A DNA stretch of 64,000 nt from Candidatus Palauibacter rhopaloidicola (GTDB lineage: Bacteria; Gemmatimonadota; Gemmatimonadetes; Palauibacterales; Palauibacteraceae). Positions within the stretch are counted from its first letter, which is position 1. Each line of letters begins with the position of its first letter. Position numbers and translations under genes: made by a program. The stretch is from the NCBI GenBank assembly GCA_026914155.1, contig JAPPGH010000017.1, positions 62,001-126,000 of the forward strand. Direction: 5' to 3'. Of this stretch, positions 1 through 64,000 are shown in pieces. The notes under the pieces are model-generated. The model saw nothing but the letters and a program-made list of their open reading frames with translations, had not been told where the DNA came from and searched no databases.

Positions 1-3000
1 GCTGCACGTGAGGAGGACGGCGTCGTCCCGCCAGGTGACGATCTGGCAGGGGACGTGGAGGATCGGGCCCTGGGTCAGGAGCGGTCGGAGACGCGCCGGG
101 TCGAAGAGGTCGAGATCGGTGACGCTCTCCAGTACCTCCTGAACGGAGTCTCCGAGCAGCGCGAGCCAGCAGTGGGAGTCGGTGGTGTCCGTGTAGTGCG
201 GGCCGTCCGGCATGGCGGGTGCCGTGCCGGGGCCGACGTGCCAGATCGAGGCCTGGGTTCCGTTCATCCGGTTGATCATCAGCCCGTCGCGGATCGCGAC
301 TTCTCCCGGCGTGCGCGGCACGTGGAGGCCGAACGGCTGCACGGTCCGGATGTCGCGGTACTGGACGTCCCAGCGCGCCCGGTGGCTGAGGTCGACGAGG
401 CGGGCCTGGCGCAGGGCGTCGGCGGGGGCGCGGTCGGATTCGTAGTCGAGCACCACGTGCCAGCCGGCCCGGCGCTCGGTGCGGGCGGGCGCCGCGTCAA
501 AGTGGACCGGAGACCGGCGATGGGCCGCGGGCGCCGGCTGCGATGAGGCCTCGCCCGACCGGGGCGGGCGCCCTTCGGGGGCGATCCGCAGGCGCGTGCC
601 TTTCGGATCGTAGAAGTGGAGAGGCACCACGGTCGCGGTCGAACGCACGGTCCGCCCGTCCGGCGACTCGTACAGGTCGAGCGAACGGCCCCGCTCCGCC
701 AGCCGGTCCTCGACGAGGGCGAGCCCGTACTGCCAGCCCAGCGTCTCGCTGTGCCGCGTCGTGCAGACGAAGCCGGCGATCCGGTCCCCGTCCACGACGA
801 GCGCCCCGTCGTCAGGCGCGTGGGCGACGTGGTGAGCCGTCCCGGCGCCCTTGTCGCGGGCAGCGGGATCGTCGATCCGGAGTCCGACGAGCTTCAGCCG
901 CCCGGACTGCGCCTCGCAGTGGCGCAGCGCAGCGGCGCCCACCTTGCCGGAGGCCGTGTCCTCGCGGTCCCAGAGCCAGCCCATGCCGATGTCGAGGAGG
1001 GTGACGCGCTGCTCGGACTCCGTCCCGATGATCACGTGTCCCTTCTCGGCCCGCAGGCAGTTCTGCGCTTCGAGCCCGAACGGGCGGATGCCGAACTCCG
1101 CCCCGGCCTCCCACAACAGGTCCCACACGTAGCGGGCGTAACTCGCACCCACGTGCAGTTCATAGGACAGCTCGCCCACGAACCCGAGCCGCAGGCACCG
1201 CGCGGCCACGCCGGCCCCGACCTCGATCTCCCGGCAGCCGAGGTACGGGAATGTTTCGTCGGACAGACCTGCGCCCGTGATCTTTCCCAGCACCCGCCGC
1301 GCGTTCGGCCCGGCCACGTTGATGGAGGCGAGGGCGTCGGTGAGGTTCACGAGGTTGTAGTCCCACCCGTCGTACCGCGTGTGGAAGCGGAGCCACTCGA
1401 CCGTGCCGCCCGCCCGGTTCGAACTCGTCGTGAAGTAGAACTCGTCCTCACCCGTCCGCACGACGACGCCGTCGTCGATGATGTTGCCGGTGTCGTTGCA
1501 CATCGCCGAATACGTGCAGCGGCCGGTCCGGGCCCGCGTCATGTCGGAGACGTAGACGCGCTGGAGCGCCCGCAGGGCGTCGGGTCCCCAGATCCGGAAC
1601 TTCCCCAGCGGCGAACTGTCGAGGAGGCCCAGGTTCTCGCGCACGTTGCGGATCTCCTCCAGGCACTCCCGGTCCTCGCTGAAGTAGCGCGCCCTGAGCC
1701 ACGGCCCCGCGCGGCGGAATACGGCGCCCCGCGCGGCCTGGTCGTCGTGGAGCGGGGTCCGCTTGTGGACGTCGTGGTTCGGGCCCGCGAGCGTCGCGAG
1801 GGAAGGGGGGATGACGGGCGGGCGCACCGTGGTGGCGGCGAAGCTGCCCACCGGCCGCCCCGCGATCTCGGCCATCGCCATGGCGAGGTCCTGGCCCGGC
1901 ACCCGGTACTGTCCCGGCCCGAGGCCGAAGTTGCCGTAGCGCTTCGCGAGTTCGGGCACGTCGAGGCCGTAGGCGGCGCACTGGGCCGCGTTCTTCCACG
2001 TGCCGTCCTCGTCGAAGTCGAGGAACGCCTTGCGGCCGGGGGCGAGACGTGGTCCGACGGCGGGTCCGCGGACGATCGAGGAGCCCCGGGCGGGCCCCGG
2101 CAGGTCGGCCAGCCGCGCGCGCTCCCGGGTCAGCGCCCCCGCGACGCTCGCGCCGCACGCCGCGGCGGCCTCGAGCCCCGCGATCCGCCCGGAGCAGGTG
2201 AGCGCCTCGAGACCGGTGAGCCGCAGGACGCCGCCCGCGGCGAACACGTCGGGCGGGAGGCGCTCGAGCTCGAAGGTCCGGGTGCGCTCGCCGTGGCGGA
2301 ACCGCGCGCCGGCGCACGAGAGGATCCCGATGTCCGGTTGCCGTCCCGCGCTCGCCACCAGCAGATCGCACGCCACGCGCAGCGAGTCGCCCCCCGAGCC
2401 GCCCGCCAAGCCACTCCCTGCCCGGGCCGCCACCTCGACGCCCCGCACCCGGTCCCGACCGCGCGCGCGGGACGCGGCCCAGCCCGGCCGGAAGTCGATT
2501 CCCGCCGCCGACAGGGCCTCCAGCAGCTCCGGGTCGTGTCCTTCGCGCCGGGCGTCGGCGACGACGCGCACATCCACGCCGAGCGCGGCCAGATCCGCCG
2601 CCGCCTCGAGCCCGAGGTCGTCGCCCACGCTGAAAGCGGCGGCCGCGCCCGGCCGGACGCCGTACGTCCTCGCGAGCCGGATCGCCGTGTCCGCCTGCAT
2701 CACCCCCGGACGATCGTTGTGCTCGAACACGAGCGGCCGCTCGATCGAGCCCGTCGCGACCACGATCGTCCGCGCCCGGCACTCCCAGTGCGATTCCCGC
2801 GGTCCCCGGTCGAACGGCGTCGTCGCAGCGCCCCCGGCGGTGGCGCTTCCGGCCGCGCGCTCCGTCCCGCCGCACTGGAAGCCCGTGAGCAGGTTCTCGC
2901 CCCAGATTCCCGTGACCGGAGCGTGCCGGAACAGGCGGATCGAGCCCATCCCTTCGACCTGCTCGACGAGAGCTGACACGTCGTCGGCCAGCGGGCGACC

Positions 3001-3654
3001 CTGCCGCACGCGCCAGTCGAGGTGCCCGCCCAGCCACGGCCGGCGCTCGAACAGGCACACGCGCAGACCCCGCCGCCCGGCCTCGAGCGCGGCCGAAAGC
3101 CCGGCAGGGCCACCGCCGACCACCGCCACGTCCGCGTGCAGGTAGCGCTCGGCCCGCTCCCCCCCGCCCGCGCGCTCCCCCCCGTCCGCCGGCTCCGCCG
3201 CGTCGAGCCGCAGCACGCCCAGGCCGGCCAGCGCCCGCATCCGTTCCTGGAAGAACCGGGCGGCCCACGCAGGCCGGTGAAAGATCCGGTAGTAGAAGCC
3301 CGCCGGCATGAACCGGTCCAGCCGGTCCAGGAAGCCGTACACGTCGAACCGCGGATCGCCGCGCACGTTCTGGGCGCCGACCTCCATCCCCTCGCTCAGC
3401 GGCGTGGTCCCCGCCGACTGGTTCGGGACGCCGTCGATCGAGACGAGCTGGCTCGACCCTTCCCCCTCCAGGTCGTACAGCCCCCGGGGCCGGTGATACT
3501 CGAAGCTCCGGCCGAAGGTGCTGACCCCCGCTCCCCAGAGCGCCGACGCGACCGTGTCTCCCTCGAACCCCTCCAGCGTGCGCCCGCACCAGCGGAATCC
3601 GAGCGGCCGCGAGCGGTCGATGCGCTCCGTCGACGACGGTGGCAGCCGGCTCAC
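1..3654 (-). CDS. soxA: Sarcosine oxidase alpha subunit fused in frame to a gamma-subunit-like (SoxG/GcvT-like) C-terminal domain; truncated by the left window edge
   Basis: Frame read by hand from GTG at 3654: VSRLPPSSTERIDRSRPLGFRWCGRTLEGFEGDTVASALWGAGVSTFGRSFEYHRPRGLYDLEGEGSSQLVSIDGVPNQSAGTTPLSEGMEVGAQNVRGDPRFDVYGFLDR. Open to base 1, so absent from the ORF track (no stop in window). GTGA overlap with soxD stop. C-terminal part: DLSHRARWDVQYRDIRTVQPFGLHVPRTPGEVAIRDGLMINRMNGTQASIWHV...DSHCWLALLGDSVQEVLESVTDLDLFDPARLRPLLTQGPILHVPCQIVTWRDD. Confidence 0.88.
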   Translation of the reverse strand, partial: MSRLPPSSTERIDRSRPLGFRWCGRTLEGFEGDTVASALWGAGVSTFGRSFEYHRPRGLYDLEGEGSSQLVSIDGVPNQSAGTTPLSEGMEVGAQNVRGDPRFDVYGFLDRLDRFMPAGFYYRIFHRPAWAARFFQERMRALAGLGVLRLDAAEPADGGERAGGGERAERYLHADVAVVGGGPAGLSAALEAGRRGLRVCLFERRPWLGGHLDWRVRQGRPLADDVSALVEQVEGMGSIRLFRHAPVTGIWGENLLTGFQCGGTERAAGSATAGGAATTPFDRGPRESHWECRARTIVVATGSIERPLVFEHNDRPGVMQADTAIRLARTYGVRPGAAAAFSVGDDLGLEAAADLAALGVDVRVVADARREGHDPELLEALSAAGIDFRPGWAASRARGRDRVRGVEVAARAGSGLAGGSGGDSLRVACDLLVASAGRQPDIGILSCAGARFRHGERTRTFELERLPPDVFAAGGVLRLTGLEALTCSGRIAGLEAAAACGASVAGALTRERARLADLPGPARGSSIVRGPAVGPRLAPGRKAFLDFDEDGTWKNAAQCAAYGLDVPELAKRYGNFGLGPGQYRVPGQDLAMAMAEIAGRPVGSFAATTVRPPVIPPSLATLAGPNHDVHKRTPLHDDQAARGAVFRRAGPWLRARYFSEDRECLEEIRNVRENLGLLDSSPLGKFRIWGPDALRALQRVYVSDMTRARTGRCTYSAMCNDTGNIIDDGVVVRTGEDEFYFTTSSNRAGGTVEWLRFHTRYDGWDYNLVNLTDALASINVAGPNARRVLGKITGAGLSDETFPYLGCREIEVGAGVAARCLRLGFVGELSYELHVGASYARYVWDLLWEAGAEFGIRPFGLEAQNCLRAEKGHVIIGTESEQRVTLLDIGMGWLWDREDTASGKVGAAALRHCEAQSGRLKLVGLRIDDPAARDKGAGTAHHVAHAPDDGALVVDGDRIAGFVCTTRHSETLGWQYGLALVEDRLAERGRSLDLYESPDGRTVRSTATVVPLHFYDPKGTRLRIAPEGRPPRSGEASSQPAPAAHRRSPVHFDAAPARTERRAGWHVVLDYESDRAPADALRQARLVDLSHRARWDVQYRDIRTVQPFGLHVPRTPGEVAIRDGLMINRMNGTQASIWHVGPGTAPAMPDGPHYTDTTDSHCWLALLGDSVQEVLESVTDLDLFDPARLRPLLTQGPILHVPCQIVTWRDDAVLLTCS

Positions 3655-3968
3655 GAAAAACCTTCCCCACTCCCCTCGCTTCCGCCCGCCTCGACGCCGC
3701 CGGGCCGCATCTCCCGGTTCGTGGCCGGGTCGCGCCACGTCGAGAACCAGACGCCGCAGCCCGCTCCGTGGTGCCACCACTCCTCCTGCGGCTCCAGGCG
3801 GTTCATGCGGAACTGCGCCCAGCGGAAGTGCGCTTCGGCTCCGGCCGCCGAGCCCGCTCCGGCCCCCGGCTCCGCCTCCTTCGGCCTCGGTCCCCGCTCC
3901 GGTCCCCCGTAGGTGAACTCGTACACGTCGCGCTTCCCGCACACCGGGCACGTCAACCGGAACGTCAC
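3651..3968 (-). CDS. soxD: Sarcosine oxidase delta subunit
   Basis: CPVCGKRDVYEFTYGG N-terminal zinc motif and EWWHHGAGCGVWFSTWRDPATN C-terminal motif; between soxB and soxA. Confidence 0.9.
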   Translation of the reverse strand: MTFRLTCPVCGKRDVYEFTYGGPERGPRPKEAEPGAGAGSAAGAEAHFRWAQFRMNRLEPQEEWWHHGAGCGVWFSTWRDPATNREMRPGGVEAGGSEGSGEGFS

Positions 3969-4020
3969 GGCGTCCGTCTCACGGCCAGGCCCGGGGTCGC
4001 GTCCAGGGTTGCGTCCACCG

Positions 4021-5292
4021 TCAGCCCCACTGTCCGTACTTCATGGTGGCGGCCGTCTCCCCCATGTACCGATTCTCCAGGAAGCGGCTCAACGCGAACG
4101 GGCGCAGGATCTCCGGCGCCTCCTCGCGCGCCATGAACTCGGCCATGTACTTGCCCGCCACCGGCCCGGACTTGAAGCCGAAGTATCCCCAGCCCACGTC
4201 CAGGTAGAGCCCCTCATGGGCGAAGTTGCCGTCGAGGATCGGCGCCATGTCCGGCGTCATGTCCGCCAGCCCCGCCCACACGCGCAGGAAGCGCACCCCC
4301 TTCAGACACGGCATGAAGTCCGTCAGCGCCTCGGCCTGGTGCTTGAAGTACCGCGCCGTGACGTCCGTCGTGTAGTTCACCTGCGGGTCCATGTGCGCGC
4401 CCGTCGCGATCTCCCCCTTCAGCGTCTGGTTCGCGTAGACGTGGTAGGCGCCCGAACTCACGACGTGATGCAGGAATGGCTTCAGCGGCTGCGTCACCAT
4501 CGCCTGGATCGTGAGCGGGTTCACCGGCAGTTCGATGTCGAGCATCGCCGCGACCGCCGGTCCGTACCCGCCCGCCATGATCCCCAGCTTCCGGCACCCG
4601 ATCGGCCCCGCGCTCGTCCGCACGCCCGTCACCCGCCCGCCCTCCGTGTCGATCCCCCGCACCTCGACGCCCTGGTGGATGGCGGCCCCGTGCAGGCTGG
4701 CGCCGCGGGCGAGTCCCCACACCACCGCGTCGTGCCGCACGACCCCCCCCGGCGGGTGATACATGCCGGCCTGGATCGGGTGCGCGGGCCGGTCCGACAC
4801 ATCGAGCGCCGGGACCAGTTCCTTGCACTGGCGCGGGTCGAGCAGTTCCGAGCGCACGCCGCAGAAGTTCGCCGTGTTGATGGAGAGCCGGAACGCGGCC
4901 ACCGCCGCCTCGCTGTGCGCGAGGTTGACGTTGCCGCAGTTGTGGAACATGAGGTTGAAGTCGAGTTCGTCCGTGAGGATGGGCCACAGCTTCAGGCCCT
5001 GGTCATAGAGCGGCACGTTCTCCTGCGTGCGCTGGTTCGCGCGCACGATCGCCGTGTTTCGCCCGGAGCCCCCGAACCCGATGTACTGGCTCTCGAGCAC
5101 GGCGATATCCCGGACGCCGTGGTCCTTCGCGAGATAGTAGGCCGTGGCGAGGCCGTGGATGCCGCCCCCGATGATCACGACGTCGTAGTGGCGGCGGAGT
5201 GGCTGCTCTTCCCACAGGCGGCCCGGACGAAGGACCCCCGCCCCGAGCGCGGACTTCAGCCTCCCCAGCCTCCCCAGCGCTCCAGGGCTCAC
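4021..5292 (-). CDS. soxB: Sarcosine oxidase beta subunit (FAD-dependent)
   Basis: VVIIGGGIHGLATAYYLAKDHGVRDIAVLESQYIGFGGSGRNTAIVRANQRTQE; sox gene context. Confidence 0.92.
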   Translation of the reverse strand: MSPGALGRLGRLKSALGAGVLRPGRLWEEQPLRRHYDVVIIGGGIHGLATAYYLAKDHGVRDIAVLESQYIGFGGSGRNTAIVRANQRTQENVPLYDQGLKLWPILTDELDFNLMFHNCGNVNLAHSEAAVAAFRLSINTANFCGVRSELLDPRQCKELVPALDVSDRPAHPIQAGMYHPPGGVVRHDAVVWGLARGASLHGAAIHQGVEVRGIDTEGGRVTGVRTSAGPIGCRKLGIMAGGYGPAVAAMLDIELPVNPLTIQAMVTQPLKPFLHHVVSSGAYHVYANQTLKGEIATGAHMDPQVNYTTDVTARYFKHQAEALTDFMPCLKGVRFLRVWAGLADMTPDMAPILDGNFAHEGLYLDVGWGYFGFKSGPVAGKYMAEFMAREEAPEILRPFALSRFLENRYMGETAATMKYGQWG

Positions 5293-5317
5293 GGCACGCG
5301 GGTCGACGAGTGAGGGG

Positions 5318-6637
5318 TCAGCCGATGACCGAGTAGGACGAATCCGGGTTCATCGTCCGCAGCCGGCTGAAGAACCCGAGGTTACAGTCCCGTCTCGTGT
5401 ACTTCATATGAAACCGCACCGGATCGGCGTCGTGGTCGCGCCCGCCCTCGACCCGCTCGATGAGTTCCGCCATGAGTTGCCCCGCGACCGGCGCGTTCTT
5501 GAACTGGTTCCCCGACGTCCCCACCGCCATGTAGAAGCCGGGCAGATCGGACTTGTCATAGATGGGAATCCAGTCGTCCGACACGTCATAGAGGTCGACG
5601 AGTCCCTGCCGCGCCTCCGGCACGGGGAGTCCCTTCACCCGCTGCGCCTCGCGCAGGACCTGCGTCCTCCACTGATAACTGAACGTATTGTCATAGTCGT
5701 CCGGGTCCTCCACCCACTCCAGATCGTCGCAGGGCGGGTCCTCGGAACCGATCAGAATGTGATTCCCCACCTCGGGCCGCGAATAACACCCGATATCGCT
5801 GTCCGAGATCAGCATCCCGACCACGTTATAGTCGACGCCCTCGGGCGCGGGCACGTGGCACACCTCCTGCTTCAGAGCGCGCGTCTTGATGTTCATCCCC
5901 TCCTCGACCCCTGCCATGCGGTTGATGACGAAGGAATGAGGCCCGCCCACGTTCACCACGACGGGCGCCCGCACCTCGGAGCCGTCCTTCAGGCGGACGC
6001 CCGCGACCCTCCCGTTCTCCCGGAGGATCTCCGTCACCTCCGTGTTGAAGCGGAACTCCCCCCCGTGCGCCTCGCACCCGAGTTGCACGTTGTGGCAGCA
6101 CAGTTGCGGATCGTTGATGTAGCCGGACTCCGGGATGTAGACGGCCCCCGCCACGTTCCCGCCCGAGGGCCTGCCGAACCCCGGATCCTCCTCCGTCACG
6201 GGAGGGCCGAACTGTCGCGTGTCGAGACAGGAGAGCTTCTCCTTCATCCCCTCCGCGTCCAGATCCTCGTACGCGACGTGCAGTTCGTCGAGACTCTCCT
6301 TCACCCTCTCCAGGTGGTGGTTCTTCTCCGTCTTCGTGACGAGGCAGCCGGTGTTGACGTAGCGGGCGAGCCCGGAGGGGTCCGGCACGCCGACGTACTT
6401 CCCCCAGTCGAGCCAGTAGAAGTAGGACTCGCGCGCCATGGCGACGCCGTCGGGGGTCGAATAGTGGAGGCGGATGATGGCGCAGGTGTTCGAGGTCGAG
6501 CCGTACCCGGCGGCGGGGAGCTTGTCGACGTTCAGCGTCCGGAACCCGCGCTTGGCCAGCTCGAAGCCCGTGCAGACGCCGATGACGCCCGCCCCGATGA
6601 TGATCGCGTCGTAGTCCCGGGACATCGCTGCACTCAC
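5318..6637 (-). CDS. FAD-dependent DAO-family oxidoreductase (sarcosine/dimethylglycine oxidase-like)
   Basis: DAIIIGAGVIGVCTGFELAKRGFRTLNVDK Rossmann motif; DDWIPIYDKSDLPGFYMAVGTSGNQFKNAPVAGQLMAELI C-terminal DAO motif. Confidence 0.85.
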   Translation of the reverse strand: MSAAMSRDYDAIIIGAGVIGVCTGFELAKRGFRTLNVDKLPAAGYGSTSNTCAIIRLHYSTPDGVAMARESYFYWLDWGKYVGVPDPSGLARYVNTGCLVTKTEKNHHLERVKESLDELHVAYEDLDAEGMKEKLSCLDTRQFGPPVTEEDPGFGRPSGGNVAGAVYIPESGYINDPQLCCHNVQLGCEAHGGEFRFNTEVTEILRENGRVAGVRLKDGSEVRAPVVVNVGGPHSFVINRMAGVEEGMNIKTRALKQEVCHVPAPEGVDYNVVGMLISDSDIGCYSRPEVGNHILIGSEDPPCDDLEWVEDPDDYDNTFSYQWRTQVLREAQRVKGLPVPEARQGLVDLYDVSDDWIPIYDKSDLPGFYMAVGTSGNQFKNAPVAGQLMAELIERVEGGRDHDADPVRFHMKYTRRDCNLGFFSRLRTMNPDSSYSVIG

Positions 6638-6641
6638 CGTC

Positions 6642-8132
6642 TCAGCCGCCGATGCGCTCGTACACCGCGTGCGAGACGCGCTCGTTGCCGTCCGCGTCCG
6701 TGCTCCGGTACTCGTTGTCGATCCGGTTTCCGTCCTCGGAGAGGACGTTGATGATGACCTGCGTGACCCGGCCGTCCCGCCGGCTCGTGATGCGGTTCGT
6801 GTAGCGGTCGACGACCTCGACCGCCGTCTCGACGCCGTCCCGCCCGGTCACGGGCCGGAATTCGCCATCGAACAGCGTGTCGTAGCTCCACTTCGCTTCG
6901 CCCCCGCGGGCGTTCGTCGACTCGACGGTGATCTTCATCCCCCCGTCTCCCCAGGGTTCGTACGTCATGACGTTGATCGCCGGGGCCGGCGCGTCGGAGC
7001 GCAGCTTCCACACGCCGTAGCGGGGGTTGGCGCCGCCGGCGGCCGGATCCGCCGGGGTGCCCGGGTTGAACAGGAAGTAGTCGTAGATTGCGCGGGAGAT
7101 CTGGGCGATCGTCGCCTCGCGCGCCGGGACCGAACGCTCCGAGTCCTTGACGAACACGACCGTGATGACGTGCCCGGCCCCGTCGGGAAGGTAGATGTAG
7201 CCGACGTCGTTGGTGGTCCCGCCGATCGTCCCCGTCTTGTGGCCGACCGGCGTGCCGGGCGGCAGCACGCCCTTGATGCGGCCGGTGCCCGTCTGCACGC
7301 GCAGCATGACGTCCTTGAAGACCTCCGTGTTCTTCGAGCCCAGCGCCTTGCCCGCCCAGGTCATGGCCAGGAGGTGCGCCATCGCGCGGGGCGTGGACGT
7401 GTCGCGCGCATCGGTCGAGAAGGCCTCCCGCGCCGCCGCGCGCTCGGCTGCCGATACGTCGGCGGCCCGTCCCCGGAACTCCGACATCGAGATGCGGCCG
7501 TCCGCGGGGGTCTCGACGCCGGAATAGTCCCCGATCAGCGACGAGGTCGGACGGTCCACGCTCAGCCCGTCGACCTGCAGTTCCGCCATGCGCGCGTTCA
7601 CCGCGTCGGGTCCGCCGGCCGCCGTGAGGGTGAGGTCCGTCGCGCTGTTGTCGGAGATGAGGAGCATCAGTTCGAGCAGGTTCCGGAGGGAAAGCGCCAC
7701 TCCGGGATCGTCGAACAGGTTCGAGATCGTGCCGCTGCCCGGATGGATGTCCGCGGGTTCGAGTTCGACCATGTCCGCGAGGGAAATCTCGCCGCGGTCG
7801 GCCCGGGACAGGAGTTGCACCGCGATCGGAACCTTGTAGGTAGAGGCCATGGGGAAGCGCGCGTCCTCGTTGAACCACACCGCGCGGCCCGTCTCGATGT
7901 GGACGGCGCCCACGCCCACCGTACCTCCGCTGCTCGGCGCCAGGCGTTCGATCTCCGCCAGGAGACGGCCGAGACCCGCGTCCCCCTCGGGCGTGACGGA
8001 CTGCGCCGCGACGGGGACGGCAGCCCACAGTCCAACCGCCAGGGTCGCGACGGTCAACGTCGCCGTGGTCAGGGTCGCCGCCCGCCTCCTGGCGGCCCAC
8101 CCGGTGTAGTCGTGACGTGTCCACACGCGCAT
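6642..8132 (-). CDS. Secreted class A beta-lactamase-fold serine hydrolase with C-terminal extension
   Basis: Signal peptide-like N-terminus; STYK (SxxK), SDN and KTGT motifs; DARDTSTPRAMA; about 130 aa extra C-terminal region. Confidence 0.82.
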   Translation of the reverse strand: MRVWTRHDYTGWAARRRAATLTTATLTVATLAVGLWAAVPVAAQSVTPEGDAGLGRLLAEIERLAPSSGGTVGVGAVHIETGRAVWFNEDARFPMASTYKVPIAVQLLSRADRGEISLADMVELEPADIHPGSGTISNLFDDPGVALSLRNLLELMLLISDNSATDLTLTAAGGPDAVNARMAELQVDGLSVDRPTSSLIGDYSGVETPADGRISMSEFRGRAADVSAAERAAAREAFSTDARDTSTPRAMAHLLAMTWAGKALGSKNTEVFKDVMLRVQTGTGRIKGVLPPGTPVGHKTGTIGGTTNDVGYIYLPDGAGHVITVVFVKDSERSVPAREATIAQISRAIYDYFLFNPGTPADPAAGGANPRYGVWKLRSDAPAPAINVMTYEPWGDGGMKITVESTNARGGEAKWSYDTLFDGEFRPVTGRDGVETAVEVVDRYTNRITSRRDGRVTQVIINVLSEDGNRIDNEYRSTDADGNERVSHAVYERIGG

Positions 8133-8282
8133 CGCTCATGCTCCCTGTTCATCCCGTGCCGATCCTGCTCCGTGCCGGTACGGTAGCCGTTGCGCAACTC
8201 GCGGACGAGACCACCGGGGCCGGGTCGCCCCGGCAGGCCCGCCGGTGGCATACTCCGCGATCCACGCAGGGAGAGGGAGGCG

Positions 8283-9656
8283 ATGCCGGGCGATCGAAAC
8301 GGGAAGGCGACAGGACGTTCCCGCGGGAACGCGGCGAGGGATGGCGGGAGTTCACCGCGGGACGCCGGACACGTGAAGGCGACCGCGAGCGACGGCGCGC
8401 TGACCCTTGAGGAACGCCGCAGCGCGGAGGCCGTGGATCCGGAACGGCTCTTCGCGCTCCTGGCCGATCTGATCGCGATCGAGAGCGTCGCGAACCGCGA
8501 GACGCCGGCCCAGGAGCGGGTCGCCGCGGAGATGCGGGCCATCGGTCTCGAGACGGACGTGTGGGAGATCGACTTCGAGCAACTGCGCCGGCACCCCGCC
8601 TACACCGCCGACGTGGAGCGTCACGAAGGTCTCGGCGTCGTCGGCAGCACGGGACGCGACGACGGCCGGACGCTGATCCTCAACGGGCACGTCGATGTCG
8701 TCCCCGCCGGCGAGCTCGAGCGCTGGACGCACCCGCCCTTCGAGCTCACGAAGCGCGGCGGGCGCCTGTTCGGGCGCGGGGTCGTGGACATGAAGGGGCA
8801 GCTGTGCAGCGCGTTGGCGGCGGCGCGGGCGCTGCGCGATGCCGGCATCGAACTCGACGGTGCTCTGCAGATCCAGAGCGTGATCGGCGAGGAGGACGGC
8901 GGCGCCGGCATGCTGGCCACGATCGAGCGCGGACACACCGGCGACGGGGCGATCGTCGTCGAGCCGACGGAGTTCGTCATCGCGCCCGCGCAGGCCGGCG
9001 CGCTCAGCTTCCGGCTCACCGTCTCCGGGCTCGCCGCGCACGGAGCCCTGCGGGAGGAAGGCGTGGACCCGGTCGAGAAGTTCATCCCCATCTTCCAGCG
9101 ACTCCGGGCCCTGGAGGCGGACCGGAACCGCGACGTGGCCGAGCCGCTGTTTCGCGGGGAGGCGCTGCCGTACGCGCTGACCATGGGACGGCTCCGGGCG
9201 GGCATCTGGCCCTCGACGGTGGCCGAGAGCCTCGTTATCGAGGGTCGCTACGGCGTCGCGCCCGGAGAGAATTTGGCCGCTGCGCGCCGCGCGCTGGAGG
9301 ACGCCGTGGCGGAGGCGGCTTCCGGTGACGCCTGGCTGCGCGACCACCCGCCCGCGGTCGAGTGGGTCGGGGCGCAGTTCGCCCCCGCCCGCACGGACGA
9401 GCGCGACCCCGTGGTCGGCACGCTGGCCGGCGCCGTGCGGTCGCTCGGCCGCACGGAACCCCGCGTCGGGGGCGTGCGCTACGGCGCGGACATGCGGCTC
9501 CTCGTCAACCACGGCCACGTGCCCACGGTGCTCTTCGGCCCCGGCGACGTCCGCGAGGCCCACCGCCCCGACGAGAGCATCCGCGCCGCCGACCTCGTCG
9601 AACTCGCCCGCATCCTCGCTGTCGCCGCCATCCGCTTCTGCGGCATCCGCCGGTGA
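8283..9656 (+). CDS. M20-family ArgE/DapE-type deacylase/peptidase
   Basis: NGHVDVVPAGELERWTHPPFELTKRGGRLFGRGVVDMKGQLCS; GEEDGGAG; start chosen at MPGDRNG. Confidence 0.88.
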   Translation: MPGDRNGKATGRSRGNAARDGGSSPRDAGHVKATASDGALTLEERRSAEAVDPERLFALLADLIAIESVANRETPAQERVAAEMRAIGLETDVWEIDFEQLRRHPAYTADVERHEGLGVVGSTGRDDGRTLILNGHVDVVPAGELERWTHPPFELTKRGGRLFGRGVVDMKGQLCSALAAARALRDAGIELDGALQIQSVIGEEDGGAGMLATIERGHTGDGAIVVEPTEFVIAPAQAGALSFRLTVSGLAAHGALREEGVDPVEKFIPIFQRLRALEADRNRDVAEPLFRGEALPYALTMGRLRAGIWPSTVAESLVIEGRYGVAPGENLAAARRALEDAVAEAASGDAWLRDHPPAVEWVGAQFAPARTDERDPVVGTLAGAVRSLGRTEPRVGGVRYGADMRLLVNHGHVPTVLFGPGDVREAHRPDESIRAADLVELARILAVAAIRFCGIRR

Positions 9657-9775
9657 CGACCTGCGGTCAAGCACGCTGGATACGCCTTCCGGTCGGGTCA
9701 CGTCTCGCCAAGGTTGAGGCTACAGGTTCATATCAACGGCTGCTCATCGAGTTTCCCCCGAGGACAGGTGCTGCC

Positions 9776-11353
9776 ATGTCTGCTCGAACGTCGATCGCCA
9801 TCCGGTTGGCCCTCTCATTCGTTCTGGCGTTCACGGCTCCGCTCCCGCTCCAGGCACAGGCATTCGCGGTCGAGGAGACCACGATCGCGCAGGTCCATGC
9901 CGCCTTCCGGGCGGGCGACCTCACCTGCGAGGGCCTGGTTCAGAGCTACCTGGACCGGATCGACGCCTACGACAAGCAGGGGCCGCGGCTCAACTCGATC
10001 GCCGTCGTCAACCCGCGCGCCGTCGAGGAGGCCCGAGCCCTCGACGCCGCCTTCGCCTCCGGAGGCCTCACCGGGCCGCTGCACTGCATCCCCGTCCTCC
10101 TCAAGGACCAGGTCGAGACGAGCGACATGCCGACGACCTACGGATCGGCGCTCTTCGCCGGCTACATGTCGGAGCGCGACGGGACCATCGTGACGCGGAT
10201 GAAGGAGGCGGGCGCCCTCATCATCGCGAAGACGAACATGGGCGAGTTCGCGTCGCGCTACGTCGGCTCCGGGTTCGGGATCATCCGCAACGCGTACGAC
10301 CCGGGACGGAACCCCAGCGGCTCCTCCGGCGGCACGGGATCCGGCGTGGCGGCGAATCTCGGCCTGATCGGCATCGGCGAGGACACGGGCGGCTCCATTC
10401 GGGGCCCGGCCGCCGTCGCCTCGCTCGTCGGCCTCCGTCCCACGCTTCCCCTCGTTAGCCGGTTCGGGATGATGCCCGCCAACCCCACGACCGACACGAT
10501 GGGTCCGATGACCCGCACCGTGATGGACGCGGCCATCCTCCTCGACGTCATCGCCGGCTACGACCCCAACGACCCGGTGACGGCGTACTCCGTGGGACAG
10601 GTCCCGGACTCCTACGCAGCCGCGCTCGACGCGGGGGCGCTGGTGGGCGCCCGCATCGGCGTCATCCGCGAGCCGATGGACCGCTCCGTGGACACATCAT
10701 CGGAAGGGTTCCAGCAGGTGCGGGCCCGGATGGAGGCGGCGGTCGGCGCCCTCCGTGACCTGGGGGCCGAGGTGTTCGACGTCGCCGTCCCCGGGATCGA
10801 GCAGGTGAGCGCCATCTTCGGCGCCAACTTCTACGAGACCGAGGAGGTCACCGACGCCTACCTCGCCGAACTCCGCGACCCGCCGTACCGCACGCTCGCA
10901 TCCATCCTGCTGAGCGGCCGCGTCAACCCGTGGCGGGCCGCCGGCATGGCGGATCTCCTGGGGAAGACGATCCGCGACCCCGGCTATCTCCAGTATCTGC
11001 TCGACCGCGAGCAGGTCCGGCAGGACGTCATCGCGACGATGGCGGAGCACGACCTCGACGCCTTCGTCTATGCCACCTTCGATCACCCGCCGGCCGCGAT
11101 CGCCGGGGACGTGGAGGCGAACCCCGCCCCGAACGACCGCTACGCCCTCGGTGACAACCGCTCGCTGAGCCCGCTCACGGGCTTTCCGGCGCTCACCGTG
11201 CCCGCGGGCTTCACGGACGACGGCCTCCCGGTCGGTCTCGAGTTCCTGGGCCGCCCGTTCACGGAGGCGATGCTTCTCGGCTTCGGCTACGCCTACGAGC
11301 AGGCGACGACCCACCGCCGCCCGCCCCCCACCGCCCCGCCCCTCGGACGTTGA
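9776..11353 (+). CDS. Secreted amidase (amidase signature family)
   Basis: Signal peptide MSARTSIAIRLALSFVLAFTAPLPLQAQA; NPSGSSGGTGSGVAANLGLIGIGEDTGGSIRGPAA amidase signature. Confidence 0.92.
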   Translation: MSARTSIAIRLALSFVLAFTAPLPLQAQAFAVEETTIAQVHAAFRAGDLTCEGLVQSYLDRIDAYDKQGPRLNSIAVVNPRAVEEARALDAAFASGGLTGPLHCIPVLLKDQVETSDMPTTYGSALFAGYMSERDGTIVTRMKEAGALIIAKTNMGEFASRYVGSGFGIIRNAYDPGRNPSGSSGGTGSGVAANLGLIGIGEDTGGSIRGPAAVASLVGLRPTLPLVSRFGMMPANPTTDTMGPMTRTVMDAAILLDVIAGYDPNDPVTAYSVGQVPDSYAAALDAGALVGARIGVIREPMDRSVDTSSEGFQQVRARMEAAVGALRDLGAEVFDVAVPGIEQVSAIFGANFYETEEVTDAYLAELRDPPYRTLASILLSGRVNPWRAAGMADLLGKTIRDPGYLQYLLDREQVRQDVIATMAEHDLDAFVYATFDHPPAAIAGDVEANPAPNDRYALGDNRSLSPLTGFPALTVPAGFTDDGLPVGLEFLGRPFTEAMLLGFGYAYEQATTHRRPPPTAPPLGR

Positions 11354-11384
11354 CTCGACCGATATGCACCATCATATTGTGCAT
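11350..11384 (+). promoter_or_regulatory. Candidate promoter/operator of the VapBC-type pair: TTGACT -35, CATATT -10, palindrome ATGCAC-N9-GTGCAT around the -10
   Basis: TTGACT 11350-11355, 17 bp spacer, CATATT 11373-11378; inverted repeat arms 11364-11369 and 11379-11384. Confidence 0.6.
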
Positions 11385-11415
11385 GTGTCACGATCATGCG
11401 CATACAGGAAGGGTC

Positions 11416-11697
11416 ATGTCGAGGATTCACTTCGTCGTCAAGGAAAGCGCCAAGATCCGCTACCAGGCGGAGGCGGAGCGTGAGGGAAAGTCGCTCGGGC
11501 AATGGCTGCGCGAGGCGGCCGATCAGAAACTGGAGGCCGCGCGTCCGCGCCTGTTCACCGTAGAGGAACTCAAGGCGTTCGCCGCCAGGTGCGACGCGAT
11601 GCATCCCCCCGGCGCCAAGGAGCCGGATTGGGAGGAAACCAAGCGCCTGATCGGCGAAGGGAAGCTGAGTTCCGCCAGGAAGCTGGGCCTCCTTTGA
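11416..11697 (+). CDS. Antitoxin-like protein (VapB-type)
   Basis: MSRIHFVVKESAKIRYQAEAEREGKSLGQWLREAADQKLEAARP; SD-like aggaaggg upstream; overlaps downstream PIN ORF. Confidence 0.72.
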   Translation: MSRIHFVVKESAKIRYQAEAEREGKSLGQWLREAADQKLEAARPRLFTVEELKAFAARCDAMHPPGAKEPDWEETKRLIGEGKLSSARKLGLL

Positions 11698-12095
11698 TCT
11701 TCGTCGACGCCAACGTCTTCATGTACTTCGTCGGACCCGAAGATCCCCGCCGAGAGGAGGCACGGGCCTTCTTCGAGCGGTCGAAGGAGCGGAATACCTC
11801 GCTCGTGACGTCTGCCGAGATTCTGCAGGAACTCCTGCACGTCTACGTCAGCAGGGATCAGCAGTACCGACTGCGCCCGGCGTTCGATCTTGTTGAAGCC
11901 ACCGTGATCGAGGTCTGGTCCGTCCACCGTGAGGACGTGCAAATGGCCTGTGACATGGTCGTCCAACATCCGGAACTCGAGGCGCGCGATCTCGTCCACC
12001 TCGCCTGCTGCATCCGGCGGGAGCCTAACGACCTCATGACGTTCGACCGGGCGCTGGCCGCGGCCTGGCGTTCCCGGTCGCCCCGCAGGAGCTGA
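11694..12095 (+). CDS. PIN-domain ribonuclease toxin (VapC-type)
   Basis: LIFVDANVFMYFVGPEDPRREEA; ITSAEIL-like TSAEILQELLHVY; ARDLVHLACCIRREPNDLMTFD; TTG start overlapping antitoxin TGA (TTGA). Confidence 0.85.
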   Translation: MIFVDANVFMYFVGPEDPRREEARAFFERSKERNTSLVTSAEILQELLHVYVSRDQQYRLRPAFDLVEATVIEVWSVHREDVQMACDMVVQHPELEARDLVHLACCIRREPNDLMTFDRALAAAWRSRSPRRS

Positions 12096-12289
12096 CGCGA
12101 CTCTCGGCAGGCCGCCCCACGTCGCCCGCCCCGCGTTGCCCTCCCCCTCCATCCTCAGCGTCCGCCGTGTCCGTTCGTCGCTCCCCGTGCCCTGTCTGAC
12201 CCGTGTCTCCCGGGATAGCGTATCCGGCGGAATCTTCGCGGAAACCCCGGCACGGGCTGGCGTCCCGTGGCAAGAAGGAGAGCAGCGAG

Positions 12290-15200
12290 ATGAGGGATTC
12301 GTCGAGACGTTGCGCGCCGCGCGCGCGGGTGGCGCTCGTTTGGGGCGTCTTAATGGGAGTTCCCGGGATCGTTCCTCCGTTGATGGCGGAGGTTCGGGCC
12401 CAGGAGGTCGACCAGTCGCTCGTGGCGGAGGTCGTGGCCGGTCTGCCCCTGCGCGAGATCGGCCCCGCGCTCATGGGCGGCCGGATCGCGGACATCGCCG
12501 TGCATCCGCACCGGAGCAGCACCTGGTACATCGCGGTCGGCTCCGGCGGGGCGTGGAAGACGACGAACGCGGGTGTGACGTGGGACGCGATCTTCGAGGA
12601 CGAGTCCGTCTACTCGATCGGCGACGTCGAGATCGATCCCGCCAACCCGGACGTGATCTGGGTGGGGACGGGGGAGAACGTGAGCGGTCGCCACGTCGGC
12701 TGGGGGGACGGCGTCTACCGTAGCCGCAACGGCGGGGAGACGTGGGAGAACGTGGGCCTCCGGGATTCGGAGCACATCGGAAGAATCCTCATCGATCCGC
12801 GCGACAGCGACGTGATCCTGGTGGCGGCCGAAGGGTCGCTCTGGGCTCCGGGCGGCGACCGGGGCGTGTACAAGTCCACCGACGGCGGCGACTCCTGGCG
12901 GCTCGTGCTGGAGATCGACGAGAACACGGGCGTCACCGACATCGAGTTCGCGCCCGGCAATCCGGACATGGTCTACGCAGCGGCGTACGAGCGGCGCCGC
13001 AAGATCTGGGGACACCTCGCCGGCGGACCCAACTCCGGCATCTACAAGTCCACCGACGGCGGGGAGAGTTGGCGCCGGATCGCGGCCGGACTCCCGAGCG
13101 GCGACGTGGGGAAGATCGGCCTCGCCGTCACGCCGGCGAACCCCGAGGTCGTGTACGCGACCATGGAGGCGAACGACGAGGAGCGCGGCTTCTACCGGTC
13201 CCTCGACAAGGGGGAGAGCTGGGAGCGGCGGAACTCGTATATCTCCGGCGGCACCGGGCCCCACTACTACCAGGAGATCGAGGCCTCGCCGCACGACGCG
13301 GATGTCGTGTACCAGATGGACGTCTTCATCCAGGTCACGCGGGACGGGGGCGCGACCTTCGGCAACCTCGAGACGGCGCGCGACAAGCACAGCGACAACC
13401 ACGCCCTGTGGATCGACCCGGAGGACGCGCAGCACCTGATCGTCGGCACGGACGCCGGGCTGTACGAGAGCTTCGACGACGGGCGCACGTTCCGGCACTT
13501 CCCGAACATGCCCATCTCGCAGTTCTACAAGCTGACGCTCGACAACGCGGAGCCGTTCTACAACGTGCTCGGCGGCGCGCAGGACCTCGGCACCCTGTGG
13601 GGCCCCGCCCGCACCACGAACATCGAGGGCGTGCGGAACCGGGACTGGTACGTGCCCATGGGGGCGGACGGCTACGCGGTCCAGATCGATCCGAGGGACC
13701 CCGACATCCTCTACCTGCAGACGCAGCAGGGGAACCTCTACCGCTACGACCGGGAGAGCGAGGAAGCGCTCGACATCCAGGCGCAGCCCGCGCCCGGCGA
13801 CCCGCCCGAACGCTGGAACTGGGACGCGCCGGTCCTCATCAGCCCGCACAACGCCGACCGCATCTACCACGGCTCGCAGCGCGTGTGGGCGAGCGACGAC
13901 CGGGGCAACTCGTGGACGGCGATCAGCGGCGATCTGACGACGGACGTGAACCGCTACGAACTGGAGTTCATGGGCCGCGTGTGGAGCGTCGACGACCTCA
14001 TCGACAACGGCGCCATGTCCAAGTACGCGACCCTCACCGGCATCTCCGAGTCGCCGGTGACGGCGGGCGTGATCTACACGGGGAGCGACGACGGACTCAT
14101 CCACGCAACGGAGGACGGCGGGGCGAACTGGCGGCTCGCGGGCGCCCTCCCCGGCGTGCCTGAACGGGCGTTCATCAACGACGTGGAAGCGTCGCAGTTC
14201 GACGCGGCGACGGTCTTCGCCGTAGCGGACAACCACAAGGAGGGCGACTTCCGGCCGCTCGTGTTCGAGAGCAACGACGGGGGCCGGACGTGGCGCTCGA
14301 TCGCGGGAGACCTGCCGAACGGGACGATCCTGTGGGCGATCGAGCAGGATCACCTGAACCCGAACCTCCTCTTCCTCGGAGCGGAGTTCGGGATGTACGC
14401 GAGCGTGAACGGCGGCGAGAACTGGCACATGCTCCCCGGTCCCACGATCCCGCACCGGGATCTCGAGGTCCAGCGCCGCGACAACGACGTAGTCGGGTCG
14501 ACCTTCGGCCGCGGCTTCTACGTCCTCGATGACTACACCCCGCTGCGCGAACTGGCGGGCGGCGCGACCACGGCCATGGCCGCCGCGGAGGGAGGCGCGC
14601 TGTTCCCGGTTCGCGACGCCTGGTGGTACATCCCCTCGGTCCCCATGCAGGCGCGCGGCAAGCCGACGCTGGGCTCGGACGACTACACGGCGCCGAACCC
14701 GGACTTCGGGGCCGTGATCTCCTACTACCTGCCCGAGACATCGACGACGGCCGCGGAAGTACGACGCGCCGCTGAAGCGGAGGTGCGAGCGGCCGGGGGC
14801 GACGTGGCCTTCCCCGGCTACGACGTGCTGAACGAGGAGACGACGGAGAGCGGACCCCGGGCGCTGATCGCAATTGCCGATGGGGACGGCCGAACCGTGC
14901 GCTGGGTCGCCGGCTCCGCCCGCAAGGGATTGCACCGCGTGAGTTGGGATCTGCGGTTCCCGGCGCCTGATCCGATCGACCTCACGGTCCCCGGCTTCAC
15001 GCCGCCGTGGGTGGGACCGCCCCAGGGGCCCCTCGTTGCCCCGGGCCAATACTCCGCGCAACTCGTCGTCGTCACGGCCGAGGGCGCGCGGGAAGTCGGA
15101 CAGGCGCAGACGTTCGAGGTGAAGGCGGTGCCCACGGCCGAGCCCGGCACGGACTTCGGGGCCGTCGTCGCCTTCCAGAACGAGGCGTCGGAGTTGAGCC

Positions 15201-15619
15201 GCCGCATCGCCTCGGCGGGCGAGGAAGTCGGCCGCGCCCGCGACCGGCTGCGTCACATGCGGGCCGCGCTCCTCGAAGCGCCGAACGCCCCGCTGGAACT
15301 GTTCGGCGACCTCGATGCGCTCGGCGCGAGCCTCCAGGACTTCTCGATCCGTCTGTTCGGCGACCCCGCCCGGCAGCGCCTCAACGAGTCCACCGTGCCT
15401 TCGATCTCGAACCGCGTGGGACGGGTGATCGGCGGCCACTGGGACACGCGCCAGACGCCCACGGCGACGCACCGCCGCAACCTGGAGATCGCCGAAACGG
15501 ACTTCGGCGCGTGGCTGTCGGAGTTCCGGAACGTCATGGACGGCGCCTTCACCGACGCCGAAACGGCACTCGAAGCGGCCGGCGCCCCCTGGACCCCCGG
15601 CCGCCGCCTCCCCGGCTAG
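12290..15619 (+). CDS. Secreted VPS10/sortilin-like BNR-repeat beta-propeller protein
   Basis: Repeated GGxSWR / SxDGGxxW blades (YKSTDGGDSWRLV, YKSTDGGESWRRI, SNDGGRTWRSI); signal peptide; SD aaggag. Confidence 0.88.
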   Translation: MRDSSRRCAPRARVALVWGVLMGVPGIVPPLMAEVRAQEVDQSLVAEVVAGLPLREIGPALMGGRIADIAVHPHRSSTWYIAVGSGGAWKTTNAGVTWDAIFEDESVYSIGDVEIDPANPDVIWVGTGENVSGRHVGWGDGVYRSRNGGETWENVGLRDSEHIGRILIDPRDSDVILVAAEGSLWAPGGDRGVYKSTDGGDSWRLVLEIDENTGVTDIEFAPGNPDMVYAAAYERRRKIWGHLAGGPNSGIYKSTDGGESWRRIAAGLPSGDVGKIGLAVTPANPEVVYATMEANDEERGFYRSLDKGESWERRNSYISGGTGPHYYQEIEASPHDADVVYQMDVFIQVTRDGGATFGNLETARDKHSDNHALWIDPEDAQHLIVGTDAGLYESFDDGRTFRHFPNMPISQFYKLTLDNAEPFYNVLGGAQDLGTLWGPARTTNIEGVRNRDWYVPMGADGYAVQIDPRDPDILYLQTQQGNLYRYDRESEEALDIQAQPAPGDPPERWNWDAPVLISPHNADRIYHGSQRVWASDDRGNSWTAISGDLTTDVNRYELEFMGRVWSVDDLIDNGAMSKYATLTGISESPVTAGVIYTGSDDGLIHATEDGGANWRLAGALPGVPERAFINDVEASQFDAATVFAVADNHKEGDFRPLVFESNDGGRTWRSIAGDLPNGTILWAIEQDHLNPNLLFLGAEFGMYASVNGGENWHMLPGPTIPHRDLEVQRRDNDVVGSTFGRGFYVLDDYTPLRELAGGATTAMAAAEGGALFPVRDAWWYIPSVPMQARGKPTLGSDDYTAPNPDFGAVISYYLPETSTTAAEVRRAAEAEVRAAGGDVAFPGYDVLNEETTESGPRALIAIADGDGRTVRWVAGSARKGLHRVSWDLRFPAPDPIDLTVPGFTPPWVGPPQGPLVAPGQYSAQLVVVTAEGAREVGQAQTFEVKAVPTAEPGTDFGAVVAFQNEASELSRRIASAGEEVGRARDRLRHMRAALLEAPNAPLELFGDLDALGASLQDFSIRLFGDPARQRLNESTVPSISNRVGRVIGGHWDTRQTPTATHRRNLEIAETDFGAWLSEFRNVMDGAFTDAETALEAAGAPWTPGRRLPG

Positions 15620-15626
15620 CCGCCTG

Positions 15627-15664
15627 GGCCTCGCCGTCGGTCGTCAGTGGCCGATGGCGAGGCC
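15627..15664. terminator. Hairpin between convergent genes: GGCCTCGCCGTCGG-N10-CCGATGGCGAGGCC
   Basis: 14 bp stem with one G.T pair; the GGT stop codon lies in the hairpin. Confidence 0.6.
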
Positions 15665-17353
15665 GTCCTTGCGGGGGTCCGAGGCACCGGCCCAGCCGCG
15701 CTCCAGCTTCATGACGAGCTGACCGCCGCCGAACGAGGCGCTCTCCCAGTCCACGAGTTCGTGGCCGAGCGCGCTCATGCCGGCCTCGAGTCCGTCCGTC
15801 AGCCGCTCGACCGCAACCCGGAGCCCGCCCATGTGGCGGAAGCGGGCCGCGTCGATCGCCTGCTGCGGATCCATCCCGAACTCGATCATGTTGAGCACGA
15901 CCTGCGTGTGTCCCTGCGGCTGCATCGACCCGCCCATGACGCCGAACGCCATCAGCGGCTCGCCGCCCCGCGTCACGAACCCGGGGATGAGCGTGTGGAA
16001 CGGCCGCTTGCCGGGCGCGACTTGGTTCGGGTGCCCGTCCTCGAGCGTGAAGCCGGCGCCGCGGTTCTGCAGCACGAAACCCGTCCCCGGGACGACGGCG
16101 CCCGAGCCGAACGAGCCGTAGATGGAGTGGATGAAGGAGACCATGTTCCCGTACCGGTCGGCGACCGACAGGTAGATCGTTTCCGTGGCGGTCGCGAACT
16201 CGCCGGGCTCGACCCGCTCGGCGGCCACGGCCGGGTTGATGAGCGCCCGCCGCGACGCGAGGTAGTCAAGGTCGAGGAGTTGCTTCGGGTCGATCTCCAT
16301 GTGGTCGGCGTCTCCGACGTGCCGCGCCAGGTCCGCGAAGGCCACCTTCTTGGCCTCGATCAGGTGGTGGAGGTACTCGGGCGAGTTATGCCCCATGCCC
16401 GCCAGGTCGAACGGCTCGAGCATGCCCATCATCTGCAGCGCGGCGACGCCCTGGCCGGCGGGCGGCAGTTCCCAGATCGTCCACCCCTTGTAGTCCATCG
16501 ACAGCGGCTCGACCCAGCGCACCTCCATCGCCGCCATGTCCTCCGGCGTGAGGTAGCCGCCGAGTTCGGCGAGTCCCTCGGCCACCCGCGTGCCCAGCGC
16601 GCCTCCGTACATGGCGGCCGGGCCTTCCGCCGCGATCGTGCGCAGGGTGCGCGCGAAGTCGGGGTTCCGGAACCACTCGCCCGCTTCCGGGGCCCGCTCG
16701 CCGTCGATCAGGTAGGTCGCCGCGGCCCCGGGGTCCGCCTGCAGCTTTCTCAACTGCCCCTGCCACTGACCCGCGATGATCGGCGTGACGGGGAAGCCCT
16801 CCTCGGCCAGCGCGATGGCCGGCGCCACGAGTTCGGCGAGCGGGCGGCTCCCGTACTTCTCGTTGAGGGCGCCCCAGCCCGCGATCGCCCCCGGCACCGT
16901 CACCGCTCCCGGCCCCGATCCCGGCACGCGGTCGTAGCCGTCCGCCCGGATCCGTTCCGGCGTCATGTGGGTCCCCGCGCGGCCGGTCGCGTCCAGGCCG
17001 ACGAGCCGCCCCTCCTCCGCCGACCAGAAGAGCGCGAACAGGTCGCCGCCCAGCCCCGTCATGTGCGGTTCGACGAGCGAGAGCACGGACGAGGCCGCGA
17101 TCGCCGCGTCGAACGCGTTGCCGCCGTCGCGCAGCACGCCGAGCGCGACGCTCGACGCCATGGGCTGACTCGTCGCAACCATTCCGTTCGGCGCGTAGAC
17201 GGTGGATCGCCCCGCCATGGACCCCGGAGCATTCATCGCGGCCTCCTGTGACGAGTTCCTCAGGCTCTCCGCACCCGCGGTGCCGCAGCCGGCGGCGGTC
17301 ACGGGAAGGACGGCGAGGACGAGAGTCGTGGCAACGTCGCGCATGCACATCAT
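15644..17353 (-). CDS. Gamma-glutamyltransferase family protein (YwrD-like)
   Basis: ETIYLSVADRYGNMVSFIHSIYGSFGSGAVVPGTGFVLQNRGAGFTLEDGHPNQVAPGKRPFHTLIPGFV; GHTQVVLNMIEFGMDPQQAIDAARF. Confidence 0.92.
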   Translation of the reverse strand: MMCMRDVATTLVLAVLPVTAAGCGTAGAESLRNSSQEAAMNAPGSMAGRSTVYAPNGMVATSQPMASSVALGVLRDGGNAFDAAIAASSVLSLVEPHMTGLGGDLFALFWSAEEGRLVGLDATGRAGTHMTPERIRADGYDRVPGSGPGAVTVPGAIAGWGALNEKYGSRPLAELVAPAIALAEEGFPVTPIIAGQWQGQLRKLQADPGAAATYLIDGERAPEAGEWFRNPDFARTLRTIAAEGPAAMYGGALGTRVAEGLAELGGYLTPEDMAAMEVRWVEPLSMDYKGWTIWELPPAGQGVAALQMMGMLEPFDLAGMGHNSPEYLHHLIEAKKVAFADLARHVGDADHMEIDPKQLLDLDYLASRRALINPAVAAERVEPGEFATATETIYLSVADRYGNMVSFIHSIYGSFGSGAVVPGTGFVLQNRGAGFTLEDGHPNQVAPGKRPFHTLIPGFVTRGGEPLMAFGVMGGSMQPQGHTQVVLNMIEFGMDPQQAIDAARFRHMGGLRVAVERLTDGLEAGMSALGHELVDWESASFGGGQLVMKLERGWAGASDPRKDGLAIGH

Positions 17354-17434
17354 TCGGCTGATCCCCCAGCTAATCCCTCTGGCTGATCCCCCTGAGGGTT
17401 GACGGTGCGCCCGAACCCGGACGCCGCACGCACA

Positions 17435-18352
17435 CTACGGCCTCCATGCGGCCATGGCATCCCAGCGCGGGTGGCGCGTGATGTTCACCGGCTCCGCTCC
17501 GTCCGCGCCCATCGCATAAATCTCGGAGTTCCCGTCCCGCTTGGTCGAGAACAGTACGTACTCGCCGTCCGGCGACCAGCGCGGCAGTTCGTCCACACCG
17601 GCGCGTCCCGACAGGTTGGTCTGGCCGCTGCCATCCGCCCGCATCACGTAGATCTCGGCGTCGCCGATGTCCCGGTAGGATGTGAAGACGATCCGCGATC
17701 CATCCGGCGACCACGAGGGGGAGCGCGCGCCGCCCTCGGCGGGAAGCCGCGCGAGCCCCGTCCCATCGGCGGCCATCGTCCACAGCGAGAAGCGCTGGCC
17801 CCCGTCGCGGTCCGAGGCAAAGACGATCCGGGAGCCGTCGGGCGACCAGTCCGGATCCACATCGAAGGACGATGGGCTCCGCGTGAGGTTGACCGGATTC
17901 GATCCATCCACGTCGATCACCCAGATGTCCGGGTCGCCCGTGCGCTCGGAGACGAAGACCACGCGCCTCCCATCCGGGGACAGGCGTCCCGAGCGGTCGT
18001 TGGCCGAGTCCCGCGTCACCGGCCTCGCGTTCGAGCCGTCCGCGTCCATGAGGAAGATGTCGGGGTTCCCGTCGCGCCAACTCGTGAACACGATCCCCGA
18101 ACCGTCCGGCGTCCAGCTGGGCTCGAGGCTCGTCTCCCCCTCCTCTGTCAGCGGCCGCTGTCCCGTCCCATCCGCGTTCGCCACCCAGATGCGCATGTAT
18201 TGCCCACGGATCGCGGTGAAGACGATCTCGCCCGCCGCGGGCGGCTCGGGACCGGTGGCGTCCCCGCACCCGAACGACGCCAGCGCTGCCAGCGTCACGC
18301 AAAGGAGTCGGGGCGCCTTCCAGGCGTACATGACGTTCGTCCGTCCTCCCAT
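17435..18352 (-). CDS. TolB-like (PD40) beta-propeller lipoprotein
   Basis: Lipobox LAALASFGCGD; repeated WSPDGSRIVFASDRDG blades. Confidence 0.85.
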   Translation of the reverse strand: MGGRTNVMYAWKAPRLLCVTLAALASFGCGDATGPEPPAAGEIVFTAIRGQYMRIWVANADGTGQRPLTEEGETSLEPSWTPDGSGIVFTSWRDGNPDIFLMDADGSNARPVTRDSANDRSGRLSPDGRRVVFVSERTGDPDIWVIDVDGSNPVNLTRSPSSFDVDPDWSPDGSRIVFASDRDGGQRFSLWTMAADGTGLARLPAEGGARSPSWSPDGSRIVFTSYRDIGDAEIYVMRADGSGQTNLSGRAGVDELPRWSPDGEYVLFSTKRDGNSEIYAMGADGAEPVNITRHPRWDAMAAWRP

Positions 18353-18423
18353 TCTTCGTTGCGTCCCGCCGGAGCGCGGACGAGCTTGCGCCACAGCGGT
18401 TCGGACCGACCCGGGAGTCAAAG

Positions 18424-19728
18424 ATGAGACAAATCGTACGCTCGCACCAAGCCCTCCTGCCCGCTCTGTCCCTTTTCCTCGCCCCCTTTCTCGCCTTCGG
18501 TTGCGGAGCACCGGCGGACGATGCGGGAACCGCGGTCGGTGGGGAGGCTTCCATGGACGATGCCGAACTCGAACGGCGTGCGCGCGAGATCCACGAGAGC
18601 GTGCTCACGATCGACACGCACGACGACATCCCCTACAACTTCGCCACCCCTGAGGTGGACCCGCTCAATGCGGACCGCCAGGTGAACCTCGAGAAGATGC
18701 GGGCCGGCGAGCTCGACGTCGGCTTCTTCATCGTCTACGTGGGACAGACCGAGCGCACGCCGGAGAACTACGAGGCTGCGAAACAGGGCGCGCTGACGAA
18801 GTTCGAGGCGATCCACCGCATGACGGACGAGATGTACCCGGAGCAGATCGGGCTCGCCCACACCGCCGCCGACGCAGAGCGGATCCACGCCGAGGGCCGG
18901 CTCGTGGCGGCGATCGGGATCGAGAACGGGTACGTGATCGGGACGGACCTCTCCCTCCTCGAGCGATACCACGAACTCGGCGCCCGCTACATCACGCTGG
19001 CGCACAACGGGAACAACGACATCGCCGATTCGGCGCAACCCAACTTCGCGTTCGGCGACACACCGGAGGAGAACGGGGGCATCAGCGCCTTCGGCGAAGA
19101 GGTGATCGCCGAGATGAACCGGCTCGGGATCATGGTCGACGTTTCCCATATCTCGAAGGCGGCCAGCCTCGAGGCGATGGAACTCTCCGAGGCTCCGGTC
19201 ATCGCGTCGCATTCCGGCGCCCACGCGGTGAACGCCCATCCCCGCAACATGGACGACGAGCAGTTGTACGCCCTGCGCGAGAACGGCGGGGTCATCCAGG
19301 CCGTGGCCCTGGGGGCCTTCGTGAAGTCGCCTCCGGAGGAGCAGCAGGCAGAGGTTACCGCGCTCCGGGAGTCGATCGGTTTCACCAGCTTCTCCCAGAT
19401 GACGGACGAACAGCGCGTCGCCTTCCGCGAGGGGATGGCCGAGATCCGGTCGCGCTATCCGGCCGTGAACGTGGCGGACTTCGTCGACCACATCGACCAT
19501 GCCGTCAACCTCATCGGCATCGACTACGTCGGGATCAGCTCGGACTTCGATGGCGGCGGCGGGATCGAGGGGTGGAGCGATGCCTCGGAGACGCTCAACG
19601 TCACGATCGAACTCGTGCGCCGCGGCTATTCCGAGGACGAGATCCGGCAACTCTGGGGCGGGAACACGCTGCGCATCTGGCGCGCCGCCGAGGAAGTCGC
19701 CGCGGACCTGCAGCAGGCCGGGGGCTGA
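18424..19728 (+). CDS. Membrane dipeptidase, M19 (renal dipeptidase-like), lipoprotein
   Basis: TIDTHDDIPYNF; VDVSHISKAASLEAMELSEAPVIASHSGAHAVNAHPRNMDDEQL; HIDHAVNLIGIDYVGISSDFDGGGG. Confidence 0.92.
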   Translation: MRQIVRSHQALLPALSLFLAPFLAFGCGAPADDAGTAVGGEASMDDAELERRAREIHESVLTIDTHDDIPYNFATPEVDPLNADRQVNLEKMRAGELDVGFFIVYVGQTERTPENYEAAKQGALTKFEAIHRMTDEMYPEQIGLAHTAADAERIHAEGRLVAAIGIENGYVIGTDLSLLERYHELGARYITLAHNGNNDIADSAQPNFAFGDTPEENGGISAFGEEVIAEMNRLGIMVDVSHISKAASLEAMELSEAPVIASHSGAHAVNAHPRNMDDEQLYALRENGGVIQAVALGAFVKSPPEEQQAEVTALRESIGFTSFSQMTDEQRVAFREGMAEIRSRYPAVNVADFVDHIDHAVNLIGIDYVGISSDFDGGGGIEGWSDASETLNVTIELVRRGYSEDEIRQLWGGNTLRIWRAAEEVAADLQQAGG

Positions 19729-22577
19729 TGCGCGTCCGGGCCCTCGCCGCGGTCGCCCCGCTGGCGCTGGCGGCGACTGCCTGCGGCGAATCGCCGCGGG
19801 AGCCGGTCGACGCCGACGGGCCCTTCCGGATCGGCGCGACGATCGACGTTGGGGCGGCGCCGCACGGCATCCGGTTCAGTCCGGACGGGGACACCGCCTG
19901 GGTAGCCCTGAGCGGCGAGGGCCGCATCGCGGTCGTGGACCTCTCCGAGTCCGCCGTTGTGGCGCGCTGGGAGGCCGGGGACGCGCCGCTCGACCTCGTC
20001 CGCGTCGACGGTGGCTGGCTGGTGAGCCAGTTCCGGGATTCGACGCTCATCCGACTCGACGACGAAGGCCGGATCGTGCCCGGCGCCGTGTGGGACGTCG
20101 GAGCCGGGCCGTCGCTGTTCACGCCCGGGACCGTGCGCGGCGAGACCTGGATCACGACCGAGTTCTCGGACCGGCTGTGGACGGTGGACACCCGCGAGGG
20201 CGCGCCGCGCGGGTACCACGCCACCGGCGATCGCCCCTACCCCGCGGACGTGATGTGGGACGGATCCTACGCCTTCGTCCCCAACCTGGATGCGGGGTCG
20301 GTCTCCGTTATCGACCTCCTGAACGGTGAACTGGACGCCACCGTCGAGGCGTGTCCCGGCCCACCCGGGGGCGCGCTCACGCCCGATCAGGTCACGTACA
20401 TCGTCGCCTGCGGTGGATCCGACGAGGTGGCCTTCATCAACACCGCGTCCTTCGCCGTCACGGGCCGCGTATCGGAGGGCCTAGGCCCCCGGCCGTTCTC
20501 GGTTGCGGTGCCGGGAGACGGTCGCCACGCGCTGGTCAACAACGCGGGCGGGAGCACCGTCTCAGTCATCGACCTCGAGTCCCGCACCGTCGTGCAGCGG
20601 CTGGAGGTCGGCGAGCAGCCCATCGTCCTCCGGGTGCACCCGGACGGCGAGCGCGTGTTCGTGGCAAACGAGATCTCGGGCACACTGGTCGAACTGGCGC
20701 CGATTGCCGGGTCACCGGGAGCGGAATCGCCGGCTTCCTCCGGCGGGGAGGCGGCGCTGAACGAGGTCGTCGTGCTGGGGATGATCCACTCGGGCCACGA
20801 GACCAGCGAGCTGTTCAGCCTGGAAGTCGTGAGCGAACTGGTGCGGGAGATCGATCCGGACTACTGGCTGACGGAGATCCCGCCCAACCGCTGGGACCGC
20901 GCGTGGGCCGAGTTCGAAGCCACCGGGACGGTCGAGGAGCCGCGGGTCCGCCGCTTCCCCGAGTACATGGAGGGACTCTTCCCCCTCTCCCGCGAAATGG
21001 ACTTCGAAGTCATCCCCACCGCCGGGTGGACCGAGCCGATGTCGGACTTCCGGGCCGCCTACCTCGACGCCTATTCGCGTGACCCCGACCGGGCCGCGGG
21101 CTGGGCGGAATACCGGGCCGCCGCGGACGCTTCAGCCGAGGCGCTCGCCGCGGGCGCGGGGGATGACCCGCGCTGGATCCACACGGATGCCTACGACGAG
21201 GCCTACGACATCCGCATGCGGACGTACGCCCGCCTGTTCGACGCGGATCTGGGTCCCGGAGGGTGGGAGGCGATCAACGCCTCGCACTGGGCGTACATCG
21301 AGGCCGGGCTGGACCGGCATCGCGGCGAGGGCGTCCGTTTCCTCCTCACCTACGGCGCGGGACACAAGGGCCCGTTCCTCCGCGAACTCCGGAAGCGCGA
21401 CGACATCGTGCTCCTCGACGTGGCGCCCTTCCTCGACCGGCTAGCGGCTGCCCCGACGCGGCAGCGCGCCCCGCGTCGTCCCTCGACCGACCCGGTCTTT
21501 GATTCGTCGGAGCACGGGGATCTTGCCGAGCGGCTGCTGTCCGTCGAAGGTGGCTTCTTCACGCCGGACGGCGGTCTAGTTTTGGTGGACCGCACCGAGA
21601 TCCACATGATCGACATGGCGTCCGGTGAGCATCGAGTAGTGGGGCGCGAGGGAGGGGGGCCGGAGGAATTCCGCTTCATAGGGCGGGCGGTTCGCACGTC
21701 GAACAGTGTCATCGTTAGCGACCTCCAAGGGGGTCGTATCGTGTCGATTGGCCACGATGGCGATTTTGGCCACTCACAAAGCTACCTGGGTGTTCCGCTC
21801 AACAGCCTTCAACCGCGGCTGGTAGCCCGTCATCCAGACGGCAGCACGGTCTTACGCGACAGAGCCGACGGCACGATGGTGCGGAAATCCGAAGGTCGAT
21901 ACTGGCGGCAAGCTCGGTATGTGGCGGTGGATGCCGACGGCGGGCTTCGGGTGGTCGCGGAGACACGAGGCAACGAACGGTATTCCGACACGAGCCACGA
22001 CCGTCCCGTATTGTTTGGGCACCGGACATTGGAGGCGGCGACCTCAGACCGTCTCGTCGTCGCCGAAACTGACCAGGGATCCATCTCGGTACTCGACTGG
22101 CGCGGCGTGCCGGTCGCCAGTATTCCGATGCTGCCCGGCGTCAGGCTGTCCGCAGACCAGGTGCGGAGGGGGCGAGAGTCCGACGCGTCGCAGCGGCAGG
22201 AGAGTAGGGAGCGGATCAGGGAGCTCGCGTTGGACGGCAGGTTCCCGTTCCCGCCGTCGGACATGGACGAGCGATTCCTCCCCACTCTGCCTGACTGGCC
22301 GGCAAACGAAGTGGCGCCCCCGATCGATGAGATGCTGACGGACTTCGATTCGAGACTCTGGGTGAGAGACTATCGGCTTCCCGGTCAGGATAGCGTAACG
22401 TGGCGAGTGTGGGACATCGACCGGGAGCGGCTGCTGTTAACGGTGAGCATGGATGGTGAGGACCGGTTGCTCGACGCGCGAGGCGACGCAGTGTTGCTGC
22501 GCCGATTGGATGCATTCGACGCTCACCAGGTTGTGGTTACTCCGCTTCGCGCCGATCAGGCCGAAGGGGGCAGTTAG
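19728..22577 (+). CDS. Three-part lipoprotein: N-terminal YVTN propeller, middle hydrolase-like domain (possibly TraB/DUF5694-like), C-terminal 6-bladed propeller
   Basis: TGATG coupling to M19 gene; lipobox AATACGE; VGAAPHGIRFSPDGDTAWVALSG blades; NEVVVLGMIHSGHETSELFSLEVVSELVREIDPDYWLTEIP; GREGGGPEEFRFIG propeller motif. Confidence 0.7.
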   Translation: MRVRALAAVAPLALAATACGESPREPVDADGPFRIGATIDVGAAPHGIRFSPDGDTAWVALSGEGRIAVVDLSESAVVARWEAGDAPLDLVRVDGGWLVSQFRDSTLIRLDDEGRIVPGAVWDVGAGPSLFTPGTVRGETWITTEFSDRLWTVDTREGAPRGYHATGDRPYPADVMWDGSYAFVPNLDAGSVSVIDLLNGELDATVEACPGPPGGALTPDQVTYIVACGGSDEVAFINTASFAVTGRVSEGLGPRPFSVAVPGDGRHALVNNAGGSTVSVIDLESRTVVQRLEVGEQPIVLRVHPDGERVFVANEISGTLVELAPIAGSPGAESPASSGGEAALNEVVVLGMIHSGHETSELFSLEVVSELVREIDPDYWLTEIPPNRWDRAWAEFEATGTVEEPRVRRFPEYMEGLFPLSREMDFEVIPTAGWTEPMSDFRAAYLDAYSRDPDRAAGWAEYRAAADASAEALAAGAGDDPRWIHTDAYDEAYDIRMRTYARLFDADLGPGGWEAINASHWAYIEAGLDRHRGEGVRFLLTYGAGHKGPFLRELRKRDDIVLLDVAPFLDRLAAAPTRQRAPRRPSTDPVFDSSEHGDLAERLLSVEGGFFTPDGGLVLVDRTEIHMIDMASGEHRVVGREGGGPEEFRFIGRAVRTSNSVIVSDLQGGRIVSIGHDGDFGHSQSYLGVPLNSLQPRLVARHPDGSTVLRDRADGTMVRKSEGRYWRQARYVAVDADGGLRVVAETRGNERYSDTSHDRPVLFGHRTLEAATSDRLVVAETDQGSISVLDWRGVPVASIPMLPGVRLSADQVRRGRESDASQRQESRERIRELALDGRFPFPPSDMDERFLPTLPDWPANEVAPPIDEMLTDFDSRLWVRDYRLPGQDSVTWRVWDIDRERLLLTVSMDGEDRLLDARGDAVLLRRLDAFDAHQVVVTPLRADQAEGGS

Positions 22578-24466
22578 TCTCCGAGCAGGTCGAGGATCGC
22601 GGACTTCGAGATCAGTTCCGAGAAGACGTACGGCTCCCGGCCCGGCCGGTAGAGCGCGTAGAAGGGGATGCCGAATCGGCCGAAGTCGGCGAGGTAGCGG
22701 CTGATCGAATCGTCGCGCCGCGTCCAGTCGGCCCGCATGGCGATGACGCCGTGCTGCTCGAACGCGCCGGCCACCTCCTCGGTCTCCAGGAAGAGCGTCT
22801 CGTTGATCTTGCAGGTGAAACACCAGTCCGCCGTCACGTCGACGAACACGTAGGTGCCCTCGGCCGCGAGCCCCTCGGCCCGCTCGCGGTCGAAAGGCTG
22901 CCAGGCGATCAGCCGGTCCTCCGGCGCGACGCCGATCGTCGAGGGCCCCGCTTCGGACCGCCCCGCGGCCACGGTGGAGACGGCCACGACCGTCAGCGCC
23001 GCGGCGGCGACCCCGGCGAGGCGGCGCGGCGCCCGCCCCCGCGGCGCCCGGCTGGCGAGCCAGATCGCGAGGGCCACGGCCAGCAGTCCGATCTCGAAGA
23101 AGGCGACGCGCGGCGCCGACACCAGGCCCGACATGACGAAGAGGAGCCACACGAGCGTCGCCGCGAGCAGGAACCCCATCACCACGCGGAAGGTCGCCAT
23201 CCACGCGCCCGGCCGCGGCAGCACGCGCCCCGCCGCCGGGAACGCCGCCAGGAGCAGGTACGGAGAGGCCATGCCGGTGCCGATCGCGCCGAACATCGCG
23301 GCCGTCGTCACCGAGTCCTGCGTGAGCGCGAAGCCGAGCGCCGTCCCCAGGAAGGGGGCGGAGCAGGGCGTCGCCATCAGCGTGGCGAAGAAGCCGGTCA
23401 CCAGGTGCCCCGCGAGCCCTTCGGATGGACCCGACGAGCCCACCTTCGCCAGCGTCCCCGGGAGGTGGATCTCGAACAGGCCCCACATGTTGAGCGTGAA
23501 GAGCAGGATCACGACCGCGAGCGCCCCGACGAACACCGGCTCCTGGAACTGGATCCCCCAGCCCACCGCGACGCCGGCCGCGCGCGCCCCGATCGCCGCC
23601 CCCGCCAGCAGCAGGAAGGAGAGGATGATCCCGGCCGCCGTGGCGAGGCTCCCCGTCGTGAGCGCGCGCCTGCCCCCCTCCGCGCTCTTCATCAGCCCGA
23701 ACACCTTCAGCGACAGCACGGGTAGCACACACGGCATCGCGTTCAGGATCAGCCCACCGAGGAAGCCCAGGAGCACGAACCAGAGGAAGCCCCGTCCGGC
23801 GCCCGCGATCTGCGATCCGCCGCCGCCCGTCGAGGATTCCGCCGCCGCGAAGAACTCGGGGTTCGCGACTTCTCCTCCGGCGTCGATCGTCAGCCCCACC
23901 GTGGCCGGCGTCGTCACCGGCGCGAGGCACATTTTGTCGTCGCACGCCTGGTAGGTGACGTTCGTCCGGATGGGGTAGGTGCCGGTCGCCGCTCCCGCTG
24001 GCGTCGGCAGCGCGGTCCGGATGAAGATCTCGCCCTCGTACACGGAGATGGCGGTGGGCGCGAACTCGAAGCGCTTCATCTCGCCCGGGGGATAGCGAGG
24101 CGTCTCCGGCGCGGGCCAGTCCGGCGGCGCCTCGATCTCGATCTCCGTCGCGATCAGGTAGTCGTAGGTCGGTTCGTAGCTGTTCGTGTGCCAGCCGTCC
24201 TCGATGGTGAGGCGCACCGCGAGTTCGGCGGCCTCGCCGGCGAGGTAGGCGGTGCGGTCGAGGGCGACGGCGATGTCTCCCTTCTCGAGATCGAACGCCC
24301 CCTGCCGGGGAAGCTGCGCCGCGCCCGGGTCCGGGAGGAGAAGTCCCGCGGCCGCGGCCCACACGCACGCGAAAACCGGCCAAGCGCGCCGAACTCCGCC
24401 GCGTTCCCTTCGAGCAGGCCGTGGCAATAGCCGTCCTGCTCTCCCGCCTCTCGAACCGACCCTCAT
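22574..24466 (-). CDS. DsbD-like thiol:disulfide interchange protein
   Basis: N-terminal DsbD-like domain (TYQACDDKMCLAPVT), multi-TM segment (GGLILNAMPCVLPVLSLKVFG; TPCSAPFLG), thioredoxin FVDVTADWCFTCKINE. Stop overlaps convergent gene stop (TTAG). Confidence 0.9.
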   Translation of the reverse strand: MRVGSRGGRAGRLLPRPARRERGGVRRAWPVFACVWAAAAGLLLPDPGAAQLPRQGAFDLEKGDIAVALDRTAYLAGEAAELAVRLTIEDGWHTNSYEPTYDYLIATEIEIEAPPDWPAPETPRYPPGEMKRFEFAPTAISVYEGEIFIRTALPTPAGAATGTYPIRTNVTYQACDDKMCLAPVTTPATVGLTIDAGGEVANPEFFAAAESSTGGGGSQIAGAGRGFLWFVLLGFLGGLILNAMPCVLPVLSLKVFGLMKSAEGGRRALTTGSLATAAGIILSFLLLAGAAIGARAAGVAVGWGIQFQEPVFVGALAVVILLFTLNMWGLFEIHLPGTLAKVGSSGPSEGLAGHLVTGFFATLMATPCSAPFLGTALGFALTQDSVTTAAMFGAIGTGMASPYLLLAAFPAAGRVLPRPGAWMATFRVVMGFLLAATLVWLLFVMSGLVSAPRVAFFEIGLLAVALAIWLASRAPRGRAPRRLAGVAAAALTVVAVSTVAAGRSEAGPSTIGVAPEDRLIAWQPFDRERAEGLAAEGTYVFVDVTADWCFTCKINETLFLETEEVAGAFEQHGVIAMRADWTRRDDSISRYLADFGRFGIPFYALYRPGREPYVFSELISKSAILDLLGD

Positions 24467-24674
24467 TCGTCCCGATCCCCTGAACTCGAGCTTCCGACAA
24501 CCCGGCCGGGAAATTAGCCGCCCGGCCCCCGCGTCAAAACACCCGCCCTGCCCGTCGCGATGGGCGCGCGCGCTGGACACCCGCGATGGACCCCCGCGAT
24601 TGACGCCCGCAATCGCCGCGGACCACTCTTGAAGGAACGAGGCACGTCCCGCGACACCGGAACCGGAGGCCGAC

Positions 24675-25082
24675 ATGAAACGCTGGGGTCTGCTGCTGCT
24701 GAGAGTGAGCACGGGGTGGCTGCTGGTGATGTGGGGGCTCGACAAGTTCGTCAACGTGGAGCACGGCCAGCGCGTGGCCGAGAGCTTCTACCTCGGGATC
24801 GGTTCGCAGGCGGTCGTCCAGAACGTCTTCGGCGGCCTGGAGGTCGCCCTCGGCCTGCTCGTGGTGGCGGGCCTGTTGAGGAAGTGGGCGTACCCGGCGG
24901 CGTTCGTCGTCCTCCTCATCACGGCGCTCGCCGTCTGGAAGTCGATCCTCGATCCGTGGGGCTGGGTCCTCGAGGGATCGCAGGTCCTCTTCTATCCCTC
25001 GATCATCGTTCTCGCCGGCTCGATGGTCCTCTGGGGCACGATGGATCAGGACGAGCTGACACTCGACGCCCGAATGGGCTGA
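24675..25082 (+). CDS. DoxX-family membrane protein
   Basis: LLRVSTGWLLVMWGLDKFVN; four TM-like segments. Confidence 0.78.
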   Translation: MKRWGLLLLRVSTGWLLVMWGLDKFVNVEHGQRVAESFYLGIGSQAVVQNVFGGLEVALGLLVVAGLLRKWAYPAAFVVLLITALAVWKSILDPWGWVLEGSQVLFYPSIIVLAGSMVLWGTMDQDELTLDARMG

Positions 25083-25090
25083 CCTGCTCG

Positions 25091-25132
25091 ACCCGGCCCG
25101 GCGCGTTTCGAGGCGCCGCGCCGGACGGGTCG
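25091..25132. terminator. Candidate bidirectional hairpin terminator
   Basis: gacccg-gc-ccggcgcg ... cgcgccgg-a-cgggtc inverted repeat between convergent genes. Confidence 0.6.
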
Positions 25133-25136
25133 GGAA

Positions 25137-26666
25137 TCAGCCGTGCTCCGGCTCGGGCCGGTGGACCCTTCCGAGCCGCCACATGCCGACGGCGACCAGT
25201 ACAGCGACGATCGGCAGGCCGGCCGCGCCCGTGAGGACGATCAGCGAGGCCATCATGAACGCGACCGCCGCGGCGATGAGGCCCGTGAGGAGCCATCCGC
25301 CGAGCACCACCATGATGCCCGTCACCCGCTGGCCGCCGTCCGTGGTCGTCCAGGTTCGGTCCCCGAAAGAAGCGCCCATCGCGGCCATGAACGTGATGTA
25401 CGTCGTCGACAGGGGCAGCTTGTTGGCCGTGCCGATGGAGATGAGCATCGCCGCGACCGTCAGATTCACGCTCGCGCGCAGCAGATCGTACGGAGGGTCC
25501 TCCGCATCCGGCGGGGGCGGCGCGGTCTGCGCCTCGATATGCCCCCGCATCCTGCGCGGCGTGAGGCGCTTCGCGAGGAGGAAGCCGGAGTATCCCCACG
25601 TCGCAATCGACGTACCCAGCTTGCTGTCGCGGAAGCGCTGAGGTGTGTGGCTTTGCGCGGCCAGCCGGATCTCCGTGTCCGTCACGCGGCGGGCTTTCCG
25701 GGACCTGATGAGCGCCACGGCCATGATGATGCCCGCCGCCAGCAGCGCCCACGGCGGCGTCGGCACCCGGCCGGAGAGGTCGACCCCCTCCACGAGCACC
25801 GCCTGGAAGGCCGCGACCGACGGACCGATGAAGTTGACGAGGTCGTTTCCGGCGAATGCCATGGACAGCGCGCCCGTACCGGTCAGCACGATGACGCCGA
25901 CCACGGTCCTCGGTCGCCGCCGCAACGCGAGCGCAAAGAGGCTCGACAGGACGAACACGCCGGCGAGGATCAGGACGATCTGCTCGCGCAGCATCGTCAT
26001 CGTCTCCTCACCGAGGAGCGCGGCGCCCTGCAGACCCTTGAACAGCACGAAATAGCCCATCGCCGAGAACGAGACGCCGGTCCAGAGCCAGCCCCAGCGC
26101 GGAAAGCTCTCCTTCAGGTCGAATCCGTACAGGATCCGGACCAGCCACATGATCGCGGCCGCGCTCACAAAGGCGGTGATCACGGAGAGGAAGATGGCGG
26201 TGTAGATGCCGAGCACCGGCCCGGTGTTGATCACTTCCAGCGCCTCGCGGAACCCGCCCGCCGAGGTCCAGAAGGCGACCGCGATCGAGGCGCCCACGAG
26301 TTCCGACACGATCGACACCGTCGTGCTCGTCGGCAGCCCGAAGGTGTTGAACAGGTCCAGGAGGAGGACGTCCGCCGCCATGACCCCGAGATAGAGCGCG
26401 AGGATCGAGGTCAGGATGATCGTCCCGTCCACGTTGGTGAAGAAGCTGGGGTCGAACACGCCGCGCCGCGCCACTTCCATGAGGCCGCTCGATGTGAACG
26501 CGCCGAGGAGGATCCCGATCGTCGCGATGATCATGATGAGGCGCCGCCGCGCCACCCGGGACCCGAACGCCGAGTTCAGGAAGTTCACCGCATCGTTCGC
26601 GACCCCGACCCAGAGATCGAAGGTGGCGAGTCCGAGAATCAGAAGCAGAGCAATCGTTTCGAACAA
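25137..26666 (-). CDS. Inorganic phosphate transporter, PiT family
   Basis: GVANDAVNFLNSAFGSRVA and FAGNDLVNFIGPSVAAFQA duplicated PiT signatures; NTFGLPTSTTVSIVSELVGA. Confidence 0.92.
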   Translation of the reverse strand: MFETIALLLILGLATFDLWVGVANDAVNFLNSAFGSRVARRRLIMIIATIGILLGAFTSSGLMEVARRGVFDPSFFTNVDGTIILTSILALYLGVMAADVLLLDLFNTFGLPTSTTVSIVSELVGASIAVAFWTSAGGFREALEVINTGPVLGIYTAIFLSVITAFVSAAAIMWLVRILYGFDLKESFPRWGWLWTGVSFSAMGYFVLFKGLQGAALLGEETMTMLREQIVLILAGVFVLSSLFALALRRRPRTVVGVIVLTGTGALSMAFAGNDLVNFIGPSVAAFQAVLVEGVDLSGRVPTPPWALLAAGIIMAVALIRSRKARRVTDTEIRLAAQSHTPQRFRDSKLGTSIATWGYSGFLLAKRLTPRRMRGHIEAQTAPPPPDAEDPPYDLLRASVNLTVAAMLISIGTANKLPLSTTYITFMAAMGASFGDRTWTTTDGGQRVTGIMVVLGGWLLTGLIAAAVAFMMASLIVLTGAAGLPIVAVLVAVGMWRLGRVHRPEPEHG

Positions 26667-26900
26667 GAGATCAACGCCTGGCTGGGGCTGCGGACGTCCG
26701 GAACCGGGTCACACCGAGGTGTCGCGCACGGTGCTTTCAGCGCCAACCCTAGGCCGATTTCGCCACGGGGCAAGCGCCGTGACGAGACTGTTACCTCAGC
26801 GGCCTTCAGCCCGTGTCCTGTTCCTGTCTTCGCGTCATTTTGGTATCCTCTGAAAGTTGCAATCCGAACGGCACACCCCGATCAAACCCCAGGAGCTGAA

Positions 26901-28022
26901 ATGCGGGTCCCCCCATTCCTGATGGAGCGGTGGCAGTCGACGTTCGAGCACCGCGTGGACTACAACCTCTCCGAGAGCGGCGTGCATCCGCTCACGCTGT
27001 CGGAACTGCTGGAACTCATCGACCTGGACCCGGGCGGCGTCCGCCTGGAGTACGGACAGAGCGATGGGTCGGATCCGCTGAAGGCCGTGATCGCGGACCT
27101 GTACGAGGGAGCGGTTCCCGATAACATCATCGTCACGACCGGCGGGGCCGAAGCGAACTATGTCGTGCTCTGGAGCCTGGTGTCGGCCGGGGACCGGGTC
27201 GTGGCTCTGGAACCGACCTACGGCCAGACACCGGGACTGGCGCGAGGACTGGGCGCGGACGTGGTTTCGTGGAAGCTAGATGAAGAGCGTGGCTGGCAGC
27301 CTGCGCCAGGAAGCGCCGCGGAAGTCATCACGCCGGGGACGCGCCTCGTCATCGTCACGAATCCGAACAACCCGACGGGAGCCGTCCTCACGCCGGCGGC
27401 GATGGACGAAATCGTCGGCGCCGCCGAGGCGGTCGGGGCCTGGATTCTGGCGGACGAGGTCTACATCGGGGCGGAGGTCGAGGGCCCGGAGACGCCGAGC
27501 TTCTGGGGCCGCTACGACCGGGTGATCGTGACGGGCTCGCTCTCGAAGGCCTACGCGCTTCCGGGGCTCCGGCTCGGCTGGATCACCGCGCCGGCGCACA
27601 TGCACGAAGAGTTCTGGAGCCGGAAGGACTACACGACGATCACGCCGGCCACCCTCTCGGACGTCGCGGCGCGCCGCGTGCTGAGCGCCGATGTGCGCCC
27701 CCGCGTGCTCGAAAGGACCCAGGGGATCATCCGCGCCAATGTCGCTCGCGTCACCCGTTGGCTGGACGACCGCTCGGACCTGTTCTCGTACCGGGCCCCG
27801 GATGCCGGCGCGATCTGCTACGTGCGCTACGGTCTCGACATCAACTCGACGGAGCTGGCGGAACGGCTGCGGGCCGAGCGGGGTGTCCTCGTCGTCCCCG
27901 GAGACCACTTCGGGATGGACCACTACCTGCGGATCGGCTTCGGCAACCCCGCCGCGGAACTCGACGAGGCGCTCGACCGGGTGGCGGCCCTTCTCGAGGA
28001 GGCCTGCGCCGCGGTGGCATAG
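26901..28022 (+). CDS. PLP-dependent aminotransferase class I/II
   Basis: LVIVTNPNNPTGAVLTPAAMDEIV; TGSLSKAYALPGLRLGWI. Confidence 0.92.
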   Translation: MRVPPFLMERWQSTFEHRVDYNLSESGVHPLTLSELLELIDLDPGGVRLEYGQSDGSDPLKAVIADLYEGAVPDNIIVTTGGAEANYVVLWSLVSAGDRVVALEPTYGQTPGLARGLGADVVSWKLDEERGWQPAPGSAAEVITPGTRLVIVTNPNNPTGAVLTPAAMDEIVGAAEAVGAWILADEVYIGAEVEGPETPSFWGRYDRVIVTGSLSKAYALPGLRLGWITAPAHMHEEFWSRKDYTTITPATLSDVAARRVLSADVRPRVLERTQGIIRANVARVTRWLDDRSDLFSYRAPDAGAICYVRYGLDINSTELAERLRAERGVLVVPGDHFGMDHYLRIGFGNPAAELDEALDRVAALLEEACAAVA

Positions 28023-28044
28023 GGACACGACAAGGGGTTCCAGG

Positions 28045-29541
28045 GTGTTGGCGACGGTCGAGGTCGAAGTCAAGCTGACGGGAAGCGCGGCCGAGCTGTC
28101 CGCGGCGTTCGACGACCTGGGCGGACCCCGCCCAGCGCGCGAACGACTGCTGACGGTCTACTACGACACGCCGGAGGGCCATCTCCGGCGTCGCGGTTTC
28201 GCCATCAGAATCCGGAGCGGAAGCGGCTTCCGGGAACTCACGCTGAAGAGGGATGAGGGGGACGGGCTGACCCGCGGCGAGTGGACGTCGCGCCTTCCGC
28301 TCGCGACCCGCGAGGATGAGACGCCGCGGGCCCTTCGACTCCCTCCCGACGCTCCCGTCAACGACCTCGGGATCGCGGATGCCGGCGCGCTGCGCCCCAC
28401 CTTCCTGACGGACATCGAGCGCACGAAGAAGGAGGTCCGGACGGGCGACGCCCGGGTGGAGGTGTCGCTGGACACGGGGCGGATCTCGGCGGGCGAACGC
28501 GAGGCGCGGATAGCCGAACTGGAGTTGGAACTGCTGAGCGGGCCGGTGGAGGACGTGCTTACGGGGGCGCGCGCGCTCTTGGAGAAGCGTCGCCTCAGGA
28601 TCGGAACGCGCTCCAAGGCCGCGCAGGGCACGGATCTGCTTCTCGGCACGTCGCCGCCCCCCGTCCGGGCGACCCGCGTGAAACTCGATCCGGCGGATTC
28701 GATCGACGGGGCGCTCGCAAAGGTCGTCCGCGCCGCGTCCATCCACGTGACGGGGAATCTCGCTCCGGTGCTGGAGACCGGCGATCCCCAAGGCATCCAC
28801 CAACTGCGCGTCTCCCTGCGGCGGCTACGCTCTGCGCTCCGCTTCCTGAAACCCCATCTCGGATCCCGTGCCGCCGCCCTGAACCGCGAGGCCCGGCGAG
28901 CGCTCAAGCGGCTGGGTCCGGCGCGCGACCTCGACGTCTTTCTGCTCGAGACGTTGCCTCCCGTGATCGAAGCGAACCCCGGAATGTCCTCGCTGCCAAG
29001 GCTCCGCGGGGCCGCCCGGGAACGGCGAGACGCGGCCCACGAATCCGCGCGGAAGGTGATCCGGGGCCGGCGGTTCAACCGGTTCGTCCTGGACCTGCTA
29101 CGGGTGGCGCACGGCGGCGGACTCGTCGTACGGGACGCGGACGAGCCGCTCCCGACGACCGCGAGGCGCAGGCTGAACGAGACATACCGGAGCCTGATGA
29201 CGGCGGGGAGCGGCTTCGATCGCCTCACCGAGCCGGAGCGCCACCGGGTCAGGATCGCGCTCAAGAAGCTCCGCTACGCGTGCGACTACTCCCGAACCCT
29301 CTTCCCCGGCCCGGCGGTGGACACCTGCCTCCGACGCCTGTCGGCGCTGCAGGACGACCTCGGCCGCCTGAACGACGCGTCGGTCGCCCGGCGGATCTCG
29401 CAGGAGTTGGCTACGGCCGATCCACTCGCGGCGGAGGGAGCGTCGCGGGTCGGCGACTGGTACGACCGGTGGGCGCGCGAGGCGGAGCCCGGCCTGATCG
29501 AATCCTGGCGGACCTTCGTCGCCACGGAACCGTTCTGGTAG
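28045..29541 (+). CDS. CYTH-CHAD domain protein (triphosphatase-like plus polyphosphate-associated CHAD)
   Basis: VEVEVKLTGSAAEL...YYDTPEGHLRRRGFAIRIR (CYTH); IHQLRVSLRRLRSALRFLKP and HRVRIALKKLRYACDY (CHAD); GTG start. Confidence 0.88.
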   Translation: MLATVEVEVKLTGSAAELSAAFDDLGGPRPARERLLTVYYDTPEGHLRRRGFAIRIRSGSGFRELTLKRDEGDGLTRGEWTSRLPLATREDETPRALRLPPDAPVNDLGIADAGALRPTFLTDIERTKKEVRTGDARVEVSLDTGRISAGEREARIAELELELLSGPVEDVLTGARALLEKRRLRIGTRSKAAQGTDLLLGTSPPPVRATRVKLDPADSIDGALAKVVRAASIHVTGNLAPVLETGDPQGIHQLRVSLRRLRSALRFLKPHLGSRAAALNREARRALKRLGPARDLDVFLLETLPPVIEANPGMSSLPRLRGAARERRDAAHESARKVIRGRRFNRFVLDLLRVAHGGGLVVRDADEPLPTTARRRLNETYRSLMTAGSGFDRLTEPERHRVRIALKKLRYACDYSRTLFPGPAVDTCLRRLSALQDDLGRLNDASVARRISQELATADPLAAEGASRVGDWYDRWAREAEPGLIESWRTFVATEPFW

Positions 29542-29544
29542 CTC

Positions 29545-29592
29545 GTCCGCCCAGCTGTCCGCCCAGCTGTCCGCCCAACTGTCCTCCCGGCG
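29545..29592. repeat. 12 bp tandem repeat GTCCGCCCAGCT, 3 good plus 1 degenerate unit
   Basis: gtccgcccagct gtccgcccagct gtccgcccaact gtcctcccggcg. Confidence 0.85.
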
Positions 29593-29605
29593 GCTCCGGC
29601 ACCGG

Positions 29606-30862
29606 TCAGGGGACGACGCGGGGTCCGAGCGAACGGCGGTGACTCCGCACGCCGCGCGCGAAGAGGAGCAGCGTGAGCAGGAGCGCGGCCCCGCCGATCA
29701 GGAGCCGCACCGGATTGTCCGAGACCCGGTTGCCGGGGTTGTCGAGCAGGGCGTCGAAGAGCGTGGGCGGATCGTACAGGACGCCGCCCTTGCCCACGCG
29801 GGACACCGTCTGCGTGAGCGAAATGTCCAGCCGAGGATCGCTCTCGAGAATCAGAAAGTCCCCCAGCTTGCCCGGCTCCAGGGTGCCTCGCGAATCGTCG
29901 AGCCCCAGGTGACGGGCCGCCTCGCGCGTGGCGGCGTAAAGCGCGTCCTCCGCCGTCAACCCGGCCGCGACGAGCGCGTCCATCTCCTCGTGCAGCGCCA
30001 GCCCCGGCGCGAGCGCGCCGTTCGTGGCCGTGGAGACGGATCCTCCGGCGGCGTGGAACTCCCGCACGAACTCGCGGAGCAACTCCAGCGCCGCACCCAG
30101 TCGTTCGGCCTCGGCGGGCGTTCGGTCGGGAAGGAGCCGGTCCTGAATGCGCTCCGTGACCATCGCGAACTCGACCAGGCGGTTCATCCCGTGCGGAAGC
30201 CGGTAGGGCGCGGCCCAGCGTTCCTGCTCCAGGAGACGCGGCGCAAACGCGGCGCCCCGAGCCCCCATCGCGCGGGCGGAGTCCATCAATGCTTCGCGGT
30301 CGGCCAGCGTCGCCCGCGACCGCGCGAAAAGCTGGAGATCTCGCGGCTCGCGGCCGGGCGGCCCGCTTGCGTCGAGCGGGATCGTGGCGGCGAGCGCCAG
30401 ACCGAAGAGGCCGAGCGGGTACGGCGGCTCCTCGACGGGCGTCGCCGGCCGCGGCGCTGGGATGCGCGCGTCATCGCTGCCCGTTGGCGGCAACGGCTCC
30501 CCTTCGGGCCCCTCCGCGATCTCCGGGATGGCCGCCGTCGTGACGCCGAGCAGAAAGGCCAGGTAGGCGGCCTGTTCGTTGCTCGGCACCTCCGCGGCCT
30601 CCTTCACGTCGATCAGCCCCGGCACGACCCAGAAGCCATCGGCGTCGAGCACCTCCACGCCCCCCGGCTCGGCGCAGTCGGCCGGCGCGCCCACGCACGT
30701 CACCAGGCCGTCGACCACGACGAGGCGCCCGGTCGGCCACACGGCCCCCGTGCCGTCGATGATGTTCCCGTTGTCGACCACGATCGACCCCGGCCCGCCG
30801 CACGCCGCGAGGCCGGCCAGAAGCGCGGGCATTACGCCCAAGTGGCGTCTCTTTCCCGTCAT
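29606..30862 (-). CDS. Amidohydrolase-like lipoprotein with C-terminal TM helix; metal ligands apparently lost
   Basis: VDNGNIIDGTGAVWPTGRLVVVDGLVTCVG; FWVVPGLIDVKEAAEV (no HxH); GTLEPGKLGDFLIL; LLIGGAALLLTLLLFARG TM; ATGA overlap with upstream gene. Confidence 0.75.
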   Translation of the reverse strand: MTGKRRHLGVMPALLAGLAACGGPGSIVVDNGNIIDGTGAVWPTGRLVVVDGLVTCVGAPADCAEPGGVEVLDADGFWVVPGLIDVKEAAEVPSNEQAAYLAFLLGVTTAAIPEIAEGPEGEPLPPTGSDDARIPAPRPATPVEEPPYPLGLFGLALAATIPLDASGPPGREPRDLQLFARSRATLADREALMDSARAMGARGAAFAPRLLEQERWAAPYRLPHGMNRLVEFAMVTERIQDRLLPDRTPAEAERLGAALELLREFVREFHAAGGSVSTATNGALAPGLALHEEMDALVAAGLTAEDALYAATREAARHLGLDDSRGTLEPGKLGDFLILESDPRLDISLTQTVSRVGKGGVLYDPPTLFDALLDNPGNRVSDNPVRLLIGGAALLLTLLLFARGVRSHRRSLGPRVVP

Positions 30863-31635
30863 GACGTTCCAGTTCCGTTCAGGATCTCCATCACCTCGCC
30901 GTGGAGCGCCGGCGCGGCCGCCACCGTCGACGCGCCGCCGATCGGGTCGTCCCCTTCCCAGGTCGTGATCACGCCGCCCGCGCCCCGGATCACCGGGACC
31001 AGCGCCGCAATGTCCCACGGATGCATGATCGGATCGAGCATGATGTCGGCTCGCCCCGTCGCGACCATGAGATATCCGTAACAGTCGCCCCAGCCCCGGT
31101 ACAGCGCCGTTCTCGCCCACAGCGCCTCGAACCCCGCGAGGTTCCGGTGTCGGCCGACCGCCCCCGGATCCGTCGTCAGGAGCATCGCCTCCGACAGCGA
31201 ACGATCTTCGCGGACCCGTACCGTCTCCCCGTTGAAGGTCGTCCCCGACGGAGTGCCGATGGCCAACTCGCCCGTGATCGGCTGGTGGATCACGCCCAGA
31301 ATCGGCTCGCCGTCGTGCAACAGTCCGATGAGCGTCCCGAACAGGGGGACTCCGGCGACGAAGGAGATCGTACCGTCGATCGGATCCAGCACCCACACGT
31401 ACTCCGCGTCGTCGTTCTGCGCGCCGAACTCCTCCCCGACGATGCCATGGTCGGGAAAGCGCTCCAGGATCCGGTCGCGCAGCAGCGTCTCGGCGTAGCG
31501 GTCCGCCACGGTGACGGGCGACGCGTCCGTCTTGGATTCCACGGCCAGGTCCGGATGGTGGAACATGCCCGCGATCGCCCGGCCCGACTCCTCGGCCAGC
31601 TCCGCCGCGAACTCTCTCAGCGAATCGGGATCCAA
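30859..31635 (-). CDS. Inositol monophosphatase / histidinol-phosphatase (HisN-like)
   Basis: GEEFGAQNDDAEYVWVLDPIDGTISFVAGVPLFGTLIGL; HPWDIAALVPVIRGAGGVITTWEG. Confidence 0.9.
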   Translation of the reverse strand: MDPDSLREFAAELAEESGRAIAGMFHHPDLAVESKTDASPVTVADRYAETLLRDRILERFPDHGIVGEEFGAQNDDAEYVWVLDPIDGTISFVAGVPLFGTLIGLLHDGEPILGVIHQPITGELAIGTPSGTTFNGETVRVREDRSLSEAMLLTTDPGAVGRHRNLAGFEALWARTALYRGWGDCYGYLMVATGRADIMLDPIMHPWDIAALVPVIRGAGGVITTWEGDDPIGGASTVAAAPALHGEVMEILNGTGTS

Positions 31636-31686
31636 CTCTTCTCCGGTTTCGGGGTTCGGGGTTTGAACGCGATCCGGCCCACAGGT

Positions 31687-31713
31687 TAGTGTCGCGTCCG
31701 GGACACGACACTA
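31687..31713. promoter_or_regulatory. Inverted repeat TAGTGTCG-N11-CGACACTA in a divergent intergenic region
   Basis: Perfect 8 bp arms between HisN-like (-) and FAD-subunit (+) genes. Confidence 0.5.
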
Positions 31714-31724
31714 GGTTGCCGGAC

Positions 31725-32711
31725 ATGCTCAGGCTTCATCCGTACGAATACCACATGCCGCGTGCGCTCGACGAGGCGCTGTCGTTGCTCGCCGTCCATG
31801 GCGACGATGCGATGCCCATCGCCGGCGGGACCGATCTCGTCCCCAACATGAAGCACGGGCTATTCACGCCCGGTCACCTCGTCGCCCTCAGCCGGGTCCG
31901 GGAGATGCACGGGATCGCCGCTACCGAGGACGAGATCCGCATCGGGGCGGCCGAGACGCTGACTTCGGTCGCGACCCATCCAGAGGTCCTCGCGCGGATC
32001 CCCAGCCTGGCCCGCGCCGCCGAACTCGTCTCGGGTCCGCAGTTGCGTCGGGTCGGCACCATCGGCGGCAACGTCTGCCTCGATACGCGATGCGCCTACT
32101 ACAACCAGACGAGGTTCTGGCGGAAGGCGCTCGGCTACTGTCTGAAGAAGGACGGCGACCTCTGCCACGTCGTGAAGGGCGGCACCCGCTGCGTCGCGGC
32201 GCACTCGGCCGATACGCCTCCCGTGCTCGCCGTGCTCGACGCGGTCCTCGAGGTCGCGGACGAGGACGGGACGCGCGACGTGCCGATACGGCAATTCTTC
32301 ACATCCGACGGAATCTGGAACCGATCCATTGGGAGAAGCGAACTCGTCGTCGCGATCCGGGTGCCGCGGCCGCCCGCGGGTACGCAGGTCGCGTTTCAGA
32401 AACTCCGGCCGCGCGCCGCGATCGATTTCCCGCTGGCCAACCTGGCGGTGCGCGTCGGGCGCGACGACGACGGCCGCGTGTCCGACTTTCGCCTCGTCGT
32501 CTCAGCGATGGGCGCCTATCCCCGCCACGTGGGCAAAGTCGAGGATGCCGCCATGGGGAACCGTCTCGGTCCCGGCGTGATCGAGGCCGTGGCTGAGCAG
32601 GCGTTCCGCCAGTGTCACCCGCTCTCCAACATCACGGTCGACCCGGAATGGCGCCGCGCCATGATCCCCGTCCTCGTCCGCCGCGCCCTCAACGAGATCG
32701 CCGCCGCCTGA
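31725..32711 (+). CDS. FAD-binding subunit of molybdenum hydroxylase, 4-hydroxybenzoyl-CoA reductase beta (HcrB)-like with extra Fe-S cysteines
   Basis: PIAGGTDLVPNMK; LRRVGTIGGNVCLDTRCAYYNQTRFWRKALGYCLKKDGDLCHVVKGGTRCVAAHSADTPP. Confidence 0.86.
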   Translation: MLRLHPYEYHMPRALDEALSLLAVHGDDAMPIAGGTDLVPNMKHGLFTPGHLVALSRVREMHGIAATEDEIRIGAAETLTSVATHPEVLARIPSLARAAELVSGPQLRRVGTIGGNVCLDTRCAYYNQTRFWRKALGYCLKKDGDLCHVVKGGTRCVAAHSADTPPVLAVLDAVLEVADEDGTRDVPIRQFFTSDGIWNRSIGRSELVVAIRVPRPPAGTQVAFQKLRPRAAIDFPLANLAVRVGRDDDGRVSDFRLVVSAMGAYPRHVGKVEDAAMGNRLGPGVIEAVAEQAFRQCHPLSNITVDPEWRRAMIPVLVRRALNEIAAA

Positions 32712-32745
32712 AGCCCCGAACGCAGCGGGGGTTTGCCACGGACGG

Positions 32746-33891
32746 CTAGTAGGCAAAGAGATCGGCGAGGGGGACGTAGGCCTCGCCGGCGAACGCCAGC
32801 ACGTCGTCGATGCCGAACAGGATCTCGTCGAGCGCCGCGAGTTCCGTGTCAGTGAATCCCCGTCCGACGACATCGATGAAGACAGGCGCGTCGACGGTGC
32901 CCTCGACGAGCGCCTCCACCCGACCCGCCTGGCGGATCTCGCCATCCTGCGCCCCGTTCACGACGGCCAGGTCGACGAGCGTCCGACCGGCCGACCCGTC
33001 GATGTCCATGCGGAAGAAGAGGTCCGCGTGCGACCCGTCCGCCGACAGATCGCCGCCGACCCGCAACCGTACCTCGGTCCCCTCGGCCGAGAGCACGCGG
33101 TGCGCCGACGTGACATGCGTCACGCCGGCCGCGTCGTCGAACTCCAGCAACTCGTCGAGTTCGAAGTCGAAGCGCCCGTTCTGGTCTTCCGCGAACCCCT
33201 CGGCCAGCAGGCTCACCGACACGCCGTTCGCGTCAGATGCAAAGGCGCCGTCAACGACGTAGTCCGCGACACGTTGGGTCCCGCCGCCGCTCGTGTCGAA
33301 GGCCCGCATCCGCAGTCGCGCGGACACCGCGTCGCTCTCGTCCGTGAGATCCACGAACCCGAACGGCCGCAGCGGAAGCGCGGGAAGACCTGACGAGAGG
33401 TCCACGACGTACAGCTCGAACCGGACCCCGTTTTCAGGGCCGCCGTCCCCGTACTCGACGTATGCGTCGATGGACGCGTCGAAGATGAACTCCTTGCCGA
33501 GAAAGTTGATGGGGAAGAGCGGCGTCTTCCCGCCCGATGCACGGCTCGCCGCGACGTTCGCCACCGCGCGTTCGAGCGAACGCGGCTCGAGGGCGCGGAG
33601 AAGATCGACCCGATCGGACGAGCCCCGGAGCTGCGCGTGGGCCACCCGATTCGCCCGGGGTTCGGACAGCCCGAGCACCTCCGCGATCGTCCGCACCTGC
33701 GCCACGATCGCGTTGTCCGCAGCGAACCGAAGCGAGTAGATGGAGTTCGCCGCCAACTCGGGATCGAAGGGGGGATCGGGCAGCGGCGGTCCGACGATGC
33801 CCCGTTCCTCCGCACAACCAACGGCCGCCAGAGCCAGCAGCCCCACCGCCAGGGCACGACATCTTCCCGCCACCGCGATCCCTCTCCTCAT
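32746..33891 (-). CDS. Lipoprotein of unknown function
   Basis: ALAVGLLALAAVGCAEE lipobox; no recognised domain. Confidence 0.65.
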   Translation of the reverse strand: MRRGIAVAGRCRALAVGLLALAAVGCAEERGIVGPPLPDPPFDPELAANSIYSLRFAADNAIVAQVRTIAEVLGLSEPRANRVAHAQLRGSSDRVDLLRALEPRSLERAVANVAASRASGGKTPLFPINFLGKEFIFDASIDAYVEYGDGGPENGVRFELYVVDLSSGLPALPLRPFGFVDLTDESDAVSARLRMRAFDTSGGGTQRVADYVVDGAFASDANGVSVSLLAEGFAEDQNGRFDFELDELLEFDDAAGVTHVTSAHRVLSAEGTEVRLRVGGDLSADGSHADLFFRMDIDGSAGRTLVDLAVVNGAQDGEIRQAGRVEALVEGTVDAPVFIDVVGRGFTDTELAALDEILFGIDDVLAFAGEAYVPLADLFAY

Positions 33892-34123
33892 GGTTGAAGC
33901 TCCTCCCATGGTCGAAGCCCCTCCCCTCATGGTTGGAGCGACTGGACAGGAGAAAGACGAGGCAGAAGGGGAGCGGGTCACGGCACGCGGCAGGCGGAAC
34001 GTGCGGGAGGCGGAGGTGGCTGGTCACGGTCCCCACCGCGCGCATACCTTGGCGAAGCGTTCAAGAATCCGGCATTCGTCACTACGGCCCCCGGCCGGGG
34101 GCTCTTGATTCCGAGGAGGTAGG

Positions 34124-34735
34124 ATGCACGCCTTGCCCGACCTGCCGTACGCCCACGACGCGCTCGAACCGACGATCGACGCGCGCACGATGGAGATCCA
34201 CCACGGCAAGCATCACCAGGTGTACGTGAACATGCTGAACGGCGCGCTCGAAGGTCACGACGACCTCGCGGGCCTCTCCCTGGAGGCCCTCCTGCGCGGC
34301 ATCGCCGACGTACCCGAGTCGATCCGCGGAGCGGTGCGGAACCACGGCGGCGGACACTCGAACCATTCGCTGTTCTGGACTTCGATGTCTACGGACGGGG
34401 GCGGGAGTCCCTCGGGCGACCTCGCGGCCGCCATCGATGGCGCCTGCGGTTCCTTCGACGACTTCAAGGCGGCGTTCCAGCAGGCGGGGCTCACCCGCTT
34501 CGGCAGCGGCTGGGCGTGGCTCGTGGCCGGGGACGGCGGCGACCTCTCCGTGTACTCCACCGCGAACCAGGACAGCCCGCTGATGCAGGGAGACACGCCG
34601 CTCCTGGGCGTGGATGTGTGGGAGCACGCGTACTACCTGAACTACCAGAACCGCCGCGCGGACTACCTCGCCGCGTTCTGGGACGTGGTCGACTGGGCCG
34701 TCGTGGCCGCCCGCTACGCCGCCGCCACCGGCTGA
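34124..34735 (+). CDS. Fe/Mn superoxide dismutase
   Basis: [56 protein letters not shown]. Confidence 0.96.
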
Positions 34736-34762
34736 CCGCCCCGAAACAGCAGCGGCCCGTGG

Positions 34763-34791
34763 TCGGGGTCAGTCGCCGAGGCTGACCCCGA
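34763..34791. terminator. Hairpin TCGGGGTCAG-N9-CTGACCCCGA at convergent sod/pfk junction
   Basis: 10 bp perfect stem; contains the pfk stop codon (34769-34771). Confidence 0.65.
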
Positions 34792-35893
34792 TCGCCTGGG
34801 CCGTCATCACGATGTCGCCGTCCACGGGCACCAGCTTGGGGTTGGCGAGCGCCTCGGCGAGCGGGATCGCACGTACGAGCGGCGGATCGAGTGCGACCAT
34901 CGTTCCGAATCGGCCGCGGGCCACGCACCGCACGGCGGCGGCGCCGAAGCGCAGCGACATGACGCGGTCGTAGGACGTCGGCGTGCCGCCGCGCTGCAGG
35001 TGCCCCAGCGTCAGCGACCGCGTCTCCTTCCCCGTGCGCCGTGCGATCTCGCGCGCCACCATGTCACCCAGCCCGCCCAGCCGCTCCTGGTCGTCCCCGC
35101 CGCCGTGGACGGTTTTCGTCACCATCTCGCCTCCGGCGGGCCTGGCGCCCTCCGCCACGCAGACGATGCTGAACTCCCGCCCCGCCGCCTCACGCTCCCG
35201 GATCTTGTCGCACACCCTTTCGATGTCGAAGGGAATCTCGGGGATGAGGATGACGTCGGCCGAGCCTGCCAGCCCGCTGTAGAGCGCGATCCATCCGGCG
35301 TCCCGTCCCATGACTTCCACCACCATGACGCGGCGGTGGCTCTCCGCCGTGGAGTGGAGCTTGCCGATCGCGTCGGTCGCCGTCTCCACCGCCGTGAGGA
35401 ACCCGAAGGTGAGGCTGGTTCCGCACAGGTCGTTGTCGATCGTCTTCGGCACGCCGACCACCGGGAGCCCCCGCTTCGACAGCCGGTGCGCGAGGTGGAG
35501 ACTGCCGTCCCCGCCGATCGCGATCAGCGCGTCGATGCCGTGCCGCCGGAGGCTCTCGATGACCTCGCCGGACCGGTCGCGCTTCTCGATGGAGCCGTCC
35601 GGCAGGCGCACCGGCCACGCGAACGGGTCCGAGCGGTTGGTCGTCCCCAGAATCGTCCCGCCGCGGTGCGTGATCCCCCGCACCTCGTCTGCCCCCAGCG
35701 GAATCACCCGCCCGGCATCATCCGGCAACAGCCCCCCGTAGCCGTTCTCAATGCCCACCACGCTCCAGCCGCGCCGGCGCGCACTCAGCACGATGGCGCG
35801 GATCACGGCGTTCAACCCCGGCGCGTCGCCCCCGCCGGTGTTGATCGCGATCTTCTTGATCGTTCCCGCTCCGCCTGCCTTCTTCTCGTTCAT
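34769..35893 (-). CDS. pfkA: 6-phosphofructokinase (G104/K124-type, mixed-substrate-like clade)
   Basis: INTGGGDAPGLNAVIR; AIGGDGSLHLAHRL; VPKTIDNDLCGTSLTFGF; VVEVMGRDAGWIAL. Confidence 0.92.
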   Translation of the reverse strand: MNEKKAGGAGTIKKIAINTGGGDAPGLNAVIRAIVLSARRRGWSVVGIENGYGGLLPDDAGRVIPLGADEVRGITHRGGTILGTTNRSDPFAWPVRLPDGSIEKRDRSGEVIESLRRHGIDALIAIGGDGSLHLAHRLSKRGLPVVGVPKTIDNDLCGTSLTFGFLTAVETATDAIGKLHSTAESHRRVMVVEVMGRDAGWIALYSGLAGSADVILIPEIPFDIERVCDKIREREAAGREFSIVCVAEGARPAGGEMVTKTVHGGGDDQERLGGLGDMVAREIARRTGKETRSLTLGHLQRGGTPTSYDRVMSLRFGAAAVRCVARGRFGTMVALDPPLVRAIPLAEALANPKLVPVDGDIVMTAQAIGVSLGD

Positions 35894-35991
35894 GGCCCGA
35901 TTATCGGTGTCGCGGCAGCGCGGGGCAAAACCCCGCGTACGCCGCCCTGCGGGGTTGACGCTGTGCCCGCGGGTCGGCACCCTCGCTCCCC

Positions 35992-36675
35992 ATGTCACCG
36001 CTCCGCCCGCTGGAAACGATCCTGTTCGATCTCGACGGGACCCTCGTGGACTCGACCGACCTCATCGCGGCATCGTGGCGCCATACGATGAAGGCCCACT
36101 TCGAAGACCCCCCGCCGGACGAGGTGTGGCTGAGCACCCTGGGCCAGCCGCTGCGGACCCAACTCGGCTATCTCGTGGACTCGGCCGAGGAAGTGCAGGC
36201 CATGGTCGAGACCTACATCGACCACAACTTTCGGGAACACGAACGGCTCATCCGCTCGTTTCCGGGCGTCCGCGAGACGGTCGTCCGGTTACGCGAGGAG
36301 GGGGTCCGGCTCGGCGTGGTCACGAGCAAGGCGAGCGCCGGAACGGCCCGCAGCCTGGCGGCGTGCGCGCTGGACCAGGCGCTGTTCGACGTGATCGTCA
36401 CGTCCGATGAGCCCGTGCCGCACAAGCCCGACCCGGCCCCCATCCGGCTGGCGCTGGAACGCCTGGAGGCCGCTGCCGAAACCGCCGCCTACGTGGGGGA
36501 CTCCGTGTGGGACATGCGGGCGGGCCACGCGGCCGGCGTGACCACGATCGCCGCGCTGTGGGGTCCGTTCTCGGAGCGGGAACTGGTGATCGAGCGCCCC
36601 CACATCATGCTCGACGCGATCGAGGATCTCCTGCGCTACGCCGCGGCGCCCGAGCAGTCGCGCCCCCCCGCCTGA
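35992..36675 (+). CDS. HAD-superfamily hydrolase (phosphoglycolate phosphatase/PpaX-like)
   Basis: [60 protein letters not shown]. Confidence 0.92.
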
Positions 36676-36688
36676 GGGGTCTCTCGCC

Positions 36689-39400
36689 TCAGTTCCCGGC
36701 CGCCCCGCTCTCCGAAAAGGCGAGCGCCCCCTCCTCGAGCGAGCCGTTGGCCAGCGCCGCGGCGAGCGCCTCGTCGAGCGTCTCCACCAGGTGGAACTCG
36801 AGCTGCTCGCACACATGGTCGGGGAGGTCCTCGAGGTCGCCCTCGTTGATCGCCGGGAGGATGATCTCGTTGATCCCCGCGCGGGCGGCGCCGAGCACCT
36901 TCTCCTTCACGCCGCCGATTGGGAGCACGCGCCCGGAGAGCGTGATCTCGCCCGTCATGGCGACATCGTGCCGCACGGGGTGGTCACCCAGGGCGCTCAC
37001 GAGCGCCACCGCCATGGCGATGCCCGCCGACGGTCCCTCCTTGGGGATGGCTCCGGCCGGGACGTGAATGTGAATCTCGTGGTCCCGTAGCCGCTCCTCC
37101 GTGAGATCGAGCCCGTTCGCGTGGCTGCGCGCGAAGGTGAGGGCGGCCTGCGCGCTCTCCTTCATGACGTCGCCGAGCTGCCCCGTGAGGACGAGCCCCT
37201 CCTTGCCCTTCAGGACCCTCGTCTCGACGAGCATGATGTCACCGCCCACGGGCGTGTAGAACATGCCCGTCGCCACGCCGACCGCGTCGTCCTCCATCTT
37301 TTCGGCGGCATGCACCTTCGGCCGGCCCAGCAGTTCGCGCAGGTCGTCCGCGCCCACCGCCGCCTCCGAGGATCCCGTCGCGATCTTCCGCGCGGACTTG
37401 CGGCAGACCGAGCCGAGTTCGCGTTCGAGTTGCCGCACGCCGGCCTCGCGGGTGTAGCGGGTGATGATCGCGCGAATCGCGCCCTCATCGACCTCGACCT
37501 GCTCCGGGAGCAGACCGTTCCGTCGCTTCTGCCGGGGCAGGAGGAAACGTCGCGCGATCTCGAGCTTCTCGGCTTCCGTGTAGCCGCGGAACTCGATCGC
37601 CTCCATGCGGTCGCGCAGGGGCCCGGGGATCTGCTCGAAGACGTTCGCCGTCGCGATGAACAGCACCTCGGAGAGATCGAAGGGCACGCCGAGGTAGTGA
37701 TCGACGAACGACTCGTTCTGCGCCGGATCGAGCACCTCCATCAGCGCCGCCGAGGGGTCGCCCTGGAAGGACACGCCCAGCTTGTCGATCTCATCGAGGA
37801 GGAACACGGGGTTCTTCGTCCCCGCCCGCTTCAGCCCCTCGATGATGCGGCCCGCCATCGCACCCACGTACGTGCGCCGGTGCCCCCGGATGTCCGCCTC
37901 GTCGCGCGCCCCGCCCAGCGACACGCGGACGTACTTGCGGCCCATGGCGTCGGCGATCGAACGGGCGATGGAGGTCTTGCCCACGCCCGGCGGCCCGACG
38001 AAGAGCAGTGTCTCCCCCGCGCGGTCGTCGTCATATCCCGGTACCGAGTCGGTCCCGGCTTCGTCGGATTCTTCTCCATCGGATCCATCGGATCCATCCG
38101 ATCCATCGGGCTCGTCGGGGGCCGTCGCGTCCGCCTCGCTCGGCGCCTCGCCATTCCCCGCCGCCTCGGTCTCAGCGTCGGAGTCGCCGGCTTCCGCGTC
38201 GCCGGCTTCCGCGTCGCCGGCCTCTGCCTCCGCTTCCTCGGCTTCGCGCAACCGCGTCTCTTCCTGGAGCTTGCGCACCGCCAGAAAGTCGAGGACCCGA
38301 TCCTTGACGTCCTGAAGTCCGTAGTGGTCCCGTTCCAGGATCGCTTCGGCGCGCGGGATGTCCAGTTGTTCCTCGGTCGTCTCGGACCAGGGGAGGTCCG
38401 CCACGATCTCCAGGTACGTTCGCACGACCTGCGCCTCCGCCGACTCGCGCGGGATGCGCTCGAGGCGCCGAAGCTCCCGGTCGACTTCCTGCCGCGCCTC
38501 CTCGGGCAACTCCAGCGCCTCGATGCGCTCGCGGAGGTCGTTCGCCTCCTGGGAGTCGATGTCCTCGCCCAGCTCCTTCTGGATCGCCTTCATCTGCTCG
38601 CGCAGGAAGATCTCGCGCTGCCTCTCCCCCAACTCCTCCTGGACCTGCTCGCGGATCTCCTCCTGCGCCTCGAGCAGACCGATCTGCTTCTGCAGGTCCA
38701 CGAGAAGCGAGCGCAGCCGCGCCTCGACGGAGAGGGTTTCGAGAAGCTCCTGCTTCTGCTCGACCTCGAGTTCGGTGTAGAAGGCGACGAGATCGGCGAG
38801 TTCGCCGGGCGTCGACACCCCGCCCAGGAGGTGATCGACGATTTCCTTAGGGACGCCGCGCAGGCGGCTGACTTCGGCGGCTCTCTCATGGACCTCCTTG
38901 TAGAGAGCCGCGAAGGCCCGCTCTTCGGCGTCGAGCGGGTCCATGTCGTCCATCTCTCGCGCGACGACCTCGAGGTATCCGTCGCGCTCGTTGTATTCGA
39001 GGGCGGCGGCACGAGTGTCGCCCTGGATGACCATCTGGATGCCCCCGGGCACCTTCTGCATCTGCGCGATTCGGCAGACGGTCCCGATGCGGTACAGGTG
39101 CTCGGGGTCCGGACGCTCGACGTCGGCATCGAGCTGTGCGACCGCGAAGAGCAGCTTCTCCCCGGCGACCGCCCGGTCGATGGCCTTCATCGTCTTGTCC
39201 CGACCCGCGGCGATCGGTGCCGCCACGGCGGGGAACACGACCGTACCCCGGAGGGGGAGTACAGGCAGCCGAAGGCGCTTGGACTCGGTCCGGCGCACGG
39301 GTTCCGTCTCTTCGGCCCCCTCGGCGGCGCCCGTGGCTTCGGCGCTCTCCGCTGCGGCGCTCTCCGCTTCGGCGACCTTCATCTCGTTTTCTTCGCTCAT
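36689..39400 (-). CDS. lon: ATP-dependent protease Lon with acidic low-complexity insertion before the Walker A motif
   Basis: [66 protein letters not shown] catalytic Ser; [15 protein letters not shown] catalytic Lys. Confidence 0.96.
38020..38265. repeat. In-frame tandem repeats inside lon: 9 bp (GGATCCATC-like) and 15 bp (GCGTCGCCGGCTTCC) units
   Basis: Encodes [22 protein letters not shown]...[21 protein letters not shown] on the minus strand. Confidence 0.85.
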
Positions 39401-39567
39401 ACTTGCGTAGCTCTATGTCCTCGCGCGACGTTCGCGCGCCATTCGGATTCGCGTCTTCCGGTGCAGGTTTCGGGCCCGCCGGTAGCCCTCCCAGTACCCC
39501 CCTGTCCGCCGATTTGGCGCAACGATGCTTGTAAGAGGTCTGCCGATGCGGGCGGTGTGCGTCAAGA

Positions 39568-39654
39568 CGGCAGCCGGCGTGGCGTGGCTCGGCAGCCAGC
39601 GGCGCTTGCCCGGCGGCCAGCCGCGCTTGCTTGGCAGCCGCGCGAGTTCTTGCC
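39568..39654. repeat. Degenerate 21-23 bp tandem repeat upstream of ispH
   Basis: cggcagccggcgtggcgtggct / cggcagccagcggcgcttgcc / cggcggccagccgcgcttgct / tggcagccgcgcgagttcttgcc. Confidence 0.6.
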
Positions 39655-39665
39655 ATCTTTAGGGC

Positions 39666-40913
39666 ATGGCCAAACAGACACTGAGTGCGGGCGGTCGCAA
39701 GGCGTCGACCGCGGAGGAACGCTATTACCGGCGCGGGCTGGGTCTGAAGAAGGAGATCCAGCCGGTGATCGATTTCGAGTACGGGAGCGCCATCGTCTCC
39801 CTCATCAGGGAGCGGGACTTCGAGCTTCAGGCCGGGCGGATCCTCCTGCGCCTCGCGAAGAGTTCCGGTTTCTGCTACGGCGTGGACCGCGCGGTGGACT
39901 ACGCGTACGAGTCGCGCCGCAAGTTCCCGGATCGGCGGATCCTGCTCGTAGGCGAAATCATCCACAACCCTCATGTGAACCGCCGGCTCCAGGAGATGGA
40001 AATCGAGTTCCTCTATCCTTCCGAAACCGGGGAGTTCGATTTCAGCGGCATCACCGTCGACGACGTCGTGATCATTCCGGCCTTCGGCGTGACGCTGCAC
40101 GACTTCGAGGCGTTGCGGGCCCTCGACTGCGTTCTCGTCGACACGACATGCGGTTCCGTGCTCAACGTCTGGAAGCGGGTGGACGGCTACGCCCGCGAGG
40201 GGTTCACGTCGGTCATCCACGGCAAGTACTGGCACGAGGAGACGCGGGCGACGAGTTCGCAGGTCCTGAAACACGAGAACGGGAAGTTCCTCATCGTACG
40301 CGACATGGAACAGGCCCTGCTCGTCTGCGCGTATATCCGCGGAGAAGGGGAGCGGGATTCCTTCATGCGGACGTTCGCGGAGTCGGTGTCCGACGGGTTC
40401 GATCCCGACCTCCACCTGGAGAAGATCGGGGTCGCCAACCAGACGACGATGCTGGCTTCCGAGTCGCTGGCCATCGCGGCGAAACTCGGCGAGTCGATCG
40501 CGGACCGCTGGGGCGGCGAGGAGATGCCGGACCGGTTCCGCAGCTTCGACACGATCTGCTCGGCGACCCAGAAGCGGCAGGACGCGGTCAAGGACATGAT
40601 GGAGGATCCGCCGGACCTCATGGTCGTGATCGGAGGCTACAACTCCTCGAACACGAACCAGCTCGCGTACCTCTGCAGCCTGTACACGACGACGTATCAC
40701 ATCGAAGACGCCGCCTGCATCGATACCGTGCGCGGACGGATCACCCACAAGCCGCTGGGAACTGACGAAACGGTGACGGAGGGCGCGTGGCTGCCGGACG
40801 GGAACATCAGCATCGGCATCACGGCGGGCGCCTCCACACCGAACTCGAAGCTCGGGGAAGCGGTAGAGCGCATCCTGCGAGGCGTGGGCTACGACCCTTC
40901 CGGCCTCCTCTAG
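39666..40913 (+). CDS. ispH: 4-hydroxy-3-methylbut-2-enyl diphosphate reductase, long (cyanobacterial/plastid-like) form
   Basis: SSGFCYGVDRAVDYAYESRRKFPDRRILLVGEIIHNPHVNRRL; VDTTCGSVLNVWKRV; ITAGASTPNSKLGEAVERIL. Confidence 0.94.
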   Translation: MAKQTLSAGGRKASTAEERYYRRGLGLKKEIQPVIDFEYGSAIVSLIRERDFELQAGRILLRLAKSSGFCYGVDRAVDYAYESRRKFPDRRILLVGEIIHNPHVNRRLQEMEIEFLYPSETGEFDFSGITVDDVVIIPAFGVTLHDFEALRALDCVLVDTTCGSVLNVWKRVDGYAREGFTSVIHGKYWHEETRATSSQVLKHENGKFLIVRDMEQALLVCAYIRGEGERDSFMRTFAESVSDGFDPDLHLEKIGVANQTTMLASESLAIAAKLGESIADRWGGEEMPDRFRSFDTICSATQKRQDAVKDMMEDPPDLMVVIGGYNSSNTNQLAYLCSLYTTTYHIEDAACIDTVRGRITHKPLGTDETVTEGAWLPDGNISIGITAGASTPNSKLGEAVERILRGVGYDPSGLL

Positions 40914-40955
40914 CAGTCCGCCGCAGACCCCCGCGCCAGCGCCGACAGCGGTGAA

Positions 40956-40987
40956 GCGCCGCGCTCAGTCGCCGGCGAGCGCGGCGC
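40956..40987. terminator. Hairpin GCGCCGCGCT-N12-AGCGCGGCGC at convergent ispH / decarboxylase-beta junction
   Basis: 10 bp perfect arms flanking the minus-strand stop codon at 40965-40967. Confidence 0.62.
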
Positions 40988-41591
40988 GGAAGCGGGTTTG
41001 AAGCAGGACGCCGTCGCGCGGCGGATATGAGCCCGATTCTGCGCTGAGGGCGACTTTCGCGACGCACAGCACGGGGCCTTCCTCCTCGAACAGCGTTCCC
41101 GCCAGCGCGTCGATGTCCACCCCCGCCGACCCCTCCTCAACATTCAGCCCCGCCGATCCCACCTCGACTTCGCCGCAGACGGTGAAGGCGGCCGCGATGC
41201 CGGCCCCGCGCGCGATCGCGGCGATGTCCGTGTTCCTCCCCGTGAGCCCCGCCTGACGTCCCGTTTCGCCGAATGCCTCGTTGTCGAGCACGAGGAGGGC
41301 GAGGTTGGAGGGGGCCTGGGCGGCGATCGCGGCGAGGCTCCCCACCCCCATCAGCATCTCCGCGTCCCCGGTGACCACGAGCACCCGCCGCTCCGGCCGC
41401 GCGAGGGCGACGCCGAGCCCCAGCATCGCGGCCCCGCCCATCGCGCCCCAGAAGTAGAAGTTGAGCGGCGAGTCGCCCGCCGCGTGACAATCCCACGCCG
41501 GGGAACCGAGTCCCGCGACCACGGCCGCGTCGCCGCGCCGGTCCAGGATCCCGGCAACGAGCGCGCGACGGTCCAGCCTCGCGCCCCGCAT
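40965..41591 (-). CDS. TPP-dependent decarboxylase beta subunit (sulfopyruvate/phosphonopyruvate decarboxylase-like, ComE-type)
   Basis: NFYFWGAMGGAAMLGLGVALARPERRVLVVTGDAEMLMGVGSLAAIAAQAPSNLALLVLDNEAFGETGRQ; TGATG overlap with alpha. Confidence 0.82.
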   Translation of the reverse strand: MRGARLDRRALVAGILDRRGDAAVVAGLGSPAWDCHAAGDSPLNFYFWGAMGGAAMLGLGVALARPERRVLVVTGDAEMLMGVGSLAAIAAQAPSNLALLVLDNEAFGETGRQAGLTGRNTDIAAIARGAGIAAAFTVCGEVEVGSAGLNVEEGSAGVDIDALAGTLFEEEGPVLCVAKVALSAESGSYPPRDGVLLQTRFRAALAGD

Positions 41592-42142
41592 CAGTCTCCG
41601 CCCACGAACGACTTGGTGCCGATGATGCGCTGGCTGACGAGCACCGCGGCGGGACATCCGGCCTCCCGCGCCCGCACGGCGGCTTCCGCGAATGTTGCCG
41701 CCACCCCGGAGGCGGACTCCGGGCGGAACACGTCCACACCGAGGGCGGTGAGAAGATCGTGCACGGCGCGCCCCACGGGGACTTGCCACGGGTTCCGCTC
41801 CTCGGCTTCGCCGCGCATGGACACGAGGAGGAGGCAGGGAATCCGGCACACGTTCGGGAGTCCGAGCATGTTCACGATGTTGCCGACGCCGCTCGACTGG
41901 ATGGCGACAGCCGCGAGTTCGCCGCCGAGCCACGTGCCGCAGGCGAGGGCGATCCCCTCCTCCTCCGTCGTGAGCGTGATGAGCCGGATCCCGGGGTCCG
42001 CTTCGCACAGTTCGAGGAACCTCCCCAGACCGGCATCGGGTACCGTGGCGACGTGACGGACGCCGAGACCCGGGAGCGACCGGAAGACCTGCTCCCCCCA
42101 ATCGGAGCCGTCGGAGCCGTCGGAGTCGCGCTGCGGTGACAT
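41591..42142 (-). CDS. TPP-dependent decarboxylase alpha subunit (ComD-type)
   Basis: VRHVATVPDAGLGRFLEL; LTTEEEGIALACGTWLGGELAAVAIQSSGVGNIVNML; start chosen at MSPQRD. Confidence 0.8.
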   Translation of the reverse strand: MSPQRDSDGSDGSDWGEQVFRSLPGLGVRHVATVPDAGLGRFLELCEADPGIRLITLTTEEEGIALACGTWLGGELAAVAIQSSGVGNIVNMLGLPNVCRIPCLLLVSMRGEAEERNPWQVPVGRAVHDLLTALGVDVFRPESASGVAATFAEAAVRAREAGCPAAVLVSQRIIGTKSFVGGD

Positions 42143-42339
42143 GTCCGGGTCGTCCACTGTGCTCAACGCTCCACCTCGATCCAGGCCGGCGATTCGCGTC
42201 ACGCGTTCCCTCCCGCGGAGAATATGCCGCCCCGTTCCGCCCGGAGCCATCGGCGAAGAGGCATCGCGGCGGCCGCCGACAACCCGTACCCTCCGTCCCA
42301 TCCCCTCGATCAACGAAACCCGGATGGAAACCGGCCCGC

Positions 42340-43503
42340 GTGTTCACGAGTTCCGACGACGGCTACGAGGCGATCCGCGAGGGCGTTCGCGGCCTGTGCG
42401 AGCGCTTTCCGGGCGAGTACTGGCGCGACCGGGACCGCGAGAGCGCCTACCCGACCGCGTTCATCGAGGCGCTGACCGAGGCGGGATACCTCGCGGCGCT
42501 CATCCCCGAGGAATACGGAGGCGCCGGACTCGACCTCAAGGCGGCGTGCGTCATCCTCGAGATGATCCAGCGCACCGGGTGCAACGGGGCCGCCTGTCAC
42601 GCCCAGATGTACATCATGGGCACCCTGCTCAGGCACGGGAGCGAGGCGCAGAAGCGGCGCTACCTGCCCCGGATCGCGGCGGGAGAGTTGCGTCTGCAGG
42701 CCTTCGGGGTGAGCGAGCCGACCTGCGGCACGGACACGACCCGGATCGCGACTACCGCGGAGCGGGACGGCGACGCGTACGTGATCCACGGGCAGAAGAC
42801 GTGGATCTCCCGCTCCGAACACTCCGATCTCATGCTCCTGCTCGCGCGCACGACGCCCCGCGAGGAGAGCGCGAAGCCCACGGCCGGGATGTCCGTCTTC
42901 CTGGTCGACCTGCGGAACGAAGTCGGGGCGTCCGTCACGATCCGGCCGATCGAAACGATGATCAACCACTCCACCACCGAGGTGTTCTTCGACGGGCTGC
43001 GCGTGCCGGCGGCGAACCTCATCGGCGAGGAAGGGAAGGGGTTCCGCTACATCCTCGATGGCCTGAACGCCGAGCGCGTGCTGATCGCGGCCGAGTGCGT
43101 GGGGGACGCGCGGTTCTTCGTGGAGCATGCCGCGGAATACGCGAAGGGCCGCGAGGTGTTCGGGCGCCCGATCGGGCAGAACCAGGGCATCCAGTTCCCC
43201 ATCGCCGAAGCCCACATGAAGACGGAGGCGGCGGCGCTCATGGTCGAGCGGGCGGCTTCGCTGTTCGACGACGGGGCGCCGTGCGGAGCCGAGGCGAACA
43301 TGGCCAAGTACCTCGCGTCGGACGCCTCGTGGGCCGCGGCCGACATGTGCATGCAGACCTACGGCGGCTTCGCCTTCTCCACCGAGTACGACATCGAACG
43401 CAAGTTCCGCGAGACGCGCCTGTACCAGGTCGCGCCGATCTCCACGAATCTGATCCTGTCCCACGTGGCGACCCACGTCCTGGGTCTCCCCAAGTCGTTC
43501 TAG
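42340..43503 (+). CDS. Acyl-CoA dehydrogenase
   Basis: GVSEPTCGTDTTRIATTAERDGDAYVIHGQKTWIS; YAKGREVFGRPIGQNQGIQFPIAEAH; CMQTYGGFAFSTEYDIERKFRETR; GTG start proposed. Confidence 0.92.
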   Translation: MFTSSDDGYEAIREGVRGLCERFPGEYWRDRDRESAYPTAFIEALTEAGYLAALIPEEYGGAGLDLKAACVILEMIQRTGCNGAACHAQMYIMGTLLRHGSEAQKRRYLPRIAAGELRLQAFGVSEPTCGTDTTRIATTAERDGDAYVIHGQKTWISRSEHSDLMLLLARTTPREESAKPTAGMSVFLVDLRNEVGASVTIRPIETMINHSTTEVFFDGLRVPAANLIGEEGKGFRYILDGLNAERVLIAAECVGDARFFVEHAAEYAKGREVFGRPIGQNQGIQFPIAEAHMKTEAAALMVERAASLFDDGAPCGAEANMAKYLASDASWAAADMCMQTYGGFAFSTEYDIERKFRETRLYQVAPISTNLILSHVATHVLGLPKSF

Positions 43504-43520
43504 GGCGGAGAGGGTCGGCG

Positions 43521-44363
43521 ATGGAGGGCGCGATGGAGGGCGAGGCGCACGGCGTCGGGCGCACAGAGGAGGTCGTGGACCGGGCCTCCGCCGCGCTCGC
43601 GCGCGCCATGCTGGCCACGCTGGACCGGGACCCGTCGGCATTGGCGGATGGAGACCCGCTCCCGCCGCTGTTCCACTGGATGTACTGCCGGGAACTGGCG
43701 CCGGGCGGCCAGCTCGACGTCGACGGCCACCAGAAGCGCGGCGACTTCCTGCCGGCGCTGCCGTTCTCGCGCCGGATGTGGGCCGGCGGCCGCCTGGAAT
43801 TCGAAGGGACCGTCCGAGTGGGGGACCGGCTCCGCCGTCGCTCGACGGTTGTGTCGGTCACGCCCAAGACCGGTCGCAGCGGCCCGCTCGTCCTCGTCAC
43901 GGTCGAGCACCGGATCTCGGGCCACGACGGGGAGATCGTCGAGGAGCAGGACCTGGTCTTCCTCGAACGGCCCACCGAGCCCCTGGTGCTGCCCGACGTT
44001 TCGGCCCCGAAGGATGAGATGGAGTGGTCGGAGTCCGTGACGCCGAACGCCGCCATGCTGTTCAGGTTCTCCACGCTCACCTTCAACGCGCACCGCATCC
44101 ACTACGACCGGGACTACGCGCGCGACGTCGAGATGTATCCCGATCTCGTCGTGCACGGCCCGCTCACGGCGCTGCTCCTGGCGGATCTCGCGGTCCGGCG
44201 TTCAGGGCGGCCGCTACGAACGCTGACCTTCCGGGCCCGCCGGCCCATGTTCGTCGATCGAACGATCGCGCTTCAGGGAAAGCAGGAGGGGGACCGCGCG
44301 CATCTCCGGGCGCTCGACGACACGGGCGCCCTCGCGATGTCCGCCCGCGCCGATCTGGCCTGA
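43521..44363 (+). CDS. MaoC-like / mesaconyl-C4-CoA hydratase-like dehydratase
   Basis: HWMYCRELAPGGQLDVDGHQKRGDFLPALPFSRRMWAGGRLEF; FSTLTFNAHRIHYDRDYARDVEMYPDLVVHGPLTA. Confidence 0.88.
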   Translation: MEGAMEGEAHGVGRTEEVVDRASAALARAMLATLDRDPSALADGDPLPPLFHWMYCRELAPGGQLDVDGHQKRGDFLPALPFSRRMWAGGRLEFEGTVRVGDRLRRRSTVVSVTPKTGRSGPLVLVTVEHRISGHDGEIVEEQDLVFLERPTEPLVLPDVSAPKDEMEWSESVTPNAAMLFRFSTLTFNAHRIHYDRDYARDVEMYPDLVVHGPLTALLLADLAVRRSGRPLRTLTFRARRPMFVDRTIALQGKQEGDRAHLRALDDTGALAMSARADLA

Positions 44364-44393
44364 CGGGCGGCGGCTACCCCGGCAGGGCGTTTC

Positions 44394-44786
44394 CTACCCC
44401 TGCAGGGCGTGTTGCAGGACGACGACACCGATCGCCGCGACCAACACGCCGCCGGCCCGCCACAGACCGGCGCCCATCCGGAGTCCCGTCTCCATCCCCT
44501 TCAGGGCGACCCCGGGCAGCAGGGCGTAGCACGCGCCCTTCGCCAGCGCCAGCCAGCCGTAGACGGTGAGGATCGTCGGCACGCCACCCCACACGTTGTG
44601 GAAGGCGACGATGAAGGATCCGATCGCCATGGCGAGGAACGCGACCGTCAGGCTGCCCGCCGTACCCTTTGACTGCAGGTGCTCCAGGAACGCCTTCCAG
44701 GCGTCCGGCTGGAGGAGGTACGAGACCCCCAGGACGATGAGGTTGATCGACACGAACACTTCTACTGCCCGCGTGAGGTCTTCCAT
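44394..44786 (-). CDS. Small multi-TM membrane protein of unknown function
   Basis: 130 aa with four hydrophobic segments. Confidence 0.6.
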   Translation of the reverse strand: MEDLTRAVEVFVSINLIVLGVSYLLQPDAWKAFLEHLQSKGTAGSLTVAFLAMAIGSFIVAFHNVWGGVPTILTVYGWLALAKGACYALLPGVALKGMETGLRMGAGLWRAGGVLVAAIGVVVLQHALQG

Positions 44787-44861
44787 CGGTGTCCTCCCTT
44801 CTCAGCTACGGGCCATGCATGGCCGATCCTGACCATGCCACTTTACCATCCCGCTTTACCG

Positions 44862-46103
44862 CTACGTTTCGGCCAGCGCCGCGACGGCGCGCTCGTTGTC
44901 CTCGAGGGTGTTGTAGAAGTGGGGGGAGAATCGAACGAGAGGTCCGCGATGGTCGACAACCACGTCGCGCGCGGCCAGATGCCGTACCGCGGCGGCTGCG
45001 TCTCCGTCGTACTCCACGAGAACGAGGGCGGATCGCGCCGCCGGATCGGAGGCCTGGTGGAGCCTGTAGCCGAGATCCGACAGCCTCTCCCGCAAATCGT
45101 TCGCCAGGAACCGATTACGGTGTTGAATCGCCTGGATCCCGTACTCGAGGACGGTCGACAGGCCTCCCGCGGCCGTGTAGGCGACGCCCGCGGCGGGGGT
45201 CCCCAGTTCGAAGCGCCTGGCGTCTGCCCGAGGGGTCGCGTCGCGGATGTTGAAAAGGAACTGGTTTTCAACACCGAACCAGGAGAGCGTGACCGGATCG
45301 ACACAAACCCCTGGGTTCACATGGAGATATGCCATCCCCGGACCGCCGCACAGCCACTTGAGCGCGCCGCCGACGAGGAAGTCCACCCCCAGCGCCCCGG
45401 CGTCGATCGTCAGTTGTCCATTTGATTGATAGGCGTCCAGCAAAATGAACGCGCCCGCATCGTGCGCGATCCGGGTGAGTTCCGCCGCGTCCTGCGTGTT
45501 GCCGCTCGTAAAGAAGACGTGCGACGTCGCGAGCAGCGCGGTGCGTTCGTCCACGGCGGCCCGAATCGCTTCGAGGGGGACGTGAATCCCGTCGGGACTC
45601 GGCACGATCTCCACTTCGAGGCCGTTCGCCCGCTGCGACAGGAAGTGGTGCCCGACCGTCGGGAAGTCGAGTTCGGTGAGGACGACCTTGTTGCGGCCCG
45701 TGCCCCGCACGCTGGCGGCGATGGCTCCCCACACGACGGAAACCGCGGCCGAAACGCTCGACATCAGCGCGATCGTGTCGGCGTCGGCCTCGATCGTGTG
45801 CCCGAATTGCGTCCGGACCTCCTCGAGCTTGGCGACCCAGATCTCATACCAGGCGGCCGCGCCCATCTCGTGCCACAGATCCTCGAAGCGCCGGCGCTCC
45901 TCGACGGAGCGGAGAGAGAGCGCGCCGAGGGAGTTGGAGTTCAGGTAGGTCTTGCGGGAAAGGATCGGAAACTGGCCCCGCAACTCGTCGATCCGATCGT
46001 CGAGAGGCAGCGCCGACTCCGTTACCGTCGCGGTCGAGCTGGCCGATCCCGCCGCAGCCGGGCTGGCCGATCCGGGCTCGGCCAAAATATCCTGTTTCGC
46101 CAT
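44862..46103 (-). CDS. Aminotransferase class V (kynureninase-like fold)
   Basis: YLNSNSLGALSLRSVEE; LLDAYQSNGQLTIDAGALGVDFLVGGALKWLCGGPGMAYLHV. Confidence 0.88.
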   Translation of the reverse strand: MAKQDILAEPGSASPAAAGSASSTATVTESALPLDDRIDELRGQFPILSRKTYLNSNSLGALSLRSVEERRRFEDLWHEMGAAAWYEIWVAKLEEVRTQFGHTIEADADTIALMSSVSAAVSVVWGAIAASVRGTGRNKVVLTELDFPTVGHHFLSQRANGLEVEIVPSPDGIHVPLEAIRAAVDERTALLATSHVFFTSGNTQDAAELTRIAHDAGAFILLDAYQSNGQLTIDAGALGVDFLVGGALKWLCGGPGMAYLHVNPGVCVDPVTLSWFGVENQFLFNIRDATPRADARRFELGTPAAGVAYTAAGGLSTVLEYGIQAIQHRNRFLANDLRERLSDLGYRLHQASDPAARSALVLVEYDGDAAAAVRHLAARDVVVDHRGPLVRFSPHFYNTLEDNERAVAALAET

Positions 46104-46350
46104 GGATGATCCGTCGCCCTCCGCCCCGCAGCAGGGGCCGCTTCTCGATTTCGAGGCAGGCCAGGCGCTCGAACGGCGCGACCGCAAGCACGCCGGTCCC
46201 GGCGGCGAACCGGACTGCCCCCGGTGCGAGGCCCGCATGGTGCGCTGCGTCGAGCAGCACCGGGCCCCCCGCTCCGACGACTCGCCGTTCCGGGTCCGAC
46301 TCGCCTGCCCGGCCCCCGACTGCGGCGCATGGACATCCTACAATTGGTAG
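46102..46350 (+). CDS. Small zinc-ribbon-like protein
   Basis: CPRCEARMVRC...RLACPAPDCGAWTSYNW (82 aa); start shares a CATG with divergent gene. Confidence 0.5.
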   Translation: MDDPSPSAPQQGPLLDFEAGQALERRDRKHAGPGGEPDCPRCEARMVRCVEQHRAPRSDDSPFRVRLACPAPDCGAWTSYNW

Positions 46351-46378
46351 AACACGTCGACCCCCGACAACCCGCCCG

Positions 46379-47773
46379 CTACCACTCCATCTCGGGCAGG
46401 ACGTCCGCCTGGAGGCGGAACATCTCGTTGATCGTGTTCACCGCGGTGCGGTAGGAATCCGTCGTCGGATCGAGTAGCAGCGCCTGCAGCAGCGTCCCGC
46501 GAGAACCCTCGGCGAAGGCGTCGACGAGGAGGCGGTTGATCGACGTCTGGGTCCGGAGGAGTGAGAGAATCCCCTCAGGTAGCGGCTCCATGACGGCGGG
46601 ATGGAGGCCGCTCGCGTCGGAGCGGGCGGGGACTTCCACGACGGCCCCGTCGGGAAGGCCCGGCACGTAACCCTGGTTGGGGACGTTCACCGCATCGAGA
46701 TATGTGTCCACGCTGCACAGCACGCCTTCGAGCAGCGGGACCGCCAACTCTCCTGAAGGCGTGAGTTCTCCGCCCGCTCCGGCCTCGTCCCCCCCGCCCG
46801 GATTGTCGCCGTCGTCCCGCACGCGGGGGAGGGGGGACTCGGGGAACGCCGGCACGTCCGTCGGGTTCTCGCCGAGGTTGTAGAGCCAGGTGGGGGTCTC
46901 TCCCGTCTCCCACGGAGCGCCGTGCACGGGGTCGTAGAAGAACTGGAGCAGGCTGCTGCCGAGGAATTCCCGCGCCCAGCCCAGGTACTCGCCGATGTGG
47001 TTCGCGCCGGGGCTGGGATAGCGGTCGAACACCCGGAACAGGATGCGGCTGAGCGCGATCTCGTCCCAGTCGTGGAGCCAGTGCGCCTCCCGCTCGCGGC
47101 GCCGCAGTCTCGGGTAGAGGTCCTGGCCCGTCTCGCGGTCGCGCACGGACTCGAACCAGCTGAAATGGTTGAGCCCGCTGGCGCGGGCGTCGAGGCGCTC
47201 GACCGGCAGTTCCAGGAGGCGCGCCATCTGTTCCATCCCGTGGAAGACGCCGTGGCACAGTCCGACGACGCGCACCGACGAGAGCCGGCTCTGGGCCTCG
47301 CACAGCTTGGTGAGCGGGTTCGTGTAGTTGATGAGCCACGCCTCGGGGCAGTGGACCTCCATCGCCCGCGCCAACTCGACCGCCGGACCCATGTTGCGCA
47401 GGGCGTGGAAGAGGCCGCCCGGCCCGCCGTTCTCTCCGTAGATCTGGGAGGAGCCGAACGCGCGGGGGACGTGGAAGTCCTGGGCCCAGTAGAAGTAGCG
47501 GTTGATTTCGATGGCGAGAACCACCGCGCTCGCGCCGGGGAGGGCGGCCTCGAGATCCGTCGTTGCGGACACGGCGATGCGCCGCCCCAGCCGCTCCGCG
47601 ACCGCCTCCGCGTACGCCCGCGTGCGGGGCAGTTCCGACGGGTCGATGTCGACGAGGATCAGGCTCAACTCGCGATCGCACAGGGCATCGCTGAGGAGAA
47701 CGTCACGGATCGAGGCGGGGCCGAACTCGCGGCTGCCCGCCCCGACGAGGACGATCCTGAGCGGCTCGTTCAT
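46379..47773 (-). CDS. Glycoside hydrolase family 4 (alpha-galactosidase / 6-phospho-beta-glucosidase-like)
   Basis: RIVLVGAGSREFGPASIRDVLLSDAL; INYTNPLTKLCEAQSRLS; GLCHGVFHGMEQMA; GLNHFSWF. Confidence 0.9.
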   Translation of the reverse strand: MNEPLRIVLVGAGSREFGPASIRDVLLSDALCDRELSLILVDIDPSELPRTRAYAEAVAERLGRRIAVSATTDLEAALPGASAVVLAIEINRYFYWAQDFHVPRAFGSSQIYGENGGPGGLFHALRNMGPAVELARAMEVHCPEAWLINYTNPLTKLCEAQSRLSSVRVVGLCHGVFHGMEQMARLLELPVERLDARASGLNHFSWFESVRDRETGQDLYPRLRRREREAHWLHDWDEIALSRILFRVFDRYPSPGANHIGEYLGWAREFLGSSLLQFFYDPVHGAPWETGETPTWLYNLGENPTDVPAFPESPLPRVRDDGDNPGGGDEAGAGGELTPSGELAVPLLEGVLCSVDTYLDAVNVPNQGYVPGLPDGAVVEVPARSDASGLHPAVMEPLPEGILSLLRTQTSINRLLVDAFAEGSRGTLLQALLLDPTTDSYRTAVNTINEMFRLQADVLPEMEW

Positions 47774-49590
47774 GGCGAGGTCCGCGAGGGCGCGGAAGTC
47801 TCCGAGGACGCGGGGGCGGTGTCCGCGTGCGCGATCCGTACCGTCATGGCCCCCGCCGCAAGAGACACGACGATCAGGAGCACGCCCGCGCCGGCCCGGC
47901 CCGTGAGCAGGTATCCGATGCCGAGCAGGCTCGCGTAGACGAAGAGCGCGCCGAGCAGGAAGCCCGGCCACATGCGGCTCGCCGGCGGGTCGGTGGAGCG
48001 GACGCCGGTGCGCTCCGCCACGCGGCGCCACCAGCCGCCGGGGTGTACCCGCCGGTAGAAGCGGTCCAGCACTTCGTCCGACTCGGGCCGGGTGACGAGC
48101 ACCACGGCGAGCCAGAGCGCGGTGCAGGCGACGAGGATGACGACCGCCCGGATGAGGTCCATCTCCGGCGCGTAGAAGCCGTCCGCGGCCCGGATCGCCG
48201 CGGCGGGCAGCACGGGCTCGAGCGCGCCCACCAGTACGCGCCCGTTGGCGAGGAGCACCGAGCCGGCCATGGCCGCGATCTCGGCCCACGCGTTCACCCG
48301 CCACCAGTACCAGCGCAGGAGCCAGACGAGCGCGACCCCCGCCGTGAGTTCGATGATGTAGATCCACCCCCGCTGGATCGAATCCATCTGCCAGGCCACG
48401 CCCGCGGCGACCACCGCGAGCAGCACGACCATGATCCGCGACGCCGCGACGTAGTGCCGCTCGGAGCGGTCCTTCCTCAGAAAACGTCGGTAGATGTCGT
48501 TCACCATGTACGACGCCCCCCAGCAGAGGTGCGTGTCCATCGTGCTCATGAACGCGGCCAGGAAGGTGGCGACCATCAGCCCCCTGAGCCCGGCCGGCAT
48601 GAGTTCCCGGATCATCATGGGATAGGCGAGTTCGGGGTCGGCGGCGAGCGCCGGATCCATGGCCGCCGGCGGGAAGACGAGAAGCGACCCGAGTCCCACC
48701 ACGATCCAGGGCCAGGTGAGGAGCACGGTGCCCGCGAAAGCGAACCACAGCGACGCCTTCACGGCCTGCCGCTCGTCCCGCGTCGCGAACAGGCGCTGGG
48801 CCACGTAGCCGTCGCCCTGCCCGCTCCTCAGCCACAGGATGCCGATGAGGCACAGGAAGGAGACGATCTCGAGCGAGGACGCGGTCCCGGCGGACGGCAC
48901 GAGATCGAGGGCGCCGGGTGGGGCCTCCGGGACGGCGCGCACCGCGTCCGCCATCGCCGCCGGACCGCCGAAGCGCGTGAGCACGATCCCCGCCAGGGTG
49001 ATCGCCCCGAGCATGCCGGCGACGAACTGGAGCAGATCGGTGACCACGACGCCCCAGAGTCCCGACGCGACCGTGTAGGCGAGCGCAAGTCCGACGCACA
49101 CGGCCAGGGTCACCGCGGGGTCCCAGCCGAGGAGCACGCGGCTGAACTTCACCATCGCCAGCATGACCCAGCCCATGACGACGGCGTTCTTGAGGAGGCC
49201 CTGGTAGACGGCGGAGAAGCCCCGCAGCGCCCGGGCCGGCGCCCCGCCGTAGCGGATCTCGATGACCTCGGCATCGGTGAGGACGCCCGCGCGCCGCCAC
49301 AGACGCGCGTAGAAGAAGGTCAGCATGAGGATCCCGGCCGCCTCGTACCACCAGAGCCAGTTGCCGTACACGCCCTGCCGGCGCACGAGCGCGGCCGTCG
49401 CGAGCGGGGCGTCCGTCGCGAACCACGTGGCCGCGATGGACGTGCCCGCGAGCCACCAGGGGAGTGAGCGGCCGGCGATGAAGTAGTCCTCGACGCTGCC
49501 GCCCGCCCGCCGGGCGAACCCGAACCCGATGGCGAGAACGATCGCGCCGTAGACGCAGACGACGACCCAGTCGAGCGTGGTCAGCGCCAT
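47770..49590 (-). CDS. Sodium:solute symporter (SSS family)
   Basis: GSVEDYFIAGRSLPWWLAGTSIAATWFATDAPLATAA; multiple TM segments; ATGA overlap with GH4 gene. Confidence 0.9.
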   Translation of the reverse strand: MALTTLDWVVVCVYGAIVLAIGFGFARRAGGSVEDYFIAGRSLPWWLAGTSIAATWFATDAPLATAALVRRQGVYGNWLWWYEAAGILMLTFFYARLWRRAGVLTDAEVIEIRYGGAPARALRGFSAVYQGLLKNAVVMGWVMLAMVKFSRVLLGWDPAVTLAVCVGLALAYTVASGLWGVVVTDLLQFVAGMLGAITLAGIVLTRFGGPAAMADAVRAVPEAPPGALDLVPSAGTASSLEIVSFLCLIGILWLRSGQGDGYVAQRLFATRDERQAVKASLWFAFAGTVLLTWPWIVVGLGSLLVFPPAAMDPALAADPELAYPMMIRELMPAGLRGLMVATFLAAFMSTMDTHLCWGASYMVNDIYRRFLRKDRSERHYVAASRIMVVLLAVVAAGVAWQMDSIQRGWIYIIELTAGVALVWLLRWYWWRVNAWAEIAAMAGSVLLANGRVLVGALEPVLPAAAIRAADGFYAPEMDLIRAVVILVACTALWLAVVLVTRPESDEVLDRFYRRVHPGGWWRRVAERTGVRSTDPPASRMWPGFLLGALFVYASLLGIGYLLTGRAGAGVLLIVVSLAAGAMTVRIAHADTAPASSETSAPSRTSP

Positions 49591-52351
49591 GAAATGACGT
49601 TGGAGAGGATGCGGTAGGCGCCCGGCACTCCGTAGGGCAGTTGCCGGTGGAGGGCGAGTGCGAGATAGGTGTAGCGCCCCTCGCCCACCGGAGCGGTGAG
49701 CCAGACGCCCTCCTGCGGCGCCTGGCCGGTGTCGTGCGTCTCCACCAGCGGCGTGTACGCCGGATCCCACTCGGTTAAGAACTTGGAGCCGCGCTGCTCG
49801 ATCCACCCGTCGAAATCGGCTTCGGTGAGGCGGTTGGGCGCGGTCATCAGGGGGTGGTCGGGCCGGAGCAGGCGGACGGGCGCGTCCTCCTCCGACACTT
49901 CTTCCGCTCCCCGCGGGAGGGAAGCCGGATACGGCGCCATCTCCGACGGCACGTACTCCTGCGTCTGGTAGAGGACGATGAGGTGCCCGCCCCGGCGGGC
50001 GTAGTCCAGGAGACGCTGGTTGTGTTCGACGAGGTCTTCGCGCACGGCATAGGCGCGGGTGCCCACGACGATCGCGTGGAACCCCGCTTCTTCGCCGGAA
50101 CCCGCGCCGGCGGTCCCATCCAGTGCCGCGAGGGCGGCTTCGTCCAGCAGTTCGACCGTGGCGCCGAGCGCCTCGATCCCGGCCGGCACTTCATCGCCGA
50201 CCCCCATTACGTAGCCGACCCGGACGCCGTCCAGATCGGTGACGGAAACCGACCGGACCGGCATGCGGGCGGGGCGCCAGAGCCGCGCGAGCGGCAGGTC
50301 CCGGTGCTCGATGGTGCGGTATCCCCGGCGGTGGTCGACTCCCCGCGCGCGGGCCACAGCCGCGACCTCCGCTTCGCCTCGCCATCCGGCCGGAGGCGCG
50401 ATGACGAATGCCGCGTCCATGACCTCGCCCGGAGTGCGGAAGTCGTGCTCCACGATGCCGGGAGTGCCCGGGACCGTCGTCCACCCCTCCGGCAGCTCGA
50501 GCCGAACGGTGGCGGAGAGGGGCGCCGCGTTCGCCACGACCCGCGCCCGCACCTCGATCGGCACCGCGGCCGGTTCCCCGGGCGACCCGCCGTCGCCCCC
50601 CGCACCGCCGTCGCCGCCGACCGGCACGATGCTCACGCCCGGCGCCAGGGAAACGGAAAGGACCGGCAGCGTCTCCACTCGCCGCGTCACGGAGCCGTAG
50701 GGCAACCGCGCGACGGAGGCCGTCACCGGAACCGTGTGCGCGATGACGTGCTCGCCGAGGGCGAGTTCGACGCCCGCCGCCAGCGCCGGCCGCCGCCACG
50801 GGAGATGCAGGTCCGCCGAGTCCGATACCTGGTAGTGGTTCTCCGACACGTCCCCGCGTCCGAAGTACGGTGCGGCGGGCGCGGCGGTCGGCATCCGGAC
50901 CTCGAGCGCCTCCGTCGAGCCGTCCGTCCGATCCGCGATCCGGCTCGGCGCTGCCACGATCTCGCCGCTGCGGCTCGCGATCCAGGCCGTGACCCCGCCG
51001 CTCTCCGCGGATTCCTGCGACTCGACCCGGAGGTGAACCGCCGCCGTTTGACCCGGGGCCAGGACGGCCTCGCCGCCGACCCCCGGGCCGCCCGCAAGCC
51101 CCGCGGACACGGTCGTCCCGCTCGCGGCCAGCACGGCTTCCTCGAACTGTCGTTCCTTCAGCGAGAGGTGAAACCGCGTCTCCGGAGCGTCCGGCAGCGC
51201 CGCGATCGACGCCCGGACCCATCCCAGCCCGCGGGCCAGGTCGCCGACGGCGCGCGCCGGGTCGCGGAAGTCGAACGCCTCCGCCACGGCGCCGACCAGG
51301 CGGTCCAGTTCGGCGAGCAGCGAGTCCGCCTCGGGAGAGGACCCTCGCCCAGGAGCGCGGGGAGTCCCCTCAGCGTCGTGTCGAGGCCCGCGAAAAACGA
51401 ATCCGCGATTCTCGTAGCCGTCCCCCTACTGCCGCCGGTGACGGTGCCGTCAACGTGCTCGTAGAAATAGCGGCCCCCGCCCGCTCGCACGCGCCCCGCC
51501 GTCTGGGAACGCTGCAGGCCGAGCCCCCGGCTGGCCCAGCGCTGGTACGTATCGCCGAGCCACGGACTCATCCCCGTTGCAATCACCTCCACATCGTACG
51601 GCTCGTCGACGCGAACCCCTCCGCGGAACGTGCGGAGGACCCGCCAGGGCCGGAGCCCCTCTTCGGAGATCTGGCGCGGAAAGCGCGCCGGGTCCGCCGC
51701 CGCGGCCACGGCTTCCGGCGTTAGCAGCCCCGCCGCGTGGTGGTGGCCGTGCCCGTCGCGCGCCGACCCGTGAAAGCGGCTCACGACGACGAGCGGCCGG
51801 TTCAGGCGGATGACGCGGACCATGTCCTCGAGGACCGCCTCCCGGTCCCAGCTGCGGAACGCTTCGTCCACCGACTTCGAGTAGCCGTAGTCGACCGCCG
51901 TCGTGAAGTAGAGGTCGTCCAGGCCGTAGTAGCGGCCGGAGAGGACGAGTTCGCGCGTGCGGATCAGCCCTAGCGCGTCGAAGAGTTCCGGGCCGATCGC
52001 GTTCGCCCCGGCCTCGCCGCGGTTGAGGCTGAGGAGGGCCGTCCTGGCACCCCACCCCCGGCTGGCCAGCGTGAGCATGCCGGCATGTTCGTCGTCGGGA
52101 TGGGCGGTGATGTGGAGCAGGCTCGCGGTCGTGGCGAGCTTGCGGATGCGGTACCAGGCGCCCATGGCCCCGCGGTCCACGTCCAGCCGTTCCTCTCCCA
52201 CCGGGGCCGGGAAAGCGAGGACGCGATCCGGCGCCCGGCCCGCGGGATCAGACTGCGCCGCGGCCGCCGCAGCCCCCGCGAGGGTCGCCACGACCGCCAC
52301 GGCCGCCGCTGAAAGGGCGGCGCCGAGTCCGGGTTGCCTGCGATCGATCAT
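49581..52351 (-). pseudogene. PIG-L (LmbE-like) family deacetylase, split by a one-base frameshift near 51342-51344 into ORFs 51158..52351 and 49581..51287
   Basis: N-part LLHITAHPDDEHAGMLTLASRGWGARTALLSLNRGEAGAN...FHGSARDGHGHHHAAG; C-part continues in another frame (ADSLLAELDRLVGAVAEAFDFRDPARAVGDLARGLGW...). Confidence 0.8.
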
Positions 52352-52400
52352 GGGTCATCCAGGTCGGAGAGTCCGCGTTCGCATCGTGCCCGCGGGCCGA

Positions 52401-52452
52401 AGTCCGGGCAAGGAGGCCTTGCGAGCGAGCACAGCCCGCCGATACTCAGCGG
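52401..52452. repeat. Intergenic repeat copy 1 with hairpin GCAAGG-AGG-CCTTGC
   Basis: agtccgggcaaggaggccttgcgagcgagcacagcccgccgatactcagcgg; matches copy at 53855. Confidence 0.75.
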
Positions 52453-52573
52453 CTGGCGCCTTGCCGCCGCGAACTCTCGCCTCTTCCCGGCGTACGAAGG
52501 GTATGCGACCGAAGCGTGCCTGAGGCGTCTGGTGGTTGGGGTTGCAGCCTCCGACCCGGCCCCCGGCGCCCCG

Positions 52574-53785
52574 ATGGGACAGGAGACAGGAATGCACATT
52601 CATGCTGAAGGAGGCAGATACCCGTGGCGCAATCCTTGGAATCTACGGCGGTCGGCACTCCGCTCGCTGTTGGTGGCGGCATCGACCGTGGTGGTGCTTG
52701 CAATCACCGCAGATTCGGCCGCCTCATCGCAAGCTGCACAACAGCAGGACGAGGACTGCGGCGACCGGGCCGTGCTTGTCGTCACGGTCGGGGACGAATC
52801 TGGGCTTATTCGGTTCCCCAACGCTACCGTCGTCCTGCGTTGGGCCGACGCAGTTCGAAGACCGCTGCGCGAACCCACCGATTCGGATGGGCGCCTCCTG
52901 CGCTGTGTCCCCACCGACGTCAGGCAGGCGACCCTGTGGGCCGAGTTCGGTGACGCTTCCAGCGAGGAGTCGGTCGTCACTTTCGAACCCGGAGCCGCGC
53001 ACGAAGTCCAACTCCGGCTCCTGTTCGGAGAGACGAGAACCGGGCGGCTCATAGGCCAGGTTCGAGACGCGCGGACCGATGAGCCGGTTGCCACGGCCGC
53101 GATCTCCATCACGGGTCGCCCGGAGGTGGTCGCGAGCGACCAACGGGGCCGCTTTGCCCTCAGCGGGATCCCCGTCGGGGGCCACGAACTCTCGGTGCAG
53201 CACCTCGGATACGCTACGCTAACCCACCCGGTTACCGTGACCCGGGGCCTCACCACGGAAGTCGAAGTCGGTCTGACGCCGGACCCGCTGGAGCTGGAGC
53301 CGCTTGTTGCAACCGCGACGAGACCACGCCGCCTCGAGGTCAGGGGCTTCTACGAACGCAGATACTGGGGTGAGTTGACCGGCAACGGAACGTTCTTCAC
53401 GGCGGAGGACATCGAGCGCCGAGCGCCTCTCCGCATCACGCACATGGTCGCGGAGGCCCCGGGGGTTCGGCTCGCGAACTGCAACCTCCAAGGGCACGGT
53501 TGCAGGCTGTACAGCACGAGGGCCTCGACCGGGTTCTCCAGCGAGGGGTGCCAGTTGAACGTCTACCTTGACGGCAACCTCGTCGTTCGCGGGAGCGAGG
53601 AACGCTGGAGCCGCGCGGCGGGAGACGGCCCCTTCCGCCACGATACGCCTCCCCAATCACTCAACGATCTGGTCATGCCGGACGAAATCGCCGGGCTGGA
53701 GGTCTACGTGGGAGCGGCGGGGCTCCCAGCCGAGTTCGGCGGCTCCGATTCCCGTTGCGGCGCCGTCGTGATCTGGACGAGGTAG
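52574..53785 (+). CDS. Carboxypeptidase-regulatory-like domain plus orphan TonB-receptor-plug-like domain, secreted
   Basis: GRLIGQVRDARTDEPVATAAISITGRPEVVASDQRGRFALSGIPVGGHELSVQHLGYAT; plug-like C-terminus PDEIAGLEVYVGAAGLPAEFGGSDSRCGAVVIWTR; no barrel. Confidence 0.78.
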   Translation: MGQETGMHIHAEGGRYPWRNPWNLRRSALRSLLVAASTVVVLAITADSAASSQAAQQQDEDCGDRAVLVVTVGDESGLIRFPNATVVLRWADAVRRPLREPTDSDGRLLRCVPTDVRQATLWAEFGDASSEESVVTFEPGAAHEVQLRLLFGETRTGRLIGQVRDARTDEPVATAAISITGRPEVVASDQRGRFALSGIPVGGHELSVQHLGYATLTHPVTVTRGLTTEVEVGLTPDPLELEPLVATATRPRRLEVRGFYERRYWGELTGNGTFFTAEDIERRAPLRITHMVAEAPGVRLANCNLQGHGCRLYSTRASTGFSSEGCQLNVYLDGNLVVRGSEERWSRAAGDGPFRHDTPPQSLNDLVMPDEIAGLEVYVGAAGLPAEFGGSDSRCGAVVIWTR

Positions 53786-53854
53786 CCCCGGCAGCAGTCC
53801 GACTGCCCTCGCGGCCGCGGTAGCCTCGCGAGCGTCACCAGCGCCACCGCCGGA

Positions 53855-53907
53855 GGTCCCGGCAAGGAGGCCTTGCGAGCAACCCCAGACTGCCGATACT
53901 CAAACGG
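53855..53907. repeat. Intergenic repeat copy 2 with hairpin GCAAGG-AGG-CCTTGC
   Basis: ggtcccggcaaggaggccttgcgagcaaccccagactgccgatactcaaacgg. Confidence 0.75.
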
Positions 53908-53937
53908 ATCGTTCCACGGCCGCCAACTCCGGACCCG

Positions 53938-54225
53938 ATGACAGACTCCGACATCCAGATCACGGTTGAGGGCACTCCCAACCCGCACGCGGCGAAGTTC
54001 GTGCTTGACCGTGACATTCCTGGCGAAGGGAGCCGCAGCTATTTCGATCCCGAGTCCGCCGCCGAGGATCCGCTCGCCGCACGTCTTTTCGAGGTGGACG
54101 GCGTCCGCGCCCTGCTCATCGTCGAGAACTTCATCACGGTGACGAAGACCGCCACGCTCGGTTGGCCAGACCTGCTGGACGAGATCGAAGAAACCATCCT
54201 TACGGCGCTCGGCACCCTCACGTAA
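53938..54225 (+). CDS. Nfu/NifU N-terminal domain protein (stand-alone)
   Basis: ITVEGTPNPHAAKFVLDRDIPGEGSRSYFDPESAAEDPLAARLFEVDGVRALLIVENFITVTK. Confidence 0.88.
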   Translation: MTDSDIQITVEGTPNPHAAKFVLDRDIPGEGSRSYFDPESAAEDPLAARLFEVDGVRALLIVENFITVTKTATLGWPDLLDEIEETILTALGTLT

Positions 54226-54399
54226 CTGTCGTCCATTCCCCTCATTTTGGGGGGTATGAGGGTGCCTCGAAGACCTTGCCCACACGCCCTTATCCTCTTA
54301 TGGCACAGCGTGTTGATACCGAGTACACACCTCCCCGTAGGATCGTTTCCAGGCGGCGGAACCACCGGCGCCATGGACATCACCCCGGGAGGGAGGAAC

Positions 54400-57300
54400 A
54401 TGCTCACGCTGCGCTGCTTCGGCGAAGTCGCGGCCTCGGATGCCCGCGGGGCGAGGATCACGCTGCGGTCACGGAAGCACCTGGGGATCCTGCTCTATCT
54501 CGTGGCGCACCCTGGAACCGTTCACATGCGGGAGACGCTCGCCGACCTGCTCTGGGATAGTCGCGACCGGAAGGCGCGACACTCGCTCAGCCAGGCGCTC
54601 TACGACATCCGGTCGTCCATCGGTCCGGTGATCGCCGTGGACGCCAGCACGGTCCGGCTCGTGCCGCAGAGGGTCACCTACGAACTCGATGCCTTCGAAC
54701 GAGCGTTCCAGGCCGGGGACCACGAGACCGTCATCGACCTGTACCGGGGCGACTTCGCCCCCGGCCTGCTCAACATGGGAGCCGACGAGTTCGAGCGCTG
54801 GCTGGACGGCGAACGGGAGCGTTGTCGCGTTCTGGTCGCCATGGCGCTCAAGAACGTGCAACAGGCGGCCGAGGAAAGAGGCGACTGGGACCAGACGTGC
54901 CTGGCGGCGCTCCGGCTCGTGAGACAAAACGAGTTCGACGAACACGCGCACAGCACCCTCATGCGTGCGTTATGCATGAAGGGCGATCACGCCTCCGCCC
55001 TCGCCTACTACCGGGCGTTGGAGAAGTGCGGTTGGGTGGCCAGCGCCACCACGCTGACGGAAACGGCGGCGTGGGCCCGGAGTCAGCTCGACGCCGCACC
55101 TCCCGTCGTCCGCGAGCGCCACGAACCGCCGATGTCTGATCGAGGAAGCGAGTTCCGCCAACTCAGCGTCGCTCTCCGTTCGTCCCGCGCCGCGCCCGTA
55201 CGGCTCGTCCTTGCCGGCGAGCGCGGTCTTGGGCGGGAGGATGTCGTACGGAACTTCGCCGGACTCGTAAACAGCGGTGGAGGGTTGGTGCGGTGGCTTC
55301 CACGCGATATTGCGGAGAAGCCAGAGAAGCTGGCCTCCGAGTTGAGCCGACACCCGGGGAAGACCCGGCTCATCGTCATCAGAGCCGATGTTCGGGATTG
55401 GACCACCATCGATGAGGTCATGCGGACCGCGGATCTTTCGGGCGCCATGGTGGTCGGCTTCTCGAACCCGGAGGTGGCTCGCCAGGCGGAAGCGGCGCGT
55501 CTGGTCGACTTCGTGATCCCCTTCGATCCACTCACCACCGACGCCTGCGCGGCGTCGCTCCGGGCCACCGAGAGGAGCTGCAGTCCTCCCCAGGCGGTCG
55601 AGAGTGCGAGGCTCTCGGGAGGGAACCCGGCGCTGGCTCGAGCCATCCTCAGGGCATGGGTGCGTCACGGCTTCAGTCCCGCGACCGCGAGCGACCGGGA
55701 AGCGGGCGGGCGACTGGCCTACGAGCGATCCGCCGAAGTTCGGTCGTTCGTCGGCGATCAACTGGAGATCCTCTCGCTCCCGGAGGAACGACTGGCGACG
55801 ACGCTGGCGCTGCTCACGCCCCCTGCGCGCGCACATGCCGAATCGATCGTGGCCGGACATTCGAGTCGGGATGCCCTTGAAGGGCTCCGGGCCAAGGGGT
55901 GGTTGCACTCCGAGACCGGCCAATGGACGGTGAGCCGCCCCCTCGCCGGCGCCGTGCTCGCGTGGAATCTGCGGCCGGACGAGAGCACGAAGGTACACCT
56001 GGCAGCGGCCCGAACCCTCGAGAACGCAGGTCTTGGCGCGCGGGCGGCGGCTGCCTCCGAGTTCGCCGCGGCCGGAGAGTCCTCTCGTGCCTTCAGCGTG
56101 GCCTGCGAGGCGGCGCAGGAGGCTTTGCGGAGAGGCCGGTCTCCGGTAGCGGGCCAGGCGGCGGCGTTGGCGTTCGAGCATGCCACAGCCGGTGCCGACC
56201 GCCTGCGCTCCGGTTTCCTCCTCTCCGAGGCCGAGTTTCAGCGGGGACGGTTTCGGCGGGCCATGAGCGTGCTGCACCAGATTGCCGCGGTCGCGGACAC
56301 CGGGAACGACCTGAGCCGCGTCCAACTGGCGCTGGCGCGGGCGGACCTGGCGACGGGAGACCGGCTCCCGACGGGCCTGCACCGACAGAATCTGGAGGAA
56401 GCTCACAGGCACGCGACCGAACCGGCGCTCCTCCGCGCGCTGAACCTGCAGATGGCCGTACTCGAGGCGACCGACACCGCGCCTCGGCACAACGGGAAGC
56501 CCGGTTTCGACAGGATCCGCGCGCATCTCCGCGGGATCGTCCGGGAGGACGCCGACTACGCGGGCGTCTGGTGCGACGCATTTCGGCTCCTCTTCCATCG
56601 GGTTGGAGGTCGAAGCGGTCTCGCGGAGGCTCGCCTGGTGCTCGAAACCTACCGCCACGGGCTCGGCCGGCTCGGCTACGAGGGCCTCAGGGCCGCCACC
56701 GCCGCGGAGTTCTGGGTGGCCATGCGAGGGGCGCGTCTTCACGACGCTCTCCAGTTGCTGGAAGACACCTCCGAGACCCTCGACGAGAACCGGCACGAGT
56801 CCGCGAACCTCAACAACCTCGGCGCGGTCCTGCTCGAACTCGGCAACTTCGAGCGGGCGCTCGATGAACTCGGTCGCTCCCGCGAGATGGACGAGGCGCT
56901 TGAAACCCCGCCCGAAGCCCGGGCCTACGCCCTGCTGAATCAGGCGCAGTGCCTCTTCTTCAAGGGAGACTACGCTCGTTGCCGACACTACATGGAGCCG
57001 TTACTCCGGCGTCCCGGGCATACGGGTCAACATCCGTTCGGGGCGCAGGCATGGGCACTCACCGGCCTCCTGGCCATGACCGATGACGATCAGCGCGAGG
57101 TAGACGCCTGTCTCGAGTTGCTGGGGGATGGTTCCAATGGCGTCGGAGAGAACGACCTCTACCTGGTGACCTGGTTTCGCGCCGCGGCGATGGGGACTCG
57201 CGATCGCCGGGAAACCGTCGCCGAGCTCATCGAAGCCGCCGATCACACGGCTGAGATCGACAGGCTGAGCGCGGAGAAGCTGAGAGTGCTGGCCGGCACC

Positions 57301-57408
57301 TATTCCCCACCCAACGGACCCGGCGATCAGCGCGAGGCCCGCAGCTTCCTGCGGTCGGCCGGAGCCTCGTGGTTCGTGCGCTTCGCACACAACTGGCGGT
57401 GCGCGTAA
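54400..57408 (+). CDS. SARP-like transcriptional activator: BTAD domain, degenerate STAND NTPase, TPR-like C-terminus
   Basis: LTLRCFGEVAASDARGARITLRSRKHLGILLYLVAHPGTVHMRETLADLLWDSRDRKARHSLSQALYDIR; SD gggagg; degenerate P-loop AGERGLGREDV. Confidence 0.85.
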   Translation: MLTLRCFGEVAASDARGARITLRSRKHLGILLYLVAHPGTVHMRETLADLLWDSRDRKARHSLSQALYDIRSSIGPVIAVDASTVRLVPQRVTYELDAFERAFQAGDHETVIDLYRGDFAPGLLNMGADEFERWLDGERERCRVLVAMALKNVQQAAEERGDWDQTCLAALRLVRQNEFDEHAHSTLMRALCMKGDHASALAYYRALEKCGWVASATTLTETAAWARSQLDAAPPVVRERHEPPMSDRGSEFRQLSVALRSSRAAPVRLVLAGERGLGREDVVRNFAGLVNSGGGLVRWLPRDIAEKPEKLASELSRHPGKTRLIVIRADVRDWTTIDEVMRTADLSGAMVVGFSNPEVARQAEAARLVDFVIPFDPLTTDACAASLRATERSCSPPQAVESARLSGGNPALARAILRAWVRHGFSPATASDREAGGRLAYERSAEVRSFVGDQLEILSLPEERLATTLALLTPPARAHAESIVAGHSSRDALEGLRAKGWLHSETGQWTVSRPLAGAVLAWNLRPDESTKVHLAAARTLENAGLGARAAAASEFAAAGESSRAFSVACEAAQEALRRGRSPVAGQAAALAFEHATAGADRLRSGFLLSEAEFQRGRFRRAMSVLHQIAAVADTGNDLSRVQLALARADLATGDRLPTGLHRQNLEEAHRHATEPALLRALNLQMAVLEATDTAPRHNGKPGFDRIRAHLRGIVREDADYAGVWCDAFRLLFHRVGGRSGLAEARLVLETYRHGLGRLGYEGLRAATAAEFWVAMRGARLHDALQLLEDTSETLDENRHESANLNNLGAVLLELGNFERALDELGRSREMDEALETPPEARAYALLNQAQCLFFKGDYARCRHYMEPLLRRPGHTGQHPFGAQAWALTGLLAMTDDDQREVDACLELLGDGSNGVGENDLYLVTWFRAAAMGTRDRRETVAELIEAADHTAEIDRLSAEKLRVLAGTYSPPNGPGDQREARSFLRSAGASWFVRFAHNWRCA

Positions 57409-57479
57409 ACGCCGGCTTCCCGCTACGCGTGATCCGGATCTTCCCGCCCGCGTCCGAATCGGACCCCCTCGAACGTTGC

Positions 57480-57523
57480 TACTACGTACCTAGTTGACAG
57501 CGGCGCCCCGGCGCGTTTACGCT
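57480..57523 (+). promoter_or_regulatory. Candidate BlaI/MecI-type operator TACTACGTACCTAGTT overlapping a TTGACA -35, with a TACGCT -10-like hexamer
   Basis: 12 of 16 positions match the mec-type box TACTACATATGTAGTA (hand alignment); TTGACA 57494-57499; 18 bp spacer to TACGCT. Confidence 0.55.
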
Positions 57524-57620
57524 GATTCGGGAACGACGCTTCGCCCGGTCCGCCAGCGTCTCGATGGCGGCCGGTCGGGGCAGGCGACGCTGATGGTTCG
57601 GGAGGGAAAGGACCAAACTC

Positions 57621-57992
57621 GTGGAGATCAAGTTCACCACGCGGGAACTCGACCTCATGGCGGTGCTGTGGGAGAGAGGGGCCTCGACCGTCGCGGAGGT
57701 GCAGGAACGCCTCGGCGACGAGTTGGCCTACACCACCGTGCTCACGATCCTCCGGACGCTGGAGGAGAAGGGGTACGTGGCGCACACCCAGGAGGGGAAA
57801 GCCTACCGCTATCACACGCTCGTGGGGCGCGACTGCGCCGGCGCGAGCGCCGTGCGGCGACTGGTTCAGAAGATGTTCCAGGGGTCGCCCGAACTGCTGC
57901 TCACGCACCTCGTCTCGAACCGGGCGCTCTCGAAAGAGGACCTTGAGAACCTGCGCGGCCTCGTGGACGAACGCCTCAGCTCGAAGGAGTAG
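57621..57992 (+). CDS. BlaI/MecI/CopY-family transcriptional repressor
   Basis: FTTRELDLMAVLWERGASTVAEVQERLGDELAYTTVLTILRTLEEKGYVAHTQEGKAYRYHTLV. Confidence 0.94.
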   Translation: MEIKFTTRELDLMAVLWERGASTVAEVQERLGDELAYTTVLTILRTLEEKGYVAHTQEGKAYRYHTLVGRDCAGASAVRRLVQKMFQGSPELLLTHLVSNRALSKEDLENLRGLVDERLSSKE

Positions 57993-57996
57993 GGAC

Positions 57997-59943
57997 ATGG
58001 TCATCGCCTGGATCGGATATTGCCTGTTGATTTCGGGACTCCTGGCCCTGGCGGCCTTCGCCTCGGAGCGGGCGCTCGGCCACTTCCGGAAGCCGGTGCG
58101 CTGGGCGTGGTTCGCGGCGATCGCCGGGTCCGTGACGGTGCCCGTGGTCGCCTTCTTCGCGCCCGGACTCCTTCCCGGCTTCGGGGTGTCGCCGGCGGCG
58201 CCGGCGGCCGGGGTCGGCGGTCTGACGGTCGCAACCGCGACGCCGGAACTGCCCGCAGCGGCCGCGGCGGCCGGTAGAGCTTTCGATGCGGCGGCGGTCG
58301 GCACGGTGCTGGGGTGGGGCTGGTTGCTCCTGGCCGCCGCCATGATCGGCTATCTCGGGCGCGTGTACGGCCGGCTGCGATCCGAGATGCGGACGTGGAA
58401 GCCGGGCCGCGTGGCGGGATCCCCGGTCATGATCTCCGACGAGCGGGGACCGGCGGTCGTCGGGATCCGGCGCTCGGTCGTGGTAATGCCGAGGTGGATC
58501 CCCGAACTCGAGGACCGGCTGCTCCGCCTCGTCTTCCTCCACGAGCGAGAGCATCAGCGCGCCGGCGACCATCGGCTCTTCGCGGCGGCGGTCACCGCGC
58601 TCGTCGTGATGCCTTGGAACCCGGTCGTGTGGTGGCAGGTGTCCCGGCTGCGGCTCGCGATCGAGTTCGACTGCGACCGCCGCGTGCTAGCGCGTGGCGA
58701 ATCGCGGCGCGACTACGCGGACGCCCTCATCACTGTCGGGAGCCGCGTCTCCGGGTCGCTGCTCGCCGCGGCCGCCTTCGCCGAACGGAAGCCGGCCGTG
58801 GAACGGCGCCTGCGCCGCATGACCGAGCCGCCCGCCAACATGCGCCTGCTGCGAACGCTGGGCGCCTCGGGGCTGGCCATGGTCGCCGTCCTCTTTGTCC
58901 TCGGCTGCCCCGGACCCGAGAGCGGCATGAACGCGCCGGAACCCCCCGCCGCGACCGTGACCCCGCCCTCCGAAGCCAGTGAATGGGTGCCCCCGCCGAT
59001 TCCCGGCGACGAGGCCGTGGGGCGCGGCGACCGGCCGAGCTTCATCGTGTACGACCGGCCTCCGGTGCTTCAGAACGCGACGGAGGTTTCGGACGCTCTG
59101 GTGCAGGCCTATCCGCCGGACCTGAAGGAAGAGGGCATCGGCGGCCGAGTCGAGATCTGGCTGTACATCGACACGTCCGGCATGGTCCGGAACACGGAGA
59201 TCAAAGAGAGCAGCGGCAGCGACGTCCTGGACGCCGCCGCCGCGGAAGTCGCCGCGGCGATGCGCTTCGAGCCCGCGATGAACCGCGACCAGCCGACCGA
59301 CGTCTGGGTCACCCAGTTCATCACCTTCCAGGTTGCGGCCGATGCGGACACTCCCCCCGCACGTAGAGTCTCCGTAGCCGACGAGGGCGATCCCCTCGTC
59401 ATCGTCGACGGCGTCATCCAATCCGAGGGCACGAGCCTGGGAGACCTCCAGGCCCTCGATATCGACCACGTCGAGATCATCAAGGGTCCGAAGGCCATCG
59501 AGTTGTACGGCGACCGGGCCCAAAACGGAGTGATCGAAATCACAACCAAGGGCGGCGCCGCCGACAGCGATGCTCCGCCCGAGGGGGTCGCCGCGGCCGC
59601 GGATCTCCTGATCGGAGCCGCCAGTGCAATGGACGCTCGGGGGACGGTCGCGGAGGGCCGCGCTCGCGCGCTCATCGATGGTCGGCGGAGCATCATCGTG
59701 AGCGGCTACATCGGCGACGATGGTACGCCCCGTCGCGTGGTGAGCACCGACGATCCACTCATCATCGTCGACGGCATCATCAAGGCGGACGACGTGACGC
59801 TCGAAGACGTCAGCTTCGGCAAGCTCGATGTCGCCGACGTCGAGATCATCAAGGGAGAACAGGCGATCGAACTGTACGGCGAGCGCGCCCGGGGCGGAGT
59901 GATCCACATCACGACGAAGAAGAGCAGCGGCAAGGAGGAGTAG
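57997..59943 (+). CDS. M56 (BlaR1-like) membrane metallopeptidase with TonB C-terminal-like domain and two tandem TonB-receptor-plug-like modules
   Basis: FLHEREHQRAGDHRLF (HExxH); IGGRVEIWLYIDTSGMVRNTEIKESSGSDVLDAAAAEVAAAMRFEPA; PLVIVDGVIQ...VEIIKGPKAIELYGDRAQNGVIEITTK and PLIIVDGIIK...VEIIKGEQAIELYGERARGGVIHITTK. Confidence 0.88.
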   Translation: MVIAWIGYCLLISGLLALAAFASERALGHFRKPVRWAWFAAIAGSVTVPVVAFFAPGLLPGFGVSPAAPAAGVGGLTVATATPELPAAAAAAGRAFDAAAVGTVLGWGWLLLAAAMIGYLGRVYGRLRSEMRTWKPGRVAGSPVMISDERGPAVVGIRRSVVVMPRWIPELEDRLLRLVFLHEREHQRAGDHRLFAAAVTALVVMPWNPVVWWQVSRLRLAIEFDCDRRVLARGESRRDYADALITVGSRVSGSLLAAAAFAERKPAVERRLRRMTEPPANMRLLRTLGASGLAMVAVLFVLGCPGPESGMNAPEPPAATVTPPSEASEWVPPPIPGDEAVGRGDRPSFIVYDRPPVLQNATEVSDALVQAYPPDLKEEGIGGRVEIWLYIDTSGMVRNTEIKESSGSDVLDAAAAEVAAAMRFEPAMNRDQPTDVWVTQFITFQVAADADTPPARRVSVADEGDPLVIVDGVIQSEGTSLGDLQALDIDHVEIIKGPKAIELYGDRAQNGVIEITTKGGAADSDAPPEGVAAAADLLIGAASAMDARGTVAEGRARALIDGRRSIIVSGYIGDDGTPRRVVSTDDPLIIVDGIIKADDVTLEDVSFGKLDVADVEIIKGEQAIELYGERARGGVIHITTKKSSGKEE

Positions 59944-59947
59944 CGAC

Positions 59948-61267
59948 ATGGTCATCGTCTGGATTGGATACTGCCTGCTGATTTCGGGACTCCTCGCCCT
60001 GGCCGCCTTCGCGACCCAGCGGGCGCTGGGTCACTTCAGGAAGCCCGTGCGCTGGGGCTGGTTCGCGGCGGTCGTCGGCTCGGTGGCGCTCCCGTTCGCG
60101 GCGTTTCTCGCTCCCGGCCTCCTCCCGGGACTCGGCGCGTCGCCGTGGGCCCCTCTCATTGAGTTGAGTGAAGCGGTGGTCGTGACCTCCGCGCCCGCCG
60201 CGGCCGAGGCGGCGGAACCCGCGGCGTGGTTCGCCGCCGGCGCGCCTAGCGTGTTCGCGGGTGGGGTCTGGGCATTGCTCGTCGCGGGGATGCTCTTCCA
60301 CCTCGGGCGGGCGTACCGGCGCTTGCGGTCGGAGATGCGCACGTGGACGCCGGGTCGCGTCCTCGGATCGCAGGTCATGATCGCGGACGACCGGGGGCCG
60401 GCCGTGGTCGGAATCCGACGCCCCGTCGTCGTGATGCCGAGGTGGATCCCCGAACTCGACGACCGGCTGTTGCGCCTGGTCTTCCTGCACGAGCGCGAAC
60501 ACCAGCGCGCCGGCGACCACCGTCTCTTCGCCGTGGCGGTCGCAGCCCTCGTGCTGATGCCGTGGAACCTCTTCCTGTGGTGGCAGCTCTCCCGGCTGCG
60601 GCTGGCGATCGAGTTCGACTGCGACCGTCGCGTCCTGGAGCGGGGCGAGTCCCCGCGCGACTACGCGGACGCCCTCATCACCGTGGGCGGCCGTGTCTCC
60701 GCGCCCCTGCTGGCCGCGGCCGCCTTCGCCGAGCGCAAGCCGGCCGTGGAGCGGCGGCTGCGCCGCATGACCGAACCGCTGGCCCGGCTCCGCATTCCGA
60801 GAACCCTGGGAGCTACGGGCGTGGCGGCGCTCGCCATCATCCTCGTCCTGGGCACCCCCCAGCCCGAGGCCCCGATGGATGCTCCCGCGCCCGCGGCCGA
60901 TGTCGATATCGAGGAGAACCCGCTGGTCCGCCTGGCGGAGAGAGCCTCGCAGGCTGATCGGCCGACATTCGTCGCGTACGACACCCCCCCGGTTCTCCAG
61001 AACACGGCCGAGATCCAGCAGGTACTCGAGAGAGCCTATCCGACGGACCTCAGGGATGCGGGCATCGGCGGCCGGGTCGAACTGTGGCTGTACGTCGACC
61101 TGACCGGCGCCGTGGTCAACCATGAGATCAAGACGAGCAGCGACAACGACGCGCTCGACCGCGCCGCTGCGGAAGTCGCCCAGCAGATGCGGTTCCGCCC
61201 CGCTAGCAATCAGGGTGAGCCGACCGCCGTCTGGGTCTCCCAGTGGGTGTCCTTCCACGTGATCTAG
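59948..61267 (+). CDS. M56 (BlaR1-like) membrane metallopeptidase with TonB C-terminal-like domain (paralogue of preceding gene)
   Basis: MVIVWIGYCLLISGLLALAAFATQRALGHFRKPVRWGWF; FLHEREHQRAGDHRLF; IGGRVELWLYVDLTGAVVNHEIKTSS. Confidence 0.9.
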   Translation: MVIVWIGYCLLISGLLALAAFATQRALGHFRKPVRWGWFAAVVGSVALPFAAFLAPGLLPGLGASPWAPLIELSEAVVVTSAPAAAEAAEPAAWFAAGAPSVFAGGVWALLVAGMLFHLGRAYRRLRSEMRTWTPGRVLGSQVMIADDRGPAVVGIRRPVVVMPRWIPELDDRLLRLVFLHEREHQRAGDHRLFAVAVAALVLMPWNLFLWWQLSRLRLAIEFDCDRRVLERGESPRDYADALITVGGRVSAPLLAAAAFAERKPAVERRLRRMTEPLARLRIPRTLGATGVAALAIILVLGTPQPEAPMDAPAPAADVDIEENPLVRLAERASQADRPTFVAYDTPPVLQNTAEIQQVLERAYPTDLRDAGIGGRVELWLYVDLTGAVVNHEIKTSSDNDALDRAAAEVAQQMRFRPASNQGEPTAVWVSQWVSFHVI

Positions 61268-61276
61268 CGAGCGAGA

Positions 61277-61315
61277 GCCTCGACCGTCGCGGACGTACAG
61301 GAGCACCCCGGCACC
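61277..61315 (+). pseudogene. Short remnant of a blaI/mecI-like gene
   Basis: gcctcgaccgtcgcggacgtacaggagcaccccggcacc versus 57681-57719 gcctcgaccgtcgcggaggtgcaggaacgcctcggcgac: 32 of 39 identical by hand; ASTVADVQEHPGT vs ASTVAEVQERLGD. Confidence 0.65.
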
Positions 61316-61331
61316 AGAAAGGTACTCCCCG

Positions 61332-62444
61332 ATGTCAACGGTATCTCGTTGTACCTCCATCTTCTTGACGCTGGCCGTTACTTCATGCGCCGAGCCGGCA
61401 TCGGATCGATCCAGCACCGGTACGCAGTCCGCTGTCATGATCGACCGCCGCATTGATGCGGAAACCTCCTGGATTCCGTCGGTGCGGATTGGCTTAGCGG
61501 AAGGTCCGGCGGAGTATCTGTTCTTCCGGGCTTCGGATGGCTTCCGGACTGAGGCCGGGGAGTTATATGTGGCGAACTCCGGAACGGGCGAGATCCGTGT
61601 CTATTCGGACACAGGGCAGTTTCTGTATTCCTTTGGTCAAATGGGCGAAGGCCCTGGGGAGTTCAGGAATCTGCGATCGATCGAGGTTACCGATGATGGT
61701 TCCGTCCTGGCCTTGGACGCGCAGGGAGGCCGCATATCGATCTTTGACGAGACAGGGGGGTATCGTCGCTCGTTCTCTGTCGCTTTGGCGGACGCCCACC
61801 AGCAACCGAGCCGCATGTGGGTCGGACCCGCTTCGGAAGTCTTCGTTACGGTTACGAGTGGTTTGGACCCACGGCAGATGAGTGTTGCGCGGGACTCGTT
61901 GCGGGTGCTCCGTGTTGACACCGAACGGCCCGATCCGGAGGTGCTTTTTTCGGTTGGTGACATGTGGTGGGAGAGTTCGGCGGGTGCGACGGGCTATCGT
62001 ATGCAAGCGGCGATGGCAGGGCCGGCCGCGGCGATAACCTCACGGGGTGGAACGTTCGCCACGAGTTCCAATGACAGGCCGGCGATCGAGATTCGGGATG
62101 CGCGAGGAGGGCTGCTTGCAACGTGGGCGGACCCGCACCACCCTCGCGGCGAGCCGAGTGGAGCCGGCGAGGTGGAGTCGCTTGAAGAGGCCAACCAGCG
62201 AGGCCGGTTTTACGCACAGCTGCGTTGGAGTGCCAGCGGCGACCACCTTTGGATTGGAGATGCCGGGTTACCCAATGACGCGACTCGTATTTGGACAATC
62301 GTTGATCGGGACGGCCGCCCGGTTGGGAGGACGTCGCTCCCGCTGGCAGCAAATCTGTGGCAGGTCGGCCGAGATTTCTTGCTGCTCAAGACCGTGGATG
62401 ATTTTGGAGTCGAGCGCGTCGAGGTGTGGAGGCCAGATCCGTAG
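61332..62444 (+). CDS. 6-bladed beta-propeller lipoprotein
   Basis: LTLAVTSCAEP lipobox; FGQMGEGPGEFRNLRSIEVTDDGSVLALDAQGGRISIFDETG. Confidence 0.78.
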   Translation: MSTVSRCTSIFLTLAVTSCAEPASDRSSTGTQSAVMIDRRIDAETSWIPSVRIGLAEGPAEYLFFRASDGFRTEAGELYVANSGTGEIRVYSDTGQFLYSFGQMGEGPGEFRNLRSIEVTDDGSVLALDAQGGRISIFDETGGYRRSFSVALADAHQQPSRMWVGPASEVFVTVTSGLDPRQMSVARDSLRVLRVDTERPDPEVLFSVGDMWWESSAGATGYRMQAAMAGPAAAITSRGGTFATSSNDRPAIEIRDARGGLLATWADPHHPRGEPSGAGEVESLEEANQRGRFYAQLRWSASGDHLWIGDAGLPNDATRIWTIVDRDGRPVGRTSLPLAANLWQVGRDFLLLKTVDDFGVERVEVWRPDP

Positions 62445-62542
62445 CAGACGATGAGGCGACCGCCCTGCGCCCCGCGGGCAACCATCCGCGGGGCGACGGG
62501 TTCTCTGGGAGCGGACGACGGCACCGCACCCGGAGGGAACCC

Positions 62543-63865
62543 ATGATCCAACCAACCTGGCGTCATTCCCTGTCCGGGGCGGGCCTCTGTCTCCTGGTTG
62601 CGTGCGGGGGTGATGGCGCCGGCGGGGCGCCCGCCGGCGGGTCGGGGGCCATGGACGGTCCCGATTTCACGATCGCTCCGGCGTTTGAATCACGCTGGGT
62701 CGCCGGCGCCCTGGATGGGGAAGACTGGGAGGTCTTCGGGTCCATCGCCGACCTGGTCTTCAACGAGGCGGGCGATCTCTTCATCCTGGACGAACAGGCG
62801 GGGCACGTCGTCGCGTTCGACCGGGACGGGGTCCACCTTCGAACCATCTCCCGGCAGGGCGAAGGCCCCGGTGAACTGACCGACCCCGAATCGATATCCC
62901 TGCTCGCCGATGGTCGTCTTGCCGTGTTCGACGCCGGGCGCAGCGGGATTCAGCTCTTCACGCCGGAGGGCGAATACGCGGAATCTGCGCCCTTCGATCC
63001 GACCCAGGGCGCGCCCAGGGGCGTGGGCGCATGGCTCTCCGACGGGAGCATCATCACAAACCGCGAGTTCGTGGTCAGCGGAACGGCGGAGGCCATGTCG
63101 GTAAGCAGTTCCGTCGGCGGCACGGGAGACGCACCGGGGCGCCCCATCGCCCGCTACCGGCCGGACGGGACTCGCGAGCTGCTCTACACGGCCTGGGAGC
63201 CGCCGCCGCCCACCGGAGACGCGGCGGAAGCCAGCGGTGGCAGCTTTTCCTTCAATCTCAGCCCCGTGAGAGCGTTCGACCCGGGGCTGCATTTCGCCGC
63301 GCTATCAGACGGGCGACTCGCCGTCGTCGACTCCTCGGGATACCGGATCAGGCTGATCGGCGAGGACGGTGCCGTGAGTGAGGTGCTGGAACGGTCGCTC
63401 ACGCCGACCCCGGTGACGAACGCCGTCCGGGATGCGGAGCGGGAGCGCCGGCTGGCCGAGCTGGAGGGGAATCGGAGCCCGACGACACTCTCCATCGCGG
63501 GGCGCCCGGACATCCGTATGCCGGACGACTTCGCGAGCCAGTTGCAAGAAGCTCTCAGGGCCCGCATCGAAGAGATGACGTTCGCCGAGGTCATCCCCGC
63601 AATCGAAGCGTTGGCCGTGGACTTCGACGATCGGCTGTGGGTGGCGCGGACCCCGCTACCTGACGAGGAGGGACCGATCGACATCGTGACGCCCGACGCC
63701 CGCTACCTGGGCACGATCCAGCCAGGGGGGCTCCGCATCCCGGACGCGTTCGGCCCGGACGGCCTCATGGCCTACGTCGACACGCACGATCTCGGTTACC
63801 CGATCGTGCGCGTCGTCCAACTGGCCCCGGATCCCCAACTGCGGACGGAGAACCGGACTCCGTAG
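62543..63865 (+). CDS. 6-bladed beta-propeller lipoprotein
   Basis: GLCLLVACGGDG lipobox; ISRQGEGPGELTDPESISLLADGRLAVFDAGRSGIQLFTPEG; ALAVDFDDRLWVAR. Confidence 0.8.
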   Translation: MIQPTWRHSLSGAGLCLLVACGGDGAGGAPAGGSGAMDGPDFTIAPAFESRWVAGALDGEDWEVFGSIADLVFNEAGDLFILDEQAGHVVAFDRDGVHLRTISRQGEGPGELTDPESISLLADGRLAVFDAGRSGIQLFTPEGEYAESAPFDPTQGAPRGVGAWLSDGSIITNREFVVSGTAEAMSVSSSVGGTGDAPGRPIARYRPDGTRELLYTAWEPPPPTGDAAEASGGSFSFNLSPVRAFDPGLHFAALSDGRLAVVDSSGYRIRLIGEDGAVSEVLERSLTPTPVTNAVRDAERERRLAELEGNRSPTTLSIAGRPDIRMPDDFASQLQEALRARIEEMTFAEVIPAIEALAVDFDDRLWVARTPLPDEEGPIDIVTPDARYLGTIQPGGLRIPDAFGPDGLMAYVDTHDLGYPIVRVVQLAPDPQLRTENRTP

Positions 63866-64000
63866 AGCCAGCGCCCGGTCGAATCCTCGAAAGTGACGCG
63901 AACGCGGGTTGCCCCGTCTACTCACGGGCGGTGCCATGGTCTATTCTCCCGGTCCGGGTCCCGGGCCATTCAACCTCGCGGACGTTCACATGACACAAAC

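Follow-up and report, generated by a model that had tools for sequence, protein, structure and literature searches.

SusC-type half-plug modules on a BlaI-linked M56 peptidase of Palauibacter

A single intact gene in the stretch of Candidatus Palauibacter rhopaloidicola DNA analysed here (64,000 nucleotides; the window) joins an M56 metalloprotease with an intact zinc motif, a TonB C-terminal domain (TonB_C) and two modules derived from the plug of SusC-type outer-membrane transporters. It follows a gene for a BlaI-type repressor, and a conserved operator-like site lies at the promoter. The familiar relative of this arrangement is BlaR1, through which other bacteria turn on antibiotic-resistance genes. 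Its outer domain binds beta-lactams and governs an M56 protease, by which the repressor BlaI is cut directly (PMC9834060). We propose that the Palauibacter protein may be a BlaR1/MecR1-like signalling protease in which the beta-lactam sensor has been replaced by plug-derived, probably protein-binding modules, and that gain or loss of contact with the usual binding partner of a SusC plug would switch the cleavage of BlaI. We give this proposal a little under an even chance of being right.

The operon and its promoter

The gene at 57997-59943 is the middle member of a tight operon of three: the BlaI repressor, the M56-TonB_C-half-plug protein and a plug-less M56-TonB_C protein (Table 1). Among PDB structures, the product of the first gene matches MecI (E 2e-8). 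The second is preceded by a GGAG ribosome-binding site and runs as one open frame carrying the Pfam domains M56, TonB_C and Plug. An earlier note, made from the letters of this DNA, placed two plug-like modules inside one peptidase protein. The peptidase is intact; the description needs the correction that TonB_C stands between it and the modules. The same note held that no barrel follows. This is so: the 648-residue protein stops six residues past module 2, with no 22-strand barrel after the modules, and the next gene begins 4 bases beyond the stop codon.

Table 1. Features of the BlaI-M56 operon (positions are those of the window)
Feature	Position	Strand	Evidence or remark
Operator-like dyad CTACTACGTACCTAGT	57479..57494	+	conserved block; putative BlaI-binding site
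-35-like TTGACA	57494-57499		first base is the last base of the dyad
BlaI/MecI-type repressor (Penicillinase_R)	57621..57992	+	PF03965 E 9.4e-31
M56 peptidase - TonB_C - two half-plug modules, 648 aa	57997..59943	+	reading frame, Pfam, Foldseek
M56 metalloprotease core, residues 150-272	58444..58812	+	PF05569 E 9.4e-20
HEREH zinc motif of the M56 core	58540-58554	+
Last transmembrane helix (residues 284-303) and lipobox-like VLGC, Cys304	58846..58908	+
TonB C-terminal domain, residues 371-445	59107..59331	+	PF03544 E 3.3e-15; Foldseek
Half-plug module 1, residues 465-520	59389..59556	+	PF07715 positions 56-107; AF2; Foldseek
Variable linker between modules, residues 521-583, type A	59557..59745	+
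Half-plug module 2, residues 586-642	59752..59922	+	PF07715 positions 54-107, E 0.002 alone
Second M56 - TonB_C protein, no plug modules	59948..61267	+	PF05569 E 5.2e-18, PF03544 E 4.9e-14

The protease core scores 71.4 bits against PF05569 (cut-off 31). H182, E183, H186 and E223 are almost invariant in the M56 alignment (A1), and HExxH...E is kept. The TonB_C region of the full-length AF2 model matches the TonB C-terminal domain 6i97_D (Foldseek, TM 0.72 by target length). It is anchored by the M56 domain through a linker of about 65 residues; the single N-terminal anchor helix and the proline-rich spanning region of TonB are both absent. Helices modelled at residues 2-30, 35-54, 98-131 and 285-302 fit the four-helix membrane layout of M56 proteins with a predicted orientation, in a model that is weak overall (mean pLDDT 56.4, about 50 in the plug region) and in which the packing of the modules is unreadable. 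The full-length model matches BlaR1 (8exq_A, probability 1.00), the TonB C-terminal domain and SusC. Pfam finds no transpeptidase or penicillin-binding sensor domain in the protein, which scores 43.1 bits against the NCBIfam family blaR1_generic, where the cut-off is 400.

The promoter region holds a near-palindrome, CTACTACGTACCTAGT, that runs into the hexamer TTGACA. The block (CTACTAYGTRYCTAGTTGACAGCG) is kept in 10 relatives within an otherwise variable spacer, and the chance expectation of the dyad in the window is 0.02 at up to 3 mismatches. Exact copies of CTACTACGTACCTAGT occur in the genome only before this cassette and before its second copy on contig C45; self-regulation is therefore the simplest reading. 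No operator-like site was found near the SusC cluster of the same genome, described below, and so direct regulation of SusC is not indicated. A promoter scan gave no candidate that passed the full two-hexamer test.

On its upstream side the operon is flanked by a SARP-like regulator with a BTAD domain (54247-57408), which is conserved in relatives, and on its downstream side by two 6-bladed beta-propeller (DUF5128) proteins (61332-63865).

The half-plug modules and the resident SusC plugs

The two plug-like peptides lie in one frame of one gene, within 3-4 bases of where the earlier note had put them. PLVIVDG...TTKGG occupies residues 466-520 (59392-59556) and PLIIVDG...TTKK residues 587-642 (59755-59922); the two modules are identical at 33 of 54 residues (61%). 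Across the whole protein the Pfam Plug family PF07715 is matched in two stretches with E 8.6e-10 and 39.5 bits. Against a gathering cut-off of 23.9, module 1 alone passes (E 8.4e-7, 29.9 bits) and module 2 alone falls below (19.1 bits). The SusC/RagA signature TIGR04057 (NCBIfam) scores 56.4 bits (E 1.9e-15; cut-off 46.2). Run against the PDB, a profile built from the modules retrieves SusC/RagA chains (E 2e-13) and nothing unrelated. The plug resemblance of both peptides is far beyond chance.

The SusC-like plug core proposed at the outset is thus upheld by both families, for the second half of the plug only. A complete plug has about 107 positions; each module covers positions ~54-107 of these. 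The N-terminal half, where the TonB box lies, is missing from both.

Is the plug fold retained in so short a piece? The full-length model was too weak to say, and we therefore built a single-module AF2 model from 18 stacked module sequences. It has the order beta-alpha-beta-alpha-beta with a mean pLDDT of 77.6. The similarity to the plug fold on which the earlier reading hung is present: the top 26 Foldseek matches in the PDB are all TonB-dependent transporters, led by SusC of the levan utilisome (8a9y_A, TM 0.68, probability 1.00), with modest E-values (from 0.017 upwards) that reflect a query of only 67 residues. Sequence and predicted fold together support a derivation of the modules from SusC/Cir plugs.

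Within the same genome the nearest plugs belong to three adjacent SusC-like genes (G000:C60:206-222 kb), with scores of about 100 bits; the transporter that comes next reaches 50. The cluster adjoins genes that start like SusD lipoproteins, one of them without a Pfam match. Module 1 shares 74% identity with the plugs of this cluster, whereas its identity to the M56 modules found in other lineages does not exceed 56%; it also has lineage-specific residues in common with the cluster (DGVIQSEG..L.D..ALDIDHVEI). As a near-copy of three resident plugs, it lends some support to the earlier idea that the modules are mimics. In a tree of half-plugs, the Palauibacter M56 modules group with the SusC-cluster plugs and a stand-alone Palauibacter half-plug lipoprotein (SH-aLRT 91), and a module from genome G053 groups with transporters of family f5 (support 98). 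A tree constrained to hold the M56 modules together in a single clade carries a cost of 34 log units, a borderline result (p-AU 0.056) from 63 columns. The groupings, the 74% identity and this cost point to separate recruitment of modules from resident transporters, or to continuing matching with them; we regard the pattern as suggestive. The cassette and the SusC cluster do not strictly occur together. Their association is loose: genome G129 has an M56 protein with three modules and nothing that matches the cluster, and the cassette is missing from G124 and G089, both of which have SusC relatives.

These observations bear on a rival reading, that the half-plug is a generic beta-alpha-beta-alpha-beta domain shuffled among the envelope proteins of Gemmatimonadota and that on the M56 protein it serves as a spacer or oligomerisation domain, silent on transporters. 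Many other small lipoproteins of the phylum do carry half-plugs or barrel-less whole plugs, an alpha-2-macroglobulin protein of Bacteroidota bears a whole or near-whole one, and the number and type of modules differ between close relatives. A free-standing old domain would not, however, need 74% identity and lineage-specific residues in common with one SusC cluster. We consider this reading somewhat unlikely, and it is the most serious of the alternatives to a plug-based sensor.

Other plugs without barrels turned up in the same searches. Small lipoproteins with a whole or nearly whole plug are found at seven loci (L115, L116, L117, L119, L120, L121 and L126), with several per genome in family f3. 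A 327-residue protein (L111:1976-2956) combines a carboxypeptidase-regulatory domain with a complete plug and an extra half-plug; its gene adjoins a TonB-dependent transporter. The alpha-2-macroglobulin family protein, with a near-complete plug (E 1.7e-11), is encoded on plasmid pAT2 of Aureibacter tunicatorum (L132).

Relatives and the second cassette copy

The cassette, with its genes and domains in the same order, is conserved among Palauibacter relatives. Of 17 genomes that represent the genus, 14 contain matches to the tandem-plug region (E up to 1e-20), part of these matches being SusC plugs. The architecture of an M56 protease with half-plugs extends to at least six Gemmatimonadota genera (g1, g12, g14, g32, g38 and g42, in families f1, f3 and f5). 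Outside the genus, in g12, g14, g32, g38 and g42 of families f3 and f5, the M56 proteins carry one or two half-plugs and lack TonB_C; a further metagenome-assembled genome (MAG; L009) also has an M56 half-plug protein without TonB_C. The earlier note had called the modules an array and proposed a count in homologues. Plug-bearing M56 relatives hold one, two or three modules, within the genus usually two, and the word is apt. G129 supplies the three; L006 has one, having lost module 2, and with it most of the gene that follows, to a deletion. When 117 M56 domains are placed in a tree, the plug-bearing and the TonB_C-bearing proteins without exception share one clade (SH-aLRT 99). The architecture is recurrent, and the proteins are a family. 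M56-plug proteins may be present in Bacteroidota as well; in a check that covered plasmid records, the one Bacteroidota M56 protein read (Spirosoma) has no plug. At one locus (L113, G053:C132:5500-13500), four consecutive M56 genes each carry one or two half-plugs, the first gene being a fragment.

What is the partner of the modules? The earlier note saw the array as serving the TonB_C of the second M56 protein. In this proposal the modules mimic a partner for that domain, or for the protein's own TonB_C, so that a TonB-plug pair forms within the operon. TonB_C and plug modules do co-occur in the same protein and the same operon. The plug-bearing M56 proteins of five other genera nevertheless lack TonB_C, and TonB_C in turn stands without plugs in M56 proteins carrying three or four tandem copies (L047, L048 and L049, in genomes G086, G045 and G099), where TonB_C arrays appear as the sensor arms. 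Since TonB_C is absent from most plug-M56 lineages and the plug half with the TonB box is missing, TonB-plug pairing cannot be the general mechanism, and we judge the proposal very unlikely. A BlaR1-type sensor arm is the better frame, because every plug-M56 gene with upstream sequence follows a BlaI-type repressor: in 14 of 14 representative loci, a BlaI-type gene lies directly upstream on the same strand.

The second copy of the cassette (L085, G000:C45:1-13000) was compared with window positions 57311-61275. It is 100% identical over 57468 to about 59360 and again over 59960 to about 60770, and only about 50-60% identical across the linker and module 2. In relatives, the sequence that flanks it upstream is part of a different locus. 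The copy may stem from a recent duplication in which a module was exchanged, or two strains may have been joined in a chimeric assembly. The linkers fall into two unrelated types, type A in the window, L001, L002 and L007, and type B in L003, L004, L005, L008 and the C45 copy. Linker and module 2 types cut across the relatedness of the remaining gene: L007 and L008 have identical module 1 sequences, yet one has a type A and the other a type B module 2. Between the C45 copy and L057, module 2 has dN 0 and dS 0.02, whereas dS in the rest of the gene is 0.14-0.38. Recombination therefore seems to have exchanged the module 2 segment. Modules are under purifying selection in most pairs compared: dN/dS is 0.18-0.54 in all informative pairs but one, the exception being module 2 of the window and L002 (1.06, from few changes).

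Could the gene itself be an artefact, a chimeric contig or annotation that fuses a fragment of a TonB-dependent transporter to an M56 gene? The MAG has 6% contamination, and the C45 copy is identical up to the plugs and then differs, at another locus. Selection acts on the modules, however, and independently assembled relatives show the same gene and domain order. We reject this explanation as extremely improbable.

A possible sensor arm and the cysteine after the last helix

In the mechanism that we favour, the sensor slot of a BlaR1-like protease would be filled by a periplasmic arm consisting of TonB_C and two SusC-type C-terminal half-plugs. The half-plugs would have come from the lineage's own outer-membrane transporters and would act as protein-binding modules, their target being the usual partner of the SusC plug: an empty or misassembled SusC barrel, or a plug-handling factor. 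Gain or loss of this contact would switch the M56 protease, which would then cut BlaI and relieve repression of its own operon.

Comparison with known systems shows how much of this is familiar. Like BlaR1/MecR1-BlaI/MecI of Staphylococcus and Bacillus, the operon encodes an M56 protease with HExxH and a BlaI-family repressor, has an operator-like dyad at its promoter and yields a protease whose C-terminal domain is predicted to lie outside the cytoplasm; it differs in having TonB_C and plug halves where those proteins have a penicillin-binding sensor. The modules share sequence and predicted fold with the C-terminal plug half of SusC/RagA transporters (PF07715, TIGR04056/TIGR04057), whereas on the M56 protein they stand in tandem, joined to an inner-membrane protease, with neither barrel nor N-terminal plug half. 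In the Fec system (FecA-FecR-FecI), which uses a transporter STN domain and a sigma/anti-sigma pair, the periplasmic part of a transporter informs a membrane protein that controls transcription. Our reading would have the periplasmic part of an outer-membrane transporter inform a membrane-bound transcription controller in a similar way, but here the plug piece sits on the receiver, and no STN domain or sigma factor was found in the BlaI-M56 operon. The M56-TonB_C proteins of Gemmatimonadota belong to the same M56 clade; unlike the protein described here, they have no plug modules and most lack the lipobox cysteine discussed below.

BlaI-M56 pairs are widespread, and their ligands outside beta-lactam sensing are mostly unknown. 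A sensor slot filled by pieces of transporters that are numerous in the phylum offers a concrete, testable guess as to what is sensed. If the guess is true, signals from the outer membrane would reach a repressor in the cytoplasm with no sigma factor and no two-component system involved, and orphan plug fragments, as a class, would acquire a role. Our literature search returned nothing relevant on M56 proteins with a plug or TonB_C, although InterPro may list the architecture without a study. The finding suggests a form of M56-BlaI signalling, new as far as that search reached, in which a half-plug sensor arm reports on channels to genes.

How the arm is attached raises a further question. The last transmembrane helix ends in VLGC, which fits the lipoprotein pattern of a hydrophobic helix followed by [LVIA][ASTVIL][AGS]C, and charged residues and a hydrophobic stretch precede Cys304. 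A lipobox-like cysteine ([LVIAG][LVIAT][AG]C) follows the last helix directly in 26 of 26 plug-bearing M56 proteins and in 15 of 90 others (Fisher p 1e-15, uncorrected for kinship; kinship-corrected pairs are too few for significance). In the plug-less second M56 protein of the operon, LGT replaces LGC and the cysteine is lost. In four g32 genomes the gene after the plug-M56 gene encodes a stand-alone lipoprotein. It bears one half-plug and shares 47-55% identity with the stretch of the M56 protein that runs from the last helix to the end (E about 1e-45). Helix and cysteine thus seem able to act as an N-terminal lipoprotein signal, and by sequence Cys304 is a candidate for lipid modification.

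One could go further and take the arm for a lipoprotein made from within the protease, helix and Cys304 forming a type II signal and the arm freed by LspA being active or resetting the sensor. The cysteine's distribution and surroundings and the copied g32 lipoprotein speak for this, as does the linker after the last helix of BlaR1, which is likewise cut by a signal peptidase, SpsB (PMC9834060). Set against these are the shortage of kinship-corrected pairs and the other roles that a cysteine at a helix end can serve. We hold this account to be distinctly unlikely; it fits within the BlaR1-like sensor explanation. A version in which the last helix doubles as a lipoprotein signal, Lgt and LspA free a lipid-anchored arm, and the arm pairs with or travels to SusC, coupling the state of nutrient uptake to BlaI cleavage, seems to us unlikely, if slightly less so. 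Under an internal lipobox, the neighbouring stand-alone lipoprotein would be an arm cut loose by gene duplication. The literature search found nothing on internal lipoboxes; the correlation of lipobox and plug provides, in its own right, a testable idea on the processing of such sensors.

Throughout Palauibacter there is also a stand-alone lipoprotein that carries a single half-plug (L084:2206-2673, at G000:C6:19.7 kb, and L127-L130). Its half-plug is closest to the SusC cluster, and its gene lies about 100 kb from the M56 cassette.
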